DNA from: a virus
Reading direction: 5' to 3' (one strand)
Virus record (IMG/VR): IMGVR_UViG_3300048835_000830
Location: 62,001 to 126,000 of that record
Length of the DNA stretch: 64,000 nt
The position numbers and the translations under genes are program-made. Below the pieces are notes generated by a model. The model was not told the DNA's origin. It was given only the letters and a program-made list of their open reading frames with translations, and did no database searches. Positions 1 to 64,000 of this stretch are shown piece by piece. The stretch's first letter is position 1. Every line of letters starts with the position of its first letter.

Positions 1-1584
1 TGCCGAGCGATTCGAGGGACTGCGGGTGCTGGATGGCCTGGATATGCACGTCGGCTCCCGCCATGTCCGCTGCTATTATCTGGGCATCCATATTTTTCCA
101 GGGCTGACCCGAACCCCAGATGCCGACATGAAAACCCTCAAGTTTTGGCACAGGGTGGAGCTCGGCGGCAACGACGTTGGGCAGGAAATCGGTTTCGATT
201 CCGTAATGGGTCCATGTTTTCGCAAGCCCTTCGTGAGGGGTCGCCACGAAGTCGAAAAACCCGGCCTTTGCGGCTTTGAGCCCATGGAACATCCACTCGC
301 GGTTGACGTGATTGAATTCGTTGAGGATGTAGCTCGCGTGCCACGTGAGGACCGTCGTGCAGCCCTCAGCCTTTGCCGCATGAAGAACATTCTCCCAGGC
401 CATCTGATAACAGCCGAAGACCACCACCTTCGGCCTTGTAAGCTTGATCGTCCGGACGGCGTCCTGCGGCGTTGAGAAGTTCGTACACACCCCATCAAGA
501 GCGCGCCTGACGCCCCACCAGTCGTGGCACGTGACACCCAGAACAGCGTTGCTTAAGGGAATTCTCCCGCGTGCGGCACGAGGAGGATTTGGGTTTTTCC
601 TGATGCGGCCGAGCGTAAGATCAACCCAGAGCTCTTCATAGGCGCGAGCCATCTTTGCGGCAGAAAGATCGAGCGCAAGAGGGGTAAGCGTTGCCCCTTC
701 AGGCGACCATAGTTTTGGCAAAAGAGCCCGCATCTCACTGTCCGAGTCAGCGACGAAGGCATGCTTGTCACGCTCGATCCAGTGACAGACGCCCCCGCAG
801 TTAAAGACCAGGGTTGGGAGGCCGCAAGCCAGGGCCTCGGCTATGGAAAGTCCGAAACCTTCGCTGGGGCTGTAACTCACGAAAAAGTCCCAGTCGTGGT
901 AGTAGCGCACCGTATCGGGCGTGTAGTCGCGGACCTTGACGTTAAAAATTGCCTCGTCCTTAAGCTTTTTTTTGTAGCCGCCGTAGTCCACGCCGACAAG
1001 CTCGAACTCGGCGGGCTGCCCGGCCATCAGGCTTATCAGCTCCGGGATGCCCTTGCCCCACCCGGCCTCAAGCCGTCCCGTGAACCCACCCTTGGGGATT
1101 GCGCGCTTTGTCCGCTGCGGTGCGGGGGTAAAGACTGAGGTGTCCACGCCGTTCGGGATGACCCTCGTCAGGACATCGGGCATCTTCGATTTGAAATACT
1201 TCTCGGCATCGGGCGATACGCAGACGACGATGTCGGTCAGGTCTTTTGCGTAGCTTGTTGAATCACCGCCAAAGCCGAGACGATTGTGGACAACCTCGAC
1301 CGTCTTCGGGCGATGCCTTGCCTTTTTCAGAGCGCCGTACATGGTATGGGAGTGGTAGAAATGGATCACATCGGGGCGACTCTGGTCGATAACTTTTGCA
1401 AGATTCATCGGCGAGAAAACGCGATAGGCCACGACACGAGGAAGCGACTTAACGAAGGCCTCTACCTCCGGGTATTCGTATGTAACCACGGGAGCGATGC
1501 CGGGCGAGAGGTGGCGGATAAGATACTGGATCTGCGTTTCCGCACCGCCAACGGCCGGAAAGGGGATGTGAAAGAGGACCTTCA
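1..1584 (-). CDS. Glycosyltransferase, GT-B fold (GT4-like), C-terminus cut by window edge
   Basis: At least 528 codons are readable from ATG 1584 and the frame runs off the left edge. The N-terminus MKVLFHIPFPAVGGAETQ is a Rossmann strand with the glycine-rich loop of GT-B enzymes. EGFGLSIAEALACGLP fits the EX7E nucleotide-sugar motif of GT4 enzymes, which transfer sugar from an activated nucleotide-sugar donor. A second segment after about residue 330 (HVGIWGSGQPWKNMDAQI) looks like another GT-B half, so this may be a two-module enzyme. The start overlaps the upstream stop (ATGA). Phage glycosyltransferases usually modify phage DNA, virion proteins or host surface sugars; the acceptor here is unknown. 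Confidence 0.8.
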
Positions 1585-1911
1585 TTTTTCGCCTCCATCC
1601 TTTCTTTGGCGGAGGTTATCTCTAATCTGGTAAGCCTCGCTCAGAGCCTCCTCGGTCAGGCCGTAATCCGGATCGAGGACAGCTCCGAAAAGCCGATCAG
1701 GTTGAGACGTTTCCTTTGGCTTTTGAAGGATGAGCCGAAGACGTACGAGCTCATTGTCGACGTGCTCCTGGGCTGCCGCCATCAGTATGAGCTTATCCTC
1801 AGGGGCGGAGGCCTGGGCGGCAAGACAGATGCTTTTAAAGGCCGACGCAACGTGATAGGGCATTCTTAGAGCTTCAATCACGGGATCCGGATCGAAGGGC
1901 TTGTCGTTCAT
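1582..1911 (-). CDS. Hypothetical protein between two glycosyltransferase genes
   Basis: 109 residues, not recognised. The sequence is mostly helical by eye, with no membrane segment and no cysteine pairs that would suggest zinc binding. ATG 1911 has GGAG close upstream, and the stop overlaps the start of the next gene by 4 bases, so it is translationally coupled to the glycosyltransferases on both sides. Context suggests an accessory role in the same modification pathway, but the sequence itself gives no function. Confidence 0.65.
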   Translation of the reverse strand: MNDKPFDPDPVIEALRMPYHVASAFKSICLAAQASAPEDKLILMAAAQEHVDNELVRLRLILQKPKETSQPDRLFGAVLDPDYGLTEEALSEAYQIRDNLRQRKDGGEK

Positions 1912-1919
1912 GGACTCTC

Positions 1920-2951
1920 CTACGGAGTAAAGTTCGTGACAAGAGTGTGGTACATGCGCTCATAGTGCTCGATAAGGCGGCCCGGACTCCAGTATCTTTC
2001 CATCCAAAGGCGTGAGGAACGCCCCTGCTCAAGCCAGCTTCCGCTCTGAACAGTGTGTCTGATGCGACTTTCAAAGTTTGACTCGGAGGCCGCAAGCCAC
2101 GGCAGCCACTCGCAACCCGTAAGATCCTTCACGGCTCTTTCCGTCGCGCGGTCGATATTGGCAAAGCAGGCGATGCCGAGCGAAAGGTACTCCAGGCTGC
2201 TGAGATGGTAGCTGCCCGTTACGATCTCATCGATGCCGATATGGGCAAGTCTTTTTTTAGCCATCACGTCGCGGTGGGGCAGACCCGTGAGAAGCTGAAA
2301 GCTTATGTCGCCCCGAATCTTCATCCTTTTGAGAACAGGCGCAACGACACCATAACCCTTGTCGTTCCAGCCCCTGCCGTTGGTATTGCTCGGCGCAAAT
2401 GAAACCACGGGGCGCTTGACGACCTCGGGCGGCGGCTCTCTTGTGTTTTCCGGGGAGTGGATGTCGACGACATTCGGGACGATAAAGGAGAGCTCCGGCC
2501 ACTGACGCACATGATACTGGGCAATGATGGCCAAAGGGATTTTTGAGTTGACCTCATCCCGAAAGTCCTCACCCTCGTGTCGCGGGCTGTGCATTTGGAT
2601 GACAGACGGCCTGCAAGGCGGGGCCAGCTCCATTCTTCTGAAGATCTCCTGCCGCCGCCATCTGTTGTGATAGTGGATGACGTCCGCCCATTCATAGACG
2701 AGATACGCGAGCTGCGCCGGCCTCAGATCCATGCCTATGAGATCGCACTCGAAGCTCCTGTAGCCGAAGGTCGGCTGCCAGGTGATATGCTTCGATTCGA
2801 TTCGGCCGTCGCTATATTTATTCAAAAGCTTTGAGATTCGCACGGGGCTGCCAGAGAGCTGCGTATCGCTAAGGTGCAGGACCCTAAGAGGCTTCCTTGG
2901 CTCTGTCCGCGAAGGATAGTTGATGACACACTCACCCTCAACCAGCTTCAT
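1920..2951 (-). CDS. Glycosyltransferase-like protein
   Basis: 343 residues from ATG 2951; the frame stays open to 3032, but 2951 overlaps the end of the preceding gene and has GGGGA upstream. The N-terminus PLRVLHLSDTQLSGSPVRIS resembles the first Rossmann strand and loop of GT-B enzymes. Later segments (VVSFAPSNTNGRGWNDKGYG, then LSSLEYLSLGIACFANID) follow the order of a GT4 donor domain, where a conserved Glu precedes a small-residue stretch. The EX7E motif is degenerate, so activity is uncertain. It sits immediately upstream of the 1582 and 1584 genes in the same direction. Confidence 0.6.
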   Translation of the reverse strand: MKLVEGECVINYPSRTEPRKPLRVLHLSDTQLSGSPVRISKLLNKYSDGRIESKHITWQPTFGYRSFECDLIGMDLRPAQLAYLVYEWADVIHYHNRWRRQEIFRRMELAPPCRPSVIQMHSPRHEGEDFRDEVNSKIPLAIIAQYHVRQWPELSFIVPNVVDIHSPENTREPPPEVVKRPVVSFAPSNTNGRGWNDKGYGVVAPVLKRMKIRGDISFQLLTGLPHRDVMAKKRLAHIGIDEIVTGSYHLSSLEYLSLGIACFANIDRATERAVKDLTGCEWLPWLAASESNFESRIRHTVQSGSWLEQGRSSRLWMERYWSPGRLIEHYERMYHTLVTNFTP

Positions 2952-3402
2952 AGACCATCCCCAAAAGCTTGGGCTGGTAGCGGATCCAGCTGTCCGAAAG
3001 CTTTGCCGAAACGAACTCCACGAAGAGACCATCGCGGGTCTGGAATTTCACGTAGCCGGCTTTTTCAAGGAAGACGAGTCCGTGGGCGGTCAGCTTTCTG
3101 GGAAAGCCGCACTGCTCAAAACCCCACATCAGCTCCTCGACGATCCCCTCCTGGACATTGCCGTTCCGCTCGAAACAGTCAAAGAGCGCCTGCAGGACCA
3201 TCTGCCCTTCAGCAGGAAGGGTCGTCGGAATGCTTGCCACGAGCTTGAAAAAGGATTTGATCTTTTTTAGCTCCTGGGGGGCCGTCCGTGTTTCGGGAAG
3301 AAGGTCCACCTCCAGCTTTTGGGTGCGTTTTGTGTACCTTGCGTTTTTTGGCAATCTCTTGGCCTGGCGGCGAAGGCGCCGCTCGATTTCAGCAAACCTC
3401 AT
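2938..3402 (-). CDS. Hypothetical protein, possible winged-helix
   Basis: 154 residues with a basic N-terminus (ERRLRRQAKRLPKNARYTKR) and a C-terminal segment, LTAHGLVFLEKAGYVKFQ, that reads like the recognition helix and wing of a winged-helix protein. It overlaps the downstream glycosyltransferase-like gene by 14 bases. The protein at 38498 has a similar final segment (TPQGRAFVRKYI), so both may be phage DNA-binding proteins; this is pattern-level inference only. Confidence 0.6.
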   Translation of the reverse strand: MRFAEIERRLRRQAKRLPKNARYTKRTQKLEVDLLPETRTAPQELKKIKSFFKLVASIPTTLPAEGQMVLQALFDCFERNGNVQEGIVEELMWGFEQCGFPRKLTAHGLVFLEKAGYVKFQTRDGLFVEFVSAKLSDSWIRYQPKLLGMVYEAG

Positions 3403-3463
3403 GTTTTCCCCTCGATGTTTTCGCCATCATACCGGCGCAAATCGAAAGAAAAAAGAAGAGCTT

Positions 3464-3703
3464 TTACTTTTCCGCCCATAGCCCGTGGCGCGGGCATCCC
3501 AGACCAATACGGGGGGCACATAGACCCCGCCATCCGCAGAAGGGACACGTTGAGACATGGGATTTACGAGCAGATCTTGTGCATACGTCAACCTCGATGA
3601 AGTTCTCCCCAAACACGCGCCCCTTATGGTCCACGCAGGTTTTTCCACAGAAACACTGGCCGCTCTCATCGACATGGGTTTCGCAACCAATACATTGGTA
3701 CAT
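3464..3703 (-). CDS. Small cysteine-rich zinc-finger-like protein
   Basis: 79 residues with cysteine pairs CIGC (4-7), CFCGKTC (17-23) and CPFC (53-56) plus later Cys and His, which suggests two small zinc-binding knuckles. AAGGAAAAG lies just before ATG 3703. It is the most upstream gene of the minus-strand group that runs off the left edge, and it is divergent from the plus-strand gene at 3787. An alternative frame over the same DNA (3427-3690) lacks a good ribosome site and the cysteine pattern. Confidence 0.55.
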   Translation of the reverse strand: MYQCIGCETHVDESGQCFCGKTCVDHKGRVFGENFIEVDVCTRSARKSHVSTCPFCGWRGLCAPRIGLGCPRHGLWAEK

Positions 3704-3725
3704 GCACTTTTCCTTCAGATGGACA

Positions 3726-3756
3726 TTGACAGTTTGATAAAAAACTGCCTTAGTCT
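3726..3756 (+). promoter_or_regulatory. Candidate promoter for the first plus-strand gene
   Basis: TTGACA at 3726-3731 matches a sigma70 -35 box. The best -10 is TAGTCT at 3751-3756, 19 bases away, so spacing and -10 are both imperfect. It lies in the divergent gap between the minus gene starting at 3703 and the plus gene starting at 3787. Confidence 0.4.
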
Positions 3757-3786
3757 AGTGACGGTCAATCCATTGCAGGAGTACGT

Positions 3787-4035
3787 ATGGATAAGTCAAA
3801 CGTGATTGATTTTATGAGGCACAAGGAAAACCGGGATTACCCTCTCTTTGCGCCTCCCCTTCGAGCAAAACTGGAACACGGAATGAAGGGGTACACGGAC
3901 AGGCATGTGGAGGCTGTGGCCAGTTTCGAGCAGATTATCTGTGCCCATCTCATCTCCTCGGTTAGAGGTTGGGCCTGGAAGCTTGGTGAGCGTCTAGGTA
4001 ATCGTATCGCCGATAGCGTGCTCGGAAAAGAGTGA
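3787..4035 (+). CDS. Hypothetical small protein at the head of the plus-strand region
   Basis: 82 residues, not recognised. GCAGGAG lies 6 bases before ATG 3787. A helical middle (ASFEQIICAHLISSVRGWAW) could be weakly amphipathic. It is separated from the structural operon by about 200 bases that contain a hairpin and a promoter, so it is probably its own transcription unit. Confidence 0.65.
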   Translation: MDKSNVIDFMRHKENRDYPLFAPPLRAKLEHGMKGYTDRHVEAVASFEQIICAHLISSVRGWAWKLGERLGNRIADSVLGKE

Positions 4036-4077
4036 GCTTTAGCTCTTCTGTCCTCCTACCGAAAAACCCCCGCAAGT

Positions 4078-4101
4078 GCGGTCTCCGGCGACGGAGGCCG
4101 C
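4078..4101. terminator. 10-bp inverted repeat, possible terminator
   Basis: GCGGTCTCCG, loop GCGA, CGGAGGCCGC: a 10-bp stem with one mismatch, 40 bases after the stop of the 3787 gene. There is no T-run on the plus side. The minus side has a T5 run further on (positions 4062-4066), so if it terminates at all the mechanism or direction is unclear. Confidence 0.35.
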
Positions 4102-4145
4102 TTCCGAAAAAGAAGTGGCCTAAGGCTGGAAAATAGATAAAATAT

Positions 4146-4175
4146 TTGGACTAAGAACCTGCCTGCGGCTATACT
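4146..4175 (+). promoter_or_regulatory. Sigma70-like promoter of the virion operon
   Basis: TTGGAC (4146-4151), an 18-base spacer, then TATACT (4170-4175), ending about 57 bases before ATG 4233. This is the best sigma70-like promoter I see before the long plus-strand structural block and probably drives its first genes with the host polymerase. Confidence 0.55.
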
Positions 4176-4232
4176 TCCATAAGACATACACACGACAATA
4201 TGACAAGCTAAATCCTTCTGCGGGAGGCATAT

Positions 4233-5147
4233 ATGTTTTTTGAGCCCAGCTCGTTCGGGGCCCGCAAGCTCAGCATGGATCATTTCCGTGAATGGGCAGG
4301 GACCATCGCAGGCCAGTATCTGAATGAGGGGACTCTTCCGACCGAAGCCCTCTGCAAGACAGCTCAGGCCGAAGACCTCACACCTGACAGCATCAACGTG
4401 CTGGCAGCCGAGATTAACAAGGAAATCCATAGGCAAAAGTTCGCCTCGGCCGAGGACAAATACTTTGCAGCCGACTTCCCGCTTGCCGATGCCGCCGTTG
4501 CCATTCGCCGGCTTCAGGCTGATGGGGGAGAAACTAAAGTTGCGAGCGCCATGCCGGAGCCTGTCATCAAAAAAGCGGAAGCCGACCCCTTTGAAGCCTT
4601 CGGTGTAAAACCCGAGTCGCAGGACAAGACGGCCTCGCTTCGTCATGAGTTGCGGCATGCAAATCAAAAGCTTGAGGCCATGGACAGGATGCTTCAGGAC
4701 AAGGTCGCCATGCTCTCGATGCAGCGTGAGTCAACCGCCGCCACCTTCATAAAGCAGGCGCGTGATTTCGTGCTCTCAAGTGCCATGAATCAGCCACAAC
4801 GACTCGAAGCGCTCGATAAGCTGGCTTCGTTTGTCAAATGCGCCGGCATGCAGTTTGCGGCTCCCCTTGTTTCGGAGGTTGCAGCCTCGCTGGGCCGTGA
4901 CGGGCTTCTTACGCGTGAGCAGGTAAAAACCGCCAGCGAAAAAGCCGAAAAGAGGGCTGACCTCAAAGCCCCGGAAGGCCTCATCAGCCCCACCCTTCCC
5001 GCGCAGATCGTCAACGGCAACCACCCGCTCTACATTACGCTCAAGACTTTCCGCGATCAGAGCAACGATCTTCGTAACTATGATCAGCAGCTGAAACTCA
5101 CGCAGGATCAGCTTCGCATCATCAAACAAAAGGTGCGCGCGCTGTGA
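4233..5147 (+). CDS. Virion-module protein with coiled coil, unknown function
   Basis: 304 residues; GGGAGG lies before ATG 4233. Not recognised by family. A long helical, probably coiled-coil stretch runs about residues 132-165 (LRHELRHANQKLEAMDRMLQ), and a second helix lies at the C-terminus. Three KTA motifs are present (CKTAQ, DKTAS, VKTAS), the tripeptide shared with other proteins of this module. First gene of the structural operon; its stop overlaps the GTG start of the next gene. A head or portal-proximal structural role is inferred from position only. Confidence 0.7.
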   Translation: MFFEPSSFGARKLSMDHFREWAGTIAGQYLNEGTLPTEALCKTAQAEDLTPDSINVLAAEINKEIHRQKFASAEDKYFAADFPLADAAVAIRRLQADGGETKVASAMPEPVIKKAEADPFEAFGVKPESQDKTASLRHELRHANQKLEAMDRMLQDKVAMLSMQRESTAATFIKQARDFVLSSAMNQPQRLEALDKLASFVKCAGMQFAAPLVSEVAASLGRDGLLTREQVKTASEKAEKRADLKAPEGLISPTLPAQIVNGNHPLYITLKTFRDQSNDLRNYDQQLKLTQDQLRIIKQKVRAL

Positions 5148-5401
5148 AAGACGATCTTCTCTCCAGGCTGGCTCCGGACGCAAAAGACCTTATCAAAGAG
5201 GCCATGATCGGGGCCGTCGCACGCATGGGACTTCAGGGTATGTCCCGGGCAGGGAAGGTGCTCGTAAAAAATCCAATGGTAAGCGCTACGGCCGCGGGTG
5301 CGGGCTACGACATGACGAAGTCGGTTGGCCGGATGAACGATCTCACGACCGGTGCAAAAAACCTTATGACCAGTAAAATGACGGCTCCTGCCAATATGTG
5401 A
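5144..5401 (+). CDS. Small virion-module protein
   Basis: 85 residues starting at GTG 5144, overlapping the previous stop in GTGA, so translation is coupled. Glycine- and alanine-rich middle (VSATAAGAGYDMTKSVG), no recognised domain. Coupling to the 4233 gene implies a related role, probably in the virion. Confidence 0.65.
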   Translation: MKDDLLSRLAPDAKDLIKEAMIGAVARMGLQGMSRAGKVLVKNPMVSATAAGAGYDMTKSVGRMNDLTTGAKNLMTSKMTAPANM

Positions 5402-5408
5402 GGTTTCC

Positions 5409-6605
5409 ATGCAAATCGTGTGGCTTGAAAAGATGGCTTCCGCAGGTGAGATTCGCCCTGAAGCAAAGGCCAAAATCTACGAAGACTGCAGCGCGCTTTT
5501 GAAGCTGGGCGCTGACGAAGGAGCTTTTTCAGACGCCCATTTCGGAAGGCACGCAGGCAACGCAGCCGTCGGTGCCGCCATCCTCGGGGGTATAAAGCTT
5601 TTCGATCTGATGAAGGTGCAAAGGGTCGTGGGCAAAATACAAAAATCGCGTGACGCGGTCATGCAGGACCCCGCGTTCCAGGGTCATCTGGAGCTGGCAG
5701 ACAAGCGCTTCGCGGATCTCGCCAAGGTTGCGCCGACGATTGCCGCCGACCCAAAAAAAGCAAAAGACCTTATCGGCCGCACTCTTCACACGGGTTTTTC
5801 CAACGACGACATGAACCATCTCGCCGTTCTTCAGGCCGTCTACACGGCCAAGGATCCAGGCTTTGCAGGCAAGGTCGATAGCAAAATGTCGAAGAAGGCC
5901 TCTGCGGAAAGGCTCGGCGAGATGTACGCCGATGTCTTCTGCCTCGTCAAGGAAGCCGGTATCATGGGCGGCATTGGCGATGCCATACGCCGAGGCGGAG
6001 CCGCTGCGAGCGGTATGGCCGCAAGAGCCGCTGGCGGTATCCGCCCTGGGACGGTGGGTCAGGCCCTCAAAAACGTGGCTCTCGTGAGTTCGATTCCACT
6101 TCTCGCTGGCATTGGTCATGGCGTCATCAATCAGGTGCAGGCGAGCCGCGACAGCAAGGTTATGTCCCAGCGCCTTCGCGCATCCTACGAAGAAGCCATG
6201 CGCCGCGACAAGCTCACAAACCCTGACCAGCAGAGTCAGGTGGCTCTCAACGATAATCCGGCAGAAGCCTACCGGGCATTTGAAACGCTCGTCCATTTTG
6301 CTCCCCACGTCGCCCTCCACCCGGATTCGGCCCGGACGTTTATGGCCAGAATCATGGGTCAGGCGCAGGATGTGGAGCTCCCCGACATCAAGCAGCTGAC
6401 CGATATCGAGCGAAACCTTGCCTCAGCCGGTCAGACGAGCCCCTTCATGGCTGGCTTTTCTGGTGCAGCGACAGCGTTTGGGCTTGGCGAAGGCCTGCGC
6501 GCGGCAATCAAGGATACGACCGAGCCCTTGCGCCAGCAGAACAGGCAGATGTTTGCGCGTGACCTTGGCGTCAACATGAAAAACCAATCATCGAAGGGCA
6601 GCTGA
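5409..6605 (+). CDS. Virion-module protein with Gly/Ala-rich hydrophobic segments
   Basis: 398 residues. Hydrophobic small-residue stretches occur near residues 50-65 (NAAVGAAILGGIKLFDLM), near 220-240 (ALVSSIPLLAGIGHGVI) and near 348-365, as in several other proteins of this block (10502, 15416, 20669). LEKMAS near the N-terminus and KKASA near residue 160 resemble the shared KxA(S/A) motif. Function unknown; the stop overlaps the next ATG. It may be an internal head or ejection protein, but that is only inference from composition and position. Confidence 0.65.
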   Translation: MQIVWLEKMASAGEIRPEAKAKIYEDCSALLKLGADEGAFSDAHFGRHAGNAAVGAAILGGIKLFDLMKVQRVVGKIQKSRDAVMQDPAFQGHLELADKRFADLAKVAPTIAADPKKAKDLIGRTLHTGFSNDDMNHLAVLQAVYTAKDPGFAGKVDSKMSKKASAERLGEMYADVFCLVKEAGIMGGIGDAIRRGGAAASGMAARAAGGIRPGTVGQALKNVALVSSIPLLAGIGHGVINQVQASRDSKVMSQRLRASYEEAMRRDKLTNPDQQSQVALNDNPAEAYRAFETLVHFAPHVALHPDSARTFMARIMGQAQDVELPDIKQLTDIERNLASAGQTSPFMAGFSGAATAFGLGEGLRAAIKDTTEPLRQQNRQMFARDLGVNMKNQSSKGS

Positions 6606-8626
6606 TGGATAAGCTCCTTCTTTTTCCGGGTAAAACCGAGCAAGGTATTTTCACCCACCTTATCGACTACGAGCGAGGCTACCTCACGAAGACGGCCTCG
6701 CAGGGCGCCTACCATCCGACGATTGCCTCGTATATCGGCGCGGCGAAAAAGATTCCAGGCAAAACGCAGATCCTCCTCACGGCGCTCGGCGCAGGGGAGT
6801 ATTGGGGTGATAACGCCAACGGCGACTACTTCCCGGAATCGGAGCTGGCCTACGAAGGGGATGAGGACTACGGCTATAGAACCTTTGTAAAATACGCAAA
6901 AATCTATAAGCACCATGTAAACAAAAACCCGGCGGCATCCTTCGGCGATGTCCCGCTCGCCGTTTATAATGCACAGTTTCATAGGGTGGAGCTCATCGTT
7001 CTTTTGGACGACGCAAAAGCCCCTGACATTGCCGAGAGGATTGAGCACGGGCAGTACCCCGACTGGTCCATGGGAACACGGATACCCTACGACGTCTGCA
7101 GCATCTGCGGCAACAAGGCTCCCAACATGAAGTTTTATTGCCACCATGCAAAGTACCTCATGGGGCGAATCGATCCCGAGACAGGCAAAAAGGTCTTCGT
7201 GAGAAACTACAAGCCGAAGTTCTTTGACATCAGCTATGTGCTGATCGGCGCCGATCGGATCGCCAAGACACTTCGCAAGGTCGCCCACGCGCGCCCTATC
7301 TATTACGGGGTAAGTTCGGCTGCGCTCGCGGAAAAAGCCGCCCAGCTTGCGAAGGCGGCAACCATAGAAAAGCATGTGCCGGCCGGAACAGCCAAAGACC
7401 CTCCTTCAAGTCAGACTGCCGGGGAGGCGCTGAAGGATATCGCCCGCATGATCCCCGATGTGAAGGCGCGGGAGCGGAGACTGCCCAAGGAAGTCCTCGA
7501 TGGGCTCTCAAAACTGCCCCTCAGCCGCTCACTTTCCACCATGACGATGCTCGGCATCCTTCCGAAGCCCGAGGAGTTCCAAAGACTCTTTTTGCTCTCC
7601 AAAGGTCTGCGCGAATTGGCCGACGCCCTGGAGCAAAGAGCCCTCTGCTTTGATCCAATGATGCGCCCCGACCCCGGAGCTTCGGATATGGGCGCCTTTG
7701 ATATCAGCCATCGCCACTTCGATGAGGGTGCGATGCAGAGCCTTTTGCCGTTCCTGCCGGAGAGAAGCTATGCGAGCCCCCATCTTTCCAAGCGGATCGC
7801 CATCCTTATCAAAACCGGCTCTGCTCAAAACCGGAGCGATCTGCCGACCTTCATGAAGATTGGCGAAGACGGCAAGCCCAAGGATAGAACCCCGCTGGGG
7901 ATCGTTCCGATTATGCTCGCGGCCGCGGGAGCCTACGCAGCCCTTTCAAAAAAGGCCCCGGCAGGGAGTCTTCAAGGAATAGATAAGCTGCTACAATCAA
8001 ATGCAGGTTTAGGTCTGGCGACTGCACTCGGCATTGGACTTCTGTCCGTATTTCATAGTACGTTTGGACCTAAAGTTAAGGGACAATTTAATACCGGCGA
8101 CTATACGAACCCTGATGCCAACGACATGCATTCTCGGATCGAGGATCTGAAGCAAAAGCCGTATCTCAAACTCGGCGGGGTTACCCAAAACCTCGGCGCA
8201 GCGGGTAGGCGGCTCTTTCTAGGCATTCCAGCTGCCTACATGGGCTCAGGAGTTTTAGCGGCGCATCGAGACGCAAACCCCTACGAGACGGAGGGCCGAT
8301 TGAGCGCGTTTCTTCGGCAACACCCTGACGTCGTAAGCGGTGGTCTGATTGCGGACGCCATGCAGTCTGCCAGAGGAGGCGGAACTCATAAGGTCATCAA
8401 GAATGTTCTCGGCGGCTTAAAAAAAGTCGCTGAAGACGGCACTGGTGACGAGAGCGCCCCTATGAAGACGGCAGATGTCCAGGAACTGGCGAGCAATGCC
8501 CTTCTTTGGCCTTTGGCCACGGGCAAGGTCAACCTTCCTGGGAAAATCGTCGGCGGGCTTCTTGATTCGGGAATCATGGCCGGGGGCTCCTGGCTCGCTC
8601 GAAGAAAGAAGTCCGAGCGCAGTTGA
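6605..8626 (+). CDS. Putative prohead maturation protease with long C-terminal extension
   Basis: 673 residues. The first 240 resemble phage prohead proteases of the S78/herpesvirus-assemblin type: YKHHVNKNPAASFGDV supplies the His region, and DWSMGTR, about 55 residues later, supplies the Ser followed by small residues. This protease class cleaves scaffold and head proteins during maturation. A cysteine set (CSICG, then CHHAKY) may bind zinc. TKTAS occurs at residues 28-32. The rest is an unrelated, helical, low-complexity extension with a hydrophobic stretch near residues 432-470, perhaps scaffold-like. It comes before the acidic 8662 protein and the capsid gene, the usual order. The catalytic assignment is inference. 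Confidence 0.5.
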   Translation: MDKLLLFPGKTEQGIFTHLIDYERGYLTKTASQGAYHPTIASYIGAAKKIPGKTQILLTALGAGEYWGDNANGDYFPESELAYEGDEDYGYRTFVKYAKIYKHHVNKNPAASFGDVPLAVYNAQFHRVELIVLLDDAKAPDIAERIEHGQYPDWSMGTRIPYDVCSICGNKAPNMKFYCHHAKYLMGRIDPETGKKVFVRNYKPKFFDISYVLIGADRIAKTLRKVAHARPIYYGVSSAALAEKAAQLAKAATIEKHVPAGTAKDPPSSQTAGEALKDIARMIPDVKARERRLPKEVLDGLSKLPLSRSLSTMTMLGILPKPEEFQRLFLLSKGLRELADALEQRALCFDPMMRPDPGASDMGAFDISHRHFDEGAMQSLLPFLPERSYASPHLSKRIAILIKTGSAQNRSDLPTFMKIGEDGKPKDRTPLGIVPIMLAAAGAYAALSKKAPAGSLQGIDKLLQSNAGLGLATALGIGLLSVFHSTFGPKVKGQFNTGDYTNPDANDMHSRIEDLKQKPYLKLGGVTQNLGAAGRRLFLGIPAAYMGSGVLAAHRDANPYETEGRLSAFLRQHPDVVSGGLIADAMQSARGGGTHKVIKNVLGGLKKVAEDGTGDESAPMKTADVQELASNALLWPLATGKVNLPGKIVGGLLDSGIMAGGSWLARRKKSERS

Positions 8627-8661
8627 TCTCGTGGCAATCAGACATTTTTTTGGAGGAAACC

Positions 8662-9303
8662 ATGGCTACACTTCAGGATCTGCTCGCAGCATCGTTTGGC
8701 GACAACGCCTCGACAAAAACCGCTTCCGTCAACTCTCAGGAATCTGATGATGCCCTGACCAAGCTGGCAAAAGAACTGAAATTCGACGGCTTTTTCGGAA
8801 AGCAGGCCGAGGAAGAGGAAAAGGAGGAGAAGGAGGACGACGACAAGGAAGACAAGGACGAGGAAAAATCCGCCTCGTTTAACCTTGACGGCGTCTACGG
8901 AGCCCTCTTTCCAGAGGATCGTGACATCGCAGTGAAGACTGCCGAGGAAGAGAAAAACGCAGCCGAGGAAGCCCTTGGCGCCCGCGCGTTCGATCACTAT
9001 GCAAGTCAGTGGGATCGTCGCATCGAAAAGATTGCTGCCGAGGCCCTCACTGGCGGCGCAACCATCAGCGCGTCGACCGCCGCTCATCACGACGGTCCCG
9101 TTCAAACCGATGTCGAGCCACCACAAGGCCAGGCCAACAACAAACCCGCGGACTCGTCGTCTGCCGTCAACACCAAGTCTGTGAGCATTCAGGACGAAGT
9201 GAAGGCAAAAAACAATGCGTCCACCGTTGGTCATTTCGAGCAAAAGCATGCCGCAGCTCTGGCTCTGACCAAGCACCTGCTGCTGGCTCAGTTGGAAGAC
9301 TGA
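8662..9303 (+). CDS. Acidic virion-module protein, candidate scaffold
   Basis: 213 residues from ATG 8662, chosen over an upstream in-frame start because GGAGGAAACC precedes it. A highly acidic block of Glu, Asp and Lys (about residues 52-75) is followed by alanine-rich helices, typical of prohead scaffold or core proteins. TKTAS sits at residues 18-22 and AVKTAEEE further on. Its place between the protease-like gene and the capsid gene fits scaffolding. No catalytic motif is visible. Confidence 0.6.
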   Translation: MATLQDLLAASFGDNASTKTASVNSQESDDALTKLAKELKFDGFFGKQAEEEEKEEKEDDDKEDKDEEKSASFNLDGVYGALFPEDRDIAVKTAEEEKNAAEEALGARAFDHYASQWDRRIEKIAAEALTGGATISASTAAHHDGPVQTDVEPPQGQANNKPADSSSAVNTKSVSIQDEVKAKNNASTVGHFEQKHAAALALTKHLLLAQLED

Positions 9304-9374
9304 AATAGTCCATTGGCAGCATGAGCCGGTTCCAGAGCAGTCGAACTAAAAATAGACAAAAAGGAGCAAGTGAT

Positions 9375-10046
9375 ATGCGTATTCAAGATCTGACCCCAGA
9401 GCAGCAAGCCATCCTCAGTACCGACTTCGGCGCAGAAACTGAAAAGGTCGCCGCTGAGCAGGCCAAGGTCGCCGGCGAGATGTACAATAAGGGCCTCGAA
9501 ATTGCCCTGAACATCGCCGACGCCATGGACAAGCAGGCTGCTGAAGCCGAAAAGATCGCCAGCGAAAGCGACGAGCTGAATAACCCGGAAGCCGAGAAAA
9601 TCGCGGCGCAGATGGGTGCCTTCATCGAGCGCGGCCAGTATGATGGTCTCCGCAAGCTGGGCTCCGATCGTCATGGCAACGAGTGGCACTACATAGCACC
9701 ATTCGTTGAAGAAAAGGTGGCTTCGGCTGCAGCCAAGGCCGGCCTCGACCGCTTCCGCAAGTTTATGGCAGGCGGCGCGCAAAAGGCGAAAGACTTTGCC
9801 GGCAAAGCCAAGGACAAAGCCAGTCAGGCCGGCAAGGCCGTGAAGGATTATCACAAGGGAATGGCTGACGACGCTCGTTCAGCAGCCACCGGTCGTAACT
9901 CCTTTATGGATAACGTCGGCGTCAAGGGCAACCTGAACGCCAAGCAGCGCGCGGCAGCGGGCGGCAAGGCCCTCGCCAAAGCATCGCCTTACCTGGCGGC
10001 TGGCGGCGCGGCCGGCTACGCGGCGAGCAGAAAAAAGGACGACTAA
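9375..10046 (+). CDS. Helical Ala/Lys-rich virion-module protein
   Basis: 223 residues from ATG 9375, which has AAGGAG upstream; the in-frame start at 9321 has none. Almost wholly helical, rich in Ala, Lys and Glu, with repeated AEKIA and AGKA steps and a Gly/Ala-rich C-terminus (ASPYLAAGGAAGYAASRKKD). This composition fits an internal head or scaffold-associated protein. No domain recognised. Confidence 0.65.
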   Translation: MRIQDLTPEQQAILSTDFGAETEKVAAEQAKVAGEMYNKGLEIALNIADAMDKQAAEAEKIASESDELNNPEAEKIAAQMGAFIERGQYDGLRKLGSDRHGNEWHYIAPFVEEKVASAAAKAGLDRFRKFMAGGAQKAKDFAGKAKDKASQAGKAVKDYHKGMADDARSAATGRNSFMDNVGVKGNLNAKQRAAAGGKALAKASPYLAAGGAAGYAASRKKDD

Positions 10047-10056
10047 AAACGGCTGC

Positions 10057-10078
10057 GGGAGGGCACCTGCTCTCCCGT
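10057..10078 (+). terminator. Weak hairpin between virion genes
   Basis: CGGGAG and CTCCCG form a 6-bp stem with a 10-base loop, followed by TCATTTCTT, in the 54-base gap before the 10101 gene. It could be a weak or partial terminator, or an mRNA end that tunes relative expression. Confidence 0.35.
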
Positions 10079-10100
10079 CATTTCTTAAGGAGTCGCCCTC

Positions 10101-10499
10101 ATGGTTAGACCTCTTTCCGAAATCATCCGCGACACAGATGAGATCGTATCCCGCCGGGTGTCGGAGAAAACAGCCTCGCCTTCACAGGACGAGCTGACTG
10201 ATGACGATGTCTTTAAGCTCGCCGAGCAAATTCGCAAAGCCCCCTCGGTCCCCACCGAGAAAAAGGCCTCGCAGAATGAAGACCTCGAATTCACGATGCG
10301 TGAAAAGATCGCGCACGCCGTGGCCCTCGTCGATACGCTTTTGAATCTGCCGACCCTGATCAAGGTCGCGCAGTTTGAAGACTCCGCCAAAGCCCAGGGC
10401 TATAGCGATGCCGAAATCACCGCGCAGCTCGAAAAGACTGCCGGGATCCAGTTCCGCTCGGTCCTCAGTGAGATGCCCTGGTTTCATACGGAGAACTGA
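10101..10499 (+). CDS. Small virion-module protein with EKTAS motif
   Basis: 132 residues; TTAAGGAG lies before ATG 10101. Acidic and helical. SEKTAS at residues 21-26, EKKAS near 54 and LEKTAG near 113 repeat the motif seen in neighbouring virion proteins, which suggests this is a substrate of the maturation protease. Function unknown. Confidence 0.65.
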   Translation: MVRPLSEIIRDTDEIVSRRVSEKTASPSQDELTDDDVFKLAEQIRKAPSVPTEKKASQNEDLEFTMREKIAHAVALVDTLLNLPTLIKVAQFEDSAKAQGYSDAEITAQLEKTAGIQFRSVLSEMPWFHTEN

Positions 10500-10501
10500 T
10501 C

Positions 10502-11383
10502 GTGACGATAAGCCTTGGACAAACGACAAAGGAAGCCTTTCTGAGAGGGTTTGTGCGGCGGCTCAAAGGACAGGCGGGTTCCGCTCCGTCCGTTATGAGG
10601 GCTGCGGCCAACTCGGTCGGCAGGATCCCCAAAGGTTTTGCCAAAGGCATCGACACGAAAAATGTTGAAAGAGCATGGCAGGGTTACAAGTCCCAGGCAA
10701 CTGAAGGGGGCGGAGGCGCAGAGTCCCTTCTCCTCTTCCCCGCTCAGTTTGCAGCCGAAAAGATGTTTGGCAAGGAACGGGTTCGTAACGCGATCTGGAA
10801 GCACATAAGCGGCCCGGCACTTGCGGCCGATACCGCTGTAGGCAACGTCCTTAGAAAGACGCCGCTCGTTGGCGATCGCCTTTTCCGGGTGAAAGAAAAC
10901 ATCCCCTGGAAGGGTAAGCTGCATCGGGAGGTCATGCGATCTTCCGCTCTTGGTCCAATTACAAAGGCAAGAGATATTGCAACCCCCATCATTGTAGGTG
11001 TAGGCTTGGAAAAAGGCATGAAGCATTTAACAAATAGACCGTCGCAATCGCTTGAATCCTCAGCGCAGGACCAAAACCTGCGGGAAAAAGTTGCTTCTGT
11101 GATGCTCCAACTTCACGCGAAGAATAGGGAGCATGAGAAGCGGGCGCAGGCCGAACGCATCTTCTGGAAACAGGTGGAGCGTGGCCTCGAACAGCCGCCC
11201 GAGTCGTATAGCGAACTCCAATCAAAGTTGGCGTCGCTCGTAAATGAGGATTTGAAGGTATTGGAGAAGGCTGTGGAGTTAGCTGGAGGCACGATGAAAC
11301 TCGGTGAGCTGGACGGTTCGTCCCGCGATGCCGCGCAAGGTCTGACGCCCAGTGAGAAATTCCAGGCTGACCTCCTCGATTGA
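10502..11383 (+). CDS. Virion-module protein with EAFLRGF-type N-terminal tag
   Basis: 293 residues starting at GTG 10502, three bases after the previous stop. The N-terminus contains KEAFLRGFVRRLK, a variant of the FWxGFxKxA tag of this module. The middle is basic and partly hydrophobic; the C-terminal third is helical with many charged residues (REHEKRAQAERIFWKQVERG). Unknown function; probably packaged in or on the capsid. Confidence 0.65.
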   Translation: MTISLGQTTKEAFLRGFVRRLKGQAGSAPSVMRAAANSVGRIPKGFAKGIDTKNVERAWQGYKSQATEGGGGAESLLLFPAQFAAEKMFGKERVRNAIWKHISGPALAADTAVGNVLRKTPLVGDRLFRVKENIPWKGKLHREVMRSSALGPITKARDIATPIIVGVGLEKGMKHLTNRPSQSLESSAQDQNLREKVASVMLQLHAKNREHEKRAQAERIFWKQVERGLEQPPESYSELQSKLASLVNEDLKVLEKAVELAGGTMKLGELDGSSRDAAQGLTPSEKFQADLLD

Positions 11384-11413
11384 GCGAACAATCTTTTTTT
11401 GGAGGAATGCTGA

Positions 11414-11902
11414 ATGGTAGTTGCCATTTCGGATGCCCGCGTGGCGCCCATCACCGAAGACCTGACGACGAGCGAAATGCGTTTGTCTGTTACACGGGGT
11501 CTCGAGTCCATGTTCCGCAAGGACGTCAAGCTTAACACCGCGGACACAGTCCTTGGGCTTGGCGAGTGGGCCGTTCTGAATGCCGACGGTAAAGCCGAGC
11601 GTGCAGGCGCGGTTCCCGTGGGCCAAACTTATCTCGTCTTCGCCGGAACAGACCGTTTCGATGTGAAGGCGACTGGCCAGGTAACACTCATCACAAGCTG
11701 GCCGATTCAGGCCAAGTCCAGCGTCTATGACGATGGGCAAAGCTACGCTGTCGGTGACCTGCTCACTGTGAAAGACCTTGGCGGCGGCGAGTCCGCACTG
11801 ACCAAGGCCGCGAGCGGTGAGGCAGCCCTGGCCCGCGTGATTGCAGTTGGCTCAGGCTGGCTGGAATACGAAACCCTGGGCGGCGGATTTGAAGCTCCTT
11901 AA
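11414..11902 (+). CDS. Putative capsid decoration or head-associated protein
   Basis: 162 residues; TTTGGAGGAATG lies before ATG 11414. Beta-rich, with alternating short strands and glycine turns and a final GWLEYETLGGGFEAP. A small beta-rich protein placed directly before the major capsid gene is commonly a head decoration protein or similar, but I cannot assign a family. It is one of the few proteins here without the FWxGF or KTA motif near the N-terminus. Confidence 0.5.
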   Translation: MVVAISDARVAPITEDLTTSEMRLSVTRGLESMFRKDVKLNTADTVLGLGEWAVLNADGKAERAGAVPVGQTYLVFAGTDRFDVKATGQVTLITSWPIQAKSSVYDDGQSYAVGDLLTVKDLGGGESALTKAASGEAALARVIAVGSGWLEYETLGGGFEAP

Positions 11903-11957
11903 TTGAAGCTTTGATTCCGACATTCAACCACTTTTGAGACATCAAGGAGAAGAATAG

Positions 11958-12884
11958 ATGTACGAAGGTCTTGACGCCCAGACGTTCAACAATTTGTTTA
12001 TCGAGAAGTTGGACACAGTCGAGGGCTTGCAAAAAACAGCAGCTGCAGGTGCCGCGTTCATTCGCGCGAAGATTCGTGAAATTGGTTTCGCCCGCCGGAT
12101 CCTCCCGCCAGAGTCAGTGACTCGCGCGGATCTGACCCGCTCGACCGATCATGATACGCTGATCAAAATCGTGGACATCGAACACGATTCGGCAGCGATG
12201 GCTGTAAACTTCGTTGGCACCGCCAGCGAGCGCTACATCCAAGGGAAACGTTACGCGATTCCCTTCTACAAGATCGAATCCGAGAAGTTCGTGAAGTCCG
12301 AAGGCGAACTGCTGGCCTACGATTACCCCATCACAAAGGTGATCGAGGAGAACAGCATCAAGGACATCCAGAAGGTGGAAGATTTCCGCTTTTTGGAGCA
12401 CGCTGAAGCTGCCATCTCCATCACCGGAAAGCGCCTCGTGTCGCCTGCGACTCAGGTCGATCGTAAGGAGATGAACAGTCTCTTCAAAATGATCGACTTC
12501 GATCAGCTGACCGTCGGCTGCTGCCTCATGAACACCGTGGATTATGACGACTACATGATCCAGCCCGCGAGCGAAATCGGTTCGCCTTTGGCCTCCGAGA
12601 TCACCGTGGATGGCTACAAGTACGAGTCGATCCTCAAGCGCCGTCTTGTTGTAACCAACAAGCACGACCTCGTTCTTCCCGGCGAAACCTGGGCCTTCAC
12701 TGAGCCCGCCTACCTCGGCAACTTCTTTATCCTGAACGACGTCAAGTTTTGGATCAAGAAAGAGGCCGATCTGATCGTCTGGAAAACTTGGGAGTATATT
12801 GCCCAAGGTTTCGGTAACATCAAGTCGATCGCCAAGATCGAGATGGATGTACCAAACCCAATCCCAACGGGCGGTACGATCTAA
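11958..12884 (+). CDS. Major capsid protein
   Basis: 308 residues; AAGGAGAAGAATAG precedes ATG 11958. Length, mixed alpha/beta pattern and position fit an HK97-fold major capsid protein. The N-terminal 30 residues are a helix ending in LQKTAAAG, which would be the prohead-protease cleavage region. The C-terminal half (ESILKRRLVVTNKHDLVLPG, then AYLGNFFILNDVKFWIKK) has the strand-rich A-domain style of phage capsids. A strong terminator follows the gene, consistent with high-level expression of a separate transcript. Confidence 0.65.
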   Translation: MYEGLDAQTFNNLFIEKLDTVEGLQKTAAAGAAFIRAKIREIGFARRILPPESVTRADLTRSTDHDTLIKIVDIEHDSAAMAVNFVGTASERYIQGKRYAIPFYKIESEKFVKSEGELLAYDYPITKVIEENSIKDIQKVEDFRFLEHAEAAISITGKRLVSPATQVDRKEMNSLFKMIDFDQLTVGCCLMNTVDYDDYMIQPASEIGSPLASEITVDGYKYESILKRRLVVTNKHDLVLPGETWAFTEPAYLGNFFILNDVKFWIKKEADLIVWKTWEYIAQGFGNIKSIAKIEMDVPNPIPTGGTI

Positions 12885-12901
12885 GATCGTGGTTCCAAAG
12901 G

Positions 12902-12929
12902 CTGCCGGGTGGAAACGCCCGGCAGTTTT
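12902..12929 (+). terminator. Rho-independent terminator after the capsid gene
   Basis: CTGCCGGG (12902-12909), an 8-base loop, CCCGGCAG (12918-12925) and TTTT. A perfect 8-bp GC-rich stem 18 bases after the capsid stop codon. Confidence 0.85.
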
Positions 12930-12951
12930 CACATTAGAGAGGAATTGTACC

Positions 12952-13473
12952 ATGCGGCAAAAATTTCAAATCCGAAACATCACGAAGTTACCAAGGCCCC
13001 TCCATGGTCCTGATACGCGAACAGTGATCCAAAAGAAAGGTCACTACGTAAGCTATCGCAACGCTCAGGACAAGGTGATCATGCTTCGTCCGGACGAAGT
13101 GAAGATCATCAACGAGCCCAACGACGACATCATAACGCTCGTCAGCCAGGGCTATCTGTCCTGCCAGCCTCTGAAAGATATCACGGACGCCTTGCAAGGC
13201 CACAGCAACCAGGGCCGTAAGAAGCAGGCAAAGAGCGGCGTTGATTCTGAAGTCGCAGTTGCGACAGCTCAAGGCCAAAGGGCAAGACAGGCCCGCGCAA
13301 GCCTTATGGGTGAAGCCCAGAACGAGACGGGCGTCACCGAGCTTGAAAGCCAGGCAAAGAAAATGCCGACAAAGCCTGAGCTTGAGGGGGCTGTGAATCC
13401 GGATGGAACGCCGAACTTCACCGTCACGGCTACTAAAAATTCCATTCCTCCACGTCAGCGGCGTCAACGTTAA
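12952..13473 (+). CDS. Head-neck region protein, unknown
   Basis: 173 residues from ATG 12952 (GAGAGGAATTGTACC upstream); the longer frame would run back through the terminator. The N-terminal 90 residues are compact (RTVIQKKGHYVSYRNAQDKV); the rest is polar, Gln/Ala/Lys-rich and probably disordered, ending in RQRRQR. Position after the capsid gene suggests a neck or head-completion role; the family is not recognised. Confidence 0.6.
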   Translation: MRQKFQIRNITKLPRPLHGPDTRTVIQKKGHYVSYRNAQDKVIMLRPDEVKIINEPNDDIITLVSQGYLSCQPLKDITDALQGHSNQGRKKQAKSGVDSEVAVATAQGQRARQARASLMGEAQNETGVTELESQAKKMPTKPELEGAVNPDGTPNFTVTATKNSIPPRQRRQR

Positions 13474-13484
13474 GCGGGGCACCC

Positions 13485-13964
13485 ATGGCCACGAGCACAA
13501 AGCAGTCAACGACCGATACCTCGCGCATGGCAAAAGCGAAGCGTTATCTTCGCCTTTTCATGATGGATACTCCTGAACTCAACCGGCTCATCAACAAGTA
13601 CGAGTCGGATGACGAGATGCTGACTTTCGCAATCGAGATGACAATCTCTGACTGGAATTCGACGACGCCTCTTATTGGTGCAAAGGACATCGGGAACTTT
13701 CCGAGCCTTTACCTGCTCATGCACGGTGCTGCCATTCAGCTGCTTAAATCGCAGGGTCTGCGGCAGGCACGAAACGAGCTCAACTACTCAGCCGGTGGCT
13801 CCAGCTTCATTCGCTCCAACAAGAGCAACTACTATATGAGCTGGATGGTAAACTTCGCCAACGAGTACGAAACCAAAAAAAGGAACATGAAAATCCAGCA
13901 GAACATCAATCGTGGTTGGGGCGGTGTCAACAGTGAGTACGATTGGATCGGCTATGCCTGGTGA
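13485..13964 (+). CDS. Putative neck or head-tail connector protein
   Basis: 159 residues. Helical N-terminal half (DTPELNRLINKYESDDEMLT), a middle with GAKDIGNFPSLYLLMHGAAI and aromatic-rich C-terminus ending WGGVNSEYDWIGYAW. This layout (helical protein after the capsid, before tail genes) fits a connector or tail-completion protein, but I do not recognise a family. Confidence 0.5.
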   Translation: MATSTKQSTTDTSRMAKAKRYLRLFMMDTPELNRLINKYESDDEMLTFAIEMTISDWNSTTPLIGAKDIGNFPSLYLLMHGAAIQLLKSQGLRQARNELNYSAGGSSFIRSNKSNYYMSWMVNFANEYETKKRNMKIQQNINRGWGGVNSEYDWIGYAW

Positions 13965-14148
13965 GAGCTTTTGGCAAGGGTTCTACAAAAAGGCGGAAGT
14001 CCTCGCAGTGGCGGAGAAGGCGATGCCTCGTGAAAATAGCGAGGTCCCGCCTCCCATCATGCAGCGAAGCATTTCCAAATCTGGCCCGGTCCTCTCAGAT
14101 TTGACGATGGAGAGCGATCGCGGAAAGTTTGAAACTTTCAAAGGATGA
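13954..14148 (+). CDS. Small protein with FWxGFxKKA N-terminal tag
   Basis: 64 residues from ATG 13954, which overlaps the previous gene by 11 bases; a longer in-frame start at 13912 lies wholly inside that gene. The N-terminus MPGESFWQGFYKKAEV carries the module's tag. The rest is short and polar. Likely a minor virion protein directed to the head by the tag. Confidence 0.55.
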   Translation: MPGESFWQGFYKKAEVLAVAEKAMPRENSEVPPPIMQRSISKSGPVLSDLTMESDRGKFETFKG

Positions 14149-14150
14149 TC

Positions 14151-14537
14151 ATGTACGCCACCGGAATGGACAAGGAGCACTTCCTCTCAGCCTTCAATGA
14201 AACCATCGAGAGGATGGCGCGGACGGCCGAGAAGAAAAATAATGATTACACCGTCTCCGACGACCCGTTCGACAACTTCATGGCCGTGGAGCTTTTGGGG
14301 GTATGTCCTGCGGAAATCGGACTGCTGACTCGGATGACCGATAAGTTCAAGCGGGTCATTTCTCTTATAAAGGGAAAGCAGGCCATGGTCACAGACGAGT
14401 CCGTGGAAGACACGCTTCTCGATCTTGCCAACTATGCCATCCTTTTGAAGCTCCTTCGGCAGCAGCGCGCTCTTCTTTCTCAGCCGCCGCCCCTCGAAGC
14501 ACGTTTCAAAAAGGACGAAAAAATACTTGCCGACTGA
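14151..14537 (+). CDS. DUF1599 / nucleotide modification associated domain 1 protein
   Basis: 128 residues. ATG 14151 is preferred over 14145 because AAAGG is 6 bases upstream. The order KKNNDYTVSDDPFDNF, then LLTRMTDKFKRVISL, then VEDTLLDLANYAILLK matches the DUF1599 family (Nmad1), all-helical proteins found near nucleotide-modification genes and resembling the MazG-like pyrophosphohydrolase fold. Expected substrate: a nucleotide, not determinable here. It is odd to find it inside the head-neck gene block. Confidence 0.65.
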   Translation: MYATGMDKEHFLSAFNETIERMARTAEKKNNDYTVSDDPFDNFMAVELLGVCPAEIGLLTRMTDKFKRVISLIKGKQAMVTDESVEDTLLDLANYAILLKLLRQQRALLSQPPPLEARFKKDEKILAD

Positions 14538-14549
14538 CAAGGGGCTTTC

Positions 14550-15416
14550 ATGCCAGCAATCCTTAGGCGCATAGAGTTCGCGGAAATATCTGTGACGATC
14601 CTTTCGATCGAACACATATCGCGCGTAAGGGTTGGCTGGAGGCTCGCCAAATCCGCACAAAACCTGTCGCGGCTGCGCTTTTTTATCGACCGGGGCGAGA
14701 GCCCGAGCGAGATGCGCCAGCTCAATGCCGAGCCTCTTACGATCGGGGATCTTCCCGAGTACGTGGACTTCACGGCGAACCTGAAGGACCTCAACAAGAT
14801 CTACTACTACAGGGTGCGCGCCGTTGAGTACGAGGGCGATACCCCGGTTCAGACCTTCACCTCAAAGGAGACGACCTGGGACGGTGACCTTGACCTTGTC
14901 GGCATCTACGTGGTCGACGAGCATCTTTTTGCGATGCGCTGGGTCTTTGGTGTGCCGGCCATGGTTTATAAAAAAAGACGCGAGGGAACCAACTGCCCCG
15001 AGTGCTGGGATCAGGTTCTAAAGCGCGTCACCAAAAGCAACTGCCAAACCTGCTACGGAACGGGCCGCATCGGGGGTTTTTATCCGCCCATCGATGTCTG
15101 GATGAGCTTTGAGCCCGACCCCCGTGTCGAGCAGGTCACCGAGTGGGGCAAGCGCCAGCCGACTCAGACCGATATCATGTTCACAAACTACCCGCTCCTC
15201 AACAACGACGACGTGATCCTCGAACTCAAGCCTGGGCGCTTCTGGAAGGTTTCCAACGTCAGAGGGCCGGAGAAAAACCGCACTGTCATGCTCCAGTTTG
15301 CCCGGCTCGACGCAATCAACCCTTCCGATGTGGAGCAGCGACTTGATGTGCCCGAGGCCCGGAAGCTGGCGCTTCTTGCTGAAGCTGAAAAACGGGAAAA
15401 GCAGAGGGAATTCTGA
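14550..15416 (+). CDS. Virion structural protein with Fn3-like start and cysteine cluster
   Basis: 288 residues. The first 110 residues have a fibronectin-III-like strand pattern ending in KIYYYRVRAVEYEG. A zinc-type cluster follows: CPEC near residue 150, then CQTCYGTGRIGG near 168. This CxxC...CxxCxGTG arrangement occurs in phage tail- or neck-associated structural proteins. The C-terminal part is beta-rich, then a charged helix. Its stop overlaps the next ATG (TGATG). Confidence 0.6.
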   Translation: MPAILRRIEFAEISVTILSIEHISRVRVGWRLAKSAQNLSRLRFFIDRGESPSEMRQLNAEPLTIGDLPEYVDFTANLKDLNKIYYYRVRAVEYEGDTPVQTFTSKETTWDGDLDLVGIYVVDEHLFAMRWVFGVPAMVYKKRREGTNCPECWDQVLKRVTKSNCQTCYGTGRIGGFYPPIDVWMSFEPDPRVEQVTEWGKRQPTQTDIMFTNYPLLNNDDVILELKPGRFWKVSNVRGPEKNRTVMLQFARLDAINPSDVEQRLDVPEARKLALLAEAEKREKQREF

Positions 15417-16591
15417 TGAGCGCTTTCGATGCGGGTTTCAATAAAAGAGCACAAGGTCGTAGCCCTGCACTCACGCTTTTAAAGGGGCTCAGTATCCTCG
15501 CAGGCGTCGCCGGAGGATCTCTTGCCGGGGGCGGGGTCGGTGATATAGCCAAAGGTCTCGGCAAGGATAGCTTTGCGGATCCCAGGAAAGGAAACCTCCG
15601 CAATAAGCTTCTCGATACTGCGCCCGGCCTTGGGAGCCTCGGTGGTGCTCTTCTCGGAGGCGGTAGCGCTTATAAGGCCTGGAAGAAAATTGCGGCCTTC
15701 GATGCGGGCTTCAATCGAGCGAAGGAGCGGGAGTGGGCGGGGGAAAAGTCCGCTTTCGATGCCTCTGCGGCCCTGGCCCGTAATCTTTGGGGCAGCATGT
15801 TCAGTGACCTCGGCAATAAACTCGCCCTGACACCGGGCGCAGCCCTTGGCGAGAAGGTGCGTGGCGTACGAAAGAAGGGAATAGAGGACCGGACGATGAG
15901 CGCTCTTTTGAAGAGCGATGAATTCGAGCAGGAGGATACCAGTTCACTCTCTGCTCTGGCGTCGGCAAGCGGCGTGGGGGCGCGGGCGGCTGAGGTCGCA
16001 GCGGGAACAGCAGGCGTCCTCGCAGGCTATGAGCTCTTGAAAGCGTCGAGACCCGTCATAAACGCGAAGCCAGGTTGGGCGCGACAGGTTGCCGACAGGC
16101 TTGCCAGCAAGGTGCTTGGCCCTGGAACCGCAGGGACTCTTCCCCACCTCGCACTCGCACTGGCAGGGAGCGCCCTTGCCACGGGCTATGTCACGACCCT
16201 TGCGAGACCTGCCATCTCGGAGGCGGTGGGCAATCTCGCGGCAAAACTCAGGAGCGGCGATATCCAAAAAAGCGTCGATCGCCACTTTGCAAGCAAAACG
16301 GCCTCCGGTGCCCTCCAAGGCTTCGATAGGGCCAAGACCGCAGCGAGCCTCATAGGGGTCATGCCAGGGGTCACCTCGGGCCTCAGAACAATGAAATCTT
16401 TCGGCAAGATAAGAACCGCGAGACCCGTCTCGGGGCAGTCGATTGGCCCAAGGAGCAAGCCAAGCCCGACGCCCTCACCGACAAAGCCGCCAAATGCGGG
16501 CACACCGGGCGCGGCAAACAGTCAGGTTTTGACCGCAAACGTCCCAAAACCCATGAGTTACGGCAGCCGCCTTATGGGCAGCTGGATATAG
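15416..16591 (+). CDS. Virion-module protein with duplicated AFDAGFN tag
   Basis: 391 residues, ATG overlapping the previous stop. The N-terminus MSAFDAGFNKRAQG is a variant of the FWxGFxKxA tag, and a second copy, AAFDAGFNRAKE, lies near residue 93. Between and after them are long Gly/Ala/Leu-rich hydrophobic stretches (SILAGVAGGSLAGGGVGDIA; also near residues 195 and 245), which may insert in membranes or form helical bundles, as in ejection proteins. SKTASGALQG and AKTAAS occur near residue 300. The C-terminus is Pro-rich and disordered. Confidence 0.65.
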   Translation: MSAFDAGFNKRAQGRSPALTLLKGLSILAGVAGGSLAGGGVGDIAKGLGKDSFADPRKGNLRNKLLDTAPGLGSLGGALLGGGSAYKAWKKIAAFDAGFNRAKEREWAGEKSAFDASAALARNLWGSMFSDLGNKLALTPGAALGEKVRGVRKKGIEDRTMSALLKSDEFEQEDTSSLSALASASGVGARAAEVAAGTAGVLAGYELLKASRPVINAKPGWARQVADRLASKVLGPGTAGTLPHLALALAGSALATGYVTTLARPAISEAVGNLAAKLRSGDIQKSVDRHFASKTASGALQGFDRAKTAASLIGVMPGVTSGLRTMKSFGKIRTARPVSGQSIGPRSKPSPTPSPTKPPNAGTPGAANSQVLTANVPKPMSYGSRLMGSWI

Positions 16592-16599
16592 GAGCTGTC

Positions 16600-16761
16600 A
16601 TGAAACGCGGGCGCATCCCGGGAGTGACTGTCCATAAATCAATCAAGGACGCCCTTTCAGCTATCGGAGCTGAGATGGAGCAGCAGCATTTCGCAACTGT
16701 AAGCCGGGAGAAAGCAAAGGCCGTCAAGGCCAAAAAGGCCGCCAAAGCCCCTTCCGGCTAA
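16600..16761 (+). CDS. Small basic protein
   Basis: 53 residues from ATG 16600, with GGAG 6 bases upstream. Sequence begins MKRGRIPGVTVHKSIKDALS and ends in a Lys/Ala repeat (KAKAVKAKKAAKAPSG), the composition of a DNA-binding tail. It fills the gap between the 15416 and 16782 genes in the same direction. Function unknown; a DNA-condensing virion component is possible. Confidence 0.6.
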   Translation: MKRGRIPGVTVHKSIKDALSAIGAEMEQQHFATVSREKAKAVKAKKAAKAPSG

Positions 16762-16781
16762 ACCGATGAGGATTTTAGCCG

Positions 16782-17450
16782 ATGGTCTCGATGAAGAAGG
16801 GCAACCCGACCTCGCCTGGTAGCGACACCGGGTTTGGCATCCGCAGGCAGTCGATTGCCGGCGGCGATCTCATTCCGAATGTGGCTGTTTTTTTAAAGAG
16901 AACAGCGTTAGAATTCCTCCAGGTGATCTTTTCCCAAAGGGCACCAGGGTCGTTTCACTTCGACCAGGATGACGAGCAGACAGAAATCATCATAGCGGAT
17001 GTTCATGCGGTCGATCTTCAGACTGTGGGCAGCCGTCCTGCAATCGTGGCCGTGCGTGGGCCGCTGACGTGGACTGGAACAGGTCTTGGGGGCAGTAGCC
17101 TCGAGCAGCGTAAAGTCGCAACCGGCAAATACACGTTCAACGACATTCTCACCGGATCCCTGGCAATTTCCTGCGTTTCGCGTGAAGGCGTGGAGGCCGA
17201 ACAGATTGGGCACATCGTGTTCAATTCGTTCAAATGGTTTGCTCCTGTCTTGCGAAAATATGGGTTTCTTTCCATCAAGAGCCTAAACATCGGTGCAGAG
17301 CAGTTGATCGAGTCGGAAGGGGCTGACGACAAGACTTACATCGTCCCTATCTATCTCACCGCACAAATCCAGGATCGTTGGACTCTCGACACAGTCGCGG
17401 AGAGGAAACTGCAGAAAATCGTTACGGATCTTCTCATCGACAACGAGTAA
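16782..17450 (+). CDS. Tail-region structural protein, candidate tail terminator/completion
   Basis: 222 residues; GAGGA lies about 10 bases before ATG 16782. Mixed alpha/beta without low-complexity stretches, ending with a helix (VAERKLQKIVTDLLIDNE). It lies immediately upstream of the tail sheath gene (11-base gap), the usual position for a tail-completion or terminator protein. Family not recognised from sequence. Confidence 0.5.
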   Translation: MVSMKKGNPTSPGSDTGFGIRRQSIAGGDLIPNVAVFLKRTALEFLQVIFSQRAPGSFHFDQDDEQTEIIIADVHAVDLQTVGSRPAIVAVRGPLTWTGTGLGGSSLEQRKVATGKYTFNDILTGSLAISCVSREGVEAEQIGHIVFNSFKWFAPVLRKYGFLSIKSLNIGAEQLIESEGADDKTYIVPIYLTAQIQDRWTLDTVAERKLQKIVTDLLIDNE

Positions 17451-17461
17451 GGAGGTTTTCA

Positions 17462-19936
17462 ATGGCTTATCGCCGCCCCGGAGTGATTGTCACTCAAGAG
17501 TTTCAGAATGCAGCGCCCGCTCTGGCAGCATTTGCGCTACCATGTTGCGTGATTGGCCCAGCCTACCAGGTCGTCAACAACGATCTGCTTGGCACCTATT
17601 CGGGCGCTGAGCAAACCTACGCCTACGCTGGGCTTCTCGGTGGAGCAGTTGTCGACCTCAGCTTTACGGCTGAAGACGAAATGTTCCCGGCCACCAAAAA
17701 ACAGCTGTCCGGGGTCATGCGAAACACCATTATCCAGGTGCTGGCGGAGCAGACAAACGGATCGGGCGCGGGTGATGTTCTCACCGACGATAGCTCGCCT
17801 ACCCTTTTCGCGGACGTCGTGGCAGGGGATATTGTCACAATCGTCGAGGAAACCGGCGTTGAAATCGTCGCCGCGCAAACTGATGGTGTTACGACCGACA
17901 CCGCCGGACAGCGCAACCGCCTCACGGCCGGTGTCGTAGGCCAATTCGCGCAGGTGAAGGCCGGCGATGAGGTTGTTGTCACAGCCGGTACAAACACGAA
18001 TACCGGAACCTACCTTGTCACTGCAAAACTCTCCGACTCGCTGCTTTTGCTCGACGCGGATGTCAACGATGGCGTCGGCGCATCAACGGATGTTGCCTAC
18101 TCGATCTCCGGCGATCGCGGAACGACCAACCAGGGCGATTACGTAATCAAAAGCAAAACCGACGACAACACGCTCGTTTTGCAAACGCCGTTTCTTGATA
18201 CTCCCGAAGCGCCGCTGACCTATTCCATCAAGCGCCGCATCGGTGAAATCGAGGTCGAGTACCTGGATTCACCCGGAAACGGTTTCACGGCTGACGCTGA
18301 CGGGGTCACTCTCCCGCTTGGTCTTCAGACGGAAGTCGATTCCACTCTCTACGACGTGCTCTCGGGTACGTTCTATGCGAGCTATCGAGCTCTCCGCAAC
18401 GACCTCGCAGCCGAGGTGCGCGAGTATGAGGGCACGACCGACCTGACGAGCGTCTTTGGAAGCGGGCAGCTGGTTCCATCGAACCCGCTTGGCTACGGGC
18501 TTTCCATCATGCTTCAAAACACGGTGACTCCGGTCAACGGCCTTGGTCTTGACGAAAACGCGGTCACTGACGAAGTGCTCTCCTACACCGCGGCAACCGA
18601 GGTTCTCGAAACCACCGAAATGTACGCACTAGCGCCTCTTTCGCAGTCGCCTGTTGTCCACACACTCTTCAAAAACCACGTCGATCAGCTGTCTCAGCCA
18701 CAGAGAAAGCAGGAGCGCGTGGTACTGATTTCAAGTCTTTTGAAGACAACCCTTCTGCTTCAGGAGGAGCAGACGACGGTCACGACGGCGAATAACTCCA
18801 GAGTTATCGTCAACACACAAGTCGATGGGTCAGGCAGCTTTGTCACAAACCCCGCCGTGCTCAACGACGCCACGCCCGACGCGTTTTTGAACGTGGCCCT
18901 CGGTGATTCGGTTGTGATCGTTGGCGGTACCAACGTCAACCCCGGAACCTATGTCGTCACGACAAAGACGAGCGACAACTCGCTCACTCTGGCGTCGAGC
19001 TTCATCACGGCCGGCACTCCCACAGACATCCAGTATTACATCTACCGGCGCGATGGCCTCTCGGCCGGCGGTCTTATTTTTTACGACCGCAATGCGGCCT
19101 TTCTTGCCAACGGCGTCGCCGCCGGGCACTACATCGAGATCAGCGGAGTTTCGTTTGAGGGTCGCTACAAAATCGGCTCCGTTCAAAGCGATCGTCAGCT
19201 GACCCTTGCGACTGCAATCCCAGGCATCGTGTCCCTTCAAACGGGAATCACCTACGAGATCAACCGCGATTTGACCAAGGCTGAGCAGGCAGCTCAGGTC
19301 GCCTCCTACAGTGAGGCCTTTGCCGATCGCCGCGTTGTCCACTGCTGGCCCGATGTTCTTCAGGCGCCCGTCGGATCGGAGACAGAGGATGTCCCTGGCT
19401 TTTACGGAGCGTGTACCATCGCCGCCCTGACGTCAGGTCTTCCAACCCAGCAAGGTTTTACAAACCTCGCAGTCTCGGGCTTTCTCGGCTTCAAACACTC
19501 GACGCGCTACTTCACCGAAGCGCAGCTCGACACCATTGCAGGTGGCGGTACGCTGATCTTTGCTCAGGACACGCCCGACACGCCTCTTTACGTTCGTCAC
19601 CAGCTGACGACGGATCTGTCGAGCATCAAGTTCCAGGAGTATTCGGTCACCAAAAACGTCGATTTCATGGCCAAGCACCTTCGGAGCACGTATGCGCCAT
19701 ACATCGGCCAGTACAACATCATCGACACCACTCTTGATGCCCTGAAGACGACCGGGGAAGGGGAAATCATCTTTCTCCGCGACACCACCCGCGTCCCAAG
19801 GTTTGGTGGCGTCATCCGAGCCGGAAAGCTTGTCTCTCTTACGGAATCTGAAACACAGATCGACACCGTCGATGTGCTGTTCAACTTTCAGATACCGATC
19901 CCGCTCAACAACATCGACATCACCATCCAGGTCTAA
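17462..19936 (+). CDS. Contractile tail sheath protein
   Basis: 824 residues from ATG 17462 (GGAGG upstream; an in-frame start at 17378 lies inside the previous gene). The N-terminus YRRPGVIVTQEF is the classic sheath opening. The last 200 residues contain the sheath core: GTLIFAQDTPDTPLYVRHQ with the ITT-like LTTDLSS, then FMAKHLRSTYAPYIGQYN and a short amphipathic C-terminus. The middle carries inserted beta domains with a repeated pattern GDxVxVxxGTNxNxGTYxV (about residues 166 and 480, weaker copies near 120 and 553), probably surface-exposed. Shows the phage is a myovirus. Confidence 0.85.
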   Translation: MAYRRPGVIVTQEFQNAAPALAAFALPCCVIGPAYQVVNNDLLGTYSGAEQTYAYAGLLGGAVVDLSFTAEDEMFPATKKQLSGVMRNTIIQVLAEQTNGSGAGDVLTDDSSPTLFADVVAGDIVTIVEETGVEIVAAQTDGVTTDTAGQRNRLTAGVVGQFAQVKAGDEVVVTAGTNTNTGTYLVTAKLSDSLLLLDADVNDGVGASTDVAYSISGDRGTTNQGDYVIKSKTDDNTLVLQTPFLDTPEAPLTYSIKRRIGEIEVEYLDSPGNGFTADADGVTLPLGLQTEVDSTLYDVLSGTFYASYRALRNDLAAEVREYEGTTDLTSVFGSGQLVPSNPLGYGLSIMLQNTVTPVNGLGLDENAVTDEVLSYTAATEVLETTEMYALAPLSQSPVVHTLFKNHVDQLSQPQRKQERVVLISSLLKTTLLLQEEQTTVTTANNSRVIVNTQVDGSGSFVTNPAVLNDATPDAFLNVALGDSVVIVGGTNVNPGTYVVTTKTSDNSLTLASSFITAGTPTDIQYYIYRRDGLSAGGLIFYDRNAAFLANGVAAGHYIEISGVSFEGRYKIGSVQSDRQLTLATAIPGIVSLQTGITYEINRDLTKAEQAAQVASYSEAFADRRVVHCWPDVLQAPVGSETEDVPGFYGACTIAALTSGLPTQQGFTNLAVSGFLGFKHSTRYFTEAQLDTIAGGGTLIFAQDTPDTPLYVRHQLTTDLSSIKFQEYSVTKNVDFMAKHLRSTYAPYIGQYNIIDTTLDALKTTGEGEIIFLRDTTRVPRFGGVIRAGKLVSLTESETQIDTVDVLFNFQIPIPLNNIDITIQV

Positions 19937-19948
19937 GGAGGAGTACAC

Positions 19949-20656
19949 ATGGCTACCACGAGCTACAGCAACTGGGACTTTTATAACTACAGGGTTCAGC
20001 AGGAGCTTGTCGGTGGGCAGTTCGTCAGCGCTGAGTCCACGCTCATCGCTGCCGGCCCTCCCCGGCTGACCACGGAGGGTGGTGCAGGGACGGAGATCGC
20101 CTACCCGATTGGCCTTCTTGAGACGTTCGGTATTCAGCAAAGCCGCCAGCTGCAGCGGATTTTTGAGATCGGCTCCACCCGGTCCTACTTTATCCCCGGC
20201 AGGACCGTCGGCTCGATTTCGATCGGCCGGACGTTCTACTTTGGACCCTCGCTGCTTCGCGTGCTCTACGCGTACTACCGAAGCAACGCCGGCACCTTTG
20301 ATCTGGGTACGGCGGCGGTAGGCGCAACGGTAACCTCTCCTGAAGGTCGCAATGAGGTCCCGGACCCCAGCGCGGCGCTTCTCGATACCTTTTCCGTGGG
20401 GGATCTTCACGAGCTGAAGAGAAACCCGGGTTACGGCTATCTCATCATCGACCTCGCTTCCGACCTCTTCGCGCAGCCGACCGGTCTGGCCGTCTACTTC
20501 AAGGACGCAAACACGGACACGGTGGGCGGCTTTTATGTCGAAGACTCCTATGTTCAAGGCCACCAGATGACGGTATCATCGGGCTCTGTCTTGATCATGG
20601 AAGGTGTCAGCGTCCAGTACGATCGCCTCGTACCGCTGAACGTCGATGCGTTTTAA
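19949..20656 (+). CDS. Tail tube protein
   Basis: 235 residues, 12 bases after the sheath gene, with AAGGAGGAGTACAC upstream. Beta-rich; contains IPGRTVGSISIGRTFYFGPS and ends VLIMEGVSVQYDRLVPLNV, matching the layout of myovirus tail tube proteins that polymerise inside the sheath. Sheath followed directly by tube is the standard gene order. Confidence 0.7.
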   Translation: MATTSYSNWDFYNYRVQQELVGGQFVSAESTLIAAGPPRLTTEGGAGTEIAYPIGLLETFGIQQSRQLQRIFEIGSTRSYFIPGRTVGSISIGRTFYFGPSLLRVLYAYYRSNAGTFDLGTAAVGATVTSPEGRNEVPDPSAALLDTFSVGDLHELKRNPGYGYLIIDLASDLFAQPTGLAVYFKDANTDTVGGFYVEDSYVQGHQMTVSSGSVLIMEGVSVQYDRLVPLNVDAF

Positions 20657-20668
20657 TGGGAGCAAACC

Positions 20669-21076
20669 ATGAACTCTTTCTGGGAAGGTTTTGAAAAAGC
20701 GGCAGCCGGGAACCCCGAGGGTCACCACGGCCGCCGTTTTCTGCTCGGCAACCCCATCTCGACTGCGATCGAAGCGGAACCGGGAAAAAAAATGCAGGGC
20801 TTCGGCGAAGCATTTAAACACCAAACGATCCAAGGCCTCAAAGGCATGGGTATAGGCGGTGTCGGGGGCGCAGGACTCGGTGCTGCTGCCGGGGCTTTGG
20901 CGTCGCTGGCGAAGTCAAAAAGGATTGACCCGGAGGCGGTAAAACTTCTCGCAGCCCTGGGTGCAGGCGGGGGTTCTTACCTGGGCGGAGCTATCGGCTC
21001 CATGGTAGGTCAGCACGGTCGCAAAGCCAGCGAGATCCACGGCCGTTACAGCCCGCGCCGAATAAAAGAGGATTGA
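20669..21076 (+). CDS. Tagged virion protein with glycine-rich core
   Basis: 135 residues. MNSFWEGFEKAAAGN is a clear copy of the module's tag. The middle (about residues 56-110) is an extreme Gly/Ala-rich hydrophobic region (GIGGVGGAGLGAAAGALASL; later ALGAGGGSYLGGAIGSMVG) like glycine-zipper membrane proteins. A basic tail follows. Possibly an internal head protein released at infection that acts on membranes; inference. Confidence 0.65.
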   Translation: MNSFWEGFEKAAAGNPEGHHGRRFLLGNPISTAIEAEPGKKMQGFGEAFKHQTIQGLKGMGIGGVGGAGLGAAAGALASLAKSKRIDPEAVKLLAALGAGGGSYLGGAIGSMVGQHGRKASEIHGRYSPRRIKED

Positions 21077-21078
21077 TC

Positions 21079-21372
21079 ATGGAGTCTTTCTGGATAGGCT
21101 TTGAAAAACAGGCCTCGTTTATGAATGCAGGGCGGGCTTTTGTTCAGCGCATGGTGCCGAAAGCCCAGGCCGCCTGGCAGCAGGCACGTCCCGTTATGCA
21201 ATCGGCAGTGGCCAAGGGTAAAACCATGGCGACCAAAGGGCAGCAGGCCGTCATGAAAACCCCGCAGCGGGCTCTTGCAGCTGGCGTTGCGGGTGGAGCG
21301 GCGGGGACCTATGCCCTGACGAGGCCGAGCGAGACTCCGATGCAGTATGGGGCACAAGCCGCGTACTACTGA
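21079..21372 (+). CDS. Tagged small virion protein
   Basis: 97 residues from ATG 21079 (AGAGGATTGATC upstream; an alternative TTG at 21073 overlaps the previous stop). N-terminus MESFWIGFEKQASFM carries the tag followed by Lys-Gln-Ala-Ser, the proposed cleavage context. The rest is Ala/Gln/Lys-rich helix with a Gly/Ala-rich stretch (GVAGGAAGTYALTR) near the end. Confidence 0.65.
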   Translation: MESFWIGFEKQASFMNAGRAFVQRMVPKAQAAWQQARPVMQSAVAKGKTMATKGQQAVMKTPQRALAAGVAGGAAGTYALTRPSETPMQYGAQAAYY

Positions 21373-21405
21373 GTCTCGCCGGTAAATGGGAAGACGCAAC
21401 CAAAG

Positions 21406-21444
21406 CCGCCTGCCGGGACAAGCCCGTGTCAGGCGGTTTCTTTT
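21406..21444 (+). terminator. Rho-independent terminator within the tail-proximal genes
   Basis: CCGCCTG (21406-21412), an internal CGGG/CCCG extension, CAGGCGG (21430-21436) and TTTCTTTT. Strong stem; it ends a transcript carrying the sheath, tube and tagged-protein genes. Confidence 0.8.
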
Positions 21445-21455
21445 CGGGGATGTTG

Positions 21456-21743
21456 ATGTCCGATATTGAAAAGCTGAAGACCGCAATCAAAGGTGCCGTC
21501 GCGGTGGGCGTCGCGGACCTGTTTATCGAACTTGACCTTTTACCGCTGGGCTCCGCTTTACGCCAGGAACTCGCGCAAAGGGAGCAGGGTCTTACCCGCG
21601 CGCTGACCGATGGGGTGCTAAGGGCGCTCAAGGTCTCACTGGAAATCGAGGTCCTGGATATGAGTATCGAGGGTGCCCTGAAAGCCGCAAATCTGATTTC
21701 GGCCGAACTGGAGGCGCAAGCGCAGACTCCCGCCAAATTTTGA
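21456..21743 (+). CDS. Hypothetical helical protein
   Basis: 95 residues from ATG 21456, preceded by GGGG at a good distance; earlier in-frame starts (21426, 21450) overlap or adjoin the terminator hairpin. All-helical sequence (DLLPLGSALRQELAQREQGL), acidic, no motif recognised. It lies directly after the terminator, so it either depends on read-through or has its own promoter. Confidence 0.6.
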   Translation: MSDIEKLKTAIKGAVAVGVADLFIELDLLPLGSALRQELAQREQGLTRALTDGVLRALKVSLEIEVLDMSIEGALKAANLISAELEAQAQTPAKF

Positions 21744-21750
21744 GGTAGGC

Positions 21751-21942
21751 ATGAAAGACTTCTGGACCGGCTTTAAAAAACGGGCGGCCGAGGCCACCGA
21801 AGACCCTCTTGCACTCTGGCTGCAGGAAGCGGAGGATGAGCAAAAGACGATTGATGAGAAAAAAACACGACCCTATCGGGTGGATCCGCGTGAACTCTCG
21901 GAAGGGTTTACACCGGATACCTGGCAGCGTTACTGGCCATAG
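21751..21942 (+). CDS. Tagged small virion protein
   Basis: 63 residues. MKDFWTGFKKRAAEATED carries the tag followed by KKRAAEA. The remainder is short, charged and ends FTPDTWQRYWP. Eight bases after the previous gene and eight before the Nudix gene, so probably cotranscribed. It may be little more than a packaged peptide. Confidence 0.6.
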   Translation: MKDFWTGFKKRAAEATEDPLALWLQEAEDEQKTIDEKKTRPYRVDPRELSEGFTPDTWQRYWP

Positions 21943-21950
21943 GAGAGGGC

Positions 21951-22487
21951 ATGCGGGATTTCTGGGAAGGCTTTCAGAAAAGAGCCATGAAAGAGGTGGC
22001 GACTGTCGGGATCATAGATGTCGATGGTAGAAAGCTCCTCATGGGCAAAAGAAAGGATAACGGTCGCTGGACGAATCCAGGAGGCCACCTCGACCCCGGC
22101 GAAACCCCGATCCACGGAGCGATCCGTGAGGTGAAGGAGGAGGCCGGAATAAGCCTCGGCGAGGACGATCTCATTCACATAAAATCAAAGACCGTGACCA
22201 AGCCCGGCGGCGAAAAGCTCAAGATCCATGCCTTCAAGGTCTTCTTTGGCTCGGACCGCCTGCCCAGAACTACGACGCGCAACGACCCCGACGACGAGGT
22301 TCACGGCTGGAAATGGATCCCGATGCCGGGCGGGCTCCCCAAGGAGATCCGGGACAACCTTCACGTGCCGCTCGGTCGCAATATCCTTCTCGACAGCCTC
22401 AACCTCTCGGAAGAAAACGAAACCTTAAAACCTGCCGGGGGTCTCAAAGAGGCCTTTTGGCGAGGGTTTAGGAAAGGAGCAGCATGA
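21951..22487 (+). CDS. Nudix hydrolase carrying the virion tag at both ends
   Basis: 178 residues. The N-terminus MRDFWEGFQKRAMKE is the module tag, and the C-terminus ends EAFWRGFRKGAA, a second copy. Between them is a complete Nudix domain: the box GX5EX7REVKEEAG spans about residues 45-67 with all metal-binding Glu residues, followed by a beta-rich fold with W(K)W. Nudix enzymes hydrolyse nucleoside diphosphates linked to another group (NTPs, NAD, capped RNA). The tags imply that the enzyme is packaged and delivered with the DNA; that is inference. Stop overlaps the next ATG. Confidence 0.8.
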   Translation: MRDFWEGFQKRAMKEVATVGIIDVDGRKLLMGKRKDNGRWTNPGGHLDPGETPIHGAIREVKEEAGISLGEDDLIHIKSKTVTKPGGEKLKIHAFKVFFGSDRLPRTTTRNDPDDEVHGWKWIPMPGGLPKEIRDNLHVPLGRNILLDSLNLSEENETLKPAGGLKEAFWRGFRKGAA

Positions 22488-22828
22488 CAAGCGGATTTTG
22501 GCAGAACGCACGCAAAATGGGCCGCCCAGGGTTTCTGAGCGAGAGCGACGCTTTTCAAAAGCTCAAAAAAGAGCTTCCCCAGCAGGCGGCGCAGCAAAGA
22601 GACCTTATGAAGACCGACAATGAGAAGAAGGCCGCCAAGGACAAGATCCCGGGCGGGCTCGCGGACAATGCGCCTGACAGCGGATTTGCGGCAAAGGATC
22701 TTCGCAAGGGACAGAAGGTCGAGCGGGAGCACACCTCAGACCCGGAGCTGGCCAAGGAGATCGCCAAGGATCATCTTACGGAAGATCCGGCGTACTACGA
22801 TAAGCTCCAAAAGATGGAAAAGGAGTAG
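22484..22828 (+). CDS. DUF5661 family protein
   Basis: 114 residues; AAAGGAGCAGC precedes ATG 22484. The C-terminal 60 residues match the DUF5661 pattern: IPGGLADNAPDSGF, then LRKGQKVEREHTSD, then LAKEIAKDHLTEDPAYYDKL. Function of the family is unknown; it occurs in phages and bacteria. The N-terminus MTSGFWQNARKM is a weak form of the tag. Last gene of the plus-strand virion block. Confidence 0.75.
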   Translation: MTSGFWQNARKMGRPGFLSESDAFQKLKKELPQQAAQQRDLMKTDNEKKAAKDKIPGGLADNAPDSGFAAKDLRKGQKVEREHTSDPELAKEIAKDHLTEDPAYYDKLQKMEKE

Positions 22829-22903
22829 GCCACGACCGGGGCCATCGTTGCCGCTGCACAGCAGAAGCTCCAGCCCTCAGGCGTGGGATCGGGATTTCTG
22901 AGG

Positions 22904-22979
22904 GCCCAGGGGACGGAGTCGAACCGTCTTTCTCCTCGGCGCGGAGACCTCGGCGGATTCCCACTTTTCCCTCCCTGAG
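22904..22979 (-). tRNA. tRNA-like element, possibly Gly(GCC), irregular
   Basis: Read on the minus strand: a canonical T-arm (GACGG, loop TTCGACT, CCGTC), an acceptor stem CTCAGGG/CCCTGGG (one G-T pair, extendable by one pair), and an anticodon stem TCTCC/GGAGA with 7-base loop GCGCCGA, which would place GCC (Gly) as anticodon. Irregularities: position 33 is C instead of T, the D-region is about six bases too long, the variable region is only two bases and there is no encoded CCA. It may be a decayed tRNA, a tRNA mimic or chance; a covariance search would decide. Confidence 0.35.
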
Positions 22980-23004
22980 CCTACCCAGAGTACCATAGAA
23001 GCCC

Positions 23005-23037
23005 TAAAAATAAAAACCCGGCAACATTTGTGCCGGG
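23005..23037 (-). terminator. Rho-independent terminator of the large minus-strand block
   Basis: On the minus strand CCCGGCA, a 7-base loop, TGCCGGG, then TTTTTATTTTT. Perfect 7-bp stem and long T-rich tail, 42 bases after the stop of the 23079 gene. It separates the minus-strand operons from the convergent virion block. Confidence 0.85.
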
Positions 23038-23078
23038 CGCCAACAGCGGTCAGAATTTATCTATCCATCACAAGGACA

Positions 23079-23480
23079 TCAAGCAGGTTTTTTCTTCTTT
23101 GCAGGCTGTGCCGGGCGACTGACGCTAAAGGCCTTGCTTTGGGCTTTAGCAGCGGGTACGGCTTTCACGGGAGCTGCCTTTTTCTCGGCATCGACCCCGG
23201 CCTTCAGCTTTTTCGAGCGCCGCTCACGAAGGGCCTGCAGCTCGTTGACGGTCACCTGCGTCTCGGTTTTTTCAGGTCTTCCCGTAACAGAAGACTTGGC
23301 TTTTTGGGGAGGGCGCAGGGCGCTTTGAGTATCCGCCACAAGCGTGCGGAGCTCACTCGAAAGCTGGTCAAGCTCGGAAAGCTTTCCGGCAACAAGCTTC
23401 AGCTGGCGCTGAATCGCCTGGTTTGATTTTGCGTTATGGTCAACAGGGACCTCGTTTTTCTTCGCCGTATTCTTCTTCAC
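23079..23480 (-). CDS. Lys/Ala-rich basic protein
   Basis: 133 residues from GTG 23480, preceded by GGAG. N-terminal third basic, then a helix (LKLVAGKLSELDQLSSELRT), and a C-terminal half made of Lys, Ala, Pro and Val ending PAQPAKKKKPA. The tail resembles histone-H1-like nucleoid proteins, suggesting nucleic-acid binding. Last gene before the terminator at 23037. Confidence 0.65.
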   Translation of the reverse strand: MKKNTAKKNEVPVDHNAKSNQAIQRQLKLVAGKLSELDQLSSELRTLVADTQSALRPPQKAKSSVTGRPEKTETQVTVNELQALRERRSKKLKAGVDAEKKAAPVKAVPAAKAQSKAFSVSRPAQPAKKKKPA

Positions 23481-23523
23481 GGGCTGCTCCGATATTTAAA
23501 GAAAATCTGATTTTGGGGGAGAA

Positions 23524-23547
23524 CTGGCCCCATTGTGTAGGGGCCAG
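23524..23547. terminator. 8-bp inverted repeat upstream of the 23480 gene
   Basis: CTGGCCCC, 8-base loop, GGGGCCAG in the 95-base gap between the 23480 start and the 23576 stop. On the minus strand it is followed by TTCTCCCCC, not a clear T-run. It could be a weak terminator, or an operator or leader structure. Confidence 0.45.
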
Positions 23548-23575
23548 TCTAATGCAAGAGGTGTTTTTTTACAAC

Positions 23576-23878
23576 TTAGCCATTCTCGCGGCGAAACCAG
23601 CCGAGGCTGTTAAGCCGCTTCTCAATTTCCTCCTCGGAAAAAGGCTCATCCACATGGTGGCGCCCGAGGAAAAGCACGGAGAAACGGTAGCCGGGCGGGG
23701 CCGGAATCTCCTGGCGCATCTTGTCAATGTGAGGCTGGCCGGGGACGGCTTCTTCCGGATTTTTCCAGTGGTGGATGAGCTGCCTTACGGTCAGCGTTTC
23801 CCCTTCCAGAAGCTCTGCGAACGGCCTTTTCTGCTCGCTCATGCCGCCCATGTGAAAACTACCCTGATATGCCTTCAT
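23576..23878 (-). CDS. Hypothetical protein
   Basis: 100 residues from ATG 23878 (GGCGGGAAGA upstream), overlapping the end of the 23859 gene by 20 bases; the longer open frame to 23983 lies inside that gene. Contains TVRQLIHHWKNPEEAVPG and FLGRHHVDEPFSEEEIEKRL; no known domain. Several His residues but no clear metal motif. Confidence 0.6.
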   Translation of the reverse strand: MKAYQGSFHMGGMSEQKRPFAELLEGETLTVRQLIHHWKNPEEAVPGQPHIDKMRQEIPAPPGYRFSVLFLGRHHVDEPFSEEEIEKRLNSLGWFRRENG

Positions 23879-24302
23879 TCTTCCCGCCTTTCTTTTTAAA
23901 CGGAAGATTAAACCACTCGTCGTACTCTTTGCCCCAATCGCGCCGCTCCCATTTGGTTTCGTGGTCCTTTTCCCACTCCTCACGCTCTTTCGGGTAACTC
24001 TCCATAAAATCGTCCCACTCCCTTTTCAGGATGATGTAGGTGCTGCGGCCTTCAGGGGAAGGCTTGCAGTGTTTGTGGTCGGCGTTAAAAGCCTTGGAGA
24101 TGGCGCAGTAAATCCGGACCGATAGCGATACGCAGTTGGACTCAGGGAAAGGCTTGAGCCAGTAGCCGCAGTGAAGGCAGACAAGAAGCTGCCGGGGCGG
24201 CATGATCACCATGTGATCGCCCTTTGTTCGGTACTCAAGCGTGCCCTTGGCTGTAATCCGGATAGAGAGCGAGGGGCCGGAACTGTCGTCATTCACACTC
24301 AT
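23859..24302 (-). CDS. Hypothetical protein with CxxC motif
   Basis: 147 residues; AAGGAGGACT precedes ATG 24302. LVCLHCGYWLKPFPESNC places two cysteines plus a third nearby, and CKPS follows, possibly a zinc site. The C-terminal half is very charged and rich in Trp, Glu and Lys (EREEWEKDHETKWERRDWGK). A GGTATAAGG promoter-like motif lies 29-37 bases before the start. Function unknown. Confidence 0.65.
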   Translation of the reverse strand: MSVNDDSSGPSLSIRITAKGTLEYRTKGDHMVIMPPRQLLVCLHCGYWLKPFPESNCVSLSVRIYCAISKAFNADHKHCKPSPEGRSTYIILKREWDDFMESYPKEREEWEKDHETKWERRDWGKEYDEWFNLPFKKKGGKNEGISG

Positions 24303-24330
24303 AGTCCTCCTTGGTAAATTTCACCCGGAT

Positions 24331-24339
24331 CCTTATACC
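24331..24339 (-). promoter_or_regulatory. GGTATAAGG motif (candidate phage promoter)
   Basis: Minus-strand GGTATAAGG between the stop of the 24358 gene and the start at 24302. Same nonamer as at 31641, 57059 and 58020. Confidence 0.55.
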
Positions 24340-24357
24340 GGGATCTCAAGGAAAACC

Positions 24358-24660
24358 CTATGCGTCGGAATTTAGGACCGTGATCCCTGAGACGGACTGA
24401 AGAAGACTTAGCCAGGACGGGTAGGCATGCGCCCAGCCGTGAATGATCGGGTAGGGGTTCTCGGGGCCCTGAATTCGCCAGAGGGTGTCACCGAGCCTTT
24501 CAAAATGGATGTGCACCGGCCTCATCTGGAAAAAGCCAATTTCAAGGCTGCCTGAGTCCTGGACGGGAATATTCTGCCAGCCAGTCCGAATGCCGGCGGC
24601 GGTCACAGCATTGGCAACGACCTGGCGAACCCGAACGGGATGCCCTCTGAAAAAAAGCAT
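24358..24660 (-). CDS. Hypothetical protein
   Basis: 100 residues, beta-rich by eye (GSLEIGFFQMRPVHIHFERL, then WRIQGPENPYPIIHGW). No motif recognised. Eight bases downstream of the 24669 gene, so cotranscribed with it. Confidence 0.6.
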   Translation of the reverse strand: MLFFRGHPVRVRQVVANAVTAAGIRTGWQNIPVQDSGSLEIGFFQMRPVHIHFERLGDTLWRIQGPENPYPIIHGWAHAYPSWLSLLQSVSGITVLNSDA

Positions 24661-24668
24661 GGATTTCC

Positions 24669-25034
24669 TCAGCCTATCCAGGTTTCGACGACATCCGACG
24701 GGTCAAGGATCCCCTTGCTATAGCGCCGCGCGCCCTCAGGGATTACCGTCCTTGCGTTTTCGATATCGTCAGCCTCATGATAATGCTGCCAGTAGGGCTT
24801 TCCGCCAACCTCCATGAATTTTTTTACGATAAAAACCCTCCGCCCCTCGAAGGCTTCGGTGACTGAAAACTTCGATCTTTCCGGCCGCTTCGGACGCTGC
24901 AGTTGGCAGTCCGGGCAGATGTGGGAAAGGAGCGGCACGACCGCATAGAAAGTCTTTTGGCAGGAGAGACATTCTATGGCAATGTCCCGGTTCTCCGAGA
25001 GGCACCTACGGCTTCTGCGTCTTTGGGTGATCAT
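24669..25034 (-). CDS. Zinc-ribbon protein
   Basis: 121 residues. CLSCQ near residue 23 and CPDCQ near 40 make a four-cysteine zinc ribbon; a C-terminal domain (EGRRVFIVKKFMEVGGKPYW) is unrecognised. Overlaps the upstream 25006 gene by 29 bases. One of several small zinc-ribbon proteins on this strand. Confidence 0.6.
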   Translation of the reverse strand: MITQRRRSRRCLSENRDIAIECLSCQKTFYAVVPLLSHICPDCQLQRPKRPERSKFSVTEAFEGRRVFIVKKFMEVGGKPYWQHYHEADDIENARTVIPEGARRYSKGILDPSDVVETWIG

Positions 25035-25275
25035 TCTCCATCCCTCCTAATACGGAATCATAGCCCTCAAGAGCCTTTGCCATACTCAAAAGCATAGCTC
25101 TCGTTTCGGCAAGAATACCAAGAACCTTGTCGGGGTCGTTTATCTGCCGCAGGTAATCCTTTTGCAGATATGATGCCAGTCTTTCCAGATCCTCCCTCGG
25201 CGGCAGGCGCGAGCGGAGGAGAAAGACGCTCAGCCGGGGGGATTTCTCTGACAGATCGCCTTCGTCGCCCCTCAT
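25006..25275 (-). CDS. Hypothetical helical protein
   Basis: 89 residues starting at an ATG that overlaps the previous stop (ATGA). Helical: PREDLERLASYLQKDYLRQI and VLGILAETRAMLLSMAKALE. No motif. Third gene in a chain of ATGA overlaps from 25693. Confidence 0.6.
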   Translation of the reverse strand: MRGDEGDLSEKSPRLSVFLLRSRLPPREDLERLASYLQKDYLRQINDPDKVLGILAETRAMLLSMAKALEGYDSVLGGMENDHPKTQKP

Positions 25276-25472
25276 GGGCCCCCGCCCTGCCCCGAAAGCT
25301 CCCGGTTATATGACCGAAAGTCAAAGAGACCTTCATTCTGTGAGTTCGGGAATAAGGATAAACCCCTGCCGGATTCACCCCAAACCCAATACTGACGGGC
25401 TTTTCCGACTTCAGCGCCGCCGCCTGACGAGGCGAGGTCTTTTCTACTCCAACTGGAAATATTTGTACTCAT
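25272..25472 (-). CDS. Small hypothetical protein in an ATGA-coupled chain
   Basis: 66 residues, polar and Gly/Ser-rich, no recognised feature. The main support for a real gene is that its start overlaps the upstream stop and its stop overlaps the downstream start, both as ATGA. Confidence 0.5.
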   Translation of the reverse strand: MSTNISSWSRKDLASSGGGAEVGKARQYWVWGESGRGLSLFPNSQNEGLFDFRSYNRELSGQGGGP

Positions 25473-25693
25473 CTTTTTGCTCTCCGCTCATTTTTTTGTC
25501 CGGCGCGCTCACGACCCTCTTTGGTCCGGGGGTCGGGCTCTCTGCCAGGAGTCGCATCGTAAAGCGCCCATTCAGTTTCGAGTTCGGAGAGTCGCAGCCT
25601 AAGAGAGCGCACCTCTTTTTCGAGGCGATCGACTCTCGACGCGTGACTGCAGGCAGCAAGGAGCAGAGGGAGAACTAAAAAAAATCGAAGCAT
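25469..25693 (-). CDS. Small lipoprotein with coiled coil, spanin-like
   Basis: 74 residues from ATG 25693, immediately after the previous stop (25695). MLRFFLVLPLLLAAC is a lipoprotein signal peptide with lipobox LAAC; the mature part begins SHASRVDRLEKEVRSLRLRL, a coiled coil, then a polar Arg-rich tail. Size and layout resemble an outer-membrane spanin subunit or a small phage lipoprotein. No matching inner-membrane partner is evident beside it. Confidence 0.65.
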   Translation of the reverse strand: MLRFFLVLPLLLAACSHASRVDRLEKEVRSLRLRLSELETEWALYDATPGREPDPRTKEGRERAGQKNERRAKR

Positions 25694-25694
25694 G

Positions 25695-26246
25695 CTACAC
25701 CATTGGCGCAAGCACCTCAAAGAGCAACCGTGTCAGCCGCTGAAGGTCCTCCTCCTGGATCGACCATTCGAGCCGAATCTCCTGCGCCTTGAAAGTGAAG
25801 GTCTTGATCTCCCAGTCCCGCTGCGGCTTCCAGATATCGACCTTGATGCGTTTCGGGATGACCTTATTCATGGTTTGTGCCACGGCATACATAACGTGCT
25901 GATCGGAAACCTTCCATGGCCGCCGGATCTGGGCAGGCTCTATATGCCAGACAAAGGCGTCGTCATGCCAGCCGGACCAGATGCGGACAAAGCCGGAAAC
26001 CTCCTGGCTGAGATTTTTCGGCCCTTTTACGGCGTCGGGCTTGCCCGAGATGAGTTTGCGACTCGACTCCTTTGGGGCACCCGGGAAAAGTTCCTCGGAG
26101 ACGTTTTGCGAGATGGCCTCGAAAAACTGCTCCACATCTTCTTTCGGCGTGTCGTAAATTTCTCGAAGCAAAGCCTTTCTGGACGAACTCGAATGCTCTT
26201 TTCCAAAAAACTCGTCGAGTAACATCCCCTTCTTTGATTTTGACAA
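25695..26246 (-). CDS. Hypothetical protein
   Basis: 183 residues. N-terminal basic/acidic helix region, then a beta-rich C-terminal half (SGFVRIWSGWHDDAFVWHIE; KTFTFKAQEIRLEWSIQEED). Not recognised. First of a run of coupled genes ending near 25006. Confidence 0.65.
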   Translation of the reverse strand: MSKSKKGMLLDEFFGKEHSSSSRKALLREIYDTPKEDVEQFFEAISQNVSEELFPGAPKESSRKLISGKPDAVKGPKNLSQEVSGFVRIWSGWHDDAFVWHIEPAQIRRPWKVSDQHVMYAVAQTMNKVIPKRIKVDIWKPQRDWEIKTFTFKAQEIRLEWSIQEEDLQRLTRLLFEVLAPMV

Positions 26247-26273
26247 CGATTGTCCTCCGTGAAAACACCAATT

Positions 26274-26729
26274 TTACGCGGGAAGGCTTAACGGCACCTT
26301 TACCTCAAAGAGCTCGTTTATCATGCGTTGAGCTTCCATGTAAGGGTAGACGCCGTAAGCCTTTCGAGCATCCAAAATCCCCTCTCTTGTCCAGTTGCCG
26401 GACGGCGGCACGTAAGCCGCCGGGACAATGGTCATCGTCCGGTCCGCCGCGCAGGCAATTACGACAAAGCCCGGAACGCCGGCAAAGCCGAGCGCGATGA
26501 GAAAGGTCCTCTGCGGCCCCGACACCGGGTGTCTGAGAGCGAGACGCTCGCCGGAAGGCAGCTCGGCTATGTGCTTGCACTCGATTGCGACGGCCCGCCC
26601 CTCGTGAAACACGAGAAAGTCAGGTATCCCCGTCTTGACCTTGTCGGCGATCTTTACGGCTTTGAAAGCCTTGCCCATACGGCGGATGTGAGTGGAGAGG
26701 TAGCTATTGAAGTCGTTTTCCGTCGCCAT
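26274..26729 (-). CDS. VRR-NUC-like PD-(D/E)XK nuclease
   Basis: 151 residues from ATG 26729, which has TAGGAG upstream. Core of a PD-(D/E)XK fold: GIPDFLVFHEGRAVAIECKH gives the PD and ExK residues in the spacing of VRR-NUC and Holliday-junction-resolvase-like nucleases, followed by a Gln (GPQRTFLIALGF) as in that family. Predicted to cut structured or branched DNA during phage replication. Overlaps the 26704 gene by 26 bases. Confidence 0.7.
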   Translation of the reverse strand: MATENDFNSYLSTHIRRMGKAFKAVKIADKVKTGIPDFLVFHEGRAVAIECKHIAELPSGERLALRHPVSGPQRTFLIALGFAGVPGFVVIACAADRTMTIVPAAYVPPSGNWTREGILDARKAYGVYPYMEAQRMINELFEVKVPLSLPA

Positions 26730-27387
26730 ACTGACTCCTAAGAGGGAGAATCCAGTCACTTACGTGGAGGCTTGAGTTCGTATTCTTTAGCGAGATCTTG
26801 ACAAAGCGGGGGTTGTGCTCTTCGCCCGTGACAATGTGTCGGCTGTCCGCAAAACCTTCAAGCTTTTCCTGGAGCACGAGATGGATCGTCCTGGGGTTGC
26901 CGTACAGTAACAGGCGCTCCATCTCAAGGGCGTCCAGAGTCACGTGCCGCTCGGAGATTCCGCTAAACCCCTTAAGCTTTTCAAGCGTATGGGGAAGGTA
27001 GTTCGCTACGATGCTCACAAGCCAGTCCTCCTCACCTATCCGCATCTCCATGTGAAGGATGCGGTCGGTAAAGCGAAATCGCCGCCAGCCGTGCTCCTGG
27101 ATGAAATCAAAAACATTGGATGCGTCGAGCGGGTTTTTTTCGAGAAGGTCTGTTGTAAACCTCCTATGAAGCTCAAGACAAATCGCCTGATGCTGCGCAA
27201 TAGCCTCCCAGTAGGCCCTCTCGTCTCTTTCGTTAATAGCCTTGCAGGCTCCATGTGCGCTGCCCTTGACAAGATCCCTTGCCGTGTCCAGCCCGAAGGT
27301 TTGCGCGTCCACAAACGCCGCAAACCCCTCAAACGAGTCTTCAACAAGGGATTTGTAGTAAAGGTCTATATGGCGAGCCATATCCAT
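26704..27387 (-). CDS. Hypothetical protein
   Basis: 227 residues; AGGAG precedes ATG 27387. N-terminal helical half and C-terminal mixed half with EHNPRFVKISLKNTNSSLHV. No domain recognised. It lies between the SSB-like and nuclease genes, so a part in DNA metabolism is possible but unproven. Confidence 0.6.
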   Translation of the reverse strand: MDMARHIDLYYKSLVEDSFEGFAAFVDAQTFGLDTARDLVKGSAHGACKAINERDERAYWEAIAQHQAICLELHRRFTTDLLEKNPLDASNVFDFIQEHGWRRFRFTDRILHMEMRIGEEDWLVSIVANYLPHTLEKLKGFSGISERHVTLDALEMERLLLYGNPRTIHLVLQEKLEGFADSRHIVTGEEHNPRFVKISLKNTNSSLHVSDWILPLRSQYGDGKRLQ

Positions 27388-27391
27388 GGCT

Positions 27392-27814
27392 TCATCTCCT
27401 CGGATTGTTAAAAAGAAGCCGAATGCTTTCGGCTGCCGACTTTACATCGACGCTTTTCATCAAAACGCCCAGGGCGGCTCGAAGACCGTCCTCGTGGGCC
27501 CGACCCTCGGCCGAAAGGTCCGGAAGGACGTTGAAGGCTCTCACGAGCATTTCACCGTCCTCGCCCTTTCTCAGGTAGCCGTGGACCTCATAGCGCTGCC
27601 CCTCGTGGACTTTTTCAAAGACCTTCTCTGACTGCTGGCCGAGAGCCTCGACACGGATGAGCATGTCGCGGCTCGACGGCTGCCCTTTGCTCACGTAGTC
27701 CTCCCGGACCAAAAGCTCGAACCAGCAAAAGGGGAGGCCTTTGCCAGGAAGACGGGACAAAAACGGGCGGCTCACGGCAACGCCGCTGAGCCACACCTTG
27801 TTCGTGTCGGACAT
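27392..27814 (-). CDS. Single-stranded-DNA-binding-like OB-fold protein
   Basis: 140 residues from ATG 27814 (GGGGTTTTCC upstream). NKVWLSGVAVSRPFLSRL, LPFCWFELLVRED and MLIRVEALGQQSEKVFEKV, then GQRYEVHGYLR, follow the five-strand order of SSB/PriB OB-folds. The acidic tip typical of SSB is absent; the C-terminus is basic (FNNPRR). Likely coats single-stranded DNA or acts as a primosome-type accessory factor. Confidence 0.6.
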   Translation of the reverse strand: MSDTNKVWLSGVAVSRPFLSRLPGKGLPFCWFELLVREDYVSKGQPSSRDMLIRVEALGQQSEKVFEKVHEGQRYEVHGYLRKGEDGEMLVRAFNVLPDLSAEGRAHEDGLRAALGVLMKSVDVKSAAESIRLLFNNPRR

Positions 27815-27879
27815 GGAAAACCCCATTGCTCAGGATATAGGCCTAAACTACCACGAGGCGAAGGGGCTTTCCTATGAAA

Positions 27880-29067
27880 TTACTGGAGAAGTTTCTGCTC
27901 GGCCTGGCGCGCAGCAAGAAGTGGGTTTTGGCCGGTTTTTGCGGTAAGAAGGCCGTCTTTCCTTAACGACTCGTGAAGTCTTCTTTCGGTCGGGAAGATG
28001 AAGAACGGATGGTGCTTGCACTGAGGCATGCGGCAAAGCTTTGCCCCGCAGTTGGCCGGTGGCCTTACGGGAAGACCGCGGCTGTCGCAGGCATTGCAGA
28101 TATGGAGCCATGTATTTTCGGCAAAGATCGTTGTAAGGCACCAGCTTTCAACTTCGCACAGGTAGCAGCTCTGAGCCGGACGCCTGAACTTTTGGTACTG
28201 GCTTCTGCCAAAGACGTCCGTGATGCCGATCGTGATCGCCTCGCCCTCCTCATGGACGGCGTGGATGATCCCGCTCTGCTCACAACGCCACCTGCGACTC
28301 CTTGGGCTGAGGACCCATACAAAGGAGGCCCAGGCGGCAAATATACAAAGAAAATCGATGCGTTCGTAGTCAACGATGATCTTGCCCGTACCCTCCTGCA
28401 CATAAGAGCAGGTTTGCTCCAAAAGACGGTACTCCGTCTCACCCAGAATCTCATCGTAACCGCACTCATAAAGTTCCCTTGTGGTCCAGTCTGCAAGGCC
28501 CACCGCAATATCATGGAGTGCGTGAGGCGTTACCTCATAGATGGGCTCTCCATTAGAATAGCCCTTGATGCGCCCGGAACCGTAGAGGGCTGGCTCAAGA
28601 TCGAGAAACGGACGCCGCAGAAACTCGCGGAAAGCCCATTCGCCCTGAGCGATATCGAGCGAAAAAGCCTCCACCTCATCGAAATCCGGCTCGATCATCA
28701 TGGTTCTGCCGTTGGGCATTTGTTTAGGGATCTGGTAGGTACACTCGTGCCAGTCGTCTGCCATCTTCACATCAGAAAGACCCCTCGTGAAAAGAACGTA
28801 AGGGTCGCTCCAACTTACAAATCCAATGCCTTGGTAGGCACCACAATTCGCAACCGAAACCGTACCGTCATTGATAGGGATGCCGTTTCTTTCCATCTGC
28901 TCCAGAATAAAATTTACGCAATCGTCGTCGTACCCAAAATAGTCGCCGAAAAGCCCGGGATAGCCCTCGTTTATAAGCCTTTCAATATGCTGGGGCCTTC
29001 TTTGACGCCTGCGCCCGTACCACTGCTGATCGTTGGTGTGGATGTATTCCGATCGGTAGTCAACCAT
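27880..29067 (-). CDS. Hypothetical protein with C-terminal zinc cluster
   Basis: 395 residues from ATG 29067; a TTG start at 29082 is also open. N-terminal 250 residues acidic and unrecognised. The last third carries paired cysteines (CYLC, CNAC, then CGAKLC and CKHHPFF), an arrangement like treble-clef or HNH-type zinc sites, but I see no clear HNH catalytic set. Overlaps the end of the 28971 gene by 97 bases. Confidence 0.6.
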   Translation of the reverse strand: MVDYRSEYIHTNDQQWYGRRRQRRPQHIERLINEGYPGLFGDYFGYDDDCVNFILEQMERNGIPINDGTVSVANCGAYQGIGFVSWSDPYVLFTRGLSDVKMADDWHECTYQIPKQMPNGRTMMIEPDFDEVEAFSLDIAQGEWAFREFLRRPFLDLEPALYGSGRIKGYSNGEPIYEVTPHALHDIAVGLADWTTRELYECGYDEILGETEYRLLEQTCSYVQEGTGKIIVDYERIDFLCIFAAWASFVWVLSPRSRRWRCEQSGIIHAVHEEGEAITIGITDVFGRSQYQKFRRPAQSCYLCEVESWCLTTIFAENTWLHICNACDSRGLPVRPPANCGAKLCRMPQCKHHPFFIFPTERRLHESLRKDGLLTAKTGQNPLLAARQAEQKLLQ

Positions 29068-29348
29068 CCTTTGGCTCTCCAATAGTCATCAAGTGTCATA
29101 GGTTCCATCGTAAAACCCAGCATAAAATCGCCAAGCATCCATTTGATTACAGACGTCCGCCTGAAAAGAAAAAGAGGCGGTTTTTTCGCGTGCGCTGCAA
29201 GCCGGCAGACGAACCAGGTCCTGCGCCTGCCGAGCTGCATGAGGAAAAAGCCGTCGGACTTTCGGACCGAATCAAAGCTGATCTTTCCGACACGCAAGGA
29301 GACCATCCTGCCGACGGCATTGCGCTCCCGGAACAAAAGAGGTTTCAC
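28971..29348 (-). CDS. Small basic protein
   Basis: 125 residues from GTG 29348, with TTTAGGAGT upstream and a GGAATAAGA promoter-like motif 32-40 bases before the start. Basic N-terminal domain (KSDGFFLMQLGRRRTWFVCR), then a Trp-containing helix (LDDYWRAKGW) and a Ser/Thr/Gly-rich tail within the 97-base overlap with the next gene. Function unknown. Confidence 0.55.
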   Translation of the reverse strand: MKPLLFRERNAVGRMVSLRVGKISFDSVRKSDGFFLMQLGRRRTWFVCRLAAHAKKPPLFLFRRTSVIKWMLGDFMLGFTMEPMTLDDYWRAKGWLTTDRNTSTPTISSGTGAGVKEGPSILKGL

Positions 29349-29379
29349 GGTCTACTCCTAAAGTAGTTGATTTCAAAGG

Positions 29380-29388
29380 TCTTATTCC
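29380..29388 (-). promoter_or_regulatory. GGAATAAGA variant of the GGTATAAGG motif
   Basis: Lies between the terminator at 29412-29441 and the GTG start at 29348. Upstream is AAAATCCCG, similar to the AAAATC/AATTTC element before other copies. Confidence 0.45.
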
Positions 29389-29411
29389 AAATGTAGGCGG
29401 GATTTTAACGT

Positions 29412-29441
29412 AAAAAAAGCCGGCCGCTGAAAAGCGCCGGC
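29412..29441 (-). terminator. Rho-independent terminator
   Basis: Minus strand: GCCGGCG, short loop, CGGCCGGC with a one-base bulge, then TTTTTTT. It lies about 50 bases after the stop of the 29493 gene and just before the next promoter motif. Confidence 0.8.
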
Positions 29442-29492
29442 CCCTGACAGGGATTGATCAGACAAGTTAACTTTTCGACAGAGAACTGTCTC

Positions 29493-29870
29493 TCAGACAG
29501 GAGTCAATTCAAAGTTCACGACCTTAAGCTCGGGAAGTCCGTTGTGGCAAAGACAATCGTCTATTTGCACGGAAAAGTCGAACGTCTCCGGGCGCAGGAT
29601 GCGATCTCTTGCCTTGTGGCGGCGTGAAACCTCAACCCGGCCCCAGGCCGTGTAGGAATTGTTTTTCCAGAGCTTTTTCAAAAGAGCGCCCTTCTCGGAA
29701 ACCTCAAGGCCTCTGATTTCGACCTTTGCCGGGTGGACGACATACTCCTGAAGTGGCCCGTGCTGGATCAACGCCAGCCCGAGGCCCACGCGAATCTTTT
29801 CCTCGGGGCTATACTCGATGACGTCCCCGCGGCTCTTGCCTTTTTTCGTTACGACGCCTTTAAATCTCAC
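29493..29870 (-). CDS. Hypothetical protein
   Basis: 125 residues. Beta-rich with basic patches (GRVEVSRRHKARDRILRPET). Start overlaps the upstream stop (ATGA-type). Not recognised. Ends an operon at the terminator near 29441. Confidence 0.6.
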   Translation of the reverse strand: MRFKGVVTKKGKSRGDVIEYSPEEKIRVGLGLALIQHGPLQEYVVHPAKVEIRGLEVSEKGALLKKLWKNNSYTAWGRVEVSRRHKARDRILRPETFDFSVQIDDCLCHNGLPELKVVNFELTPV

Positions 29871-30319
29871 GAGGCTTTCTCCTTATTTTTTGCAGGATCC
29901 TTCCCCTTCAAAACAGAGACCTTGGCCTTTTGGGCCTTGTTCCGTTCGTCGATGATTTCCTGCCGACTGTACGGGATCAGCTTATCAATCTGGCCGGATT
30001 TCACAAGCTGATCCCTGTAGGCAGGGGTGTAGGCGGGTTTGATGTCGCCCGTCTCAAGGTAGTGCTCCTTGGTCGCCGAGGTATGGCGAACGCCGCCCTT
30101 ACCGTCAGTGATGCGGTAGCCAAGCCGCCCGTTATGCTCATAGGCGACCTTCCCGCGAAGAAGAAGCGGCTCAGCAACAAAGCGCTTGTACTCAGCCGTC
30201 TTCTCACAGACAAGGCACGCGCGCGGCTCCTTGTCGCAGGACTTTTCCTTCCAACTGCTAATGTGCCCGTCGGGGCACTCGAATTGAAACTCGTACTCGG
30301 CCTCATCGAGCCAGCCCAT
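29867..30319 (-). CDS. Zinc-ribbon protein with charged tail
   Basis: 150 residues; AGGTGAGACT precedes ATG 30319. FECPDGHISSWK, then CDKEPRACLVC, is an FmdB-like zinc ribbon. The middle is polar and the C-terminus Lys-rich (RNKAQKAKVSVLKGKDPAKN). Small regulatory or nucleic-acid-binding role possible; no partner evident. Confidence 0.6.
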   Translation of the reverse strand: MGWLDEAEYEFQFECPDGHISSWKEKSCDKEPRACLVCEKTAEYKRFVAEPLLLRGKVAYEHNGRLGYRITDGKGGVRHTSATKEHYLETGDIKPAYTPAYRDQLVKSGQIDKLIPYSRQEIIDERNKAQKAKVSVLKGKDPAKNKEKAS

Positions 30320-30411
30320 AGTCTCACCTATTTTCCTTGGTTGTAATGCAAGGAGTATCGTATTTTCAGCAGGAAAAGGCTACGATTTTTTGCGGACCCG
30401 AGCGGATGGTG

Positions 30412-31602
30412 TCAGCACTTTCTCATCCGGAATTCCGTGGAAGACTGGCGCTTAAGAACGGCACTCAGTTCCGCCAGGAGCCTCGGATTCTCCGCTTGCC
30501 AAAGCTTTCTCAGAACCGGTGCGCTGAAGACCATAAAATGCCTGACATCGACCTTGTGCTTCTCGAAAATCTCAAAGACCTCCCGTCTCTGGTGCTTGTT
30601 GAGATGGTCGACGTCTATCTCGTCCGCTTTCACTTCAGGCCCAAAGACAACCCCCGGTATGGCGACAGGCGACTCGGAAGCCTCAACGTGCGCCCGCAGC
30701 TCTTTTTTCATCTCTTTCGAGAGGTTTTCGAGTACGTAAAGGGCGCCGAGGATACCCACAGCCTTATCCGTATTGCCGAGGATCTTAATCACACCTTTCT
30801 TGGGCTTTAACCGCCCCTCGCTATCATACTCAACGTAAGGTGCAAGTGCCGGACACTCCGCCATATAAGGGCAGTATTGACAGTGCTTATTCGGGGTCGC
30901 GGTCCTGTCTGTGCGCGACTCGTTGACCTCGATTCTTGTCAGGATCTCGTCCTCGATCTCGGTAAGCTCCTCGCGTCGCCAGACGTAGGGTTTTGAGTAT
31001 TTTCCGTAGCGTGCAAAGTGAAGAACGGTCTGTACTTCGTCCACAAACAGGTCGGTTTTAAAAACAAGCCAGGCATAGAAGCCAAGCTGGAAAGTGTCGG
31101 CGTCTTCCATGTTGGGCTGGGTCTTATGATCGTAGACAATCGCCTTTGTGGGGTCGCCGTCGGCTGTCATCATGATATCGATGCGGCCCCGCGCGAACGC
31201 TTCAGGGTCATCGTAGTCGCACTTTTGAAAGCTGCCCCCCACCATTTTAACGGCAAGCGCCTGTTCGACAACAGCATCGGAATGGAGCGGGTTCGGCGGG
31301 TTAAAAAGGTAGGCTCGCGCCATCTTGAAAATCTCGCGCGTCTCCTGCACTGCGGCCGGGTGAGCCGTGATCGATTTCGCAACGAGAGATCGGATCTCCT
31401 CGTCTTTGAATGTTTTCTTTTCCTTCAGCATCTCTTCAGTCAGATGACCGAGGACCTCGTGAACAGCAGAGCCGCGGGCCTGCGGGAGAGATTCGACTTC
31501 ACGCACCGAAGGGTCTTTGTCGATATACTGGCGACCGAAAGCATAGCGGCATACAGCCCGGTCAAGGCGCGATGGGCTGTAGGGCCCGAAGTTGAGCTTC
31601 AT
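30412..31602 (-). CDS. RecB/Cas4-like PD-(D/E)XK exonuclease with four-cysteine cluster
   Basis: 396 residues. Motifs in order: ARGSAVHEVLGHL (motif I His), RGRIDIMM (Asp), AIVYDHKTQ (DxK), and a C-terminal CQYCPYMAEC that, with Cys18 near the N-terminus, can form the 4Fe-4S site of AddB/Cas4-type nucleases. Such phage enzymes act as 5'-3' exonucleases in recombination. A GGTATAAGG motif lies 39-47 bases upstream. There is no Cas1 or Cas2 nearby, so the Cas4 resemblance does not by itself indicate CRISPR adaptation. Confidence 0.8.
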   Translation of the reverse strand: MKLNFGPYSPSRLDRAVCRYAFGRQYIDKDPSVREVESLPQARGSAVHEVLGHLTEEMLKEKKTFKDEEIRSLVAKSITAHPAAVQETREIFKMARAYLFNPPNPLHSDAVVEQALAVKMVGGSFQKCDYDDPEAFARGRIDIMMTADGDPTKAIVYDHKTQPNMEDADTFQLGFYAWLVFKTDLFVDEVQTVLHFARYGKYSKPYVWRREELTEIEDEILTRIEVNESRTDRTATPNKHCQYCPYMAECPALAPYVEYDSEGRLKPKKGVIKILGNTDKAVGILGALYVLENLSKEMKKELRAHVEASESPVAIPGVVFGPEVKADEIDVDHLNKHQRREVFEIFEKHKVDVRHFMVFSAPVLRKLWQAENPRLLAELSAVLKRQSSTEFRMRKC

Positions 31603-31640
31603 CGGCGTACTCTCAGAAAATTAAGTTGGGTTTCTTCAAA

Positions 31641-31649
31641 CCTTATACC
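31641..31649 (-). promoter_or_regulatory. GGTATAAGG motif (candidate phage promoter)
   Basis: Perfect copy, 39-47 bases before ATG 31602, in the 79-base gap downstream of the 31682 gene; the leader has no hairpin. Confidence 0.55.
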
Positions 31650-31681
31650 TTAATTTGAGCCGGCATCCGATGAAAACTTTG

Positions 31682-32002
31682 TCAGCCTGCAGCTTCGAGC
31701 GCGCCCGGCTCGGGCTGACCCACAGGAGGGATCTCCGCGGCCTCTTCGGACATGGCCACAATTCTAAGGTGCTCGGCTCTATTCAAAAAGGACGAATGCG
31801 CCTCAAGAAGGATCGCTTCAAACCCCACCTTTTCGCGCTGAATAAGAGGCATGATGTCCGCCGCCGCCTGATAATGCTGTTTTTCAAGAAGGGTCATTAG
31901 GACTTCGATCTGCCCGCCGAAGCCGTACTGAAAACGCTGGTATGCACCGTTAATGACCGTTGCCGCTTCCACGTATGCGTCGCCGAGTGTCTTATTGCTC
32001 AT
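31682..32002 (-). CDS. Hypothetical helical protein
   Basis: 106 residues from ATG 32002, overlapping the previous stop by 11 bases. All-helical: LGDAYVEAATVINGAYQRF, then EVLMTLLEKQHYQAAADI. Pro/Glu-rich C-terminus. No family recognised. Confidence 0.6.
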   Translation of the reverse strand: MSNKTLGDAYVEAATVINGAYQRFQYGFGGQIEVLMTLLEKQHYQAAADIMPLIQREKVGFEAILLEAHSSFLNRAEHLRIVAMSEEAAEIPPVGQPEPGALEAAG

Positions 32003-32210
32003 CGTCCAGCTCCTCATCGCCCTTGTCTTCGTTGATTATCGACATGAAATCGTCGTCGCCCACAATCGCCGAAGCCTCCTCGTCATCGAGAAGGATCTCG
32101 TTTGGATCATTGGGACACCTTGTCCCTATCGCCAGCGGGCCCGGCATGTTCGGTTCCAAGGCCAGTGTGTCCAAATCCGCCTGTTCCTCGTGCGGTTTCC
32201 GGGAGTTCAT
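31992..32210 (-). CDS. Small acidic protein
   Basis: 72 residues from ATG 32210, which has GGAGGAGGG upstream. Strongly acidic, ending EDKGDEELDDEQ. Lies largely outside but overlaps the end of the dUTPase gene by 104 bases. Unknown; DNA-mimic proteins can be this acidic, but nothing specific supports that. Confidence 0.55.
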   Translation of the reverse strand: MNSRKPHEEQADLDTLALEPNMPGPLAIGTRCPNDPNEILLDDEEASAIVGDDDFMSIINEDKGDEELDDEQ

Positions 32211-32682
32211 CGACCCTCCTCCAATCCTGCTCATAGTACGGCAGCAAGAGCGCCTGAGCTATGCGTGTAAATTTTGGGATGAAAAAAGGCGGCACCGTCT
32301 TCGCATAAACCGCACCGCCTGACACAACAAAGTCCTCGCTTTTCTCTTCCACCGAGGTCTCAAAGAGGGCGTCGAGAGGGGGCGCCCACATCATTGTGAT
32401 GCCTATGCCCCCGCGGTAGTCTTCATCAATCACGCCCATGCTGTTGGGCATGATGATCTGATTTTTGAGGGAAAACCCCGAGCGAGGGAGAATCAGAAGC
32501 ACAGTCCCCTGAGGAAGCGCGGCTTTAATCCCCGTCGGCACGAGGATCGCCCGGTAAGGCTCCAGCGTTACATCCTCGGCGGTGTAAAGATCCCAGCCCG
32601 CGGCACCGGCGGAGGCCCGAACAGGCTCCATGGATTTGACGGTATGGTCGGGGCGGTAGTCAACTATTCCCACTTTGCGCAT
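32107..32682 (-). CDS. dut: dUTPase (deoxyuridine 5'-triphosphate nucleotidohydrolase)
   Basis: 191 residues from ATG 32682 (GGAGGCC upstream). The five trimeric dUTPase motifs are present in order: AGAAGWDLYTAED, PRSGFSLKNQ, MGVIDEDYRGGIGI, FTRIAQALLLPYY and the C-terminal RGTGGFGHTGLG that closes the active site. Converts dUTP to dUMP and pyrophosphate, limiting uracil in phage DNA and feeding dTMP synthesis. An unusual 14-residue tail follows motif 5. Confidence 0.92.
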   Translation of the reverse strand: MRKVGIVDYRPDHTVKSMEPVRASAGAAGWDLYTAEDVTLEPYRAILVPTGIKAALPQGTVLLILPRSGFSLKNQIIMPNSMGVIDEDYRGGIGITMMWAPPLDALFETSVEEKSEDFVVSGGAVYAKTVPPFFIPKFTRIAQALLLPYYEQDWRRVDELPETARGTGGFGHTGLGTEHAGPAGDRDKVSQ

Positions 32683-32944
32683 CGCTGGCGGCCTCCAGAA
32701 TGGGTATTGCGTCCTTGAGTACGGATATAAAAATGCGCTTTCTATCGATATCAAGCACACGATCCATGTTCTCCAAAAGCGCGTCCACGGGGTTTTCGCC
32801 ATGGACCGCAGAAGGAGTCGTATAAAGTGTCAGCAGATCCCTCACAATAGCGTTCCTGAACTCTTCGCGCAACTGCTGTTCCCTGATCTCCCGCATCCGC
32901 TCTTTTTCTTCAGCGTTTAGAGCACTGCCAAGGCATGATGACAT
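32660..32944 (-). CDS. Hypothetical helical protein
   Basis: 94 residues; AGGAGACC lies upstream of ATG 32944. All-helical and charged (AEEKERMREIREQQLREEFR). Overlaps the end of the clamp gene and the start of the dUTPase gene, so it is coupled to DNA-metabolism genes. No motif. Confidence 0.6.
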   Translation of the reverse strand: MSSCLGSALNAEEKERMREIREQQLREEFRNAIVRDLLTLYTTPSAVHGENPVDALLENMDRVLDIDRKRIFISVLKDAIPILEAASDAQSGNS

Positions 32945-33989
32945 TTACATGGTCTCCTGCTTCACTCGTGATTGCGAGGGGGGTTTCTGGCCCCCGAAGT
33001 TCAAAGACAACCTTATCGCCCTCGATCGACTCAACGGCATCGAGAAGAAAGTTGGGGTTGATGACAAGGCTCATGGGGGGCGCCCGATCGCCGGCAAGAA
33101 AGTCCTCGGCGAGCTGCCCGTCCTCCTCGGTCTCAAGCCTAAGCCCACCCTCTCCAAAGTGAAGGCTTGTCTGCGGGCCGAGCTCGCTCGCAATGATGAG
33201 CGCCCGCTCCAGCGCCTGGCAGAGCTCCGCCTTCCCGTAGGTAACCTTGACGGCCTGGCCTTTGGGAAAAGCCGACTCCACCCCCGGGATCGGCCACGCG
33301 GCGAGTTTTGTGACAGCCGTGATGCCGCCACCGGCCATGACGATCTCGCCCTGGCGCAGCATAATGCCGCCCTCCTGGTAGCCCTTAAAAAGCTTCTGGA
33401 GCCTCGTGACGGTCTCCATGGTCATCGCTATGGTCTTTGCCGGTTTGATCCATTCGTCCCGCACTTTAGCGAGCCTCATACCGTCCGTCCCAACGATGGA
33501 CTCCGGGGTGATGATGATCCCATGTGCAAACGTCCTATGGTTTGACGGATCGACGCAGTGCGAGACAAGGCCGATCGAATGGAAAAGAAAGCCGAGGTTG
33601 ATAGGGGTGTAGTCGAATTCCGAATGGGCGGTAGGGGGGAAGGCATCCTCCACCAGGACCTTTATGCGGAACTTCACGGGGCCGCAGTAGATCGTGCAAC
33701 CCGTACCGTCGAAATCGAGCGTGACAAGGTCCGCTTCCGGAAGGGTCGATGAAAGGTCGCGGAGCTTTTCCATGGGAAGGCCGCAGACGAGGCCCCCCTC
33801 CATACGCACCTCTGTGATATTCAGCTCCGCCTGCATCACGCGGTTAAAGGTCGAGAGCCTGAGGCCTGAGGGGCTGGCCTCCAGCCTGATATGAGCAAAG
33901 GCGTCCACCTTGACCTTCCCGCCTGCATTCAAAACCGATAGCCGTTCAATGGCGGCCTTGAAGATTGGCCGCGGCAGTTCAACCCGCAT
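32910..33989 (-). CDS. dnaN: Sliding clamp (DNA polymerase III beta-subunit-like)
   Basis: 359 residues from ATG 33989 (GGGG upstream; an ATG at 34001 lacks a ribosome site). Full-length three-domain beta clamp by size and pattern: VELPRPIFKAAIERL at the start of domain 1, a central VSHCVDPSNHRTFAHGIIIT followed by GTDGMRLAKV, the hallmark of domain 2, and a C-terminal ESIEGDKVVFELRGP leading to VIMPWQ. It encircles DNA and tethers the polymerase. Usual phage clamps are shorter, so this is of bacterial type. Confidence 0.82.
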   Translation of the reverse strand: MRVELPRPIFKAAIERLSVLNAGGKVKVDAFAHIRLEASPSGLRLSTFNRVMQAELNITEVRMEGGLVCGLPMEKLRDLSSTLPEADLVTLDFDGTGCTIYCGPVKFRIKVLVEDAFPPTAHSEFDYTPINLGFLFHSIGLVSHCVDPSNHRTFAHGIIITPESIVGTDGMRLAKVRDEWIKPAKTIAMTMETVTRLQKLFKGYQEGGIMLRQGEIVMAGGGITAVTKLAAWPIPGVESAFPKGQAVKVTYGKAELCQALERALIIASELGPQTSLHFGEGGLRLETEEDGQLAEDFLAGDRAPPMSLVINPNFLLDAVESIEGDKVVFELRGPETPLAITSEAGDHVNVIMPWQCSKR

Positions 33990-34031
33990 AAATCGCCCCA
34001 CATGGTATTTAGATGATTTTTCCTACATTGG

Positions 34032-34040
34032 ACTGATACC
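34032..34040 (-). promoter_or_regulatory. GGTATCAGT, weak variant of the phage promoter motif
   Basis: Directly follows the terminator T-run at 34041 on the minus strand and lies 43-51 bases before the clamp start. Confidence 0.35.
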
Positions 34041-34070
34041 TAAAAAAAAGCGAGCGTTTTACGCGCGCTT
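34041..34070 (-). terminator. Rho-independent terminator upstream of the clamp gene
   Basis: Minus strand AAGCGCGCG, loop TAAAA, CGCTCGCTT with one mismatch, then T8. Insulates the clamp operon from upstream transcripts. Confidence 0.8.
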
Positions 34071-34131
34071 CAAGCATTGCAATCTCAGTGCCTGAGTCAG
34101 GTGAATTTTGTGTCATTCGAGTCTCCACGAT

Positions 34132-34165
34132 AAAAAAAGGAAATGAGGCGCCCGTCGGCGCCCCT
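34132..34165 (-). terminator. Rho-independent terminator after the small membrane protein gene
   Basis: GGCGCC, loop GACG, GGCGCC (a palindromic arm pair), then TCATTTCCTTTTTTT on the minus strand, 5 bases after the stop at 34170. Confidence 0.65.
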
Positions 34166-34169
34166 GACG

Positions 34170-34313
34170 TCAGGCGGCTTTTTTGTCCGCTTTATTATCT
34201 GTGCTGTCACTCGATCCTTTGAAGACCTTCTTAAAGCCCCAAACACCGAGCCACACAGCGCCGACAACTGCACCACCGATAATACCGGACTTGACGCTAA
34301 AATCTTTCAACAT
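34170..34313 (-). CDS. Small single-pass membrane protein
   Basis: 47 residues: MLKDFSVKSGIIGGAVVG begins it, a transmembrane helix spans about residues 10-27 (IIGGAVVGAVWLGVWGF), then KKVFKGS and a charged tail ending NKADKKAA. AAAGGAGAG precedes ATG 34313, and a GGTATAAGA motif lies 38 bases upstream. A lone small membrane protein with its own promoter and terminator; function unknown (superinfection exclusion or lysis regulation are possible). Confidence 0.65.
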   Translation of the reverse strand: MLKDFSVKSGIIGGAVVGAVWLGVWGFKKVFKGSSDSTDNKADKKAA

Positions 34314-34350
34314 GATTTTTCTCTCCTTTTTAAAGATTTCATTTCAATAT

Positions 34351-34359
34351 TCTTATACC
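34351..34359 (-). promoter_or_regulatory. GGTATAAGA motif (candidate phage promoter)
   Basis: Upstream sequence TTTCTGTAATTTCA is nearly the same as that before the 58020 copy. 38-46 bases before ATG 34313, no hairpin between. Confidence 0.55.
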
Positions 34360-34375
34360 CAGAAAACCCTTGAAA

Positions 34376-34558
34376 TTACAGAAACTCATCCGTCGAGTAG
34401 TCAATTGAGGCGAAGACGCAGATCGCGCAGACGATAAGAGCCGCAGCGCTTACGGCGAGCTGCACCGTGATATCCTGCTGCGGCATTTCAAAAGGCGAGC
34501 CCGGGACAAAGCCCTCGCCCGCCTGCCAATGGTAGACTTTTTCAAATGGAGGCATCAT
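34376..34558 (-). CDS. Small membrane protein
   Basis: 60 residues: polar N-terminus of 30 residues, then a transmembrane segment VQLAVSAAALIVCAICVFAS, then a short acidic tail. GGGG lies 7 bases before ATG 34558. Four bases after the upstream stop, so coupled to the 34562 gene. Confidence 0.6.
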   Translation of the reverse strand: MMPPFEKVYHWQAGEGFVPGSPFEMPQQDITVQLAVSAAALIVCAICVFASIDYSTDEFL

Positions 34559-34561
34559 CTT

Positions 34562-35026
34562 CTAGCCCCTTTCCTTCCCCTTCTTTTTTTGTTTTTCGGC
34601 TTCATGGCGAGCCCTGGCTTTAGCCTGCATCGAGGTCTTGAGCACCTCTTCAACCTGCGAAAGACTCTCCCTGATAAGATGGAGCCTGCTGCGAAGTTTG
34701 TCGGCGGTTTCCTGCGAAAAGGCCACGTACTCATTCACCTTGTCGAGAACCTCCTTGGCTTTGAGCCGAAGAAGGTCAAAGTTTTCCCGCATGGCCTGAT
34801 TTTCCTCAAGCTCATCTCCATAGAGCGTGGCGGCTGAATCAAAGCGGGCCATGGTGGTTGTGGCCATGATCTTTATGATGTGATGTCTCCCTGGTGCGTG
34901 CGGATCCTCCTTTTGTGATCTGACGTTGTCCATGCCGGACTTCATAAGTTTGAGAAAAAACGTGCCGATGACAGCGCCGCCCACCCAGGCTGCGCCGCGC
35001 GCAATACTTACAGTAAACGGTTCCAT
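34562..35026 (-). CDS. Membrane-anchored coiled-coil protein
   Basis: 154 residues. Hydrophobic N-terminus (ARGAAWVGGAVIGTFFLKLM) as a membrane anchor or signal, then a long heptad helix (about residues 70-135) and a Lys-rich end. Such topology resembles inner-membrane spanins or structural anchors; adjacent genes 34376 and 35030 also encode membrane proteins. Confidence 0.6.
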   Translation of the reverse strand: MEPFTVSIARGAAWVGGAVIGTFFLKLMKSGMDNVRSQKEDPHAPGRHHIIKIMATTTMARFDSAATLYGDELEENQAMRENFDLLRLKAKEVLDKVNEYVAFSQETADKLRSRLHLIRESLSQVEEVLKTSMQAKARARHEAEKQKKKGKERG

Positions 35027-35029
35027 AAC

Positions 35030-35161
35030 TCACTCCTTTTTCCTCGTGTTTATAGTGATGTCCTTCGGTTCAAGTGGGCCTCCTGTAACGCTGCGAACCA
35101 CTGCCCATAGCATGACAAAGAGGACTGCGATTTCAAACATTCCAACGCCGGGATTATCCAT
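35030..35161 (-). CDS. Small membrane protein
   Basis: 43 residues starting MDNPGVGMFEIAVLFVMLWA and ending ITINTRKKE. One transmembrane helix (about residues 9-24) and a basic cytoplasmic tail. AGGAGAAAGGAC precedes ATG 35161; stop is three bases before the next gene's ATG. Part of a cluster of four small membrane-protein genes. Confidence 0.6.
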   Translation of the reverse strand: MDNPGVGMFEIAVLFVMLWAVVRSVTGGPLEPKDITINTRKKE

Positions 35162-35205
35162 GTCCTTTCTCCTGGTTTGTAAAATCTCGGAATTTGACCA
35201 TAAAG

Positions 35206-35235
35206 AGCCGACCCGCGACTATCCGCAGGTCGGCT
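35206..35235 (-). terminator. Hairpin after the 35269 gene, probable terminator
   Basis: AGCCGACC/GGTCGGCT, 8-bp perfect stem with a 14-base loop containing further pairing, followed on the minus strand by CTTTATGG. T-run is short, so termination may be partial. Confidence 0.5.
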
Positions 35236-35268
35236 GACTCACAAAAGGTGCAGCAAAACCCTTGCAGA

Positions 35269-36513
35269 CTAGGCCTTGCCAACTCTGATCATAGGCGTGT
35301 GTCCAAGGACATCACCTTTGATAGGGTTCGGGATCGTGATAAGGGTTAAAAGTTCCTCGAACGCATCTACGGCAAGCCCGTTGTCAACCTTTACGTCCTC
35401 ACCCCCAAAGCACTCCTCTGTAAAGAGCGCGTGGCGGAGGCGGAAGACGCAGTATTTGAAGAGGGGCGAAGCTATATCGAAGTAGGCCATATCACTTCCA
35501 GGAATTCCCCAGACACAGTTTCTTGCAGCGTAGAGGCAGGCAAGGTGGGTCAACGCCCGGTCCATGGCGTCATCGGTATAGCCTTCGATGTGATCTTTTA
35601 TCTCATGGCTGAGCTTATAGACGCGCTGTCTCCAGCTCCTCGGAAGCGGTGAAGCCTTGTGATCTTTGAAGACGGACTCCGATTTCAGGAGGAGCCGGGT
35701 TTGGATCCCAAGCGGATCGCGCACCTTGTTGTCAGTATCAACCGTCAGCACTTCGGGCCTGTATTTATCGAGGTCCATCGGCTCATCGAGCCCGTACTGC
35801 CTATATTTTAAAAAGCGGTTCATGAGAGAGATTTCGTCGAAGCCGGTCATCCGAATCTCGCCCCTTGGCACAAGCCATCCGCCTGGAAGGGTATCAGCGT
35901 AGAGTTTTCTATATTTATGCATGAACTCTTTGGTGCCTGGCGTTTCCTGACGAACGCTGTGCTCCATAAGAGGTCTTAGGATTATCGAGTTCTGTTTGAA
36001 AAGCATCTCGTCTTTATAGATGCCGCGAAACCTTAAATCCTCCGGTCCAAAGCCGCGAGCGAAGTAGCTTCCCGACTGCTCGTATTCGACCTCAATCCTC
36101 TCATCCATCATGGGGATAAGCTCCGACATCATGCTTTGCCGTGCCTCCTCTCTTTGCAGCGCGAGGAAATGTCGGGCTGTGGCTTCGGCCTGGGCATCGA
36201 TGTCGCCCATAAAGCGAAGCGCCACGCTTCCAAGAAGCGAGAGCTTTGCGCGCAGCTCTTTTGCGATCTGAGCCTTCAGGGTTTCCAGCTCGATGTCGAC
36301 CGGCTCGACGGGACGCGGCTCGTCTTTCTTCACAGGTTTCAAAAGGGCACGCGGGGCGATGTCGGAATTCGCCGTGGCCCTGGCTTCTTCAGACGCAGCC
36401 TCTTCAGCCTTCTCTTTTGCGCCGAAAACCTTCTTTACGACCTTGACCATGGCAAACGTGAGAGCGATGGCTACAGCGCCGACAAAGGCGCGCTTTAGAA
36501 ACGTGACGAGCAT
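35269..36513 (-). CDS. N-terminally membrane-anchored protein of unknown function
   Basis: 414 residues from ATG 36513 (AAAGGGA upstream); the longer frame to 36582 would translate the leader hairpin. Membrane helix at residues 8-24 (AFVGAVAIALTFAMVKVV), then an acidic linker and a large soluble domain with AFEELLTLITIPNPIKGDVL near the end. Paired Cys residues occur but no known motif. Largest protein of the membrane-protein cluster. Confidence 0.6.
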   Translation of the reverse strand: MLVTFLKRAFVGAVAIALTFAMVKVVKKVFGAKEKAEEAASEEARATANSDIAPRALLKPVKKDEPRPVEPVDIELETLKAQIAKELRAKLSLLGSVALRFMGDIDAQAEATARHFLALQREEARQSMMSELIPMMDERIEVEYEQSGSYFARGFGPEDLRFRGIYKDEMLFKQNSIILRPLMEHSVRQETPGTKEFMHKYRKLYADTLPGGWLVPRGEIRMTGFDEISLMNRFLKYRQYGLDEPMDLDKYRPEVLTVDTDNKVRDPLGIQTRLLLKSESVFKDHKASPLPRSWRQRVYKLSHEIKDHIEGYTDDAMDRALTHLACLYAARNCVWGIPGSDMAYFDIASPLFKYCVFRLRHALFTEECFGGEDVKVDNGLAVDAFEELLTLITIPNPIKGDVLGHTPMIRVGKA

Positions 36514-36548
36514 GGCGAAATCCCTTTCGATGAGCTGGACAATAAAAA

Positions 36549-36573
36549 AAACCGACTCCACGAGGGGTCGGTT
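36549..36573 (-). terminator. Leader hairpin with T-run between promoter motif and gene
   Basis: AACCGACTCC/GGGGTCGGTT (10-bp stem allowing one G-T pair), loop ACGA, then TTTTTTTATT on the minus strand. It lies 14 bases after the GGTATACGG motif and 36 before the ATG at 36513. It may terminate the upstream transcript or attenuate the 35269 gene. Confidence 0.7.
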
Positions 36574-36587
36574 TCTATTCACAAAGA

Positions 36588-36596
36588 CCGTATACC
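36588..36596 (-). promoter_or_regulatory. GGTATACGG motif (candidate phage promoter)
   Basis: Followed by TCTTTGTGAATAG, identical to the sequence after the copy at 36925, so the two promoter-leader regions look duplicated. Confidence 0.5.
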
Positions 36597-36639
36597 AAAG
36601 AATTTGTGAAATTTACGGCGTTTCCACCTCAGACCACGA

Positions 36640-36861
36640 TTAAGCAGACTTTTTATAATTCGCTCTTGTTACGACGCGAAATGCTACCGAATAAGTGAGC
36701 GCACTCAAAGAATCGCGCAGGACAGTGCCTGTAAACTTCACCCAAAAGATGGGGTTGAGGAATTGCCGTGCCAGCGCGGCGCCGACCTTCCACCAGCCGT
36801 ATTTTTTCACGGCTTCTTTCAGCACCACTTTAATTCCAGGATTTTCAACATCAACCGTCAT
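36640..36861 (-). CDS. Small hydrophobic protein
   Basis: 73 residues from ATG 36861 (GGAGAATTGT upstream). Amphipathic and aromatic: KYGWWKVGAALARQFLNPIF then VLRDSLSALTYSVAFRVVTR. May associate with membranes. No family recognised. It has its own promoter motif and leader hairpin upstream. Confidence 0.55.
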   Translation of the reverse strand: MTVDVENPGIKVVLKEAVKKYGWWKVGAALARQFLNPIFWVKFTGTVLRDSLSALTYSVAFRVVTRANYKKSA

Positions 36862-36879
36862 ACAATTCTCCATAATAAA

Positions 36880-36899
36880 AAGGCACCGTCATGGCGCCT
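36880..36899 (-). terminator. Leader hairpin with T-run before the 36861 gene
   Basis: AGGCACC/GGCGCCT stem with one mismatch, 5-base loop, then TTTTTATTATG on the minus strand; sits between the promoter motif at 36925-36933 and the start codon. Confidence 0.6.
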
Positions 36900-36924
36900 T
36901 CTGTAAAGTTGCTATTCACAAAGA

Positions 36925-36933
36925 CCTTATACG
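36925..36933 (-). promoter_or_regulatory. CGTATAAGG motif (candidate phage promoter)
   Basis: Variant of GGTATAAGG three bases after the stop of the 36936 gene, preceded by TTAAAAATCGTGG and followed by TCTTTGTGAATAG as at 36588. Confidence 0.5.
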
Positions 36934-36935
36934 AA

Positions 36936-37463
36936 CTAATCCACGATTTTTAACCTTCGCGTCCGTTTGAGCTTCAGCGAAGGGAAAAACCCAAGCTCAA
37001 AGTATTGGGGCTCTCGCCAGAAGTAGGAAAAGGGCTTTGTGCTCTCCTCCAAAAGAGTCTCTACGAGCTCGTAAGCGGTGTCATCAGGCGGTGCCATAAT
37101 AAAATAATCCTTTGTAGTGCCACTGTCGGCAATTTTAAACACGATCGCAAATCCGACCGTTTCCCCAACCATAAGTGGCAAATCATCAACCTGAGGAACC
37201 TCGCCCGTCTGATCAATTATTCTGAAAACCTTCTGACAGATTGTACCTTCAAGCCAAATGTTTAGCAGCCCTGGTTTCGGTCCATAGATCGCTTCCAACT
37301 CAGGCACGCTGCCAAGATCGAAATGCCCTTCTGCCAACGGGATTTGGGTGGCAGTCCCGTCAAAAAACCAGCCGGGCAGCGACGCCCAATGTAAAAAGCG
37401 TTTCCGATCGTACGTGGTCCTCTCGGCCAGGAAAAATTCGGCGTTGGGGTATGCCGTGTGCAT
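36936..37463 (-). CDS. Hypothetical protein
   Basis: 175 residues; AAAGGATTTGAGAC precedes ATG 37463. Aromatic-rich, mixed alpha/beta (FDLGSVPELEAIYGPKPGLL; VGFAIVFKIADSGTTKDYFI). No domain recognised. Divergent from the metalloprotease lipoprotein gene at 37523. Confidence 0.6.
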   Translation of the reverse strand: MHTAYPNAEFFLAERTTYDRKRFLHWASLPGWFFDGTATQIPLAEGHFDLGSVPELEAIYGPKPGLLNIWLEGTICQKVFRIIDQTGEVPQVDDLPLMVGETVGFAIVFKIADSGTTKDYFIMAPPDDTAYELVETLLEESTKPFSYFWREPQYFELGFFPSLKLKRTRRLKIVD

Positions 37464-37481
37464 GTCTCAAATCCTTTCGTG

Positions 37482-37490
37482 TGGTAGAAT
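37482..37490 (+). promoter_or_regulatory. Extended -10 promoter for the metalloprotease gene
   Basis: TGGTAGAAT: TGn plus TAGAAT (-10), 32 bases before ATG 37523 in the divergent gap. It is one of few plus-strand promoters in the right part of the window, so the gene is probably expressed by host RNA polymerase independently of its neighbours. Confidence 0.45.
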
Positions 37491-37522
37491 AGCGCCGACC
37501 CTCAAACAAAGGAGAGGCAGCT

Positions 37523-38278
37523 ATGCAAAGGATGGTTTTCCTTCTTTTATGCTTATTCCAATTTTTCGCTTGTGGTGGCAGGGATGACGAGACGTCGGCC
37601 TTGAGCTACGCGACGTTCACGCCCGGCCGCGAGACCATGAGAGTGTGGTCAGCCTTCACAACAATAGAAGAAAGAGCCTGCATGCTGCCCGTTCAACTCT
37701 ACACCTTCAGCGGAGTTCAGGTTCCGGCGAGCCAAAGCGCTTTCGTGCGAAGCTCGATTGAAAAAGCTGTGGCCGCGTGGACCAGCGCTCTCTTGAATAA
37801 CCCTTTCTGGGACTGCGGTATAGCCCGCGTTGCGTGGGGTGAGGCGGGAGCTGGTACGGTGCAGGTCTACCTCGACCCAACAATCAGTCGGGGCTATGCC
37901 CTCGTCGGGCAAAATCAGATTTACCTCGCCCACGCAACGAGCGTCCCCGAAGACCCTTACGCAGAGCGCGTCATTCTTCACGAATTCGGGCATATGTTCG
38001 GGCTGGCCGATACGTATACGGAAGGCGGCTACCAGCAGCCCATAGGGCAGCCGGCAGGTATCATGAACCGCCTCTTCGATGTACCCGGGTTGACAGCTGA
38101 CGACTTCGCTGGTGCCTACGCGCTTTACGAATACATCAACGGGCGGGGAAGCTTTTGCGATCGCGGCTACATTGTGGGAGGGGCCTACGAAAACCCGAAC
38201 CGCATCGCTTTTTGCGTTCCGGCTTTCGGTCCTAATCCCCCTCCTCCGTCCCGGAAAGAGCCTGCAGTCTCGCTCTGA
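37523..38278 (+). CDS. Secreted lipoprotein zinc metalloprotease (metzincin type)
   Basis: 251 residues; GGAGAGGCAGCT precedes ATG 37523. Signal peptide MQRMVFLLLCLFQFFAC with a lipobox-like end (FFAC, then GG). Catalytic motif HEFGHMFGLADTY near residue 154 gives HExxHxxGxxD, and GIMNRL about 25 residues later is the Met-turn, so this is a matrixin-like metzincin. It would be tethered to a membrane and digest proteins outside the cytoplasm. Oriented against its neighbours with its own promoter, like a lysogenic-conversion (moron) gene. It overlaps the convergent 38232 gene by 47 bases. Confidence 0.8.
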   Translation: MQRMVFLLLCLFQFFACGGRDDETSALSYATFTPGRETMRVWSAFTTIEERACMLPVQLYTFSGVQVPASQSAFVRSSIEKAVAAWTSALLNNPFWDCGIARVAWGEAGAGTVQVYLDPTISRGYALVGQNQIYLAHATSVPEDPYAERVILHEFGHMFGLADTYTEGGYQQPIGQPAGIMNRLFDVPGLTADDFAGAYALYEYINGRGSFCDRGYIVGGAYENPNRIAFCVPAFGPNPPPPSRKEPAVSL

Positions 38279-38501
38279 ACTCATCCTCGTTCGGTGGCGG
38301 CCGGCGGTAAATCGTCCGGTCGATCGCCGCGATTTCCATGTACTTGGGTGCCACGTCGCCTCTTCCGGAGGTGTCGTAGCTCCAACCAAAGTCGGCCTGC
38401 ATTCCAAACTCCCCTCGCCATGAATGGAAAGCCGCATTAAATTGCGCGACGATCGCCTGAAGCCTTGTCACGGCGGCCTGTTCCTGCTCTGTGATGTTCA
38501 T
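38232..38501 (-). CDS. Hypothetical protein
   Basis: 89 residues; CGGAGAACCG precedes ATG 38501, which overlaps the upstream stop (ATGA). Helical N-terminus (EQAAVTRLQAIVAQFNAAFH), polar remainder. Its 3' end overlaps the convergent metalloprotease gene by 47 bases. No family recognised. Confidence 0.55.
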   Translation of the reverse strand: MNITEQEQAAVTRLQAIVAQFNAAFHSWRGEFGMQADFGWSYDTSGRGDVAPKYMEIAAIDRTIYRRPPPNEDEFRARLQALSGTEEGD

Positions 38502-38953
38502 CGGTTCTCCGTAAGACAGTAGTTTCCGTCAATGTACTTCCGCACGAAGGCTCGCCCCTGCGGTGTGAAAAAAAAGAGTCGTCGTGAGCCGAGGTTTTTG
38601 CCTGTGGTCTTATCGACGATAGGAATCAGGGCCTCTTTTAAAAGACCCTTGCTGATCATCTCCCTGTAGCAGCCCTTCGAGCAGATCATATATCGCTTTA
38701 TGTCCTGCGCGGTGAGAGGGACCTCGCGCTCAGGGTCGTGCTTTTTTGTGGCCTCGACGAGCGCCCAGATGCGGGAGATGGGCTCGATGTAGCACTTGAG
38801 GTCGAAGGGTGGCGCCAGCTCCACCGTTTTAAGAGGCTCGGGAATGTATCCGTCGTGGACTTTTTTACAGAGCACCTCGCCGTCAAGCGTGTACTTGATG
38901 ACAAGGCGCGGCTTGTCGCCCTCTTTCGTTCCAACAATGGGAAGTTCCTGCAT
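38498..38953 (-). CDS. Hypothetical protein, possible winged-helix
   Basis: 151 residues. TAQDIKRYMICSKGCYREMI and the following GSRRLFFFTPQGRAFVRKYI look like helix-turn-helix and wing segments. Overlaps the stop of the DnaJ-like gene (TGATG). A phage regulator is possible. Confidence 0.5.
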   Translation of the reverse strand: MQELPIVGTKEGDKPRLVIKYTLDGEVLCKKVHDGYIPEPLKTVELAPPFDLKCYIEPISRIWALVEATKKHDPEREVPLTAQDIKRYMICSKGCYREMISKGLLKEALIPIVDKTTGKNLGSRRLFFFTPQGRAFVRKYIDGNYCLTENR

Positions 38954-39843
38954 CAGCGCCCTCTCTGTTTTCCGTGGAGTTCCTCAAAGAGCCTAAGCCA
39001 TTCATCGCTCTCCTGGTCGAGGTCGGTGTCCTCCTTCCAGTCGATATCAAGCTTTTCCCAGGCCTTGGCCTTTTTGAGCTCATCACGCGTCGGAAAGCTT
39101 ATGTTGACCGTAAGAAGGTGGTCACCTCTCTGCTTTATCCCAAAGGCACTGTCGCGGACCGGCCCACAGCCCTTTATGCGAAGAACGTCGCCTGGTTTGG
39201 TCCCGGCCTTCACCCGAACGGGCCGCAGCCCATACATCGTTAGAATATCGATCTGCCCGCCCTTGAGACAGACGTCAAGCGGCAGGTTTTCCGCCGAATG
39301 AACATTGCCGTCACGGATGCTAAAACGGGCGTGCGGGAGGACCTGGATGATGACCATGGCGTTACCCCTCTCCTCGCCGCAGCGATGCCCACGACCCGAA
39401 AGGAGCTGCTGGTAGCCGTCGCTTGTGTTGGGGTTGAGGTCGATCGTCAGTCGATCAAGCTCTACCTGCCCCCCATCCTCTGCAGCAATGGGCTGGAGGT
39501 TCTCGTCGAGCTGGCAGATGGAGTAGGAGAGGTGGATGCGCCTGCCGAAGAACGCATCCTCGAAACTGACGGGTATCATCATGCGGATGTCCAGCGCGCC
39601 CCGCGCGTTCATGTTGCCGCGTCGTACAGCCTGCTCCCTCTCCTTTTGCCGGTACTCGGCATCGGTCAGCATCTTGTAGGCATGCGTCACTTTCCGAAAA
39701 GCGTCGGCGCTGCCGCCGGGCTTGTCAGGATGATGCTTTTGACAAAGATCCTTCCAGCGCCTTTTGACTTCGCTATAGGTCGGGTTGGTATTGGGCGGAA
39801 ACCCAAGGGCTGTCATTGCTTCCGTTAGATCGTGCATAGCCAT
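38953..39843 (-). CDS. DnaJ/CbpA-like co-chaperone
   Basis: 296 residues. The J-domain is at residues 1-75 with the essential HPD (KHHPDKPGGSADAFRKVTHA). The C-terminal part matches the DnaJ substrate-binding domain: PVSFEDAFFGRRIHLSY, RVKAGTKPGDVLRIKGCGPV and LLTVNISFPT. The Gly/Phe and zinc-finger regions are missing, as in CbpA. It would stimulate host DnaK during replication-complex remodelling or virion assembly. ATG 39837 is an equally possible start. Confidence 0.85.
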   Translation of the reverse strand: MAMHDLTEAMTALGFPPNTNPTYSEVKRRWKDLCQKHHPDKPGGSADAFRKVTHAYKMLTDAEYRQKEREQAVRRGNMNARGALDIRMMIPVSFEDAFFGRRIHLSYSICQLDENLQPIAAEDGGQVELDRLTIDLNPNTSDGYQQLLSGRGHRCGEERGNAMVIIQVLPHARFSIRDGNVHSAENLPLDVCLKGGQIDILTMYGLRPVRVKAGTKPGDVLRIKGCGPVRDSAFGIKQRGDHLLTVNISFPTRDELKKAKAWEKLDIDWKEDTDLDQESDEWLRLFEELHGKQRGR

Positions 39844-39844
39844 C

Positions 39845-40447
39845 TCAATTCATGAGGGTACGGAGGCCGCTTCTGAAACGTTCGTTGAAGCCTTCAAAGA
39901 TGAGCTTTCCCACCGCCTCGGCCGAGTTCCTGTCGGAGTGAAGCACCTCATCGAAGACAGGGTATCTGGCCGTGAGGGAATCTTCAACCCAAGCATCAAG
40001 GGCCGTCTCGCTCGGATGGTGGCCGTAAATCATGTGAGGCTTATAATCCGTCGGCGGAAGAAGGTAAACCCTATAGGCGCGCGGAAAAAGCTTATAGTCC
40101 TCGCAAAAGCATAGACCCTGGATGACTGTGACGTGGAAAAGCCCCATGGTCTCCCAGCGTCCCGTCACGTCATCGACCTGCCGTTTGGCAATTTTGCCCC
40201 AATGCTGGAGGTCCTGCTCACGCCCCCAGTCGAGGATCGCCTGCTCCAGATGAAGATCAAGGTCCGGGTTCTCCGGCACAGGGGAAAACTGCTGCGCCAC
40301 GCTTCGCGCCGCATCACAGATAAGGCGTACCGGGGCCTTCGCGTCGTGAACGTAGACCGCCGTTCCGAGCGCGCCCCACCTTGATTTGAGGTATTCCCCG
40401 ACCTCCCGCATGCCGCTGCCGTGCTTGCCTGAAAGAATGATGTGCAT
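39845..40447 (-). CDS. P-loop-like protein resembling dNMP kinase, Walker A degenerate
   Basis: 200 residues; AGGCAGGGATT precedes ATG 40447. The N-terminus MHIILSGKHGSGMREVGEYL looks like the first strand and P-loop of phage deoxynucleoside monophosphate kinases (LSGxxxSGK), but the Walker A Lys is replaced by Met. Later YRVYLLPP and the RYPVFDEVLHSDRNS region could match the rest of the fold. It may be an inactive or altered kinase; the assignment is tentative. Confidence 0.45.
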   Translation of the reverse strand: MHIILSGKHGSGMREVGEYLKSRWGALGTAVYVHDAKAPVRLICDAARSVAQQFSPVPENPDLDLHLEQAILDWGREQDLQHWGKIAKRQVDDVTGRWETMGLFHVTVIQGLCFCEDYKLFPRAYRVYLLPPTDYKPHMIYGHHPSETALDAWVEDSLTARYPVFDEVLHSDRNSAEAVGKLIFEGFNERFRSGLRTLMN

Positions 40448-40492
40448 AATCCCTGCCTTTAAATGTAAAAATCATCGCCTGAATGAAATCGA

Positions 40493-40517
40493 CCAGAGCC
40501 GCTCAAAGCAGCCCTGG
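40493..40517 (-). terminator. Hairpin after the 40534 gene
   Basis: A 10-bp stem with two G-U type pairs (minus strand CCAGGGCTGC/GCGGCTCTGG, loop TTTGA) followed by TCGATTTCATT. Weak terminator or processing site. Confidence 0.4.
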
Positions 40518-40533
40518 CCTTTGCTTACCTGCA

Positions 40534-41658
40534 TCAGAGAATGGAGTCGCCGGCGGCTTTTACGGCCGGTTTAATCTTTTCCTGCTTTTCGTTCGCCTTT
40601 GCTGTGAGATCTGTGACGATACGGTTGATCTCAGAAAGCACGGCGGCCTTGGGGTCTGCCTCACCCTTTTTCTTGTCGATAGCCTTGAGACGCACTTCGG
40701 TGCTGAACTTTTTCCCGGAGATTTGCTCATAGGCTGCAAACGCCTGCTGAACCTCGGGATCGTTCAGGATGTCCTGCGCGTCCTGCTTTCTTGCGGCCCC
40801 GGTATCGATGTCCACGACATCATCCGAAGAGCCTTCCGGAAGAACCGGGAAGTGGTCCTCGAAGGGCCTTCTGTTTATCTCATCAGCCGTGGCTGGCAGA
40901 AGGAAAGAGGCCGTCTGGAACTGCTCGATCTTTCTTCGGATCTCTTCGCCGTGAAGCTCATAAAGATTCTCATTTGGACGGATCTTCATGATGTGGTGGA
41001 TCTTTGTCATGTCCACCCCGTTCTCCTGGTGCGTCGTCACCGTCTCGGATCGGTAAATCTTGAAGGGGAAGAACTTGATGCTTCCGCGTGTGCTCATGAT
41101 ATGGTGGATCTGGCTATCGAAGTTGTTGATCGAATGCCAGCTCGATGTGTCGATCTCATAGGCCCCGTAGATGGATACGCGCGGCAGGATTACGATGGCC
41201 TTCATTGTTTGTCGGCATTTTTTAGCGATATAGTCAGGGCACTCCTGACCCATGCAGGGGCGGATCGGGACCACTTTCGTAACAGGATCGCGCGCCGCAA
41301 AGTGCTGCGCTGTCCCGGGACTTGTGACAGGCACTTCGTCGATCACGTCTGTTCTAGGGCCGTTACCCATGCAATTGAGTTTTCCACCTATAATGCGGCC
41401 CGTCTGGTCTTTGCGGCCCGCGCCGTAGGACTTGAACCACGTCGGCAGGACAATCTCAAGGTCGTCCCCCGGGAAAAAGGCGTCGAGTTCCTTCGGGTCT
41501 TTGCCATAAACCTCTTCGACACCGGGGGCGTCGGTCAGGACAAAATACTCGACCTCAGCAGGATAGAGGCTTCCCTTGGAAGACTCCTTGCGCACGCCGA
41601 GGCGAATCTTTCCAAGGATAGGGAGACGGCGTCTTTGGGCAACCATTTGAATCGGCAT
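40534..41658 (-). CDS. Recombination-directionality-factor-like (Gp3-like) protein
   Basis: 374 residues; AAGGAGCTGATCAGT precedes ATG 41658. The opening LPILGKIRLGVRKESSKG, then PAEVEYFVLTD, the zinc-type CMGQECPDYIAKKC near residue 137 and ILPRVSIYGAYEIDTSSWHS follow the order of the Gp3-like RDF family of phages. The founding member reverses serine-integrase reactions, but most relatives occur in lytic phages without an integrase, so a general DNA-metabolism role is likely. No integrase is seen in the window. Confidence 0.65.
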   Translation of the reverse strand: MPIQMVAQRRRLPILGKIRLGVRKESSKGSLYPAEVEYFVLTDAPGVEEVYGKDPKELDAFFPGDDLEIVLPTWFKSYGAGRKDQTGRIIGGKLNCMGNGPRTDVIDEVPVTSPGTAQHFAARDPVTKVVPIRPCMGQECPDYIAKKCRQTMKAIVILPRVSIYGAYEIDTSSWHSINNFDSQIHHIMSTRGSIKFFPFKIYRSETVTTHQENGVDMTKIHHIMKIRPNENLYELHGEEIRRKIEQFQTASFLLPATADEINRRPFEDHFPVLPEGSSDDVVDIDTGAARKQDAQDILNDPEVQQAFAAYEQISGKKFSTEVRLKAIDKKKGEADPKAAVLSEINRIVTDLTAKANEKQEKIKPAVKAAGDSIL

Positions 41659-41701
41659 ACTGATCAGCTCCTTGATCGGTTAAATGCTGCACAAAATTCT
41701 T

Positions 41702-41911
41702 TTACCCAAAGGTGGGCTTCTTTTTCAGGTCGTGCTCGGTCAGTTTTTGACGAACATCCAGGAGCCGCGACTGGACTCTTTGCGCCTCAGATTCCTCGGC
41801 TGCGGTCTTTTGATGCCGCGACATAAGGCTGGCCATCTTCCCCATGAGCTCAGCCTCTTCATTTCTAAGGGCGAGGGTCAGCTCGTCCTGCTCGATTCCA
41901 TACTTCTCCAT
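41702..41911 (-). CDS. Small coiled-coil protein
   Basis: 69 residues from ATG 41911 (AGGAGACGGTG upstream). Two helices (ELTLALRNEEAELMGKMASL; EAQRVQSRLLDVRQKLTEHD) that could form a hairpin coiled coil. No family. Confidence 0.6.
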   Translation of the reverse strand: MEKYGIEQDELTLALRNEEAELMGKMASLMSRHQKTAAEESEAQRVQSRLLDVRQKLTEHDLKKKPTFG

Positions 41912-41926
41912 CACCGTCTCCTTTAA

Positions 41927-42298
41927 TCACGGGGCTGACTCTGCGCCCCCTTTCACAGTTTGAATCGTTCCGAGAAGAAGACCCTGCTTCAGCCCATCGA
42001 AGTACATCATCATTCCGTACTCCAAAAGCTGAGCCGTGAGCACGGCCCGCGTCGCGGCGTTCATCGTGCTTCCACCAAAAGCGTCCGCGAGCGTCTGGTG
42101 GGCGAGCGTCGCTCCACGGAAAACGTCGCGGAGTTCACCCGTGTCCCGAAGAAAGGCTTTGCCGTTTGCATCGAAGACGAAACCGCAGGCCGAGCAGCCG
42201 TAAACGGCAAGCGCCTGCTCCACCTTTTTAAGAGGGATTATGAGAGAAGCGAGACCGCCGCATTTAGGACAGTCGGCCGTCTTTGTTGCTTCCGTCAT
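41927..42298 (-). CDS. Zinc-ribbon protein
   Basis: 123 residues. DCPKCGG near residue 9 and CSACGF near 35 form a zinc ribbon; helical C-terminal half (AATRAVLTAQLLEYGMMMYF). Start overlaps the upstream stop (ATGA). Unknown function. Confidence 0.65.
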   Translation of the reverse strand: MTEATKTADCPKCGGLASLIIPLKKVEQALAVYGCSACGFVFDANGKAFLRDTGELRDVFRGATLAHQTLADAFGGSTMNAATRAVLTAQLLEYGMMMYFDGLKQGLLLGTIQTVKGGAESAP

Positions 42299-42942
42299 AG
42301 CGTGAACTCCTCATGGCCTGTGAAATGCGAGGCTCGGCCTTTTCCAGTTTGAGTCTTGCGCCGACGGCGGGCCCGGTCATCCTCCGCTACAGGGGGCGGC
42401 GTGGGAAGACCTGAATGCTCGGCGAAAAGCTGCTCAGGCGTCTGATAGGAAGCTGAGCCAGTCAACTTTTTTTCCTTGATCGAACTCGCATCGACCTTGG
42501 CCTCGTGGTCGGGGTCGTTGATCCTCATGTCACGGTCGAGGGCTTCCTCTGTAAGGCCGCCCTGCGATGTGATGAAGGCCTCGGGGTCGCTCGTTCGAGC
42601 ATCCTCCTCGATATCGTCATCCTGGTCAGCAAGACCTTCGGAGATGCCTGAAGCGTCAAAGGCGTCGAACTCACTCTCACTCGGGACAGGCACGGACGCC
42701 GACCGCGATCTCCGTCTGGAGGGTGAAAACGCAGGCGCGGTCTCCTGCGGCGCAGGCCTTGGTCCCGTATAGACAAACGGATAACGGCTATCGGGTACGA
42801 GCGTCCCTATGATTTCCTGAGTCACCCACTTTTCGAGGCCTTCGTTTACAATAGCGTCGATGCCTCCCTCAAGCGGGCGCAAAATGGCGAGCGCTTTGAA
42901 TTTTTTCATAAGGTCTTCGCTGATTTCAATTTCAACCTTCAC
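42295..42942 (-). CDS. Hypothetical protein, disordered middle
   Basis: 215 residues from GTG 42942, overlapping the upstream stop (GTGA). N-terminal 45 residues (VEIEISEDLMKKFKALAIL) could be a small dimerisation domain; then a Ser/Pro/Asp/Glu-rich disordered region and a basic end (RARRRRKTQTGKGRASHF). Possibly an adaptor; not recognised. Confidence 0.6.
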   Translation of the reverse strand: MKVEIEISEDLMKKFKALAILRPLEGGIDAIVNEGLEKWVTQEIIGTLVPDSRYPFVYTGPRPAPQETAPAFSPSRRRSRSASVPVPSESEFDAFDASGISEGLADQDDDIEEDARTSDPEAFITSQGGLTEEALDRDMRINDPDHEAKVDASSIKEKKLTGSASYQTPEQLFAEHSGLPTPPPVAEDDRARRRRKTQTGKGRASHFTGHEEFTL

Positions 42943-43208
42943 GCGTCATCTCCTTTTTGATCGGCGTCGAGCCGCTGCATTAGATCTTTATAGTCCTCGT
43001 CCGTTCCGGGATCCACCGTTCTTGAGCTTTCCATGTACTCGATAAAGCGTGTGAGGGCCTCCTCGTGGGTTGAGCCCTTCGGTGGAGGCGCTTTCCCAAA
43101 GCACATATAAAGGACGATGAACTGACCATCTTTTGTGCGGTCGATCTCCACATCGCGCCCGCAAAGCTCGCGCGCCCTCTCATGGAGCGCCGTCAGACTT
43201 GTTTCCAT
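42939..43208 (-). CDS. Hypothetical protein
   Basis: 89 residues from ATG 43208, overlapping the upstream stop (TGATG). Helical N-terminus, strand DGQFIVLYMCFG, then helix and acidic tail. No motif. Confidence 0.6.
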   Translation of the reverse strand: METSLTALHERARELCGRDVEIDRTKDGQFIVLYMCFGKAPPPKGSTHEEALTRFIEYMESSRTVDPGTDEDYKDLMQRLDADQKGDDA

Positions 43209-43597
43209 CAAAGACCCTCCGGCCTTTCACCTTTGGTCAGAATGCGCCGCCCATCCATGAACCAGCTGCCCGGCGGATGGTCGAAAGCATTGGACGATTT
43301 GATTTGATAAACAGGCTTCCCCTCGACCGTGACGCCATCGAGGAAGGCGCCTGGGATATACTGAAGTGCCTGCGAGGTCGATCGAGGTCCGCCTTGCGAC
43401 GCGATAAGTTCCGACGAGGTTTGGATGAGAAGCCCCTGCCCACGAACGAGCGCAACCTTGGTCGAGTGCATCCACCCCTTCGCACCGGACGACGCCTTGG
43501 CTATGCAGATCCAAAACCCAGGGTCACCGTGTACCTCTACGTCTGCAACTGCCGCGCGCAAACCCTCGGGGCTCGTGATACCAAGATCCTTATCCAT
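43208..43597 (-). CDS. Hypothetical protein
   Basis: 129 residues. Beta-rich with GSWFMDGRRILTKGE at the end. Not recognised. Coupled to the 42939 gene. Confidence 0.6.
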   Translation of the reverse strand: MDKDLGITSPEGLRAAVADVEVHGDPGFWICIAKASSGAKGWMHSTKVALVRGQGLLIQTSSELIASQGGPRSTSQALQYIPGAFLDGVTVEGKPVYQIKSSNAFDHPPGSWFMDGRRILTKGERPEGL

Positions 43598-43636
43598 GGG
43601 GATTCCTCATGCCTGATAGGTTTTTCGATGTTTGAC

Positions 43637-43942
43637 CTATCCTGCACTTTTCGCTCTTTTTCGGCCAGCGGCTTTTTTCGTGGCCTTTTTCTTTTTCGCG
43701 GGTTTAGGCTCCTCCGGCGGCGGCTTGGGAGGGCTCCAGCCCTTTTTTCGCATGCTGAAGTCAAGCTTTGCGAGGACGGTGCCCGTGCGGTCCAGACGGA
43801 CTGTCATCGACCAGGGGCCGATCGTGACCCCGCAAAGATCGGGCATTCTATGAAGGAGCTCCTTCAGAATCTCCGAGGCTTCGTAGGTTCCCATCCCACC
43901 CGTGTCCTCTGGCCACACCCGCGAAGGCGATTTCCGACCCAT
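43637..43942 (-). CDS. Protein with histone-H1-like basic tail
   Basis: 101 residues; GTGAGG lies before ATG 43942. The first 70 residues form a small domain (TYEASEILKELLHRMPDLCG); the last 30 are Pro, Lys and Ala (PPPEEPKPAKKKKATKKAAG), a typical nucleic-acid-binding tail. Shares 95 bases with the 43848 gene in another frame; both have ribosome sites. Confidence 0.55.
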   Translation of the reverse strand: MGRKSPSRVWPEDTGGMGTYEASEILKELLHRMPDLCGVTIGPWSMTVRLDRTGTVLAKLDFSMRKKGWSPPKPPPEEPKPAKKKKATKKAAGRKRAKSAG

Positions 43943-44066
43943 TTTGAAACCTCACAATAAAGCGCGGCTCGCCACACGCCGGGCAGTGCTCGTGGCAGCT
44001 GAGGCGCAGGGATTTGCAGCGACGGTCATAGCAAACGTACTCAAGACTTCTTGCGAGTTTGGTCAT
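43848..44066 (-). CDS. Small zinc-binding protein
   Basis: 72 residues; AAAGGATTTCTTCA precedes ATG 44066. CYDRRC then CHEHCPACG give a four- to five-cysteine zinc site; the rest is polar. The 95-base overlap with the next gene lowers confidence. Confidence 0.5.
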   Translation of the reverse strand: MTKLARSLEYVCYDRRCKSLRLSCHEHCPACGEPRFIVRFQNGSEIAFAGVARGHGWDGNLRSLGDSEGAPS

Positions 44067-44520
44067 TGAAGAAATCCTTTGTCCACTGGAATTTCACGCC
44101 GGCCCTTATGGCCGCCATTTTATCCGTATCGCGGTCGCCCACCATAATCGACTTTTTAAGGTCAACGCCGTGCTTGTCGCGGAGTGCGTGGATCATGCCC
44201 GGATTGGGCTTTCGGAAAGGGTCGTTCTTCTCCGGGTGCGCCGGTGCGTAGAGAATATCGTCGAAAGCGCCGTCGAGCTTTTGGTTGAGGTCCCTGAGAC
44301 AGTCCTCGCACTCTTTTTTCGAGATAAGGCCCATCCCGATCCCGCCCTGGTTTGTCACGCCAAAAACCTTATAGCCCTTGTTTTTCCACTCCCAGATCTT
44401 CTCATAGCGTCCCTCCATGAGCTCCTGCTCGTGGGGAGCGCGCGGATAGGAGCGCCCTTTGACGTTTGTCGTGCGAACCGTGCTGTCCAGATCTAAAAAA
44501 AGAGCGGGGTGCTTGCTCAT
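44041..44520 (-). CDS. HAD-type phosphatase (polynucleotide 3'-phosphatase/GmhB-like)
   Basis: 159 residues from ATG 44520, overlapping the upstream stop (ATGA). HAD motifs: ALFLDLDSTVR (DxD, motif I), VFGVTNQGGIGMG (motif II Thr), RKPNPGMI (Lys) and IMVGDRDTDKMAAIRAG (motif III). The NQGGI and KPxPGM signatures are those of the GmhB/histidinol-phosphatase/PNKP 3'-phosphatase subgroup. In a phage, removal of 3'-phosphates from DNA or RNA ends is the most likely job. Confidence 0.8.
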   Translation of the reverse strand: MSKHPALFLDLDSTVRTTNVKGRSYPRAPHEQELMEGRYEKIWEWKNKGYKVFGVTNQGGIGMGLISKKECEDCLRDLNQKLDGAFDDILYAPAHPEKNDPFRKPNPGMIHALRDKHGVDLKKSIMVGDRDTDKMAAIRAGVKFQWTKDFFNDQTRKKS

Positions 44521-44807
44521 TCGGGCTCGGACCTCCATACGTGGATGATGTTTGTCTGCCTCCCGATTTTACCACCCTGGAAGATCTGGTTACACTCAAA
44601 CTCAAGACCGGCGGCGTGGAGAAGCTCCGCCAGCTCCTTTTCGGACTCCGGGTAAAGGTGCGCATCAAGTACGATGGTCTTGATGAAGGGCTGGCCGGAC
44701 TTTCTAAGCCTCGGCCTTCTCTCCCAGTCCTTTATCACGGCAGCCGCAAGGGTTTCGGCGTATGTTCTTTTACATGACGGGGGCGTCGGAGACTGTGACT
44801 GTGACAT
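44517..44807 (-). CDS. Hypothetical protein
   Basis: 96 residues from ATG 44807 (GGGGG upstream; an ATG at 44816 is too close to it). Mixed fold: FIKTIVLDAHLYPESEKELA, then GRQTNIIHVWRSEPE. No family. Overlaps both neighbours. Confidence 0.55.
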   Translation of the reverse strand: MSQSQSPTPPSCKRTYAETLAAAVIKDWERRPRLRKSGQPFIKTIVLDAHLYPESEKELAELLHAAGLEFECNQIFQGGKIGRQTNIIHVWRSEPE

Positions 44808-45015
44808 CGGCGACATCCCCCAGCTCAGAGAGCATTTCCATCAGTTTTGCGCGGATTTTTTTGCACTCGTCCGCGTAGTAGAGGGCCATGTTCTTGAAGT
44901 AGTCCGCGTCATCCTTGGCGAGAGTCCCCGAGAGGATTTTGTCTTCAAAAACTTCCTGACGCTTTGAGAGGGCTGCGAGGTCTTTTCGCAGATCCTTTAC
45001 GATTGCCTGGCTCAT
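44770..45015 (-). CDS. Small helical protein
   Basis: 81 residues; AGGAGACATC precedes ATG 45015. Coiled-coil-like helices (VKDLRKDLAALSKRQEVFED; YYADECKKIRAKLMEMLSEL). No motif. Confidence 0.6.
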   Translation of the reverse strand: MSQAIVKDLRKDLAALSKRQEVFEDKILSGTLAKDDADYFKNMALYYADECKKIRAKLMEMLSELGDVADVTVTVSDAPVM

Positions 45016-45070
45016 GATGTCTCCTATTTTTTAGGAATTTAGCATGAGCCGGTCTTTTCGTTAAGTCTTT

Positions 45071-45505
45071 TCACATCCTCACAGGAGGCTTCCTGAAGAT
45101 GGCCGATACTGTCTGCATTGCCTTTTCAGCCAGATCCTCAGCCGACTCCTCCTCGATGATCTCTTCAGGGAACCGGACGGCGTCCCAGTCGATATCATCA
45201 GGTGGATCCTGGGCTTCACCTTTAAAATGCGCCTTTACCTGGTCTTCGACTTTTCTATACTTTTTCAAAAACTCCTCGCGCTCGGGCGCGCGGCCTTCGG
45301 TCTTCATCACATCCCTTGTGATGTTATTTACAATGAAGTCGAGCGTTTCATGGAAATAAAGAATCTGAAGAGGTTTTCTGCTCTTTGTGAAATCGTGATC
45401 GCCCGCGTAGATGCCTAGGCCAAGAATGTCAAGGTCCGGCCCTGACTGGATCACTCTTAAAATGACGGCTGTTTGTCCGCTTGCTTCATCCATTATTTTG
45501 ATCAT
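45071..45505 (-). CDS. Hypothetical protein
   Basis: 144 residues; AGGAAGACACT precedes ATG 45505. N-terminal beta part (TAVILRVIQSGPDLDILGLG), then charged helices and an acidic segment (DWDAVRFPEEIIEEESAEDL). Not recognised. Confidence 0.6.
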   Translation of the reverse strand: MIKIMDEASGQTAVILRVIQSGPDLDILGLGIYAGDHDFTKSRKPLQILYFHETLDFIVNNITRDVMKTEGRAPEREEFLKKYRKVEDQVKAHFKGEAQDPPDDIDWDAVRFPEEIIEEESAEDLAEKAMQTVSAIFRKPPVRM

Positions 45506-45516
45506 AGTGTCTTCCT

Positions 45517-45927
45517 TTAGGGTGCTGTGTTTTCAGTGGCCAGAAGCGCTTCACGAAGCGTGCGCCCCGTGTGATGGCAGGCCTTAAGAATGGCTGCGAC
45601 TCTTTCGTCAGGCATATGAGGGTCGTCCTCTCGAAGCGATCCCTCGGTCTCAGCCTCAAGACGTTTTGCTATATCTGCGATGTTCTTTCTAAAAAGCGAG
45701 ACAACCCCCGCCACAGATATATACCCAACCTCTTTATCGTCGCTATCGTAACAGATGAGACCGGCAGAGTCGCAGGCGTCTTTAACAAACGCGGTGAGCA
45801 CCTGATAGACGGTGGGCACCACCACGATCGAGTGCGATCGCAGACGCGCCGCCTCCTTTTGAAGAGCATCATTAAGCTCGATGACGTACTGCGCGTCCTC
45901 GGTAAAGTCTTTCAGTTCATCTCTCAT
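45517..45927 (-). CDS. Hypothetical helical protein
   Basis: 136 residues, mostly helical (ELNDALQKEAARLRSHSIVV; VSLFRKNIADIAKRLEAETE). Eleven bases upstream of the 45071 gene. No motif recognised. Confidence 0.6.
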   Translation of the reverse strand: MRDELKDFTEDAQYVIELNDALQKEAARLRSHSIVVVPTVYQVLTAFVKDACDSAGLICYDSDDKEVGYISVAGVVSLFRKNIADIAKRLEAETEGSLREDDPHMPDERVAAILKACHHTGRTLREALLATENTAP

Positions 45928-45964
45928 GCAATCGAAGTCCTCAAAGTTAAGGTTTGCCGAACGC

Positions 45965-46561
45965 TCAAAGAAGCGCCCGCAGCTGCTCGCTCATTTCCAT
46001 CAGAAGCTCACCCCCATCGACAGCTTCATCCGTCAAAAGACCAGGAAATTTTTTACAAAGGTCGATGACAACAGCTTTCGCTTTCTCAGGGTCGATATCC
46101 TCGACCGTCGTTGCCTCTTTGCCGATGCTCAGGCGAATGGTGATGTGGTCGAGGGGGACAACCGGGCGAAGGGTTTCCTCGATCACGAGCCGCTCGCCAT
46201 AGATGTCGTCAGGCGTTCCATCCGTATGCACGGCCGCCTGGGTTGTGCTTTTCACGAGCCTTCCCGTTATGAGGTCCGCCCATGCGGCCACCGATTTTTG
46301 TGGGATGTTTGGCGGCAGCGGGAACGCCGCCAGGTTTTTTGCAAGCTCATAGACAACGCCGGCGGCCTTCGTATAGAGCTTCATGTACTCACGCGGTCTC
46401 CACGTGCCGCCGCCCACGATAGCCGTCATCGTAAGGCTGGGATCGCGGCCTTTAAGGAGCATGGCGATCGCATGAATAACGGCAGCCTCCTCGTCAGTGT
46501 AGCTGTGCCCGCCGAGATCATTATTCTTCCAATGGTTTGGTGTGTTTCCAGAGTCCGTCAT
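45965..46561 (-). CDS. Hypothetical protein
   Basis: 198 residues from ATG 46561 (GGAGGATACC upstream), overlapping the previous gene by 41 bases. Contains EEAAVIHAIAMLLKGRDPSL and ITIRLSIGKEATTVEDIDPE. No domain recognised. Confidence 0.6.
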   Translation of the reverse strand: MTDSGNTPNHWKNNDLGGHSYTDEEAAVIHAIAMLLKGRDPSLTMTAIVGGGTWRPREYMKLYTKAAGVVYELAKNLAAFPLPPNIPQKSVAAWADLITGRLVKSTTQAAVHTDGTPDDIYGERLVIEETLRPVVPLDHITIRLSIGKEATTVEDIDPEKAKAVVIDLCKKFPGLLTDEAVDGGELLMEMSEQLRALL

Positions 46562-47294
46562 CTTCAGGTATCCTCCGTAAAAGCTGTTGGGGAAGGTTAT
46601 CATCACTCGGATCGTCTTTCATTTCCAGGGCCATCATCGCGGATACTGCGCCTTCGGCTCCCGGCGCGACGATAATCCCCGAAGCTTCAGAAAGCCTCAT
46701 GTCGCACATCCACGCGGGCGTCGCCACCATATACTTCCTGCAGACAAGAGGTCTAGCCTCGTAAGCTCGGCAGTTGCCGTCCTCCCCTAAAATCGGGCAT
46801 GCGCGTTTTTCGTAAGGCATCTTCACATGAGCTAGATTATCCCTGCCATGCTCGAACTGGTGAAGAACAAGACTTCGATCGAGCTTCACATCTTTTTCAC
46901 GAAGGTGCCTTACGAGCACATCAGCCTCACTGTCAGTCAGTGTCACCTGTATGTGACAGCAGGCCGAACAGCCTGATTTGCAAGTAGGCGGCGGATCGCC
47001 ATTTTGTTTCCTTTTGGAAAGGCCCTGTGCGATCTTTTTATTTACTTCAGTTAAAGCTCTCTCGCCGCGCTCCACTCCTTTCGGGTAACACTCAAGCGAC
47101 TCGAACGTCGTCCGAAAGGAGGCTCTAAACGCTTTCATACCCAGGACTGCCAAGGCTGGGTTGAACTCCTCGGTCTGCGCGATGAAATCGACGAAAGTGC
47201 TCGTGCCCGGGATGCCTATGGGCTCGCCTTTCATGGCTTTGTCCCTGAGGGTTTTCGGCAGGTCGTCTATGCCGATGCCCAAATCCTGTTCCAT
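46521..47294 (-). CDS. YkgJ-type CxxCxxCC zinc/iron-chelating protein
   Basis: 257 residues. CKSGCSACCHIQVTLTD near residue 105, followed by RACPILGEDGNCRAYEARPL and CRKY, is the YkgJ (CxxCxxCC) family signature, a metal-binding domain of uncertain function in bacteria. The N-terminal 100 residues and the C-terminal tail are unrecognised. Confidence 0.75.
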   Translation of the reverse strand: MEQDLGIGIDDLPKTLRDKAMKGEPIGIPGTSTFVDFIAQTEEFNPALAVLGMKAFRASFRTTFESLECYPKGVERGERALTEVNKKIAQGLSKRKQNGDPPPTCKSGCSACCHIQVTLTDSEADVLVRHLREKDVKLDRSLVLHQFEHGRDNLAHVKMPYEKRACPILGEDGNCRAYEARPLVCRKYMVATPAWMCDMRLSEASGIIVAPGAEGAVSAMMALEMKDDPSDDNLPQQLLRRIPEDDGLWKHTKPLEE

Positions 47295-47333
47295 TTTCTA
47301 TCCTTATTGTGAATGATGGTGCTGGAGGTTTTT

Positions 47334-47600
47334 ATGCCCTCATGCTGCGGAAATCCTTATAAGCACCTGGGCCGTGCCCAGGATCTGACCTACACTCTTC
47401 TCAGAACGCTACGAAGTATTGCGAATGGTAATGGGGCGGGTGTGACGGAGATAACCTTACGCGAGCGCCTTGAGATTTGCGCCGCGTGCGAAGAAAAGCG
47501 AGGTCTTCGCTGTCAAAAATGTGGGTGCTTCGTAAGCGTCAAGGCAGCGCTTTTTGAAGCCGAGTGCCCGCTTCAAAAATGGCCGCTACCTCGCAGGTAG
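47334..47600 (+). CDS. Small cysteine-rich zinc protein (plus strand)
   Basis: 88 residues from ATG 47334, preceded by GGAGGTTTTT. MPSCCGNP, then ICAACEEKRGLRCQKCGCFV and ECPLQKW: the CCGNP...CxxC...CxxCGCF...CP pattern is common in small phage zinc proteins of unknown function. It is divergent from the 46521 gene and opposite in direction to nearly everything around it. Confidence 0.7.
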   Translation: MPSCCGNPYKHLGRAQDLTYTLLRTLRSIANGNGAGVTEITLRERLEICAACEEKRGLRCQKCGCFVSVKAALFEAECPLQKWPLPRR

Positions 47601-47921
47601 CCCAAAGGCTATCCAGAATACGACGAGAGCAAACACCAGCGACATCAAAATTGCAACCCCAATCGGAAGAAGAGCATCGCTTTTACTTGCGCTTAATGTT
47701 TGCGTCATAAAGCGTGCTTCCGTGGGTTTTTCGCTGTGTCCGCACTTTGGGCAAAGATGGTCATACTTTGGTGAATGGAATTCGAGACGGCGGGAATACT
47801 GGCATGCAGGGCATGTCCTAAGACGAAGCAGCATAAGTGCCTCCTCGAAATTTCTGCCGCGATGGGCGTTCGCCCCTTTTTCGGAATTCGCCAGAATTTG
47901 ATTAGCCTCTCCCGAAATCAT
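47586..47921 (-). CDS. Zinc ribbon with C-terminal membrane helix
   Basis: 111 residues. RTCPACQYS near 35 and CPKCGHS near 57 form a zinc ribbon; residues 84-107 (LLPIGVAILMSLVFALVVFW) are a transmembrane helix. Convergent with, and overlapping by 15 bases, the plus-strand 47334 gene. Function unknown. Confidence 0.65.
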   Translation of the reverse strand: MISGEANQILANSEKGANAHRGRNFEEALMLLRLRTCPACQYSRRLEFHSPKYDHLCPKCGHSEKPTEARFMTQTLSASKSDALLPIGVAILMSLVFALVVFWIAFGLPAR

Positions 47922-47938
47922 GCCGCTTACTCCTTCCT

Positions 47939-49606
47939 TTACACGTAGTTGGAAAGGCCTACGCTGAGCTCAGAAAGGCCCACGTGGGCCGAGAAGATCT
48001 GAATTGCCCCGGGGGTGTCCCGGAGAAGGTCCGACCAGTCGGCAAGATCAAAGTCGTCCAGGAAAATCATCCCCACCTTGCGTTCGAGCAGCGCGTTGAT
48101 TCTGAGACACAGCTCAAAGTCTGCACGCATGCGGGCACCGCGCGAGAGGATCTCGTAGGGGCAGCCGTTGCGGTCCCAAAGCTGAAGACCTTCGCCTACG
48201 CGGATGTCAAAGCCCGGAAGAGAAAGGTGCGCCTTTTGCTCTTCAAGCTCCTCGTCAGGCAGCTGCTTGAGCGCAGCTTCGTGAGCCCTAAGAAGGTCCA
48301 CCTCGGCCGCGGCATCGATGATGGCCTGCTCAAGTTCGATGAGCCTCAGCTCTGAGCTGGCCGCCGATTTCTGCCAGCTCTCGAAAGCGCCGAGCTGCCG
48401 CTGATATTCCTGAGCGATCCTATTCATCTCAGCATAGCGCTCCTTTGAAAATTCATCACGCGGCCTTTTCGCCTCGACGCCCTCGCCTCCTGGCATCGCG
48501 CGCAGCGTCTCTTCAAGCATCCGTCGTCTGTGCTCGATTCGCAGGTTGGTGGCCTTCGCTTCGGCAAACGCCCGATCGCGCGCTTCCTTTGCCGCCATGT
48601 AGGCTTTTGACTCTGTGCTCCACGCCTCAAGGTTTTTTAGCCAGGCTGCGTGCTCGACCTCATAAGCCGCGCGAAGCCTGTCGTTGTGGGCCCGGACGAG
48701 TTCCCTATGTTTCATTCCAACCGTCTGACCGCACGCAGGGCAGCGGTCCCTCTCCTCATCGGGAAGGTAAAGGGGCGTCCTGGGCTCGACGGGGCGCTCA
48801 AGATCGAAGGGTTTCATCACAGGCGGCAGCGGGACCTCACGGAGTTCGGAAAGTTCGGCTTCGATCTGCTCTCTTGAAAGACTTGCCTCATAGACGATCC
48901 ACTCGCGGCGAAGCTTCTCCTCGGCCTCAAGGAGTTTAACCTCGGGCGGCTCAACCGGCTTTGATGGCAGCATGGAAAGTCGCTCGCGGAGAACCTTCTG
49001 CTCGCCGCGAAGTTCGGCTGTGCGGTTTGTGATTTTGTTCCTCTGGTCGGCAAGCCTTTTTTGAAGGATGTGCGGCTGAAGGGAGTAATCAAGGTCAAGG
49101 GTCATCGAGGGCGGATAGCCCGTCAGACGCTCGACGATGGCCCGCCTGTCAACCGGAGGAAGAACGTAGGAGAGGACCGCCGTCTGCCGGTTTTTGGGAA
49201 GCGTCCCCATGAGGTAGCCCGGAACGAGGACGGAGAGAAAAACGTCTGCGGGGCAGAGCATCGTCTCAAGCTCCGCCTGAGAGAGGACCCTCTGGGCACC
49301 GCTTGTCATGATCCAAAGGTGACCGCCCCCCTGCATGGTGAGGCGTCTGTTGATGACGGCGCCCTTTCTCGTCATCACCTCCACCTCGCAGGCGTCCTCG
49401 CCGAAGCTGATAAGGTGCGTCGGTTTGGTGCTGCCCTGACTATCCCTCCCTGTGAAAGCGAAGGCTATGGCTTCGCGTATGGTAGTCTTTCTGGCACCGT
49501 TTCGCCCTTTAAGCTGCACACGCGAGGCGACACCCTTTGACGGATCGCCAAGATGAACTTGAGAGTCCACCCCACGGAAGTTTGACATTTTGACGTAGAG
49601 AAGCAT
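47939..49606 (-). CDS. Rad50/SbcC-like ATPase (gp46-type recombination protein)
   Basis: 555 residues. Walker A near residue 35 (KGRNGARKTTIREA), where the usual GxGKT glycine is Arg but the Lys-Thr-Thr is kept; two coiled-coil arms flank CPACGQT near residue 288, a zinc hook; the ABC signature EILSRGARMRADFELCLRI; and Walker B VGMIFLDDFDLAD near the end. Such proteins pair with an SbcD/gp47 nuclease to process DNA ends; the partner is not in the window. A non-coding iteron-rich region lies directly upstream. Confidence 0.8.
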   Translation of the reverse strand: MLLYVKMSNFRGVDSQVHLGDPSKGVASRVQLKGRNGARKTTIREAIAFAFTGRDSQGSTKPTHLISFGEDACEVEVMTRKGAVINRRLTMQGGGHLWIMTSGAQRVLSQAELETMLCPADVFLSVLVPGYLMGTLPKNRQTAVLSYVLPPVDRRAIVERLTGYPPSMTLDLDYSLQPHILQKRLADQRNKITNRTAELRGEQKVLRERLSMLPSKPVEPPEVKLLEAEEKLRREWIVYEASLSREQIEAELSELREVPLPPVMKPFDLERPVEPRTPLYLPDEERDRCPACGQTVGMKHRELVRAHNDRLRAAYEVEHAAWLKNLEAWSTESKAYMAAKEARDRAFAEAKATNLRIEHRRRMLEETLRAMPGGEGVEAKRPRDEFSKERYAEMNRIAQEYQRQLGAFESWQKSAASSELRLIELEQAIIDAAAEVDLLRAHEAALKQLPDEELEEQKAHLSLPGFDIRVGEGLQLWDRNGCPYEILSRGARMRADFELCLRINALLERKVGMIFLDDFDLADWSDLLRDTPGAIQIFSAHVGLSELSVGLSNYV

Positions 49607-49654
49607 GGTCGAAAACTCCTTTTGCGCACACTTGGCGCATTCTGAAATGGATTT

Positions 49655-50119
49655 GTCACCGCTCCGCGGAGCGGAACTTGTCCGTCGATCGTTTTTTGAA
49701 AGGGCTGGTGATTTGGGTGGTGCCGTATTTTTCAGTTATTTCGTTACATTACATCCGTTGTCACCGTGTCACCAGTGAAATTTTTGCGATTTTTGCGCAA
49801 CGGTGACGCTTTTTTTGAAACCATATCGGAGGCTTACCCGATTCTGTCACCGCGTCACCGCGAAAACCCCCTTTTTAAACCCCCTATGTGAAAAACATCG
49901 CTAATTGTTTTTACTCAGAGCGCCAATCCGGGTGTGCATGAAATCGGGAAAGAGACGCGAAAAAAATCCTCTATGGGAAAAAGAATGACTCTTGCGGTGA
50001 CACGGTGACATTTATATGTTTTGATTTATATGGGGCTTTAATCATTGGCTTTTATGCGGATTTTTTTTGTCACCGATTCTGTCACCGGAGAGGCTTTCTG
50101 TCACCGATCCAGCGGTGAC
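49655..50119. repeat. Iteron-like region: 12 GTCACCG heptamers, candidate origin
   Basis: The 683-base gap 49607-50289 has no convincing gene. It holds GTCACCG (or CGGTGAC) at 49655, 49760, 49768 (last base A), 49801(-), 49846, 49854, 49995(-), 50003(-), 50069, 50081, 50100 and 50113(-). Several are paired 8 bases apart. The flanks are AT-rich with long A and T runs. Clustered, spaced short repeats beside an AT-rich stretch are typical of replication-origin iterons or a cooperative repressor region. The heptamer and its arrangement are seen directly; the function is inferred. Confidence 0.6.
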
Positions 50120-50157
50120 ATTTACGTTTTTTTTATTTTGTTAGTGCCAAAGTGGCC

Positions 50158-50190
50158 GAAAAACCCAGGCCCCGGAGCCCGAAGCCTGGG
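50158..50190 (-). terminator. Rho-independent terminator of the right-hand minus operon
   Basis: Minus strand CCCAGGC, 13-base loop with further pairing, GCCTGGG, then TTTTTC. About 100 bases after the stop of the 50290 gene; it isolates the iteron region from read-through. Confidence 0.8.
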
Positions 50191-50289
50191 TAAAATCAAG
50201 GTTTATGCAAGGGCCTTCGTTCCTAACGACAAAAGTTTGGAATCGGCATAAACCGGGATGTCGGTACTCTGCTTGATTTGACGCAGTTG

Positions 50290-50748
50290 TCAGGAGGGCG
50301 AGAGGCGGTCCCTGAGGCGCTTTTGGATCTCGACGAGATATTCCGCAGCGCGGGCGGCATCCTCGCGGCTCATGCCCGTTTTCACGGTCAGGCGGACCCT
50401 TTCGAGGTCGGCCTCGGTCATGAGATGGGGGTAGTAGCAGCGGAGCCTGGCCGCCGTCTCCTCCTTGTGGACAAGGGCGGCCATTATTACGCTTTTGGAA
50501 AGATCGCGGTAACTCTCGGCCGCGCCTATGGGGCCAAGGCCAACGCCATCGCTCAGAGATTCGAGAAGGGCGATCTCAAGATAACGAAGCCGCGTCACGG
50601 CACGAATGAGCCTATGAAGCTCGGGCTCGTTTTCAGGCCCCGTGAAAAGACCATCCATCAGATCTGTCAGACAGCGGGGATTGCCGGCGACCTCGCGCAT
50701 GATCTGAAGAAAGTCGAGTGCAAACGCGTCCGAATCGAATTTTTCCAT
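50290..50748 (-). CDS. Hypothetical helical protein
   Basis: 152 residues; GGGAGGCCC precedes ATG 50748, and a GGTATAAGA motif lies 34-42 bases upstream. Helical throughout (ALDFLQIMREVAGNPRCLTD; DAARAAEYLVEIQKRLRDRL). Its position next to the iteron region could suggest a replication or regulatory role; no motif supports this. Confidence 0.6.
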   Translation of the reverse strand: MEKFDSDAFALDFLQIMREVAGNPRCLTDLMDGLFTGPENEPELHRLIRAVTRLRYLEIALLESLSDGVGLGPIGAAESYRDLSKSVIMAALVHKEETAARLRCYYPHLMTEADLERVRLTVKTGMSREDAARAAEYLVEIQKRLRDRLSPS

Positions 50749-50781
50749 GGGCCTCCCGATCCTTTAAAAATGTCACAAAAC

Positions 50782-50790
50782 TCTTATACC
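50782..50790 (-). promoter_or_regulatory. GGTATAAGA motif (candidate phage promoter)
   Basis: Lies eight bases after the stop of the 50799 gene and 34-42 bases before ATG 50748; no hairpin in the leader. Confidence 0.55.
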
Positions 50791-50798
50791 GAAAACTT

Positions 50799-51290
50799 CT
50801 AGCGCCGTGGGCGCTGAAGCCTCGCAAGCACGAGATAGACGATCGTGCAGAGAACGGCCGCTGCAAGACCGATGATGAGAAGGGTCAGGGCGAAATCATC
50901 CTGACGGCGCCTTGCGTCGAGCTGCCCCTGAACGATGCTGATTTGCTTTGAGAGAGCCTCGATTCCCCCGTCAGGGCTGCTTTTGCAGGTGACGGAAAGC
51001 TTTTGTGAGATGGCCTCAGTCAGAATTTCTGTGAACTCTGTGGCCACAGGCCCTGTGCCGAAAAGGGAGTCTCCTCCGCGGTCGATCTCCATCGCCTTTA
51101 CGTAGCCGGCTGGCGTTTTGATAAGGACAAGAACGTCGGGCCTTCCCTCGGGGATTTTTACCGTGTCGGCCACAGGCTCAGAACCATCCATGACCCAGGA
51201 CGCCTTGGAGGCCGGTTTTTGCGGGAGAGTCGCCTGCGCGATCGGTTTTTGCGGAAGAGGGGGAACTTTGACATTGATCTCTGTGGCCAC
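50799..51290 (-). CDS. Tail-anchored membrane protein
   Basis: 163 residues. Polar, Pro-rich N-terminus (PPLPQKPIAQATLPQKPASK), a central domain, and a C-terminal transmembrane helix (ALTLLIIGLAAAVLCTIVYL) with a basic end. It sits downstream of the CHAP lysin gene, so a holin-like or lysis-timing role is possible but not shown. Confidence 0.6.
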   Translation of the reverse strand: MATEINVKVPPLPQKPIAQATLPQKPASKASWVMDGSEPVADTVKIPEGRPDVLVLIKTPAGYVKAMEIDRGGDSLFGTGPVATEFTEILTEAISQKLSVTCKSSPDGGIEALSKQISIVQGQLDARRRQDDFALTLLIIGLAAAVLCTIVYLVLARLQRPRR

Positions 51291-51318
51291 CGGGTATCCT
51301 TTGGCGGCGGCCGCGAGG

Positions 51319-51984
51319 TCAGCTCTGCTTTACCTCCGGGCGCTCGACCGAGTCGGGGTTGAATGGGGCAATAAAGCCGACGAGGCGCATTTTGCCAATC
51401 TGTTTTGTTGACCTTATCTTACGATAAACCCCATCGCCCTCACGCTCAATCGTATTGTCGTCAGGCGAGGTGTTCCCCTCAATAGTTTCGATTGTAAACT
51501 CGTCGATCACCCGACTCACAATCCCGATGTGCCCGCTCGCTGTCCCCTCGTAGTTCCAGATGACGACAAAGCCCGCCTTGGGTGAACGGTGGCGATGGAC
51601 ACCTGGAGTTCTATTCCAGATCGTCATGCAGTGCTCGCTGACGGCCATGACGAGGGTCGCTCCAAAGCGCATCTGGACTTCTTTCACACAAAACTGGACG
51701 AAACAGGCACACCACGGCTCGCCGAGCGCCTTGCCATCGACCGCTTTTTGGAACCGCACGACCTCGGGCCCTTTGTTGTTGCCTCCCGCCTCGTGCACGC
51801 CGATCCACTTTTCCGCCTCGCGTATGAGTTCACGGCGGAAGTCCACGAGGATGAAAAGAGGGGGAGCCGCCCTCGCCTTTTCAGGAGCATCGGAAACGGG
51901 AGGGGGCTCAGGCATTCTTTCCGGGTCCCTCCGACCAAAGGAACGCGTCGCCATCCAATCGATCAGCTTTTTGACCCAGTTCAT
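51319..51984 (-). CDS. CHAP-type peptidoglycan hydrolase (candidate endolysin)
   Basis: 221 residues. CHAP/NlpC-P60 signature: LIREAEKWIGVHEAGGNN, the catalytic Cys in EPWCACFVQFC, the His in ASGHIGIVSRV and the EGNTSPDDNTI element. Cleaves peptide or amide bonds in peptidoglycan. The N-terminal 45 residues are basic then Pro-rich with no clear signal peptide, so export would need a holin unless the protein is a virion lysin. Only one lysin candidate is visible in the window. Confidence 0.75.
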   Translation of the reverse strand: MNWVKKLIDWMATRSFGRRDPERMPEPPPVSDAPEKARAAPPLFILVDFRRELIREAEKWIGVHEAGGNNKGPEVVRFQKAVDGKALGEPWCACFVQFCVKEVQMRFGATLVMAVSEHCMTIWNRTPGVHRHRSPKAGFVVIWNYEGTASGHIGIVSRVIDEFTIETIEGNTSPDDNTIEREGDGVYRKIRSTKQIGKMRLVGFIAPFNPDSVERPEVKQS

Positions 51985-52001
51985 CGAGCCCCCTCGAAAT
52001 C

Positions 52002-52409
52002 CTATGACAGTTGCGATACTGTCGGCACGTTTGAGGCAAGAGTAAAGGTTTCCAATGCGTAAAAATAAGAAAGAACTGCATCGACAAGCACCTGAACCCC
52101 ATCCGTCTTCCGAACAAAGGCTTTTGGTTTAAGAGCCATCAGCGGAAGAAGGTTTCTGGCCGGCGAAGCGCTAAAAATAAAAAGGGGAAGCTCTGTTGTT
52201 TCAGAGACTTCCCGGGCGTAGTCCGAAAGCGGCCAACCCTGGACTTCGCCGTCAAGGATGACGAAGTCAAAGGCCGGACTCTGTATCAGACTCATATACA
52301 TGGCGCGATTTGCAGCGACCTGCAGAAAAGCACTGCTTCTGAAACCTCTTTGAACAAGTCTTGCGGTCAGTTCATCGTCCTCGACGTAAAGCCCCCGAAG
52401 CCTTCTCAT
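52002..52409 (-). CDS. Stand-alone response-regulator receiver domain
   Basis: 135 residues from ATG 52409 (GGAAGGG upstream). CheY-like order: GLYVEDDELTARLV (acidic pocket), DFVILDGEVQG (phospho-acceptor Asp), LFIFSASP (Ser/Thr) and LKPKAFVRKTDG (Lys). No output domain. It could intercept a host phosphorelay. Phages rarely encode such a protein. Confidence 0.65.
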   Translation of the reverse strand: MRRLRGLYVEDDELTARLVQRGFRSSAFLQVAANRAMYMSLIQSPAFDFVILDGEVQGWPLSDYAREVSETTELPLFIFSASPARNLLPLMALKPKAFVRKTDGVQVLVDAVLSYFYALETFTLASNVPTVSQLS

Positions 52410-52493
52410 GTCAGGCCCTTCCATTGTGAAGTTGCGGTTAAGCGACTTTGAACTTTTCGGAAGGAAAAATCCAGCACGTTCATACTTGTAGGT

Positions 52494-52523
52494 ATTTTAC
52501 CGCGTTTGGGGGATTTTGACCAA
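52494..52523 (-). promoter_or_regulatory. Sigma70-like promoter
   Basis: Minus strand TTGGTC (52518-52523), 18-base spacer, TAAAAT (52494-52499), about 85 bases before the receiver-domain gene. Confidence 0.4.
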
Positions 52524-52534
52524 AACCTTTTCCA

Positions 52535-52954
52535 TCAGGATTTTCGCGTGCTTCCAAGAGTTGCGAGTTTTCGGTTCACAGGTTCGCCGAGTGCCGAGGT
52601 GATAATGATTAGAGCCTCCTTGCCTTCGATCTCCTCCGGGGTAAGGTCGATCTGAAACTCCTCGGCGATCCACTTTGCACAACTGTCCAGGAACTCTGCG
52701 TAGCTGCCGCACTTAAGAACCGTGCCCGGCCGCGCCGTTACAAAAGCTGTGGAAAGATTCGCACTGAGGACGACGTAGTCCACCGACGACCGCGCCCCGA
52801 TCCCGCGCCACATTTTTTTTGTGTAGGCCTTTATGTTGGGAATCTGCTTTGTCAGAAGCATTTTGGTTTTGGGGTCATTTGCGAATAGGGAGGGGATCAG
52901 TTCGAGAGTTTCGGTAAGCAAAAGATCAATCGAGATGTCTATAGGCTCCTGCAT
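52535..52954 (-). CDS. Hypothetical protein
   Basis: 139 residues from ATG 52954 (CAGGAGACATC upstream). Mixed fold: SSVDYVVLSANLSTAFVTAR, KWIAEEFQIDLTPEEIEGKE. No family recognised. Overlaps the 52926 gene by 29 bases. Confidence 0.6.
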   Translation of the reverse strand: MQEPIDISIDLLLTETLELIPSLFANDPKTKMLLTKQIPNIKAYTKKMWRGIGARSSVDYVVLSANLSTAFVTARPGTVLKCGSYAEFLDSCAKWIAEEFQIDLTPEEIEGKEALIIITSALGEPVNRKLATLGSTRKS

Positions 52955-53210
52955 GATGTCTCCTGATAGTGTTCTGACAATCCTTAATTTCTCTGAAAAG
53001 AGCCTCAAACAGCTCTTCGGGAATCGTCACGATATCACGCCCTACGGTAAGGCGCAGCCTTTTTCTACCCTGACAGAGGTCGCGTAAAAGCCCGGCGGGC
53101 GGTATTTCCAGGTGTCTGGAAAGAAGGTCCCCTGTCGGCGTTTCAATAGAGATGTCAAATGTCCATTCACATAGATCAACCGCGAGCGTTGAATGATACT
53201 GTCCCGTCAT
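52926..53210 (-). CDS. Hypothetical protein
   Basis: 94 residues from ATG 53210 (GGAGATCAGTG upstream). Beta-rich start (STLAVDLCEWTFDISIETPT), helical end. No motif. Confidence 0.55.
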   Translation of the reverse strand: MTGQYHSTLAVDLCEWTFDISIETPTGDLLSRHLEIPPAGLLRDLCQGRKRLRLTVGRDIVTIPEELFEALFREIKDCQNTIRRHHAGAYRHLD

Positions 53211-53553
53211 CACTGATCTCCTTCGTTTCAGGTGTCTTCATGTAGCTTCTGATCGAAAGGGCAAGACTCAGGGGCCAAAGAACCCAGCCCGAGACTGCAA
53301 AAAGGGAGAGGACGAAGCCCCTGGCGTGCGGAAAGCAGTAGATGAGAGCCTTCTCCATGGAGCGCGAGGCTTTCTCCATACCCCTCACCCGTCTCTGAAA
53401 AGCGGCTCGCGCTCTTTCTTCCGATTTACCGCGCGCCGAAAGAATTTCGTCAGCCAGAAATTGCTCCAGCATTCGCCGGAAAGTATCCTGCATCATCGAA
53501 AGAATCGAGTAGGTGAGAAGAAGGACGAGGAAGTGTGCGGTTTCGGTACTCAT
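53176..53553 (-). CDS. Membrane protein
   Basis: 125 residues. A hydrophobic N-terminal segment (HFLVLLLTYSILSMM), a basic amphipathic middle (ARAAFQRRVRGMEKASRSME) and a transmembrane hairpin region (GFVLSLFAVSGWVLWPLSLA). Two or three membrane segments with a basic loop would suit a holin-like protein, given the lysin gene nearby; not certain. Confidence 0.55.
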   Translation of the reverse strand: MSTETAHFLVLLLTYSILSMMQDTFRRMLEQFLADEILSARGKSEERARAAFQRRVRGMEKASRSMEKALIYCFPHARGFVLSLFAVSGWVLWPLSLALSIRSYMKTPETKEISDDGTVSFNARG

Positions 53554-53860
53554 GTTTGTCTCCAGGGGAATGGCTCAACCTACAAGGAACAGGATCGACT
53601 TCTGCCCCTTGTTGGTTGAGCGCTGAAAGGTTTACCAGGAGAATCAAAGGCCTGCGTGAAGCCTTATGCTTTTTGCACATCAGGGCGAAGACTTTGACCC
53701 TGCGGAAGAGCTTGAAACCATGGACTCTTTGGGAAGCGCCTTTAGATTGTGTGCAAAAAAGAAATCTGGCGAGAAGGTGCTTTGGAGAGGAAAAGATCGC
53801 TCGCCGCGGTGAGATGCCGCCCTCGAGTCGTTCACGGTGAACACCGAAGGCAGCCGTTTC
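53554..53860. other. Non-coding gap with a 13-bp palindrome
   Basis: No convincing gene. GTTCACGGTGAAC at 53830-53842 is a near-perfect palindrome just downstream of the repeat-lipoprotein stop, a possible operator or a poor terminator stem. Open frames here overlap neighbouring genes and lack ribosome sites. Confidence 0.4.
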
Positions 53861-55435
53861 TTACTTGCGAACGCAAAAGTAGTTGGCCGTGTCGCTGGCC
53901 GTTTTTAGAGCGCCGACGCTAGCCCCCATGATAGCGATGTAATAGCTCATCGAGTATGTGCTCGACGTCCACGAGCCATACCATGCGACAACGCTGTTTT
54001 CGGCGGCACCGTGGGTTGAGAGCGTGATAGCCTCATCGGAGGAAGGAAGACGCCAATCATCGAAACCGCCGTAGACGAGGTTCAGACAACCGTTGACGGC
54101 TGTGTTGCGGTTACCGCTACCCATTTGCTTGGACACGTACAGTCCCGAGATGCGGTCCTTCCACATGCAGTTGGAGGGGTCCCCGGCGCAGGTCGATGCT
54201 GTCGAAGACGAGAGCGAGGTCAGGTCCTGCCAGATTTCATTTTGAGCACAGCTTTCGCCAACGGGAACGGTCCCGCTGTCGTGAGTCCGGCAGTGAGCCT
54301 TGAGTTTACCCGAGACACCATTGACAGTCTTGCCGAAGCGAAGATCCCACGGGTCGATCGTGATTTCACTTGCGGGTTCAAGAGTACCCGAGACATTGAA
54401 GAGGGTCACATCGGATTTAATGTTTTCGGCTGTCAAGGCCGAGTTACCTGTCTGGGTATGGCGGGCGCCGGTTGAATCAAAGTATTCAAATTGGGCGTCC
54501 GATTTGATCTTCAGGTTGAACGTGGCCGCATCGAGGTCGGCAGTTGCGGTGGCCGAGGCCAGAGGGGCCGAAGCCGAAGGGTAGGTACCGGTCACACCGG
54601 CGACGGCCACACCATTTTTGAGGTTTGCAGCCACAAGGTTTGTAAGGTCAGCGGCCTTGTAGGTCTCGCCCGTAACGCAACCCGTTTGACCGTTGCTAGT
54701 ACAGTCCGAGTGCGACTCAACGACGAGCGAACCGGAAACGCCAGCAATCGTCACACCCGACTTTACGTTGGCAGCCGAGAGGTTTGCAATATCAGCGGCT
54801 TTGTAGGTGGATGTGGCGACGCAGCCCGACTGACCGTTTGCGCTGCAGTCGACATGCGACTCCACGGCAAGCGATCCGGTGATGCCAGCGATCGTCACAC
54901 CCGACTTTACGTTGGCAGCTGAAAGGTTACTGAGGTTGGCAGCTTTGAAGCTGGCGTTCGTTACGCAGCCTTCCTCGCCGTTGGCCGAGCAGGAGCTGTA
55001 GGAAGCGCCAGCATAGTTTCCTGTGACACCGGCAATCGTCACACCCGATTTTACGTTTCCGGCTGTGAGGTTGCTAAGGTCAGGGGCGGCGGGGATGACA
55101 AGCGTACCCGTGGCGATCGTGCCGTCGCAGAGCATCAGCTGAACACCGGTTTTGACTTCGGCCAGGTTGGGGTCAACGCAGTCCGGGTCTGTGAGCTTCA
55201 AAGCCTTGGCAGGAGCAGTCTCCTCGACTGCGGGGGTCGCCGTCTTTTGAGCTTCGATAGGGGCTTCGACTTTGCTTTCAGCCTTCGCCTCTACTTTGGC
55301 TTCATCAGTTGGTTTTGCGACCGGTGCTGGAACGCTGGTGGGAAGGGTTACGGGCGCCACACCGGAGCCGGAATCGGCACCGCAGGCGGCAAGGGTACTG
55401 TAGAGAACGAGCGAATACAAAAGTTGCGATTTCAT
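53861..55435 (-). CDS. Lipoprotein with tandem NVKSGVTIAGVTG repeats and Lcl/DUF1566 domain
   Basis: 524 residues. Signal peptide with lipobox LAAC at 16-19, an acidic Pro/Ala/Glu linker to about residue 75, then four to five repeats of roughly 30-45 residues, each with NVKSGVTIAGVTG and CSANGQxGCVT followed by YKAADLxNL. The C-terminal 120 residues carry WRLPSSDE and paired cysteines of the Lcl/DUF1566 domain, seen in bacterial surface proteins. Probably a surface lipoprotein expressed on the host, or a receptor-binding or adhesin-like part. The DNA repeats are visible between 54590 and 55080. Confidence 0.7.
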   Translation of the reverse strand: MKSQLLYSLVLYSTLAACGADSGSGVAPVTLPTSVPAPVAKPTDEAKVEAKAESKVEAPIEAQKTATPAVEETAPAKALKLTDPDCVDPNLAEVKTGVQLMLCDGTIATGTLVIPAAPDLSNLTAGNVKSGVTIAGVTGNYAGASYSSCSANGEEGCVTNASFKAANLSNLSAANVKSGVTIAGITGSLAVESHVDCSANGQSGCVATSTYKAADIANLSAANVKSGVTIAGVSGSLVVESHSDCTSNGQTGCVTGETYKAADLTNLVAANLKNGVAVAGVTGTYPSASAPLASATATADLDAATFNLKIKSDAQFEYFDSTGARHTQTGNSALTAENIKSDVTLFNVSGTLEPASEITIDPWDLRFGKTVNGVSGKLKAHCRTHDSGTVPVGESCAQNEIWQDLTSLSSSTASTCAGDPSNCMWKDRISGLYVSKQMGSGNRNTAVNGCLNLVYGGFDDWRLPSSDEAITLSTHGAAENSVVAWYGSWTSSTYSMSYYIAIMGASVGALKTASDTANYFCVRK

Positions 55436-55515
55436 TTTGGACTCCTAAGTTTTTTGAAATAAAAGGCCAGCCCGAAGGCCGGCCTCAAGTGAATCCTACA
55501 CCTACCAAAGAGAGA

Positions 55516-56250
55516 TCAGTCGAGCACGTTGCCGTACTCGTCGACCTTAACGGGCTTGTAAATGTAAGCGGTTCCTGGCTGAACGACTTCGATTCTGACA
55601 GCGCCTGAGCGGGCTTTGTTTTCAGCCTGGATCTCGAAAGCATCACCAACTGAGTTCTCACCCTTCCGGGTTTCAACCCATTTGCCGTTGCTTGTGAAAT
55701 AGCCTTCAGCCATCACACGTTCACTGGGAAGACCTGCCTTGTTCCGGGCTATGCCCAGCTTGAACATGCATTCCTCGTGTTGGCGTTTGACGACCTTTAG
55801 CATCTTGCGGAGGCTCACGTCGTAGCTCCTGGCGGCCTTAAGACGGTCCACGTAATAGCTTTTGCGGACAATTTTAAGATCGCCATCTTCAGCGAGGCCA
55901 AACTCCTCTTTGACCTTTTCAAAGGGGCGCATGTCGTAGTCGATTTCCGCTGGCAGTTCACCGCGGCCACCAAGGCGGGGGTCGGCGAGGTCCGTCATGC
56001 AGCGCTTGATCTCAGCAGCTTCGCTTGCAATCTTTTCTTCAAAATAGGCGTTCACGTTTTCAGCGATACGCAGCTCGTCCTGGGCACGAACTTCTTCCTG
56101 AAGAATGGCTTCGTTTTCGCCGTTGAGTCCAAGCTTTTGGCCGTTCACATTCCCTTTGAGATCGAGTGCGGTCGAGATGGTTTTGACTTTGTAGTCATTG
56201 GTAGCACATGCGTTAAGAGCCAAAGCGGCAAGGATCATAATGGTTTTCAT
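55516..56250 (-). CDS. Lipoprotein
   Basis: 244 residues. MKTIMILAALALNAC is a lipoprotein signal with lipobox LNAC. Mature part is charged and helical (ILQEEVRAQDELRIAENVNA), with a beta-rich C-terminus (GAVRIEVVQPGTAYIYKPVK). CAGGAGAACGCAAC precedes ATG 56250. Function unknown; it follows the repeat lipoprotein and may share its compartment. Confidence 0.65.
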   Translation of the reverse strand: MKTIMILAALALNACATNDYKVKTISTALDLKGNVNGQKLGLNGENEAILQEEVRAQDELRIAENVNAYFEEKIASEAAEIKRCMTDLADPRLGGRGELPAEIDYDMRPFEKVKEEFGLAEDGDLKIVRKSYYVDRLKAARSYDVSLRKMLKVVKRQHEECMFKLGIARNKAGLPSERVMAEGYFTSNGKWVETRKGENSVGDAFEIQAENKARSGAVRIEVVQPGTAYIYKPVKVDEYGNVLD

Positions 56251-56274
56251 GTTGCGTTCTCCTGGTTGTTATTT

Positions 56275-56400
56275 TTAGTAGCGATTCAGATTTTCCCACA
56301 CCGTTTTGCGGCGGGCTTTGGAAGGATCGAAAACTGCATGCAGAGCTTGACCGATTGATTTTATTTTGTAGGAAAGAGACTTAAGTATAATGGGTTTCAT
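56275..56400 (-). CDS. Small basic protein
   Basis: 41 residues starting MKPIILKSLSYKIKSIGQAL and ending VWENLNRY. CAGGAGAATGCAAC before ATG 56400 differs by one base from the site of the 56250 gene. The opening region of the two genes (ribosome site plus ATGAAA) looks like a local duplication. Function unknown. Confidence 0.5.
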   Translation of the reverse strand: MKPIILKSLSYKIKSIGQALHAVFDPSKARRKTVWENLNRY

Positions 56401-56432
56401 GTTGCATTCTCCTGGTAGTTTGTTTGTCAAAT

Positions 56433-56714
56433 TCAAATATCTCGGCCTTTTATTTCCAGGACCAGTTCGCGTAGAGCGGTTCTCATTAGTTTGATGGCGA
56501 CCATTTTCAACTCAATTTCTTTCCGTCTCTCAGCTTCCCGAGCCAGTAGTCTTTTCTGCGATTTTGTTGCGTATCGCTGGCTCCATTTCCGAAAGGATGC
56601 CAAGTGGATGCCGTTAAGTTTGCAGTACCGTGTACCGGTAATGCCAGATTTCCTGGCATCGTCTATAACTTTCTTCCAGTAGTTCCGGGTTTCTTTGTGA
56701 GTCAGACCTTTCAT
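56433..56714 (-). CDS. HTH protein resembling transposase accessory (IS66 TnpA-like)
   Basis: 93 residues. YWKKVIDDARKSGITGTRYC followed by KLNGIHLASFRKWSQRY matches the helix-turn-helix start of IS66-type TnpA proteins and related transposase N-termini. The C-terminal half is a basic helix (REAERRKEIELKMVAIKLMR). No transposase ORFB or terminal repeats accompany it, so it is a domesticated regulator or a remnant. Confidence 0.55.
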   Translation of the reverse strand: MKGLTHKETRNYWKKVIDDARKSGITGTRYCKLNGIHLASFRKWSQRYATKSQKRLLAREAERRKEIELKMVAIKLMRTALRELVLEIKGRDI

Positions 56715-56974
56715 TTTCTGCTCCTTGAAACGCGAAGCTCGTCAGGAACGAAGAGAGCGCTGACATAGCTCTCCCAGTTGAACCAGTGGTTCAGAGCTGG
56801 AATCCAAAGCCACTGGAGCACGCTGGTTACCGCGAGTGCGTACCAGAAGCCGAAGGGAAGGATAAAGGCAAATGCAGCAATCTGAGTTCCGATGCAAAGA
56901 AGAAACATCGACCAGTAGAAGCGACTCTGAGACTTAATAATAGCTTTGAATATCTCTTTGACTAGACTAAGCAT
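56711..56974 (-). CDS. Two-pass membrane protein
   Basis: 87 residues from ATG 56974 (AGGAGTCGTT upstream). Two transmembrane helices, residues about 17-36 (FYWSMFLLCIGTQIAAFAFI) and 40-60 (FGFWYALAVTSVLQWLWIP). Could be a holin-like or exclusion protein. Overlaps the next gene by 4 bases. Confidence 0.6.
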   Translation of the reverse strand: MLSLVKEIFKAIIKSQSRFYWSMFLLCIGTQIAAFAFILPFGFWYALAVTSVLQWLWIPALNHWFNWESYVSALFVPDELRVSRSRK

Positions 56975-57010
56975 AACGACTCCTGATGTATAAATTTTTC
57001 GATTCCCAAA

Positions 57011-57043
57011 CAAAAAAATGCAGCAGCCCGAGGCATGCTACAT
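57011..57043 (-). terminator. Leader hairpin with T-run
   Basis: Imperfect stem ATGCAGCAGCC/GGCATGCTACAT, then T7 on the minus strand. Lies between the GGTATAAGG motif at 57059 and the start at 56974. Confidence 0.6.
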
Positions 57044-57058
57044 TTTCTCCTACAGTAA

Positions 57059-57067
57059 CCTTATACC
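57059..57067 (-). promoter_or_regulatory. GGTATAAGG motif (candidate phage promoter)
   Basis: Perfect copy 18 bases after the stop of the 57086 gene, preceded by AAAAATCCCTGG. A terminator-like hairpin follows before the next gene. Confidence 0.55.
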
Positions 57068-57085
57068 AATAATTCCAGGGATTTT

Positions 57086-57550
57086 TCAGACAAGCCTGAT
57101 CATAACCCTTCGCGCCAGATCCTCCCGAAGTCTTTTGCTCTTCGCCATCTCCTTAAGTCTTGCGATCATAAGGCTCTGACCTTTGAGCATGAGGTATTCT
57201 GGCGAGTGTCCTGTGTCGATCTCAAAACTGCTGACCGTCATAAGGTCCTTGAAGGCCTCCGGATAAGCGAGCGTAGGCTCCTGCCGCGCTCCTTCCTTGC
57301 AGGCCTCCGTCACGACCTTGTGGTACTCGTCGGAACTGATCTCGATCTCGGGCAGCAGTGCTTCATAGCGCTCGGCCTCCTTTTCCAGCTCCGAGCGCCT
57401 GCTTTCCCTGGCCTCAAACTCAAGGCCCCAATCCTCTTTCCTTGAGCCCCTCAGCATGGCCTCCCAGGTTTTGCAGCGCCCTGTAAAATCCATACCCTGG
57501 GTCATCCCCTCAAGAACGGCCCGCATCATTCGCATCTCTTCCTTTGTCAT
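57086..57550 (-). CDS. Hypothetical protein
   Basis: 154 residues from ATG 57550, overlapping the upstream stop. Charged helical protein (FEARESRRSELEKEAERYEA; LMIARLKEMAKSKRLREDLA). No motif. Confidence 0.6.
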   Translation of the reverse strand: MTKEEMRMMRAVLEGMTQGMDFTGRCKTWEAMLRGSRKEDWGLEFEARESRRSELEKEAERYEALLPEIEISSDEYHKVVTEACKEGARQEPTLAYPEAFKDLMTVSSFEIDTGHSPEYLMLKGQSLMIARLKEMAKSKRLREDLARRVMIRLV

Positions 57551-57939
57551 CACGCAATCTCCTCATAGTCGAGTTCAAGCTCCGACCGCTGCTTGTCAAC
57601 AACCTCCTTTACAAGTCTCTCAAGCTGCGGGAGTATCTCCGCAAGCCCACCGGATCCGGCAGCCTTGGCCTCGACAAGGTCGCGGTGCACAGCTTCCAGC
57701 GTTCGCATCACATTGTAAAGGGCCAGTGCGGGTGCCGGGTCTTTCAGGGGCCACTCGGCACTCCTGAGGTTGCGAGCTACGTAATCCATGAGATTTTTCA
57801 GACGGCCCAGATTTACATCCTCGGTGGGCGAAGCGTGCTTTTCTTTCTGACGGAAAAGAATTATGAGCAGAACAACAACGGGTACGATGCTGAACGTAAT
57901 AGCCTGCAAAACGCTTTCAGATCCAAAATCCAAATTCAT
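57550..57939 (-). CDS. Membrane-anchored helical protein
   Basis: 129 residues; CAGGAGAGC precedes ATG 57939. N-terminal membrane helix (AITFSIVPVVVLLIILFRQK) then a soluble helical domain. Similar topology to several other small proteins here. First gene downstream of the array-end promoter and hairpin. Confidence 0.6.
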   Translation of the reverse strand: MNLDFGSESVLQAITFSIVPVVVLLIILFRQKEKHASPTEDVNLGRLKNLMDYVARNLRSAEWPLKDPAPALALYNVMRTLEAVHRDLVEAKAAGSGGLAEILPQLERLVKEVVDKQRSELELDYEEIA

Positions 57940-57967
57940 GCGCTCTCCTGATTTAAATTTTTATGTT

Positions 57968-58009
57968 TCAAAATTAAAAAGAGGACTCAGCTCAAAGCTA
58001 AGTCCTCTT
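57968..58009 (-). terminator. Strong hairpin terminator at the far end of the array
   Basis: AAGAGGACTCAGCT/AGCTAAGTCCTCTT, 14-bp stem with one mismatch and a 3-base loop, followed on the minus strand by TTTTTAATTTT. It would end transcripts coming through the repeat array and also lies just after the GGTATAAGG motif at 58020. Confidence 0.8.
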
Positions 58010-58019
58010 CCTACAAAAG

Positions 58020-58028
58020 CCTTATACC
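58020..58028 (-). promoter_or_regulatory. GGTATAAGG motif (candidate phage promoter)
   Basis: Perfect copy preceded by TTTCTGTAATTTCACG, near-identical to the region before the 34351 copy. It lies about 80 bases beyond the last repeat of the array and 81 before ATG 57939. Confidence 0.55.
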
Positions 58029-58106
58029 AATTTCCCGCGTGAAATTACAGAAATTGGCACACTCGCTCGCGCCTTCCGGCACGCATCAATTTATGATTAA
58101 ATCCTT

Positions 58107-59476
58107 CTACCGCTCTCAGAGCCTTCTGCGAGGCCGACCTAATGCCGCTTTCTGCTATCGCTCTTTCGAGCCTTCTTGAAACCCTATCCGTAATCTTGCC
58201 GCTTATCGCTCCTTTGAGCTTTCCGATTTCCCGCCTTCTAAGGCTTGTTTCGTAACGCTCTTTCGAGCACAGCCGACCATGTAAATGAATTTATAGTTCC
58301 TCTATCGCTCCTTCGAGCTTTAATCAAATCCCTGCTCCTGCACTTGTCTCCTAACGCTCCAAAGCGAGCAGGTCATGCCCATCGGTCTAAGGAGGCCTAC
58401 CTTCCATCTAACGCTCCACGGAGCAAGGCTGGCCCACAGTGAGGTTGAATGTCTGCTATCGCTCCAAGGAGCTCACTGCATAGCTAACTTTTAGCTGTCC
58501 TTTTCTATCGCTCATCGAGCATTACGGGACTTCGTTTCAGCTGACCTTTATCGCTCTTTCGAGCCGTAGTGGTGCGATATCGTCTATTTTTCTAACGTTC
58601 CAAAGAACACTCTGCCGCTCGCACGGTCACCGTCTAACGCTTCTGAAGCCTTTGTTCGCATCGTGAAATGCACCGTCTATCGCTCCTTCGAGCCAATCAA
58701 GCACGCAAACTTATCCTGCCTATCGCTCGGTAGATGTGGAGCTTTCATTCCACCCGCCCACCAGCCCTGCCTATCGCTCCCAAGGGAGCCCTCCACAGAA
58801 ACACAGTCTTTCCGTCTATCGCTCTTTCGAGCCGCTGTGAACATTAAGGTCCTTTCAAATACCGCTCGCGTAAGAGCTGCCCTCTATGGGGATTTCCGTG
58901 GACTTCCTCCTACCGCTCTTGCGAGCGCTGGTATAGCGCTCCACGAGCAAAGGCGTTGCTTGGCGTGCCTTCTATCCCTTTAACGCTCCCGAAGGAGCTT
59001 TGCAGGCCGCGTTTCGCGGATCCTTTCCTTCTATCGCGCCTTTCACGATGTTCCCCGCTCTATCTCCTATCGCGCACCGTGTGCACCAAATACTGGCTTA
59101 TTTGCCTAACGCTCTCACGAGCAGGGAGTCACAGCTTCGATACTCTTCTAGCGCTCTCACGAGCTGAAATATATCTGGTTTCTCGACTATTCTCTCCTAG
59201 CGCTCCCTATTGAGCGGACGGGCGTCTGTCGCATCATTTTCTCTTTTCTAACGCTCTTTACCGAGCGGCGTGCCCTTGCCCAAGCTTCTACTCTTTTCTA
59301 ACGCTCTTTCGAGCCTGATTTTTTATTTCCTACCTTCACCTACCGCGCACGCCTTGTGCGCGACCTGACGCCCCCTTTTTTGGGGCCGCGAGAGCCGATG
59401 TAAGCGACGCATAACGCTCCGAGGAGCAAAGCTCTCAATGCACAGGATTATTAGCTCATTCTACCGCTCCTCCTCC
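58107..59476 (-). CRISPR. Degenerate hairpin-repeat array, CRISPR-like
   Basis: About 29 repeats plus one partial. Plus-strand consensus CTA(T/A/C)CGCTC, 2-6 base loop, GAGC, which as minus-strand RNA is a hairpin followed by GATAG or GTTAG. Starts: 58107, 58155, 58203, 58252, 58302, 58351, 58408, 58456, 58505, 58548, 58592, 58634, 58677, 58720, 58771, 58816, 58859, 58910, 58933, 58980, 59031, 59067, 59106, 59148, 59197, 59248, 59298, 59340, 59411, 59461 (partial). Period is mostly 42-51. Unique spacers mostly 25-28 or 31-33 nt; outliers are 6, 21, 38 and 49. Stems covary: GTTC/GAAC at 58592, GCTT/AAGC at 58634, GCGCAC/GTGCGC at 59340. 59031 has lost its pairing. Hairpin followed by AUAG resembles the 3' part of type I-E repeats (hairpin, then AUAAACCG), the Cas6e cutting geometry. 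No separate leader is seen; the array follows the three-gene operon on the same strand. Confidence 0.75.
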
Positions 59477-60567
59477 TCGCTGCCCGCTTCTGTCTTTACC
59501 CTTGGAAAATCGACGCCCGCGGCTTTTAGAGAAGCCTCGCTTAAAACAGGGAAACTCGCATCGAAATCGCCCTTTGGCAAGCTGTATTCGAGAGACACAA
59601 AACCTGTGCCCCACTTGCCGTAAAAGCAGCTCATGGGGCCACTTCGTACACGCGCCTCCTCTTCTTCGGTCAGATTTTCAATGAGAAGGTCGAAATCCGT
59701 GGTCGCAAAAGTCATGGGTGCGCCGCGAACATAAAGGACACGTTCCGGCGGGATATCCACCCACTGGCCGGTGTGCTGCGGATAAGGAATGATCGAGAAC
59801 TTCGTGGATTTCACATCGTTCAACCGGTCGCGCCATGTGGGGTCGCCGCAGAGGCGGTGAATCTCCCCGAGCAGCTCAAAGTGGGTCTTTGATACCGGAA
59901 TCTTTCGTCCGGAAAAGCCATTGTGGATATACCCTGCGGCCTGCCCCAGGTATTCGAGGAACTTGCTCTCTATTTTGGAAGTCGCATTAAAACGGTCGAG
60001 CTTTGGTACGGCGGCTTCGAGCTCGTCCTTGTAGCGAAGCGCCAGAAGATCGACTTCTTTCAACTCCTTGCCTTCGCTCTTTTTCTTCAGTGCCACATGA
60101 AATCGCCTCTGTCTCACCGCGGACACCGAGAGGGCATCCTGGAGGGCCGCATTCACGTCGCCAAGGCTCTCGGCGCCCGTGACCCTCGTCAGTGCAGGGC
60201 GGAGGTGCGCGATGAGCGTATTCGCATATTGCCAGCCGAAATCGTCAATCCTTATTTTGCTCGGAAGGACCTTCGACGAATACTGTCCGAAGACCGTGTG
60301 GCAAAAGGGCTCTCTTACAACGCGGCACTTCATCCGCGCGAGCATGGTCTCGCGCATGGGGTCATCGAAAAGGGGCGGCTCGGAGTGCTTGGCATGCACT
60401 CGCCTCACCTCACCAAGGATATAAGAGAGCATTCCCCGGCGCATCGACTCGCCGCAGAGGGGCAGAAACCTTTCCCCCTCACCCTCGCAAAGGTCCATGG
60501 CGCAGTAGCCGTTTGTGTCCGTTTTTATAATGAGCCCGCCGCTGCGCGCCCGAATGAGAAGGTGCAT
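59461..60567 (-). CDS. Third protein of the CRISPR-like operon, family not recognised
   Basis: 368 residues; GGAG precedes ATG 60567, three bases after the Cas7-like stop. Begins MHLLIRARSGGLIIKTDTNG, a strand-turn-strand that could start a RAMP (ferredoxin-like) fold. The middle is helical and basic (RQRRFHVALKKKSEGKELKE), and GPMSCFYGKWGTGFVSLEYS lies near the end. The tail is acidic (EAGSEEEER). By place it should supply the Cas5, Cas8 or Cas11 role of an effector, but I cannot match any of these. Its stop codon (59461-59463) is the CTA of a partial repeat. Confidence 0.7.
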   Translation of the reverse strand: MHLLIRARSGGLIIKTDTNGYCAMDLCEGEGERFLPLCGESMRRGMLSYILGEVRRVHAKHSEPPLFDDPMRETMLARMKCRVVREPFCHTVFGQYSSKVLPSKIRIDDFGWQYANTLIAHLRPALTRVTGAESLGDVNAALQDALSVSAVRQRRFHVALKKKSEGKELKEVDLLALRYKDELEAAVPKLDRFNATSKIESKFLEYLGQAAGYIHNGFSGRKIPVSKTHFELLGEIHRLCGDPTWRDRLNDVKSTKFSIIPYPQHTGQWVDIPPERVLYVRGAPMTFATTDFDLLIENLTEEEEARVRSGPMSCFYGKWGTGFVSLEYSLPKGDFDASFPVLSEASLKAAGVDFPRVKTEAGSEEEER

Positions 60568-60569
60568 GC

Positions 60570-61493
60570 TTACTCCGCGGCTTTGTAGGCTTTATAGAAC
60601 GAGAGCGTATCGAGCGTTGCGATGAAGGTCCCAAAGTCCATCGACTTCGATTGGTTGCCATCGCTGAGCGTCACACGGATCGTCTCCGGAAGAAGCCTGA
60701 GGCTCGACCCGGCTTTGGCAATCTCTATTCTCTGAATGCGGTCAAAAAGATAGCCGAGCACGCGCCGTATCTGAAGGTCGTTGAGAAGAACCCCGTGCTG
60801 CGTGGCTTTTACGACGGCTGTTTTGTGGACGTACTTCCCAGGCGTTACGCGACCCTCCTCGCCGAGGCTTTCAAACATCCTGTTCATCTGCTCGATATAG
60901 GCAGTCTCGTCCTCCCGGCTTATAATGGCGTCGTCGCCGTAGTTGAGCGAGATAAAGCTCAGAGCGGAGAAATCGATTTTGGCTTCAAAATCCTGAAGAC
61001 GCCTGCCGGCGTTGTCCTTGCTCCAAAAGCTCGTGTCGCTTACTTTTTCGCCTTTTTTATTCGTGAGGTTTGTCTCCTGCGGCTTTGAGCTGCGGCCAAT
61101 GTCACTGAATGTGGCCCGATAAGCCCGCGCATCAAGCCCCTCAGTGGTCTTCCTTTGGCGCGTGTATTCCTTTCGCGTGTAGGCATCAAGAACGCAAAGA
61201 GGGCTCGTCCTTTTGCAGCCGCGCTCAGGCATCATGAGCCCTCGTACAATCCCTATCATGGAAGCCGCGATGGGCACCGCGTTGTCATACATCTCGCGGG
61301 TTGCCGGCTGACGCGGCATGAGGTCAGCGAAGATCGTCCGCCGAAGAAGGCGGCTCGACGTGAAGTCAAAGCCGAGGGCGTCCCTTTTTGCGAAGAGATG
61401 GTTTTTTTGCTTGGCCGTCGTCGAGCGGCCGTTCATGTTGACGATACCGATTACGTCGAGGTCGGCTTTCACTGTGATCGTTTTGATTTGCAT
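60570..61493 (-). CDS. Cas7-like backbone protein (inferred)
   Basis: 307 residues; GATGGGAACCTC precedes ATG 61493. MQIKTITVKADLDVIGIVNM is a strand followed by a loop, as in RAMP proteins. LGFDFTSSRLLRRTIFADLM recalls the (I/F)(S/T)SxxLxR element near the Cas7 N-terminus that contacts crRNA. HKTAVVKATQHGVLLND and the region after it may form the thumb. Length fits Cas7 (300-360). Cas7 subunits polymerise along crRNA. The call depends partly on being between a Cas6e-like gene and a repeat array. Confidence 0.5.
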   Translation of the reverse strand: MQIKTITVKADLDVIGIVNMNGRSTTAKQKNHLFAKRDALGFDFTSSRLLRRTIFADLMPRQPATREMYDNAVPIAASMIGIVRGLMMPERGCKRTSPLCVLDAYTRKEYTRQRKTTEGLDARAYRATFSDIGRSSKPQETNLTNKKGEKVSDTSFWSKDNAGRRLQDFEAKIDFSALSFISLNYGDDAIISREDETAYIEQMNRMFESLGEEGRVTPGKYVHKTAVVKATQHGVLLNDLQIRRVLGYLFDRIQRIEIAKAGSSLRLLPETIRVTLSDGNQSKSMDFGTFIATLDTLSFYKAYKAAE

Positions 61494-61505
61494 GAGGTTC
61501 CCATC

Positions 61506-61997
61506 TTATTTGAAATCTTTGATGATGATCAGACCAAAGCCGTACGAGCGGCGCCCGCCGACCCCGTTGAAATATGCGTTGTCGAATAGCTCCCGGTTGA
61601 CAATATTGAATTGGCCGTAGATGCGGAAAGCCGTTCGGATCGTGAACTTGTGGGTTTCAAGAAGGCCGAGGTTATAGATCTCTGAGTCTATAGGCTTGAG
61701 GCCGGCCTGCGCCGTGAACATGGCAAAGGCCTCGTGCGTCCGCCACTCCTTTCGGAAAATGCCTTGGCTCTTGCTATCAAAGACGACATTGCACGACAGC
61801 TCAACCTCAACAGTGCCCTCGGGGAGGCGCAGCATATCAAAGGTGGCGTCCGGGGTTACGAGCGGCGTCTCGGTTGTGGCAACGTAAACCCTGGTACCCT
61901 CGACGCTTACAGCAACCCGCTCTTTGAATGCCTTTCTTATAATCGCATGCACATCGTTTAAATCTGGCGGCCTGCCAGTATCGTAGCAATAGAGCAA
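61506..61997 (-). CDS. Cas6e-like CRISPR RNA endonuclease, short form
   Basis: 163 residues from TTG 61997 (GAGGGAATAGCG upstream; no ATG is available in frame). The C-terminus GVGGRRSYGFGLIII is the glycine-rich loop of Cas6-type RAMP nucleases. The N-terminus PDLNDVHAIIRKAF, with His17, aligns with the catalytic-His helix of Cas6e (E. coli CasE has DLYQLHQGLWHLF, His20). Intervening strands keep the same order (VYVATTETPL; VEVELSCNVVF; GQFNIVNRELF). Cas6e cuts each CRISPR repeat at the 3' base of its hairpin. The protein is about 35 residues shorter than E. coli Cas6e. First gene of the operon that ends in the repeat array. Confidence 0.7.
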   Translation of the reverse strand: MLYCYDTGRPPDLNDVHAIIRKAFKERVAVSVEGTRVYVATTETPLVTPDATFDMLRLPEGTVEVELSCNVVFDSKSQGIFRKEWRTHEAFAMFTAQAGLKPIDSEIYNLGLLETHKFTIRTAFRIYGQFNIVNRELFDNAYFNGVGGRRSYGFGLIIIKDFK

Positions 61998-63104
61998 CGC
62001 TATTCCCTCGACTTGAAGTTTTTCGGTTTTATCTTATGTGACCCGTTCACGGAAAATATTCAAGCTCAGGTTTTTCGGAAGGATGGGCCTTGTGGAGAAA
62101 GCGCGGACCCCCAACTCTCCTGCATCTGCCTTGAAAAGGCGTCCGGGAGATGGGCGAAGGACTCTTCACCCTGTCACTGCTCGGGGGAGCAGGTCTATGC
62201 TGTGGACATCGGTGGGCTCATGGAAACCTGGGGCGCATCTATCTCCCCGTTTTGCATCATGCAGTGATGAGCTCAGCCAACTGCGAAGTGGAGCCGGAAT
62301 GGGACCGGGTTGCCTAGGCCCGATCATTCCTGGTTCCCAAAGACCCTTGCGGGGCCCTGTCGCCCTACCCTCTGTCCATCGTTCCAAGCCCCGGGGGTCC
62401 TTTATCACTGGCGGGGTCATTCGCAGTTTCCAGTGTCTCCAAAGGATTCAATCCCGGAACTCGGGTCGGGTCATCTGACCCTTGGCCTCTTTGATTCATG
62501 GCAGCCTTTACCGTGTCCATGTGCCTTTGCCTATGGGGAGTTCTGGCAAGGAAGATCTCCCCGACTACCGGTTTCGTCGCAGCCGATTCCGCACCGGCCA
62601 AACCACGGGGATATGGGTGTAGGTTTTTCAGAGCAGGTTAAATCCCGAAGACGGTTTGAGGACTGATTTCCGTGCCTTGTGGAGATCGCACGAAAACGCA
62701 AAGATCTTCGCTTGACTGTGAAGCGAGGTCGTAATAGAAACCGTTCCAGGGATTTATCGTGCGCGTCCTGAGAAAATTCACACGGCAGATCCATGGTATA
62801 GCAATCTATGATTTGCATGGCCGGGATGAAAAAATCCACGTTAATTTTGGGATGAAGCGTCCCGGCCATACTCATCAAGCCTTCCAGCCTCAAGCACGCC
62901 TCTGACGCACTTCCAATTACCATCACCCAAAAGTTGAAGCTCTACGGAAAAGACCGTAGGTCAGTATTTTTCGCGTCTATGCCAATTCCATGCAATGACT
63001 GAAAATTGATTGAAGGCGGGTTTTTGTGCTGGTAGGGTTGCCGGCGCAGGAAGGGAGTCCTGCACCAGCGAGGCGAAACGTTTTACCTGATAAGGAGGCA
63101 AACG
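61998..63104. other. 1.1-kb stretch with no convincing gene, upstream of the cas-like operon
   Basis: Open frames exist on both strands (for example 62310-62666 plus, 62531-62926 minus) but none has a good ribosome site or phage-like protein composition. Visible features: GCTC GGGG GAGC at 62179-62190, the same stem as the array repeats but without the TATC flank; a perfect CTACGG/CCGTAG hairpin at 62942-62959 followed after a few bases by TTTTT on the plus strand. It must contain the promoter of the cas-like operon and probably of the 63105 gene; I cannot place either with confidence. A structured RNA or a decayed gene is possible. Confidence 0.4.
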
Positions 63105-64000
63105 ATGTCCCGAGAGAAAGTCGCACAGTTTAGAGCCCGAATCAAGGACCCTCAGGTTAGAAAATCCGTGGATAACGCCATCAGCTATCGACGCGGCCGC
63201 GATGTCCGCGAAGAGGATATTTTGGCTTTTCTCCAGCGGGAGTATGGTGCGCATCTGCCAGCAGAAACCGGTAATTTTGATGGATCGTCAGCTCTCAAAG
63301 TGGAGCCTCTGAATTCAGATCCGGAGTCAGAATCCGATACTGACACGGAAAGTCCTGGCATACTGAACTCAGAGCCGCCTCCCCCTGAAAGGGAGATTAC
63401 CGAGGCGGAAGTGGCTGCGATGATCGAGCAGATGCAGTCCATCAGAGTCAGCCACCTGCACCATATCGGAGAGGGTGTTGTGATCGAAATGCCGCCGCAG
63501 AAAAAACGTGCTGAGGCAGAACCTGAACTTCAGAAGGCTGCTGAACCCCTGAAGGACAAGGATTCTGAGTCACCAGCCGCCGACGCGCCGATGCCGAAGA
63601 AAAAGTCAGTTCTGAATTCAGTGCGCCGAGTGAAAAGGGTGAAACTGAACTCAGAAAGGTCGGAGGAAAAGGAAAAAACGGCTGGGACGAGCCCCATGCG
63701 TTTGGTGCCCCAGCCGTCGCCGACCAAAACCGTTTTCAGCACTCTCGTGCTTCTGACCCTGATTGGCTTTATGTCCTATTATCTCATAGCCGCCACCGAG
63801 GCGCTCTATGGAACAGGCATCGCCACGCTTTTAGTGCTGATTCCTCTGGCCTTTGTCTTTTTTGTCAAAATCCCGGTTGTGCGCTACCTGGCGCTGGCCC
63901 TCTTCCTCGGGGTGGACCTATTGTCGGTCGGGGCCCTCCATAAGATCGAAACCGCAGGGATCAGTGTTTCAACGCTCGACGGCAACGCTGAATACCAGAG
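63105..64000 (+). CDS. Membrane protein with charged N-terminal region, cut by window edge
   Basis: Open from ATG 63105 (AAGGAGGCAAACG upstream) to the right edge, at least 298 residues. Residues 1-50 are basic and helical (MSREKVAQFRARIKDPQVRK). Then comes a long acidic/basic disordered region with repeated LNS and PE/SE stretches, and from about residue 210 two or more transmembrane helices (TLVLLTLIGFMSYYLIAATE; GIATLLVLIPLAFVFFVKIP; YLALALFLGVDLLSVGAL). Resembles phage-encoded membrane proteins of unknown role. First plus-strand gene after the long minus-strand block; divergent from the cas-like operon. Confidence 0.65.
   Translation, partial: MSREKVAQFRARIKDPQVRKSVDNAISYRRGRDVREEDILAFLQREYGAHLPAETGNFDGSSALKVEPLNSDPESESDTDTESPGILNSEPPPPEREITEAEVAAMIEQMQSIRVSHLHHIGEGVVIEMPPQKKRAEAEPELQKAAEPLKDKDSESPAADAPMPKKKSVLNSVRRVKRVKLNSERSEEKEKTAGTSPMRLVPQPSPTKTVFSTLVLLTLIGFMSYYLIAATEALYGTGIATLLVLIPLAFVFFVKIPVVRYLALALFLGVDLLSVGALHKIETAGISVSTLDGNAEYQ

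Follow-up and report, generated by a model that had tools for sequence, protein, structure and literature searches.

What would a tailed phage gain from a lone gene for an apparently exported zinc protease, read against the direction of the DNA-metabolism and chaperone genes that surround it? The question is raised by an open reading frame in the window, the 64,000-nucleotide stretch analysed here, which spans positions 62001-126000 of an IMG/VR virus record of 166,638 bases. The ORF at 37523-38278 on the plus strand has exact boundaries, is a real gene, encodes a protein of 251 aa (P0001) and occurs as one copy in the whole record. Matches to tail-sheath and head-maturation-protease proteins confirm by sequence that the source is a tailed phage and bear out the description of the gene as phage-encoded. 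The original prediction had also named a signal peptide with a lipobox-like end, the motif HEFGHMFGLAD and a Met-turn, and the corresponding sequence features are present: a short hydrophobic stretch leads to FFAC-GG, Met181 of GIMN lies 18 residues past Asp163, and the protein ends with a two-cysteine tail. The gene and its predicted features are as follows.

37482..37490, plus strand: putative extended -10 promoter element TGgTAGAAT, without a recognisable -35 (from the sequence)
37510..37517, plus strand: predicted ribosome-binding site AGGAGAGG (from the sequence)
37523..38278, plus strand: gene of the metzincin-type exported protease P0001, 251 aa (homologues, sequence motif and model)
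37523..37573, plus strand: predicted signal peptide with a lipobox-like FFAC end and Cys17; this column is Cys in 6 of the 9 family members
37979..38011, plus strand: zinc-binding motif HEFGHMFGLAD with Asp163 as third ligand; HExxHxxGLAD in 9 of 9
38057..38068, plus strand: Met-turn GIMN with Met181; this Met and the following Asn182 are unchanged in all nine
38138..38224, plus strand: C-terminal extension in which Cys212 and Cys231 are invariant (NGRG-FC...GGAYEN...AFC-P), from the family alignment; low model confidence

Eight homologues of P0001, with 32-68% identity, are encoded in other IMG/VR phage records (loci L002 and L012-L018) and form, with the window copy, a family of nine. Successive scans of viral contigs returned one, then six, then eight records, and a repeat profile scan and two single-sequence scans of the same contigs found no record beyond the eight. 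The alignment of the nine proteins has 33 invariant columns, which include both His, the Glu, the Gly and the Asp, the Met-Asn of the Met-turn, Asp193-Asp194, Cys212 and Cys231. Only L017 and L018 form a close pair, which differs by a dN of 0.022 and a dS of 0.424 (dN/dS about 0.05) and is therefore under purifying selection; since the eight homologues keep the catalytic residues and this pair has such a low ratio, the combination of features in P0001 is more than chance. Searches of known phages and plasmids by tblastn gave sub-threshold matches only: with E values of up to 10 allowed, 5 and 8 records were matched, the lowest values being 0.07 and 0.1. Prophage relatives were sought in bacterial genomes by one scan of genome contigs, which returned three loci and no family member, an absence that is weak evidence because the scan patterns were derived from two sequences. 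Two of these loci are Melainabacteria proteins of more than 500 residues that carry the motif HEFGHMFGLDH in a different architecture, and the remaining one is a Chloroflexi protein that is not a family member.

By motif, profile and predicted fold, P0001 is a metzincin. This part of the original prediction is upheld by the agreement of the zinc motif, the Met-turn, the family profile and the AlphaFold model, yet the protein is not a matrixin proper. Pfam searches with the window protein yielded M64, M12, M7, M10 and M6 (metzincin and related zincin families), all below threshold, and the other family members matched the same kinds of model with weak E-values. The scores of P0001 fall short of the cut-offs of the matrixin model PF00413 (15.7 against a curated 24 bits), the snapalysin model PF02031 (16.5 against 25) and the snapalysin NCBIfam NF033628 (16.9 against 300). 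In PHROGs the window protein has no match at E 0.1 and the family none at E 0.01, and one of seven members matches one family at E 0.07. A profile of seven members matched the snapalysin chains 1c7k and 4hx3 at E 6e-5 and MMP-20 at 0.007. The AlphaFold model (pLDDT 78, pTM 0.76), the C-terminal part of which is of low confidence and uncertain fold, matched MMPs in Foldseek with a best E of 2e-4, and VIA-align placed it with karilysin and MMPs at Z 10.5 to 9.2 among the matches listed (karilysin: Z 10.5, rmsd 3.1, 139 residues aligned); no snapalysin chain was among the matches listed in the latter search, which carries no weight either way. Because profile and fold match and the cut-offs are missed, P0001 is best described as a metzincin whose third ligand is Asp and which is neither a matrixin nor a snapalysin by the curated definitions.

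Comparison with characterised enzymes leads to a similar picture. The overall catalytic fold is shared with the M10 matrixins (MMPs and bacterial karilysin), from which the family differs in that the third zinc ligand is by motif Asp rather than His in all nine members and in that the Cys-switch propeptide pattern is absent from all nine. The arrangement HExxHxxGxxD with an Asp ligand, which is a feature of M7 and is in part visible in the profile alignment, is common to the family and to snapalysin of Streptomyces; the M7 enzyme, however, is a catalytic core of about 130 residues with neither lipobox nor extension. MMP-like folds are also predicted for the virus-coded MMPs of insect viruses (granulovirus, ascovirus, entomopoxvirus) and for L0CNS5 of Synechococcus phage P60, but identity is 8-18% among the matches listed, and these proteins belong to eukaryotic viruses or, in the case of L0CNS5, to a phage as an uncharacterised product. 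The P0001 family is a rare and uncatalogued group of exported metzincins encoded by unrelated phages, and in the open-licence literature searched the only phage metzincin described is that of the Listeria Mtz/Tim pair.

Several features of the family point to export. The invariant Cys212 and Cys231, together with the covarying Cys53 and Cys98 (both present in the copies of the window, L012 and L013, both missing from the other six), suggest disulfides and hence an extracytoplasmic location of P0001. A strict lipobox pattern is passed by five of the nine members and failed by the window copy, which has Gln at -4. A cleavable signal is likely in members without the lipobox Cys: the L002 and L016 copies have a signal-peptidase-I-like start in its place, and the signal type of the L014 copy is ambiguous. 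A first, stricter home-made signal scan missed L012, L013, L015 and L016; its relaxed version, adjusted afterwards, flags nine of nine, a count that is not independent because the scan was tuned on those misses. Lipidation of the window copy on Cys17 is likely. Of the secreted lipoprotease originally predicted, export is thus retained and is conserved in the family; the lipid anchor is the weaker part, as the lipobox of P0001 itself is imperfect and the anchor rests on the family more than on the window copy. A second candidate phage lipoprotein is encoded elsewhere in the window, at 53861-55435 on the minus strand: this protein of 524 aa begins with a lipobox-like segment and has an Lcl_C domain match below threshold.

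Among the identifiable flanking genes, that of P0001 is the lone one on the plus strand, and its 3' end overlaps a convergent ORF at 38232-38501 by 47 bases. Its neighbours are:

30412-31602, minus strand: PD-(D/E)XK nuclease (recognisable domain)
32910-34001, minus strand: DnaN-like DNA polymerase III beta-clamp (Pfam E 7e-17)
38953-39843, minus strand: DnaJ with J and C-terminal domains (domain match)
40534-41658, minus strand: Gp3-like protein (domain match)

The claim that the gene has its own extended -10 promoter directed against the surrounding genes is backed by the sequence and by the same element at L002 and L012. The element lies 26-32 nt 5' of the start in the window, at L002 (26 nt) and at L012 (31 nt), with a chance of 1-2% per locus by background frequency, the pattern and the distance having been picked post hoc, after the window had been seen. 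It occurs in three of the four copies without same-strand upstream overlap (window, L002, L012 and L014), with no promoter of the extended -10 type found upstream of the L014 copy, and in four of the nine loci overall; the L018 match lies within the upstream coding gene and is missing from the near-twin L017. Lacking a -35, the window promoter was missed by a generic -35/-10 scan.

At L013, L015, L017 and L018 the gene is instead coupled to the preceding one, its start overlapping the preceding stop by 4 nt. Genes of the Gp157, ERF, SSB and VRR_NUC types precede the protease at L015, L017 and L018 (as identified by Pfam for L015 and a part of L018, and by homology for L017), and a YqaJ recombinase gene lies just downstream of it at L013; at least three of the four coupled copies lie in recombination operons. 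Replication or recombination neighbourhoods such as these, which are distinct from virion ones, are of the early or middle type in phages. The L016 copy follows tail-fibre genes and precedes an amidase endolysin, and the L014 copy is near CAP, amidase and transglycosylase genes.

Some other products of these regions deserve a record of their own. The CAP (cysteine-rich secretory) domain protein of L014 (6943-7557, minus strand), about 440 bases from the protease, is a lipoprotein. A secreted protein of 147/151 aa, encoded at L002:6835-7278 and L014:8756-9211 (both minus strand) and 55% identical between them, is the only non-protease ORF common to both records; it is next to and convergent with the protease in L014 and may be a partner, and a viral scan with it found its own record L014 alone. 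No pairing with the protease is claimed because the link rests on two records. An ORF at L002:2589-3188 (minus strand) has a long Ala/Trp/Asp repeat (AWAAAWAADAAWAA...) and may encode a repeat protein or be an artefact of the reading frame, and the window encodes a CxxCxxCC metal-chelating domain protein at 46521-47294 (minus strand).

The relationship between the phages that carry the protease was assessed by an all-against-all comparison of ORFs of at least 60 aa, which covered 166,000 of the 166,638 bases of the window's record in pieces. This record has one or two ORF pairs in common with each of the eight others, the protease always being one of them, although shared genes may be missed because most records are fragments. 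Apart from the protease, an SSB-like ORF is common to the window's record and three others; the L012 record shares with it a 401-aa protein, and the L016 record a fibre-like stretch. The closest relative of P0001, the L012 copy with 68% identity, therefore comes from an otherwise nearly unrelated record. Being nearly the sole gene common to the window's phage and the others, the P0001 gene is a mobile accessory gene, and its accessory nature is well supported.

Starting from what computation provides, namely the gene, the fold, the active-site residues, an export signal in most members, the isolation of the gene and its spread among phages, we propose that P0001 is an exported metzincin, encoded by a mobile accessory gene with non-late expression, that cuts host envelope proteins; lipidation, zinc binding, activity, timing, substrate and benefit are the inferred parts of this proposal. 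P0001 would be exported and held at the outer face of the inner membrane or at the outer membrane, in the window copy probably by a lipid on Cys17. Expression would be set apart from the late virion genes, here through its own extended -10 element, which a host polymerase of the sigma-70 type could read. The protein would fold in the oxidising periplasm and then cleave a single envelope protein of the infected cell, or a few of them, and the most likely benefit would be that surface proteins are removed or remodelled so that competing phages are excluded or the envelope is weakened. A phage-coded exported lipoprotein is already known in Ltp of the S. thermophilus phage TP-J34; superinfection-exclusion lipoproteins of this kind are, however, not described as proteases in the excerpts of that source (PMC3952083), and the similarity would be one of role. 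Lysogenic conversion, which the original prediction had offered as one outcome, finds no backing, as the record, which may be incomplete, has neither a phage integrase (PF00589) nor a serine recombinase (PF00239). In our judgement the proposal is about evenly poised, with receptor removal or envelope remodelling as the first choice and an aid to lysis as the second. Against it stand the imperfect lipobox of the window copy and an L014 copy without a promoter of the same type, and the contexts of L016 and L014 near wall-lytic genes suit a role in lysis equally well.

A weakening of the envelope that makes lysis by holin and endolysin faster, or possible under poor conditions, is the tentative second choice, and the closest precedent works in lysis, not in exclusion. 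According to the report on this system (PMC8235301), phage-derived Listeria Mtz cleaves the lipoprotein Tim, the two together sensitise cells to phage lysis and raise virion release about 5-fold, the prophage mtz-tim genes sit downstream of holin-lysin, and Mtz alone has no effect. Mtz resembles the present family as a phage-carried exported metzincin encoded by an accessory gene, with homology in the catalytic core (hhalign 95.6%, E 1e-8, 85 columns), and the closeness of the L016 and L014 copies to wall-lytic genes fits the same role. Mtz differs, however, in its third ligand (His rather than Asp) and in not being a lipoprotein; it has neither the C-terminal extension with its cysteines nor the longer pre-Met-turn loop, and it is paired with Tim, a partner not found beside the window gene: a home-made scan, which can miss weak signals, detected no other signal-bearing ORF within 5 kb. 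Since Mtz alone has no effect in Listeria and a Tim-like neighbour is not visible, a direct transfer of the Mtz mechanism is unwarranted; moreover, the four of nine copies that are coupled to upstream genes lie in operons other than lysis cassettes.

It is quite improbable that the protease acts beyond the infected cell, by digesting extracellular protein or, should the hosts be predators of the Bdellovibrio kind, proteins in the envelope of the prey, within which host and phage would be enclosed. The clue comes from the L013 record, in which five ORFs match Bdellovibrio phage phi1422; this phage is clearly the nearest to the primase of that record (E 2e-135, the next phage having 7e-84) and to its helicase (3e-101, the next having 2e-72). 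However, only this record points clearly to Bdellovibrio, a portal and a baseplate protein of other records (G007 and G002) being nearer to other phages, and none of the reading frames of phi1422 itself contains a HExxHxxGxx[HD] motif. Phage phi1422 is grouped with dwarf myoviruses that infect a variety of Proteobacteria (PMC3391216). No usable host emerged from the matches of the DnaJ, the tail sheath, the DNA polymerase, the Gp3-like protein or an endolysin, and the L002 terminase has weak, mixed matches. In the phage collection, the DnaJ of the window (38953-39843, minus strand) is matched only in Agrobacterium phage Atu_ph07 (two records).

A virion-borne protease that helps the particle to cross surface layers would suit a tailed phage, in which proteases could act at entry, but is highly improbable: the protein has a Sec-type signal or lipobox, for which a virion protein has no need, and the gene lies outside the virion clusters in most records. 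A catalytically idle paralogue that serves as a binding protein is close to negligible as an explanation, given the zinc ligands, catalytic Glu and Met-turn retained in nine of nine members and the strong purifying selection on the L017/L018 pair.

The proposal of an exported metzincin that cuts host envelope proteins can be extended to a bolder form, which we consider doubtful: a lipid-anchored metzincin would shave proteins from the host surface from early infection and serve as a mobile weapon of unrelated phages on one host group, possibly Bdellovibrio-like predators, in which it would also open the envelope of the prey; superinfection exclusion or exit by such proteolysis would be new. 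Phage-coded exported proteases are seldom studied, and the P0001 family turns up, under constraint, in phages that are unrelated to one another. If the enzyme is active, the re-editing of a host's envelope proteome by a phage could be tested on it, and studies of structure and specificity would gain a natural MMP-like enzyme of suitably small size.
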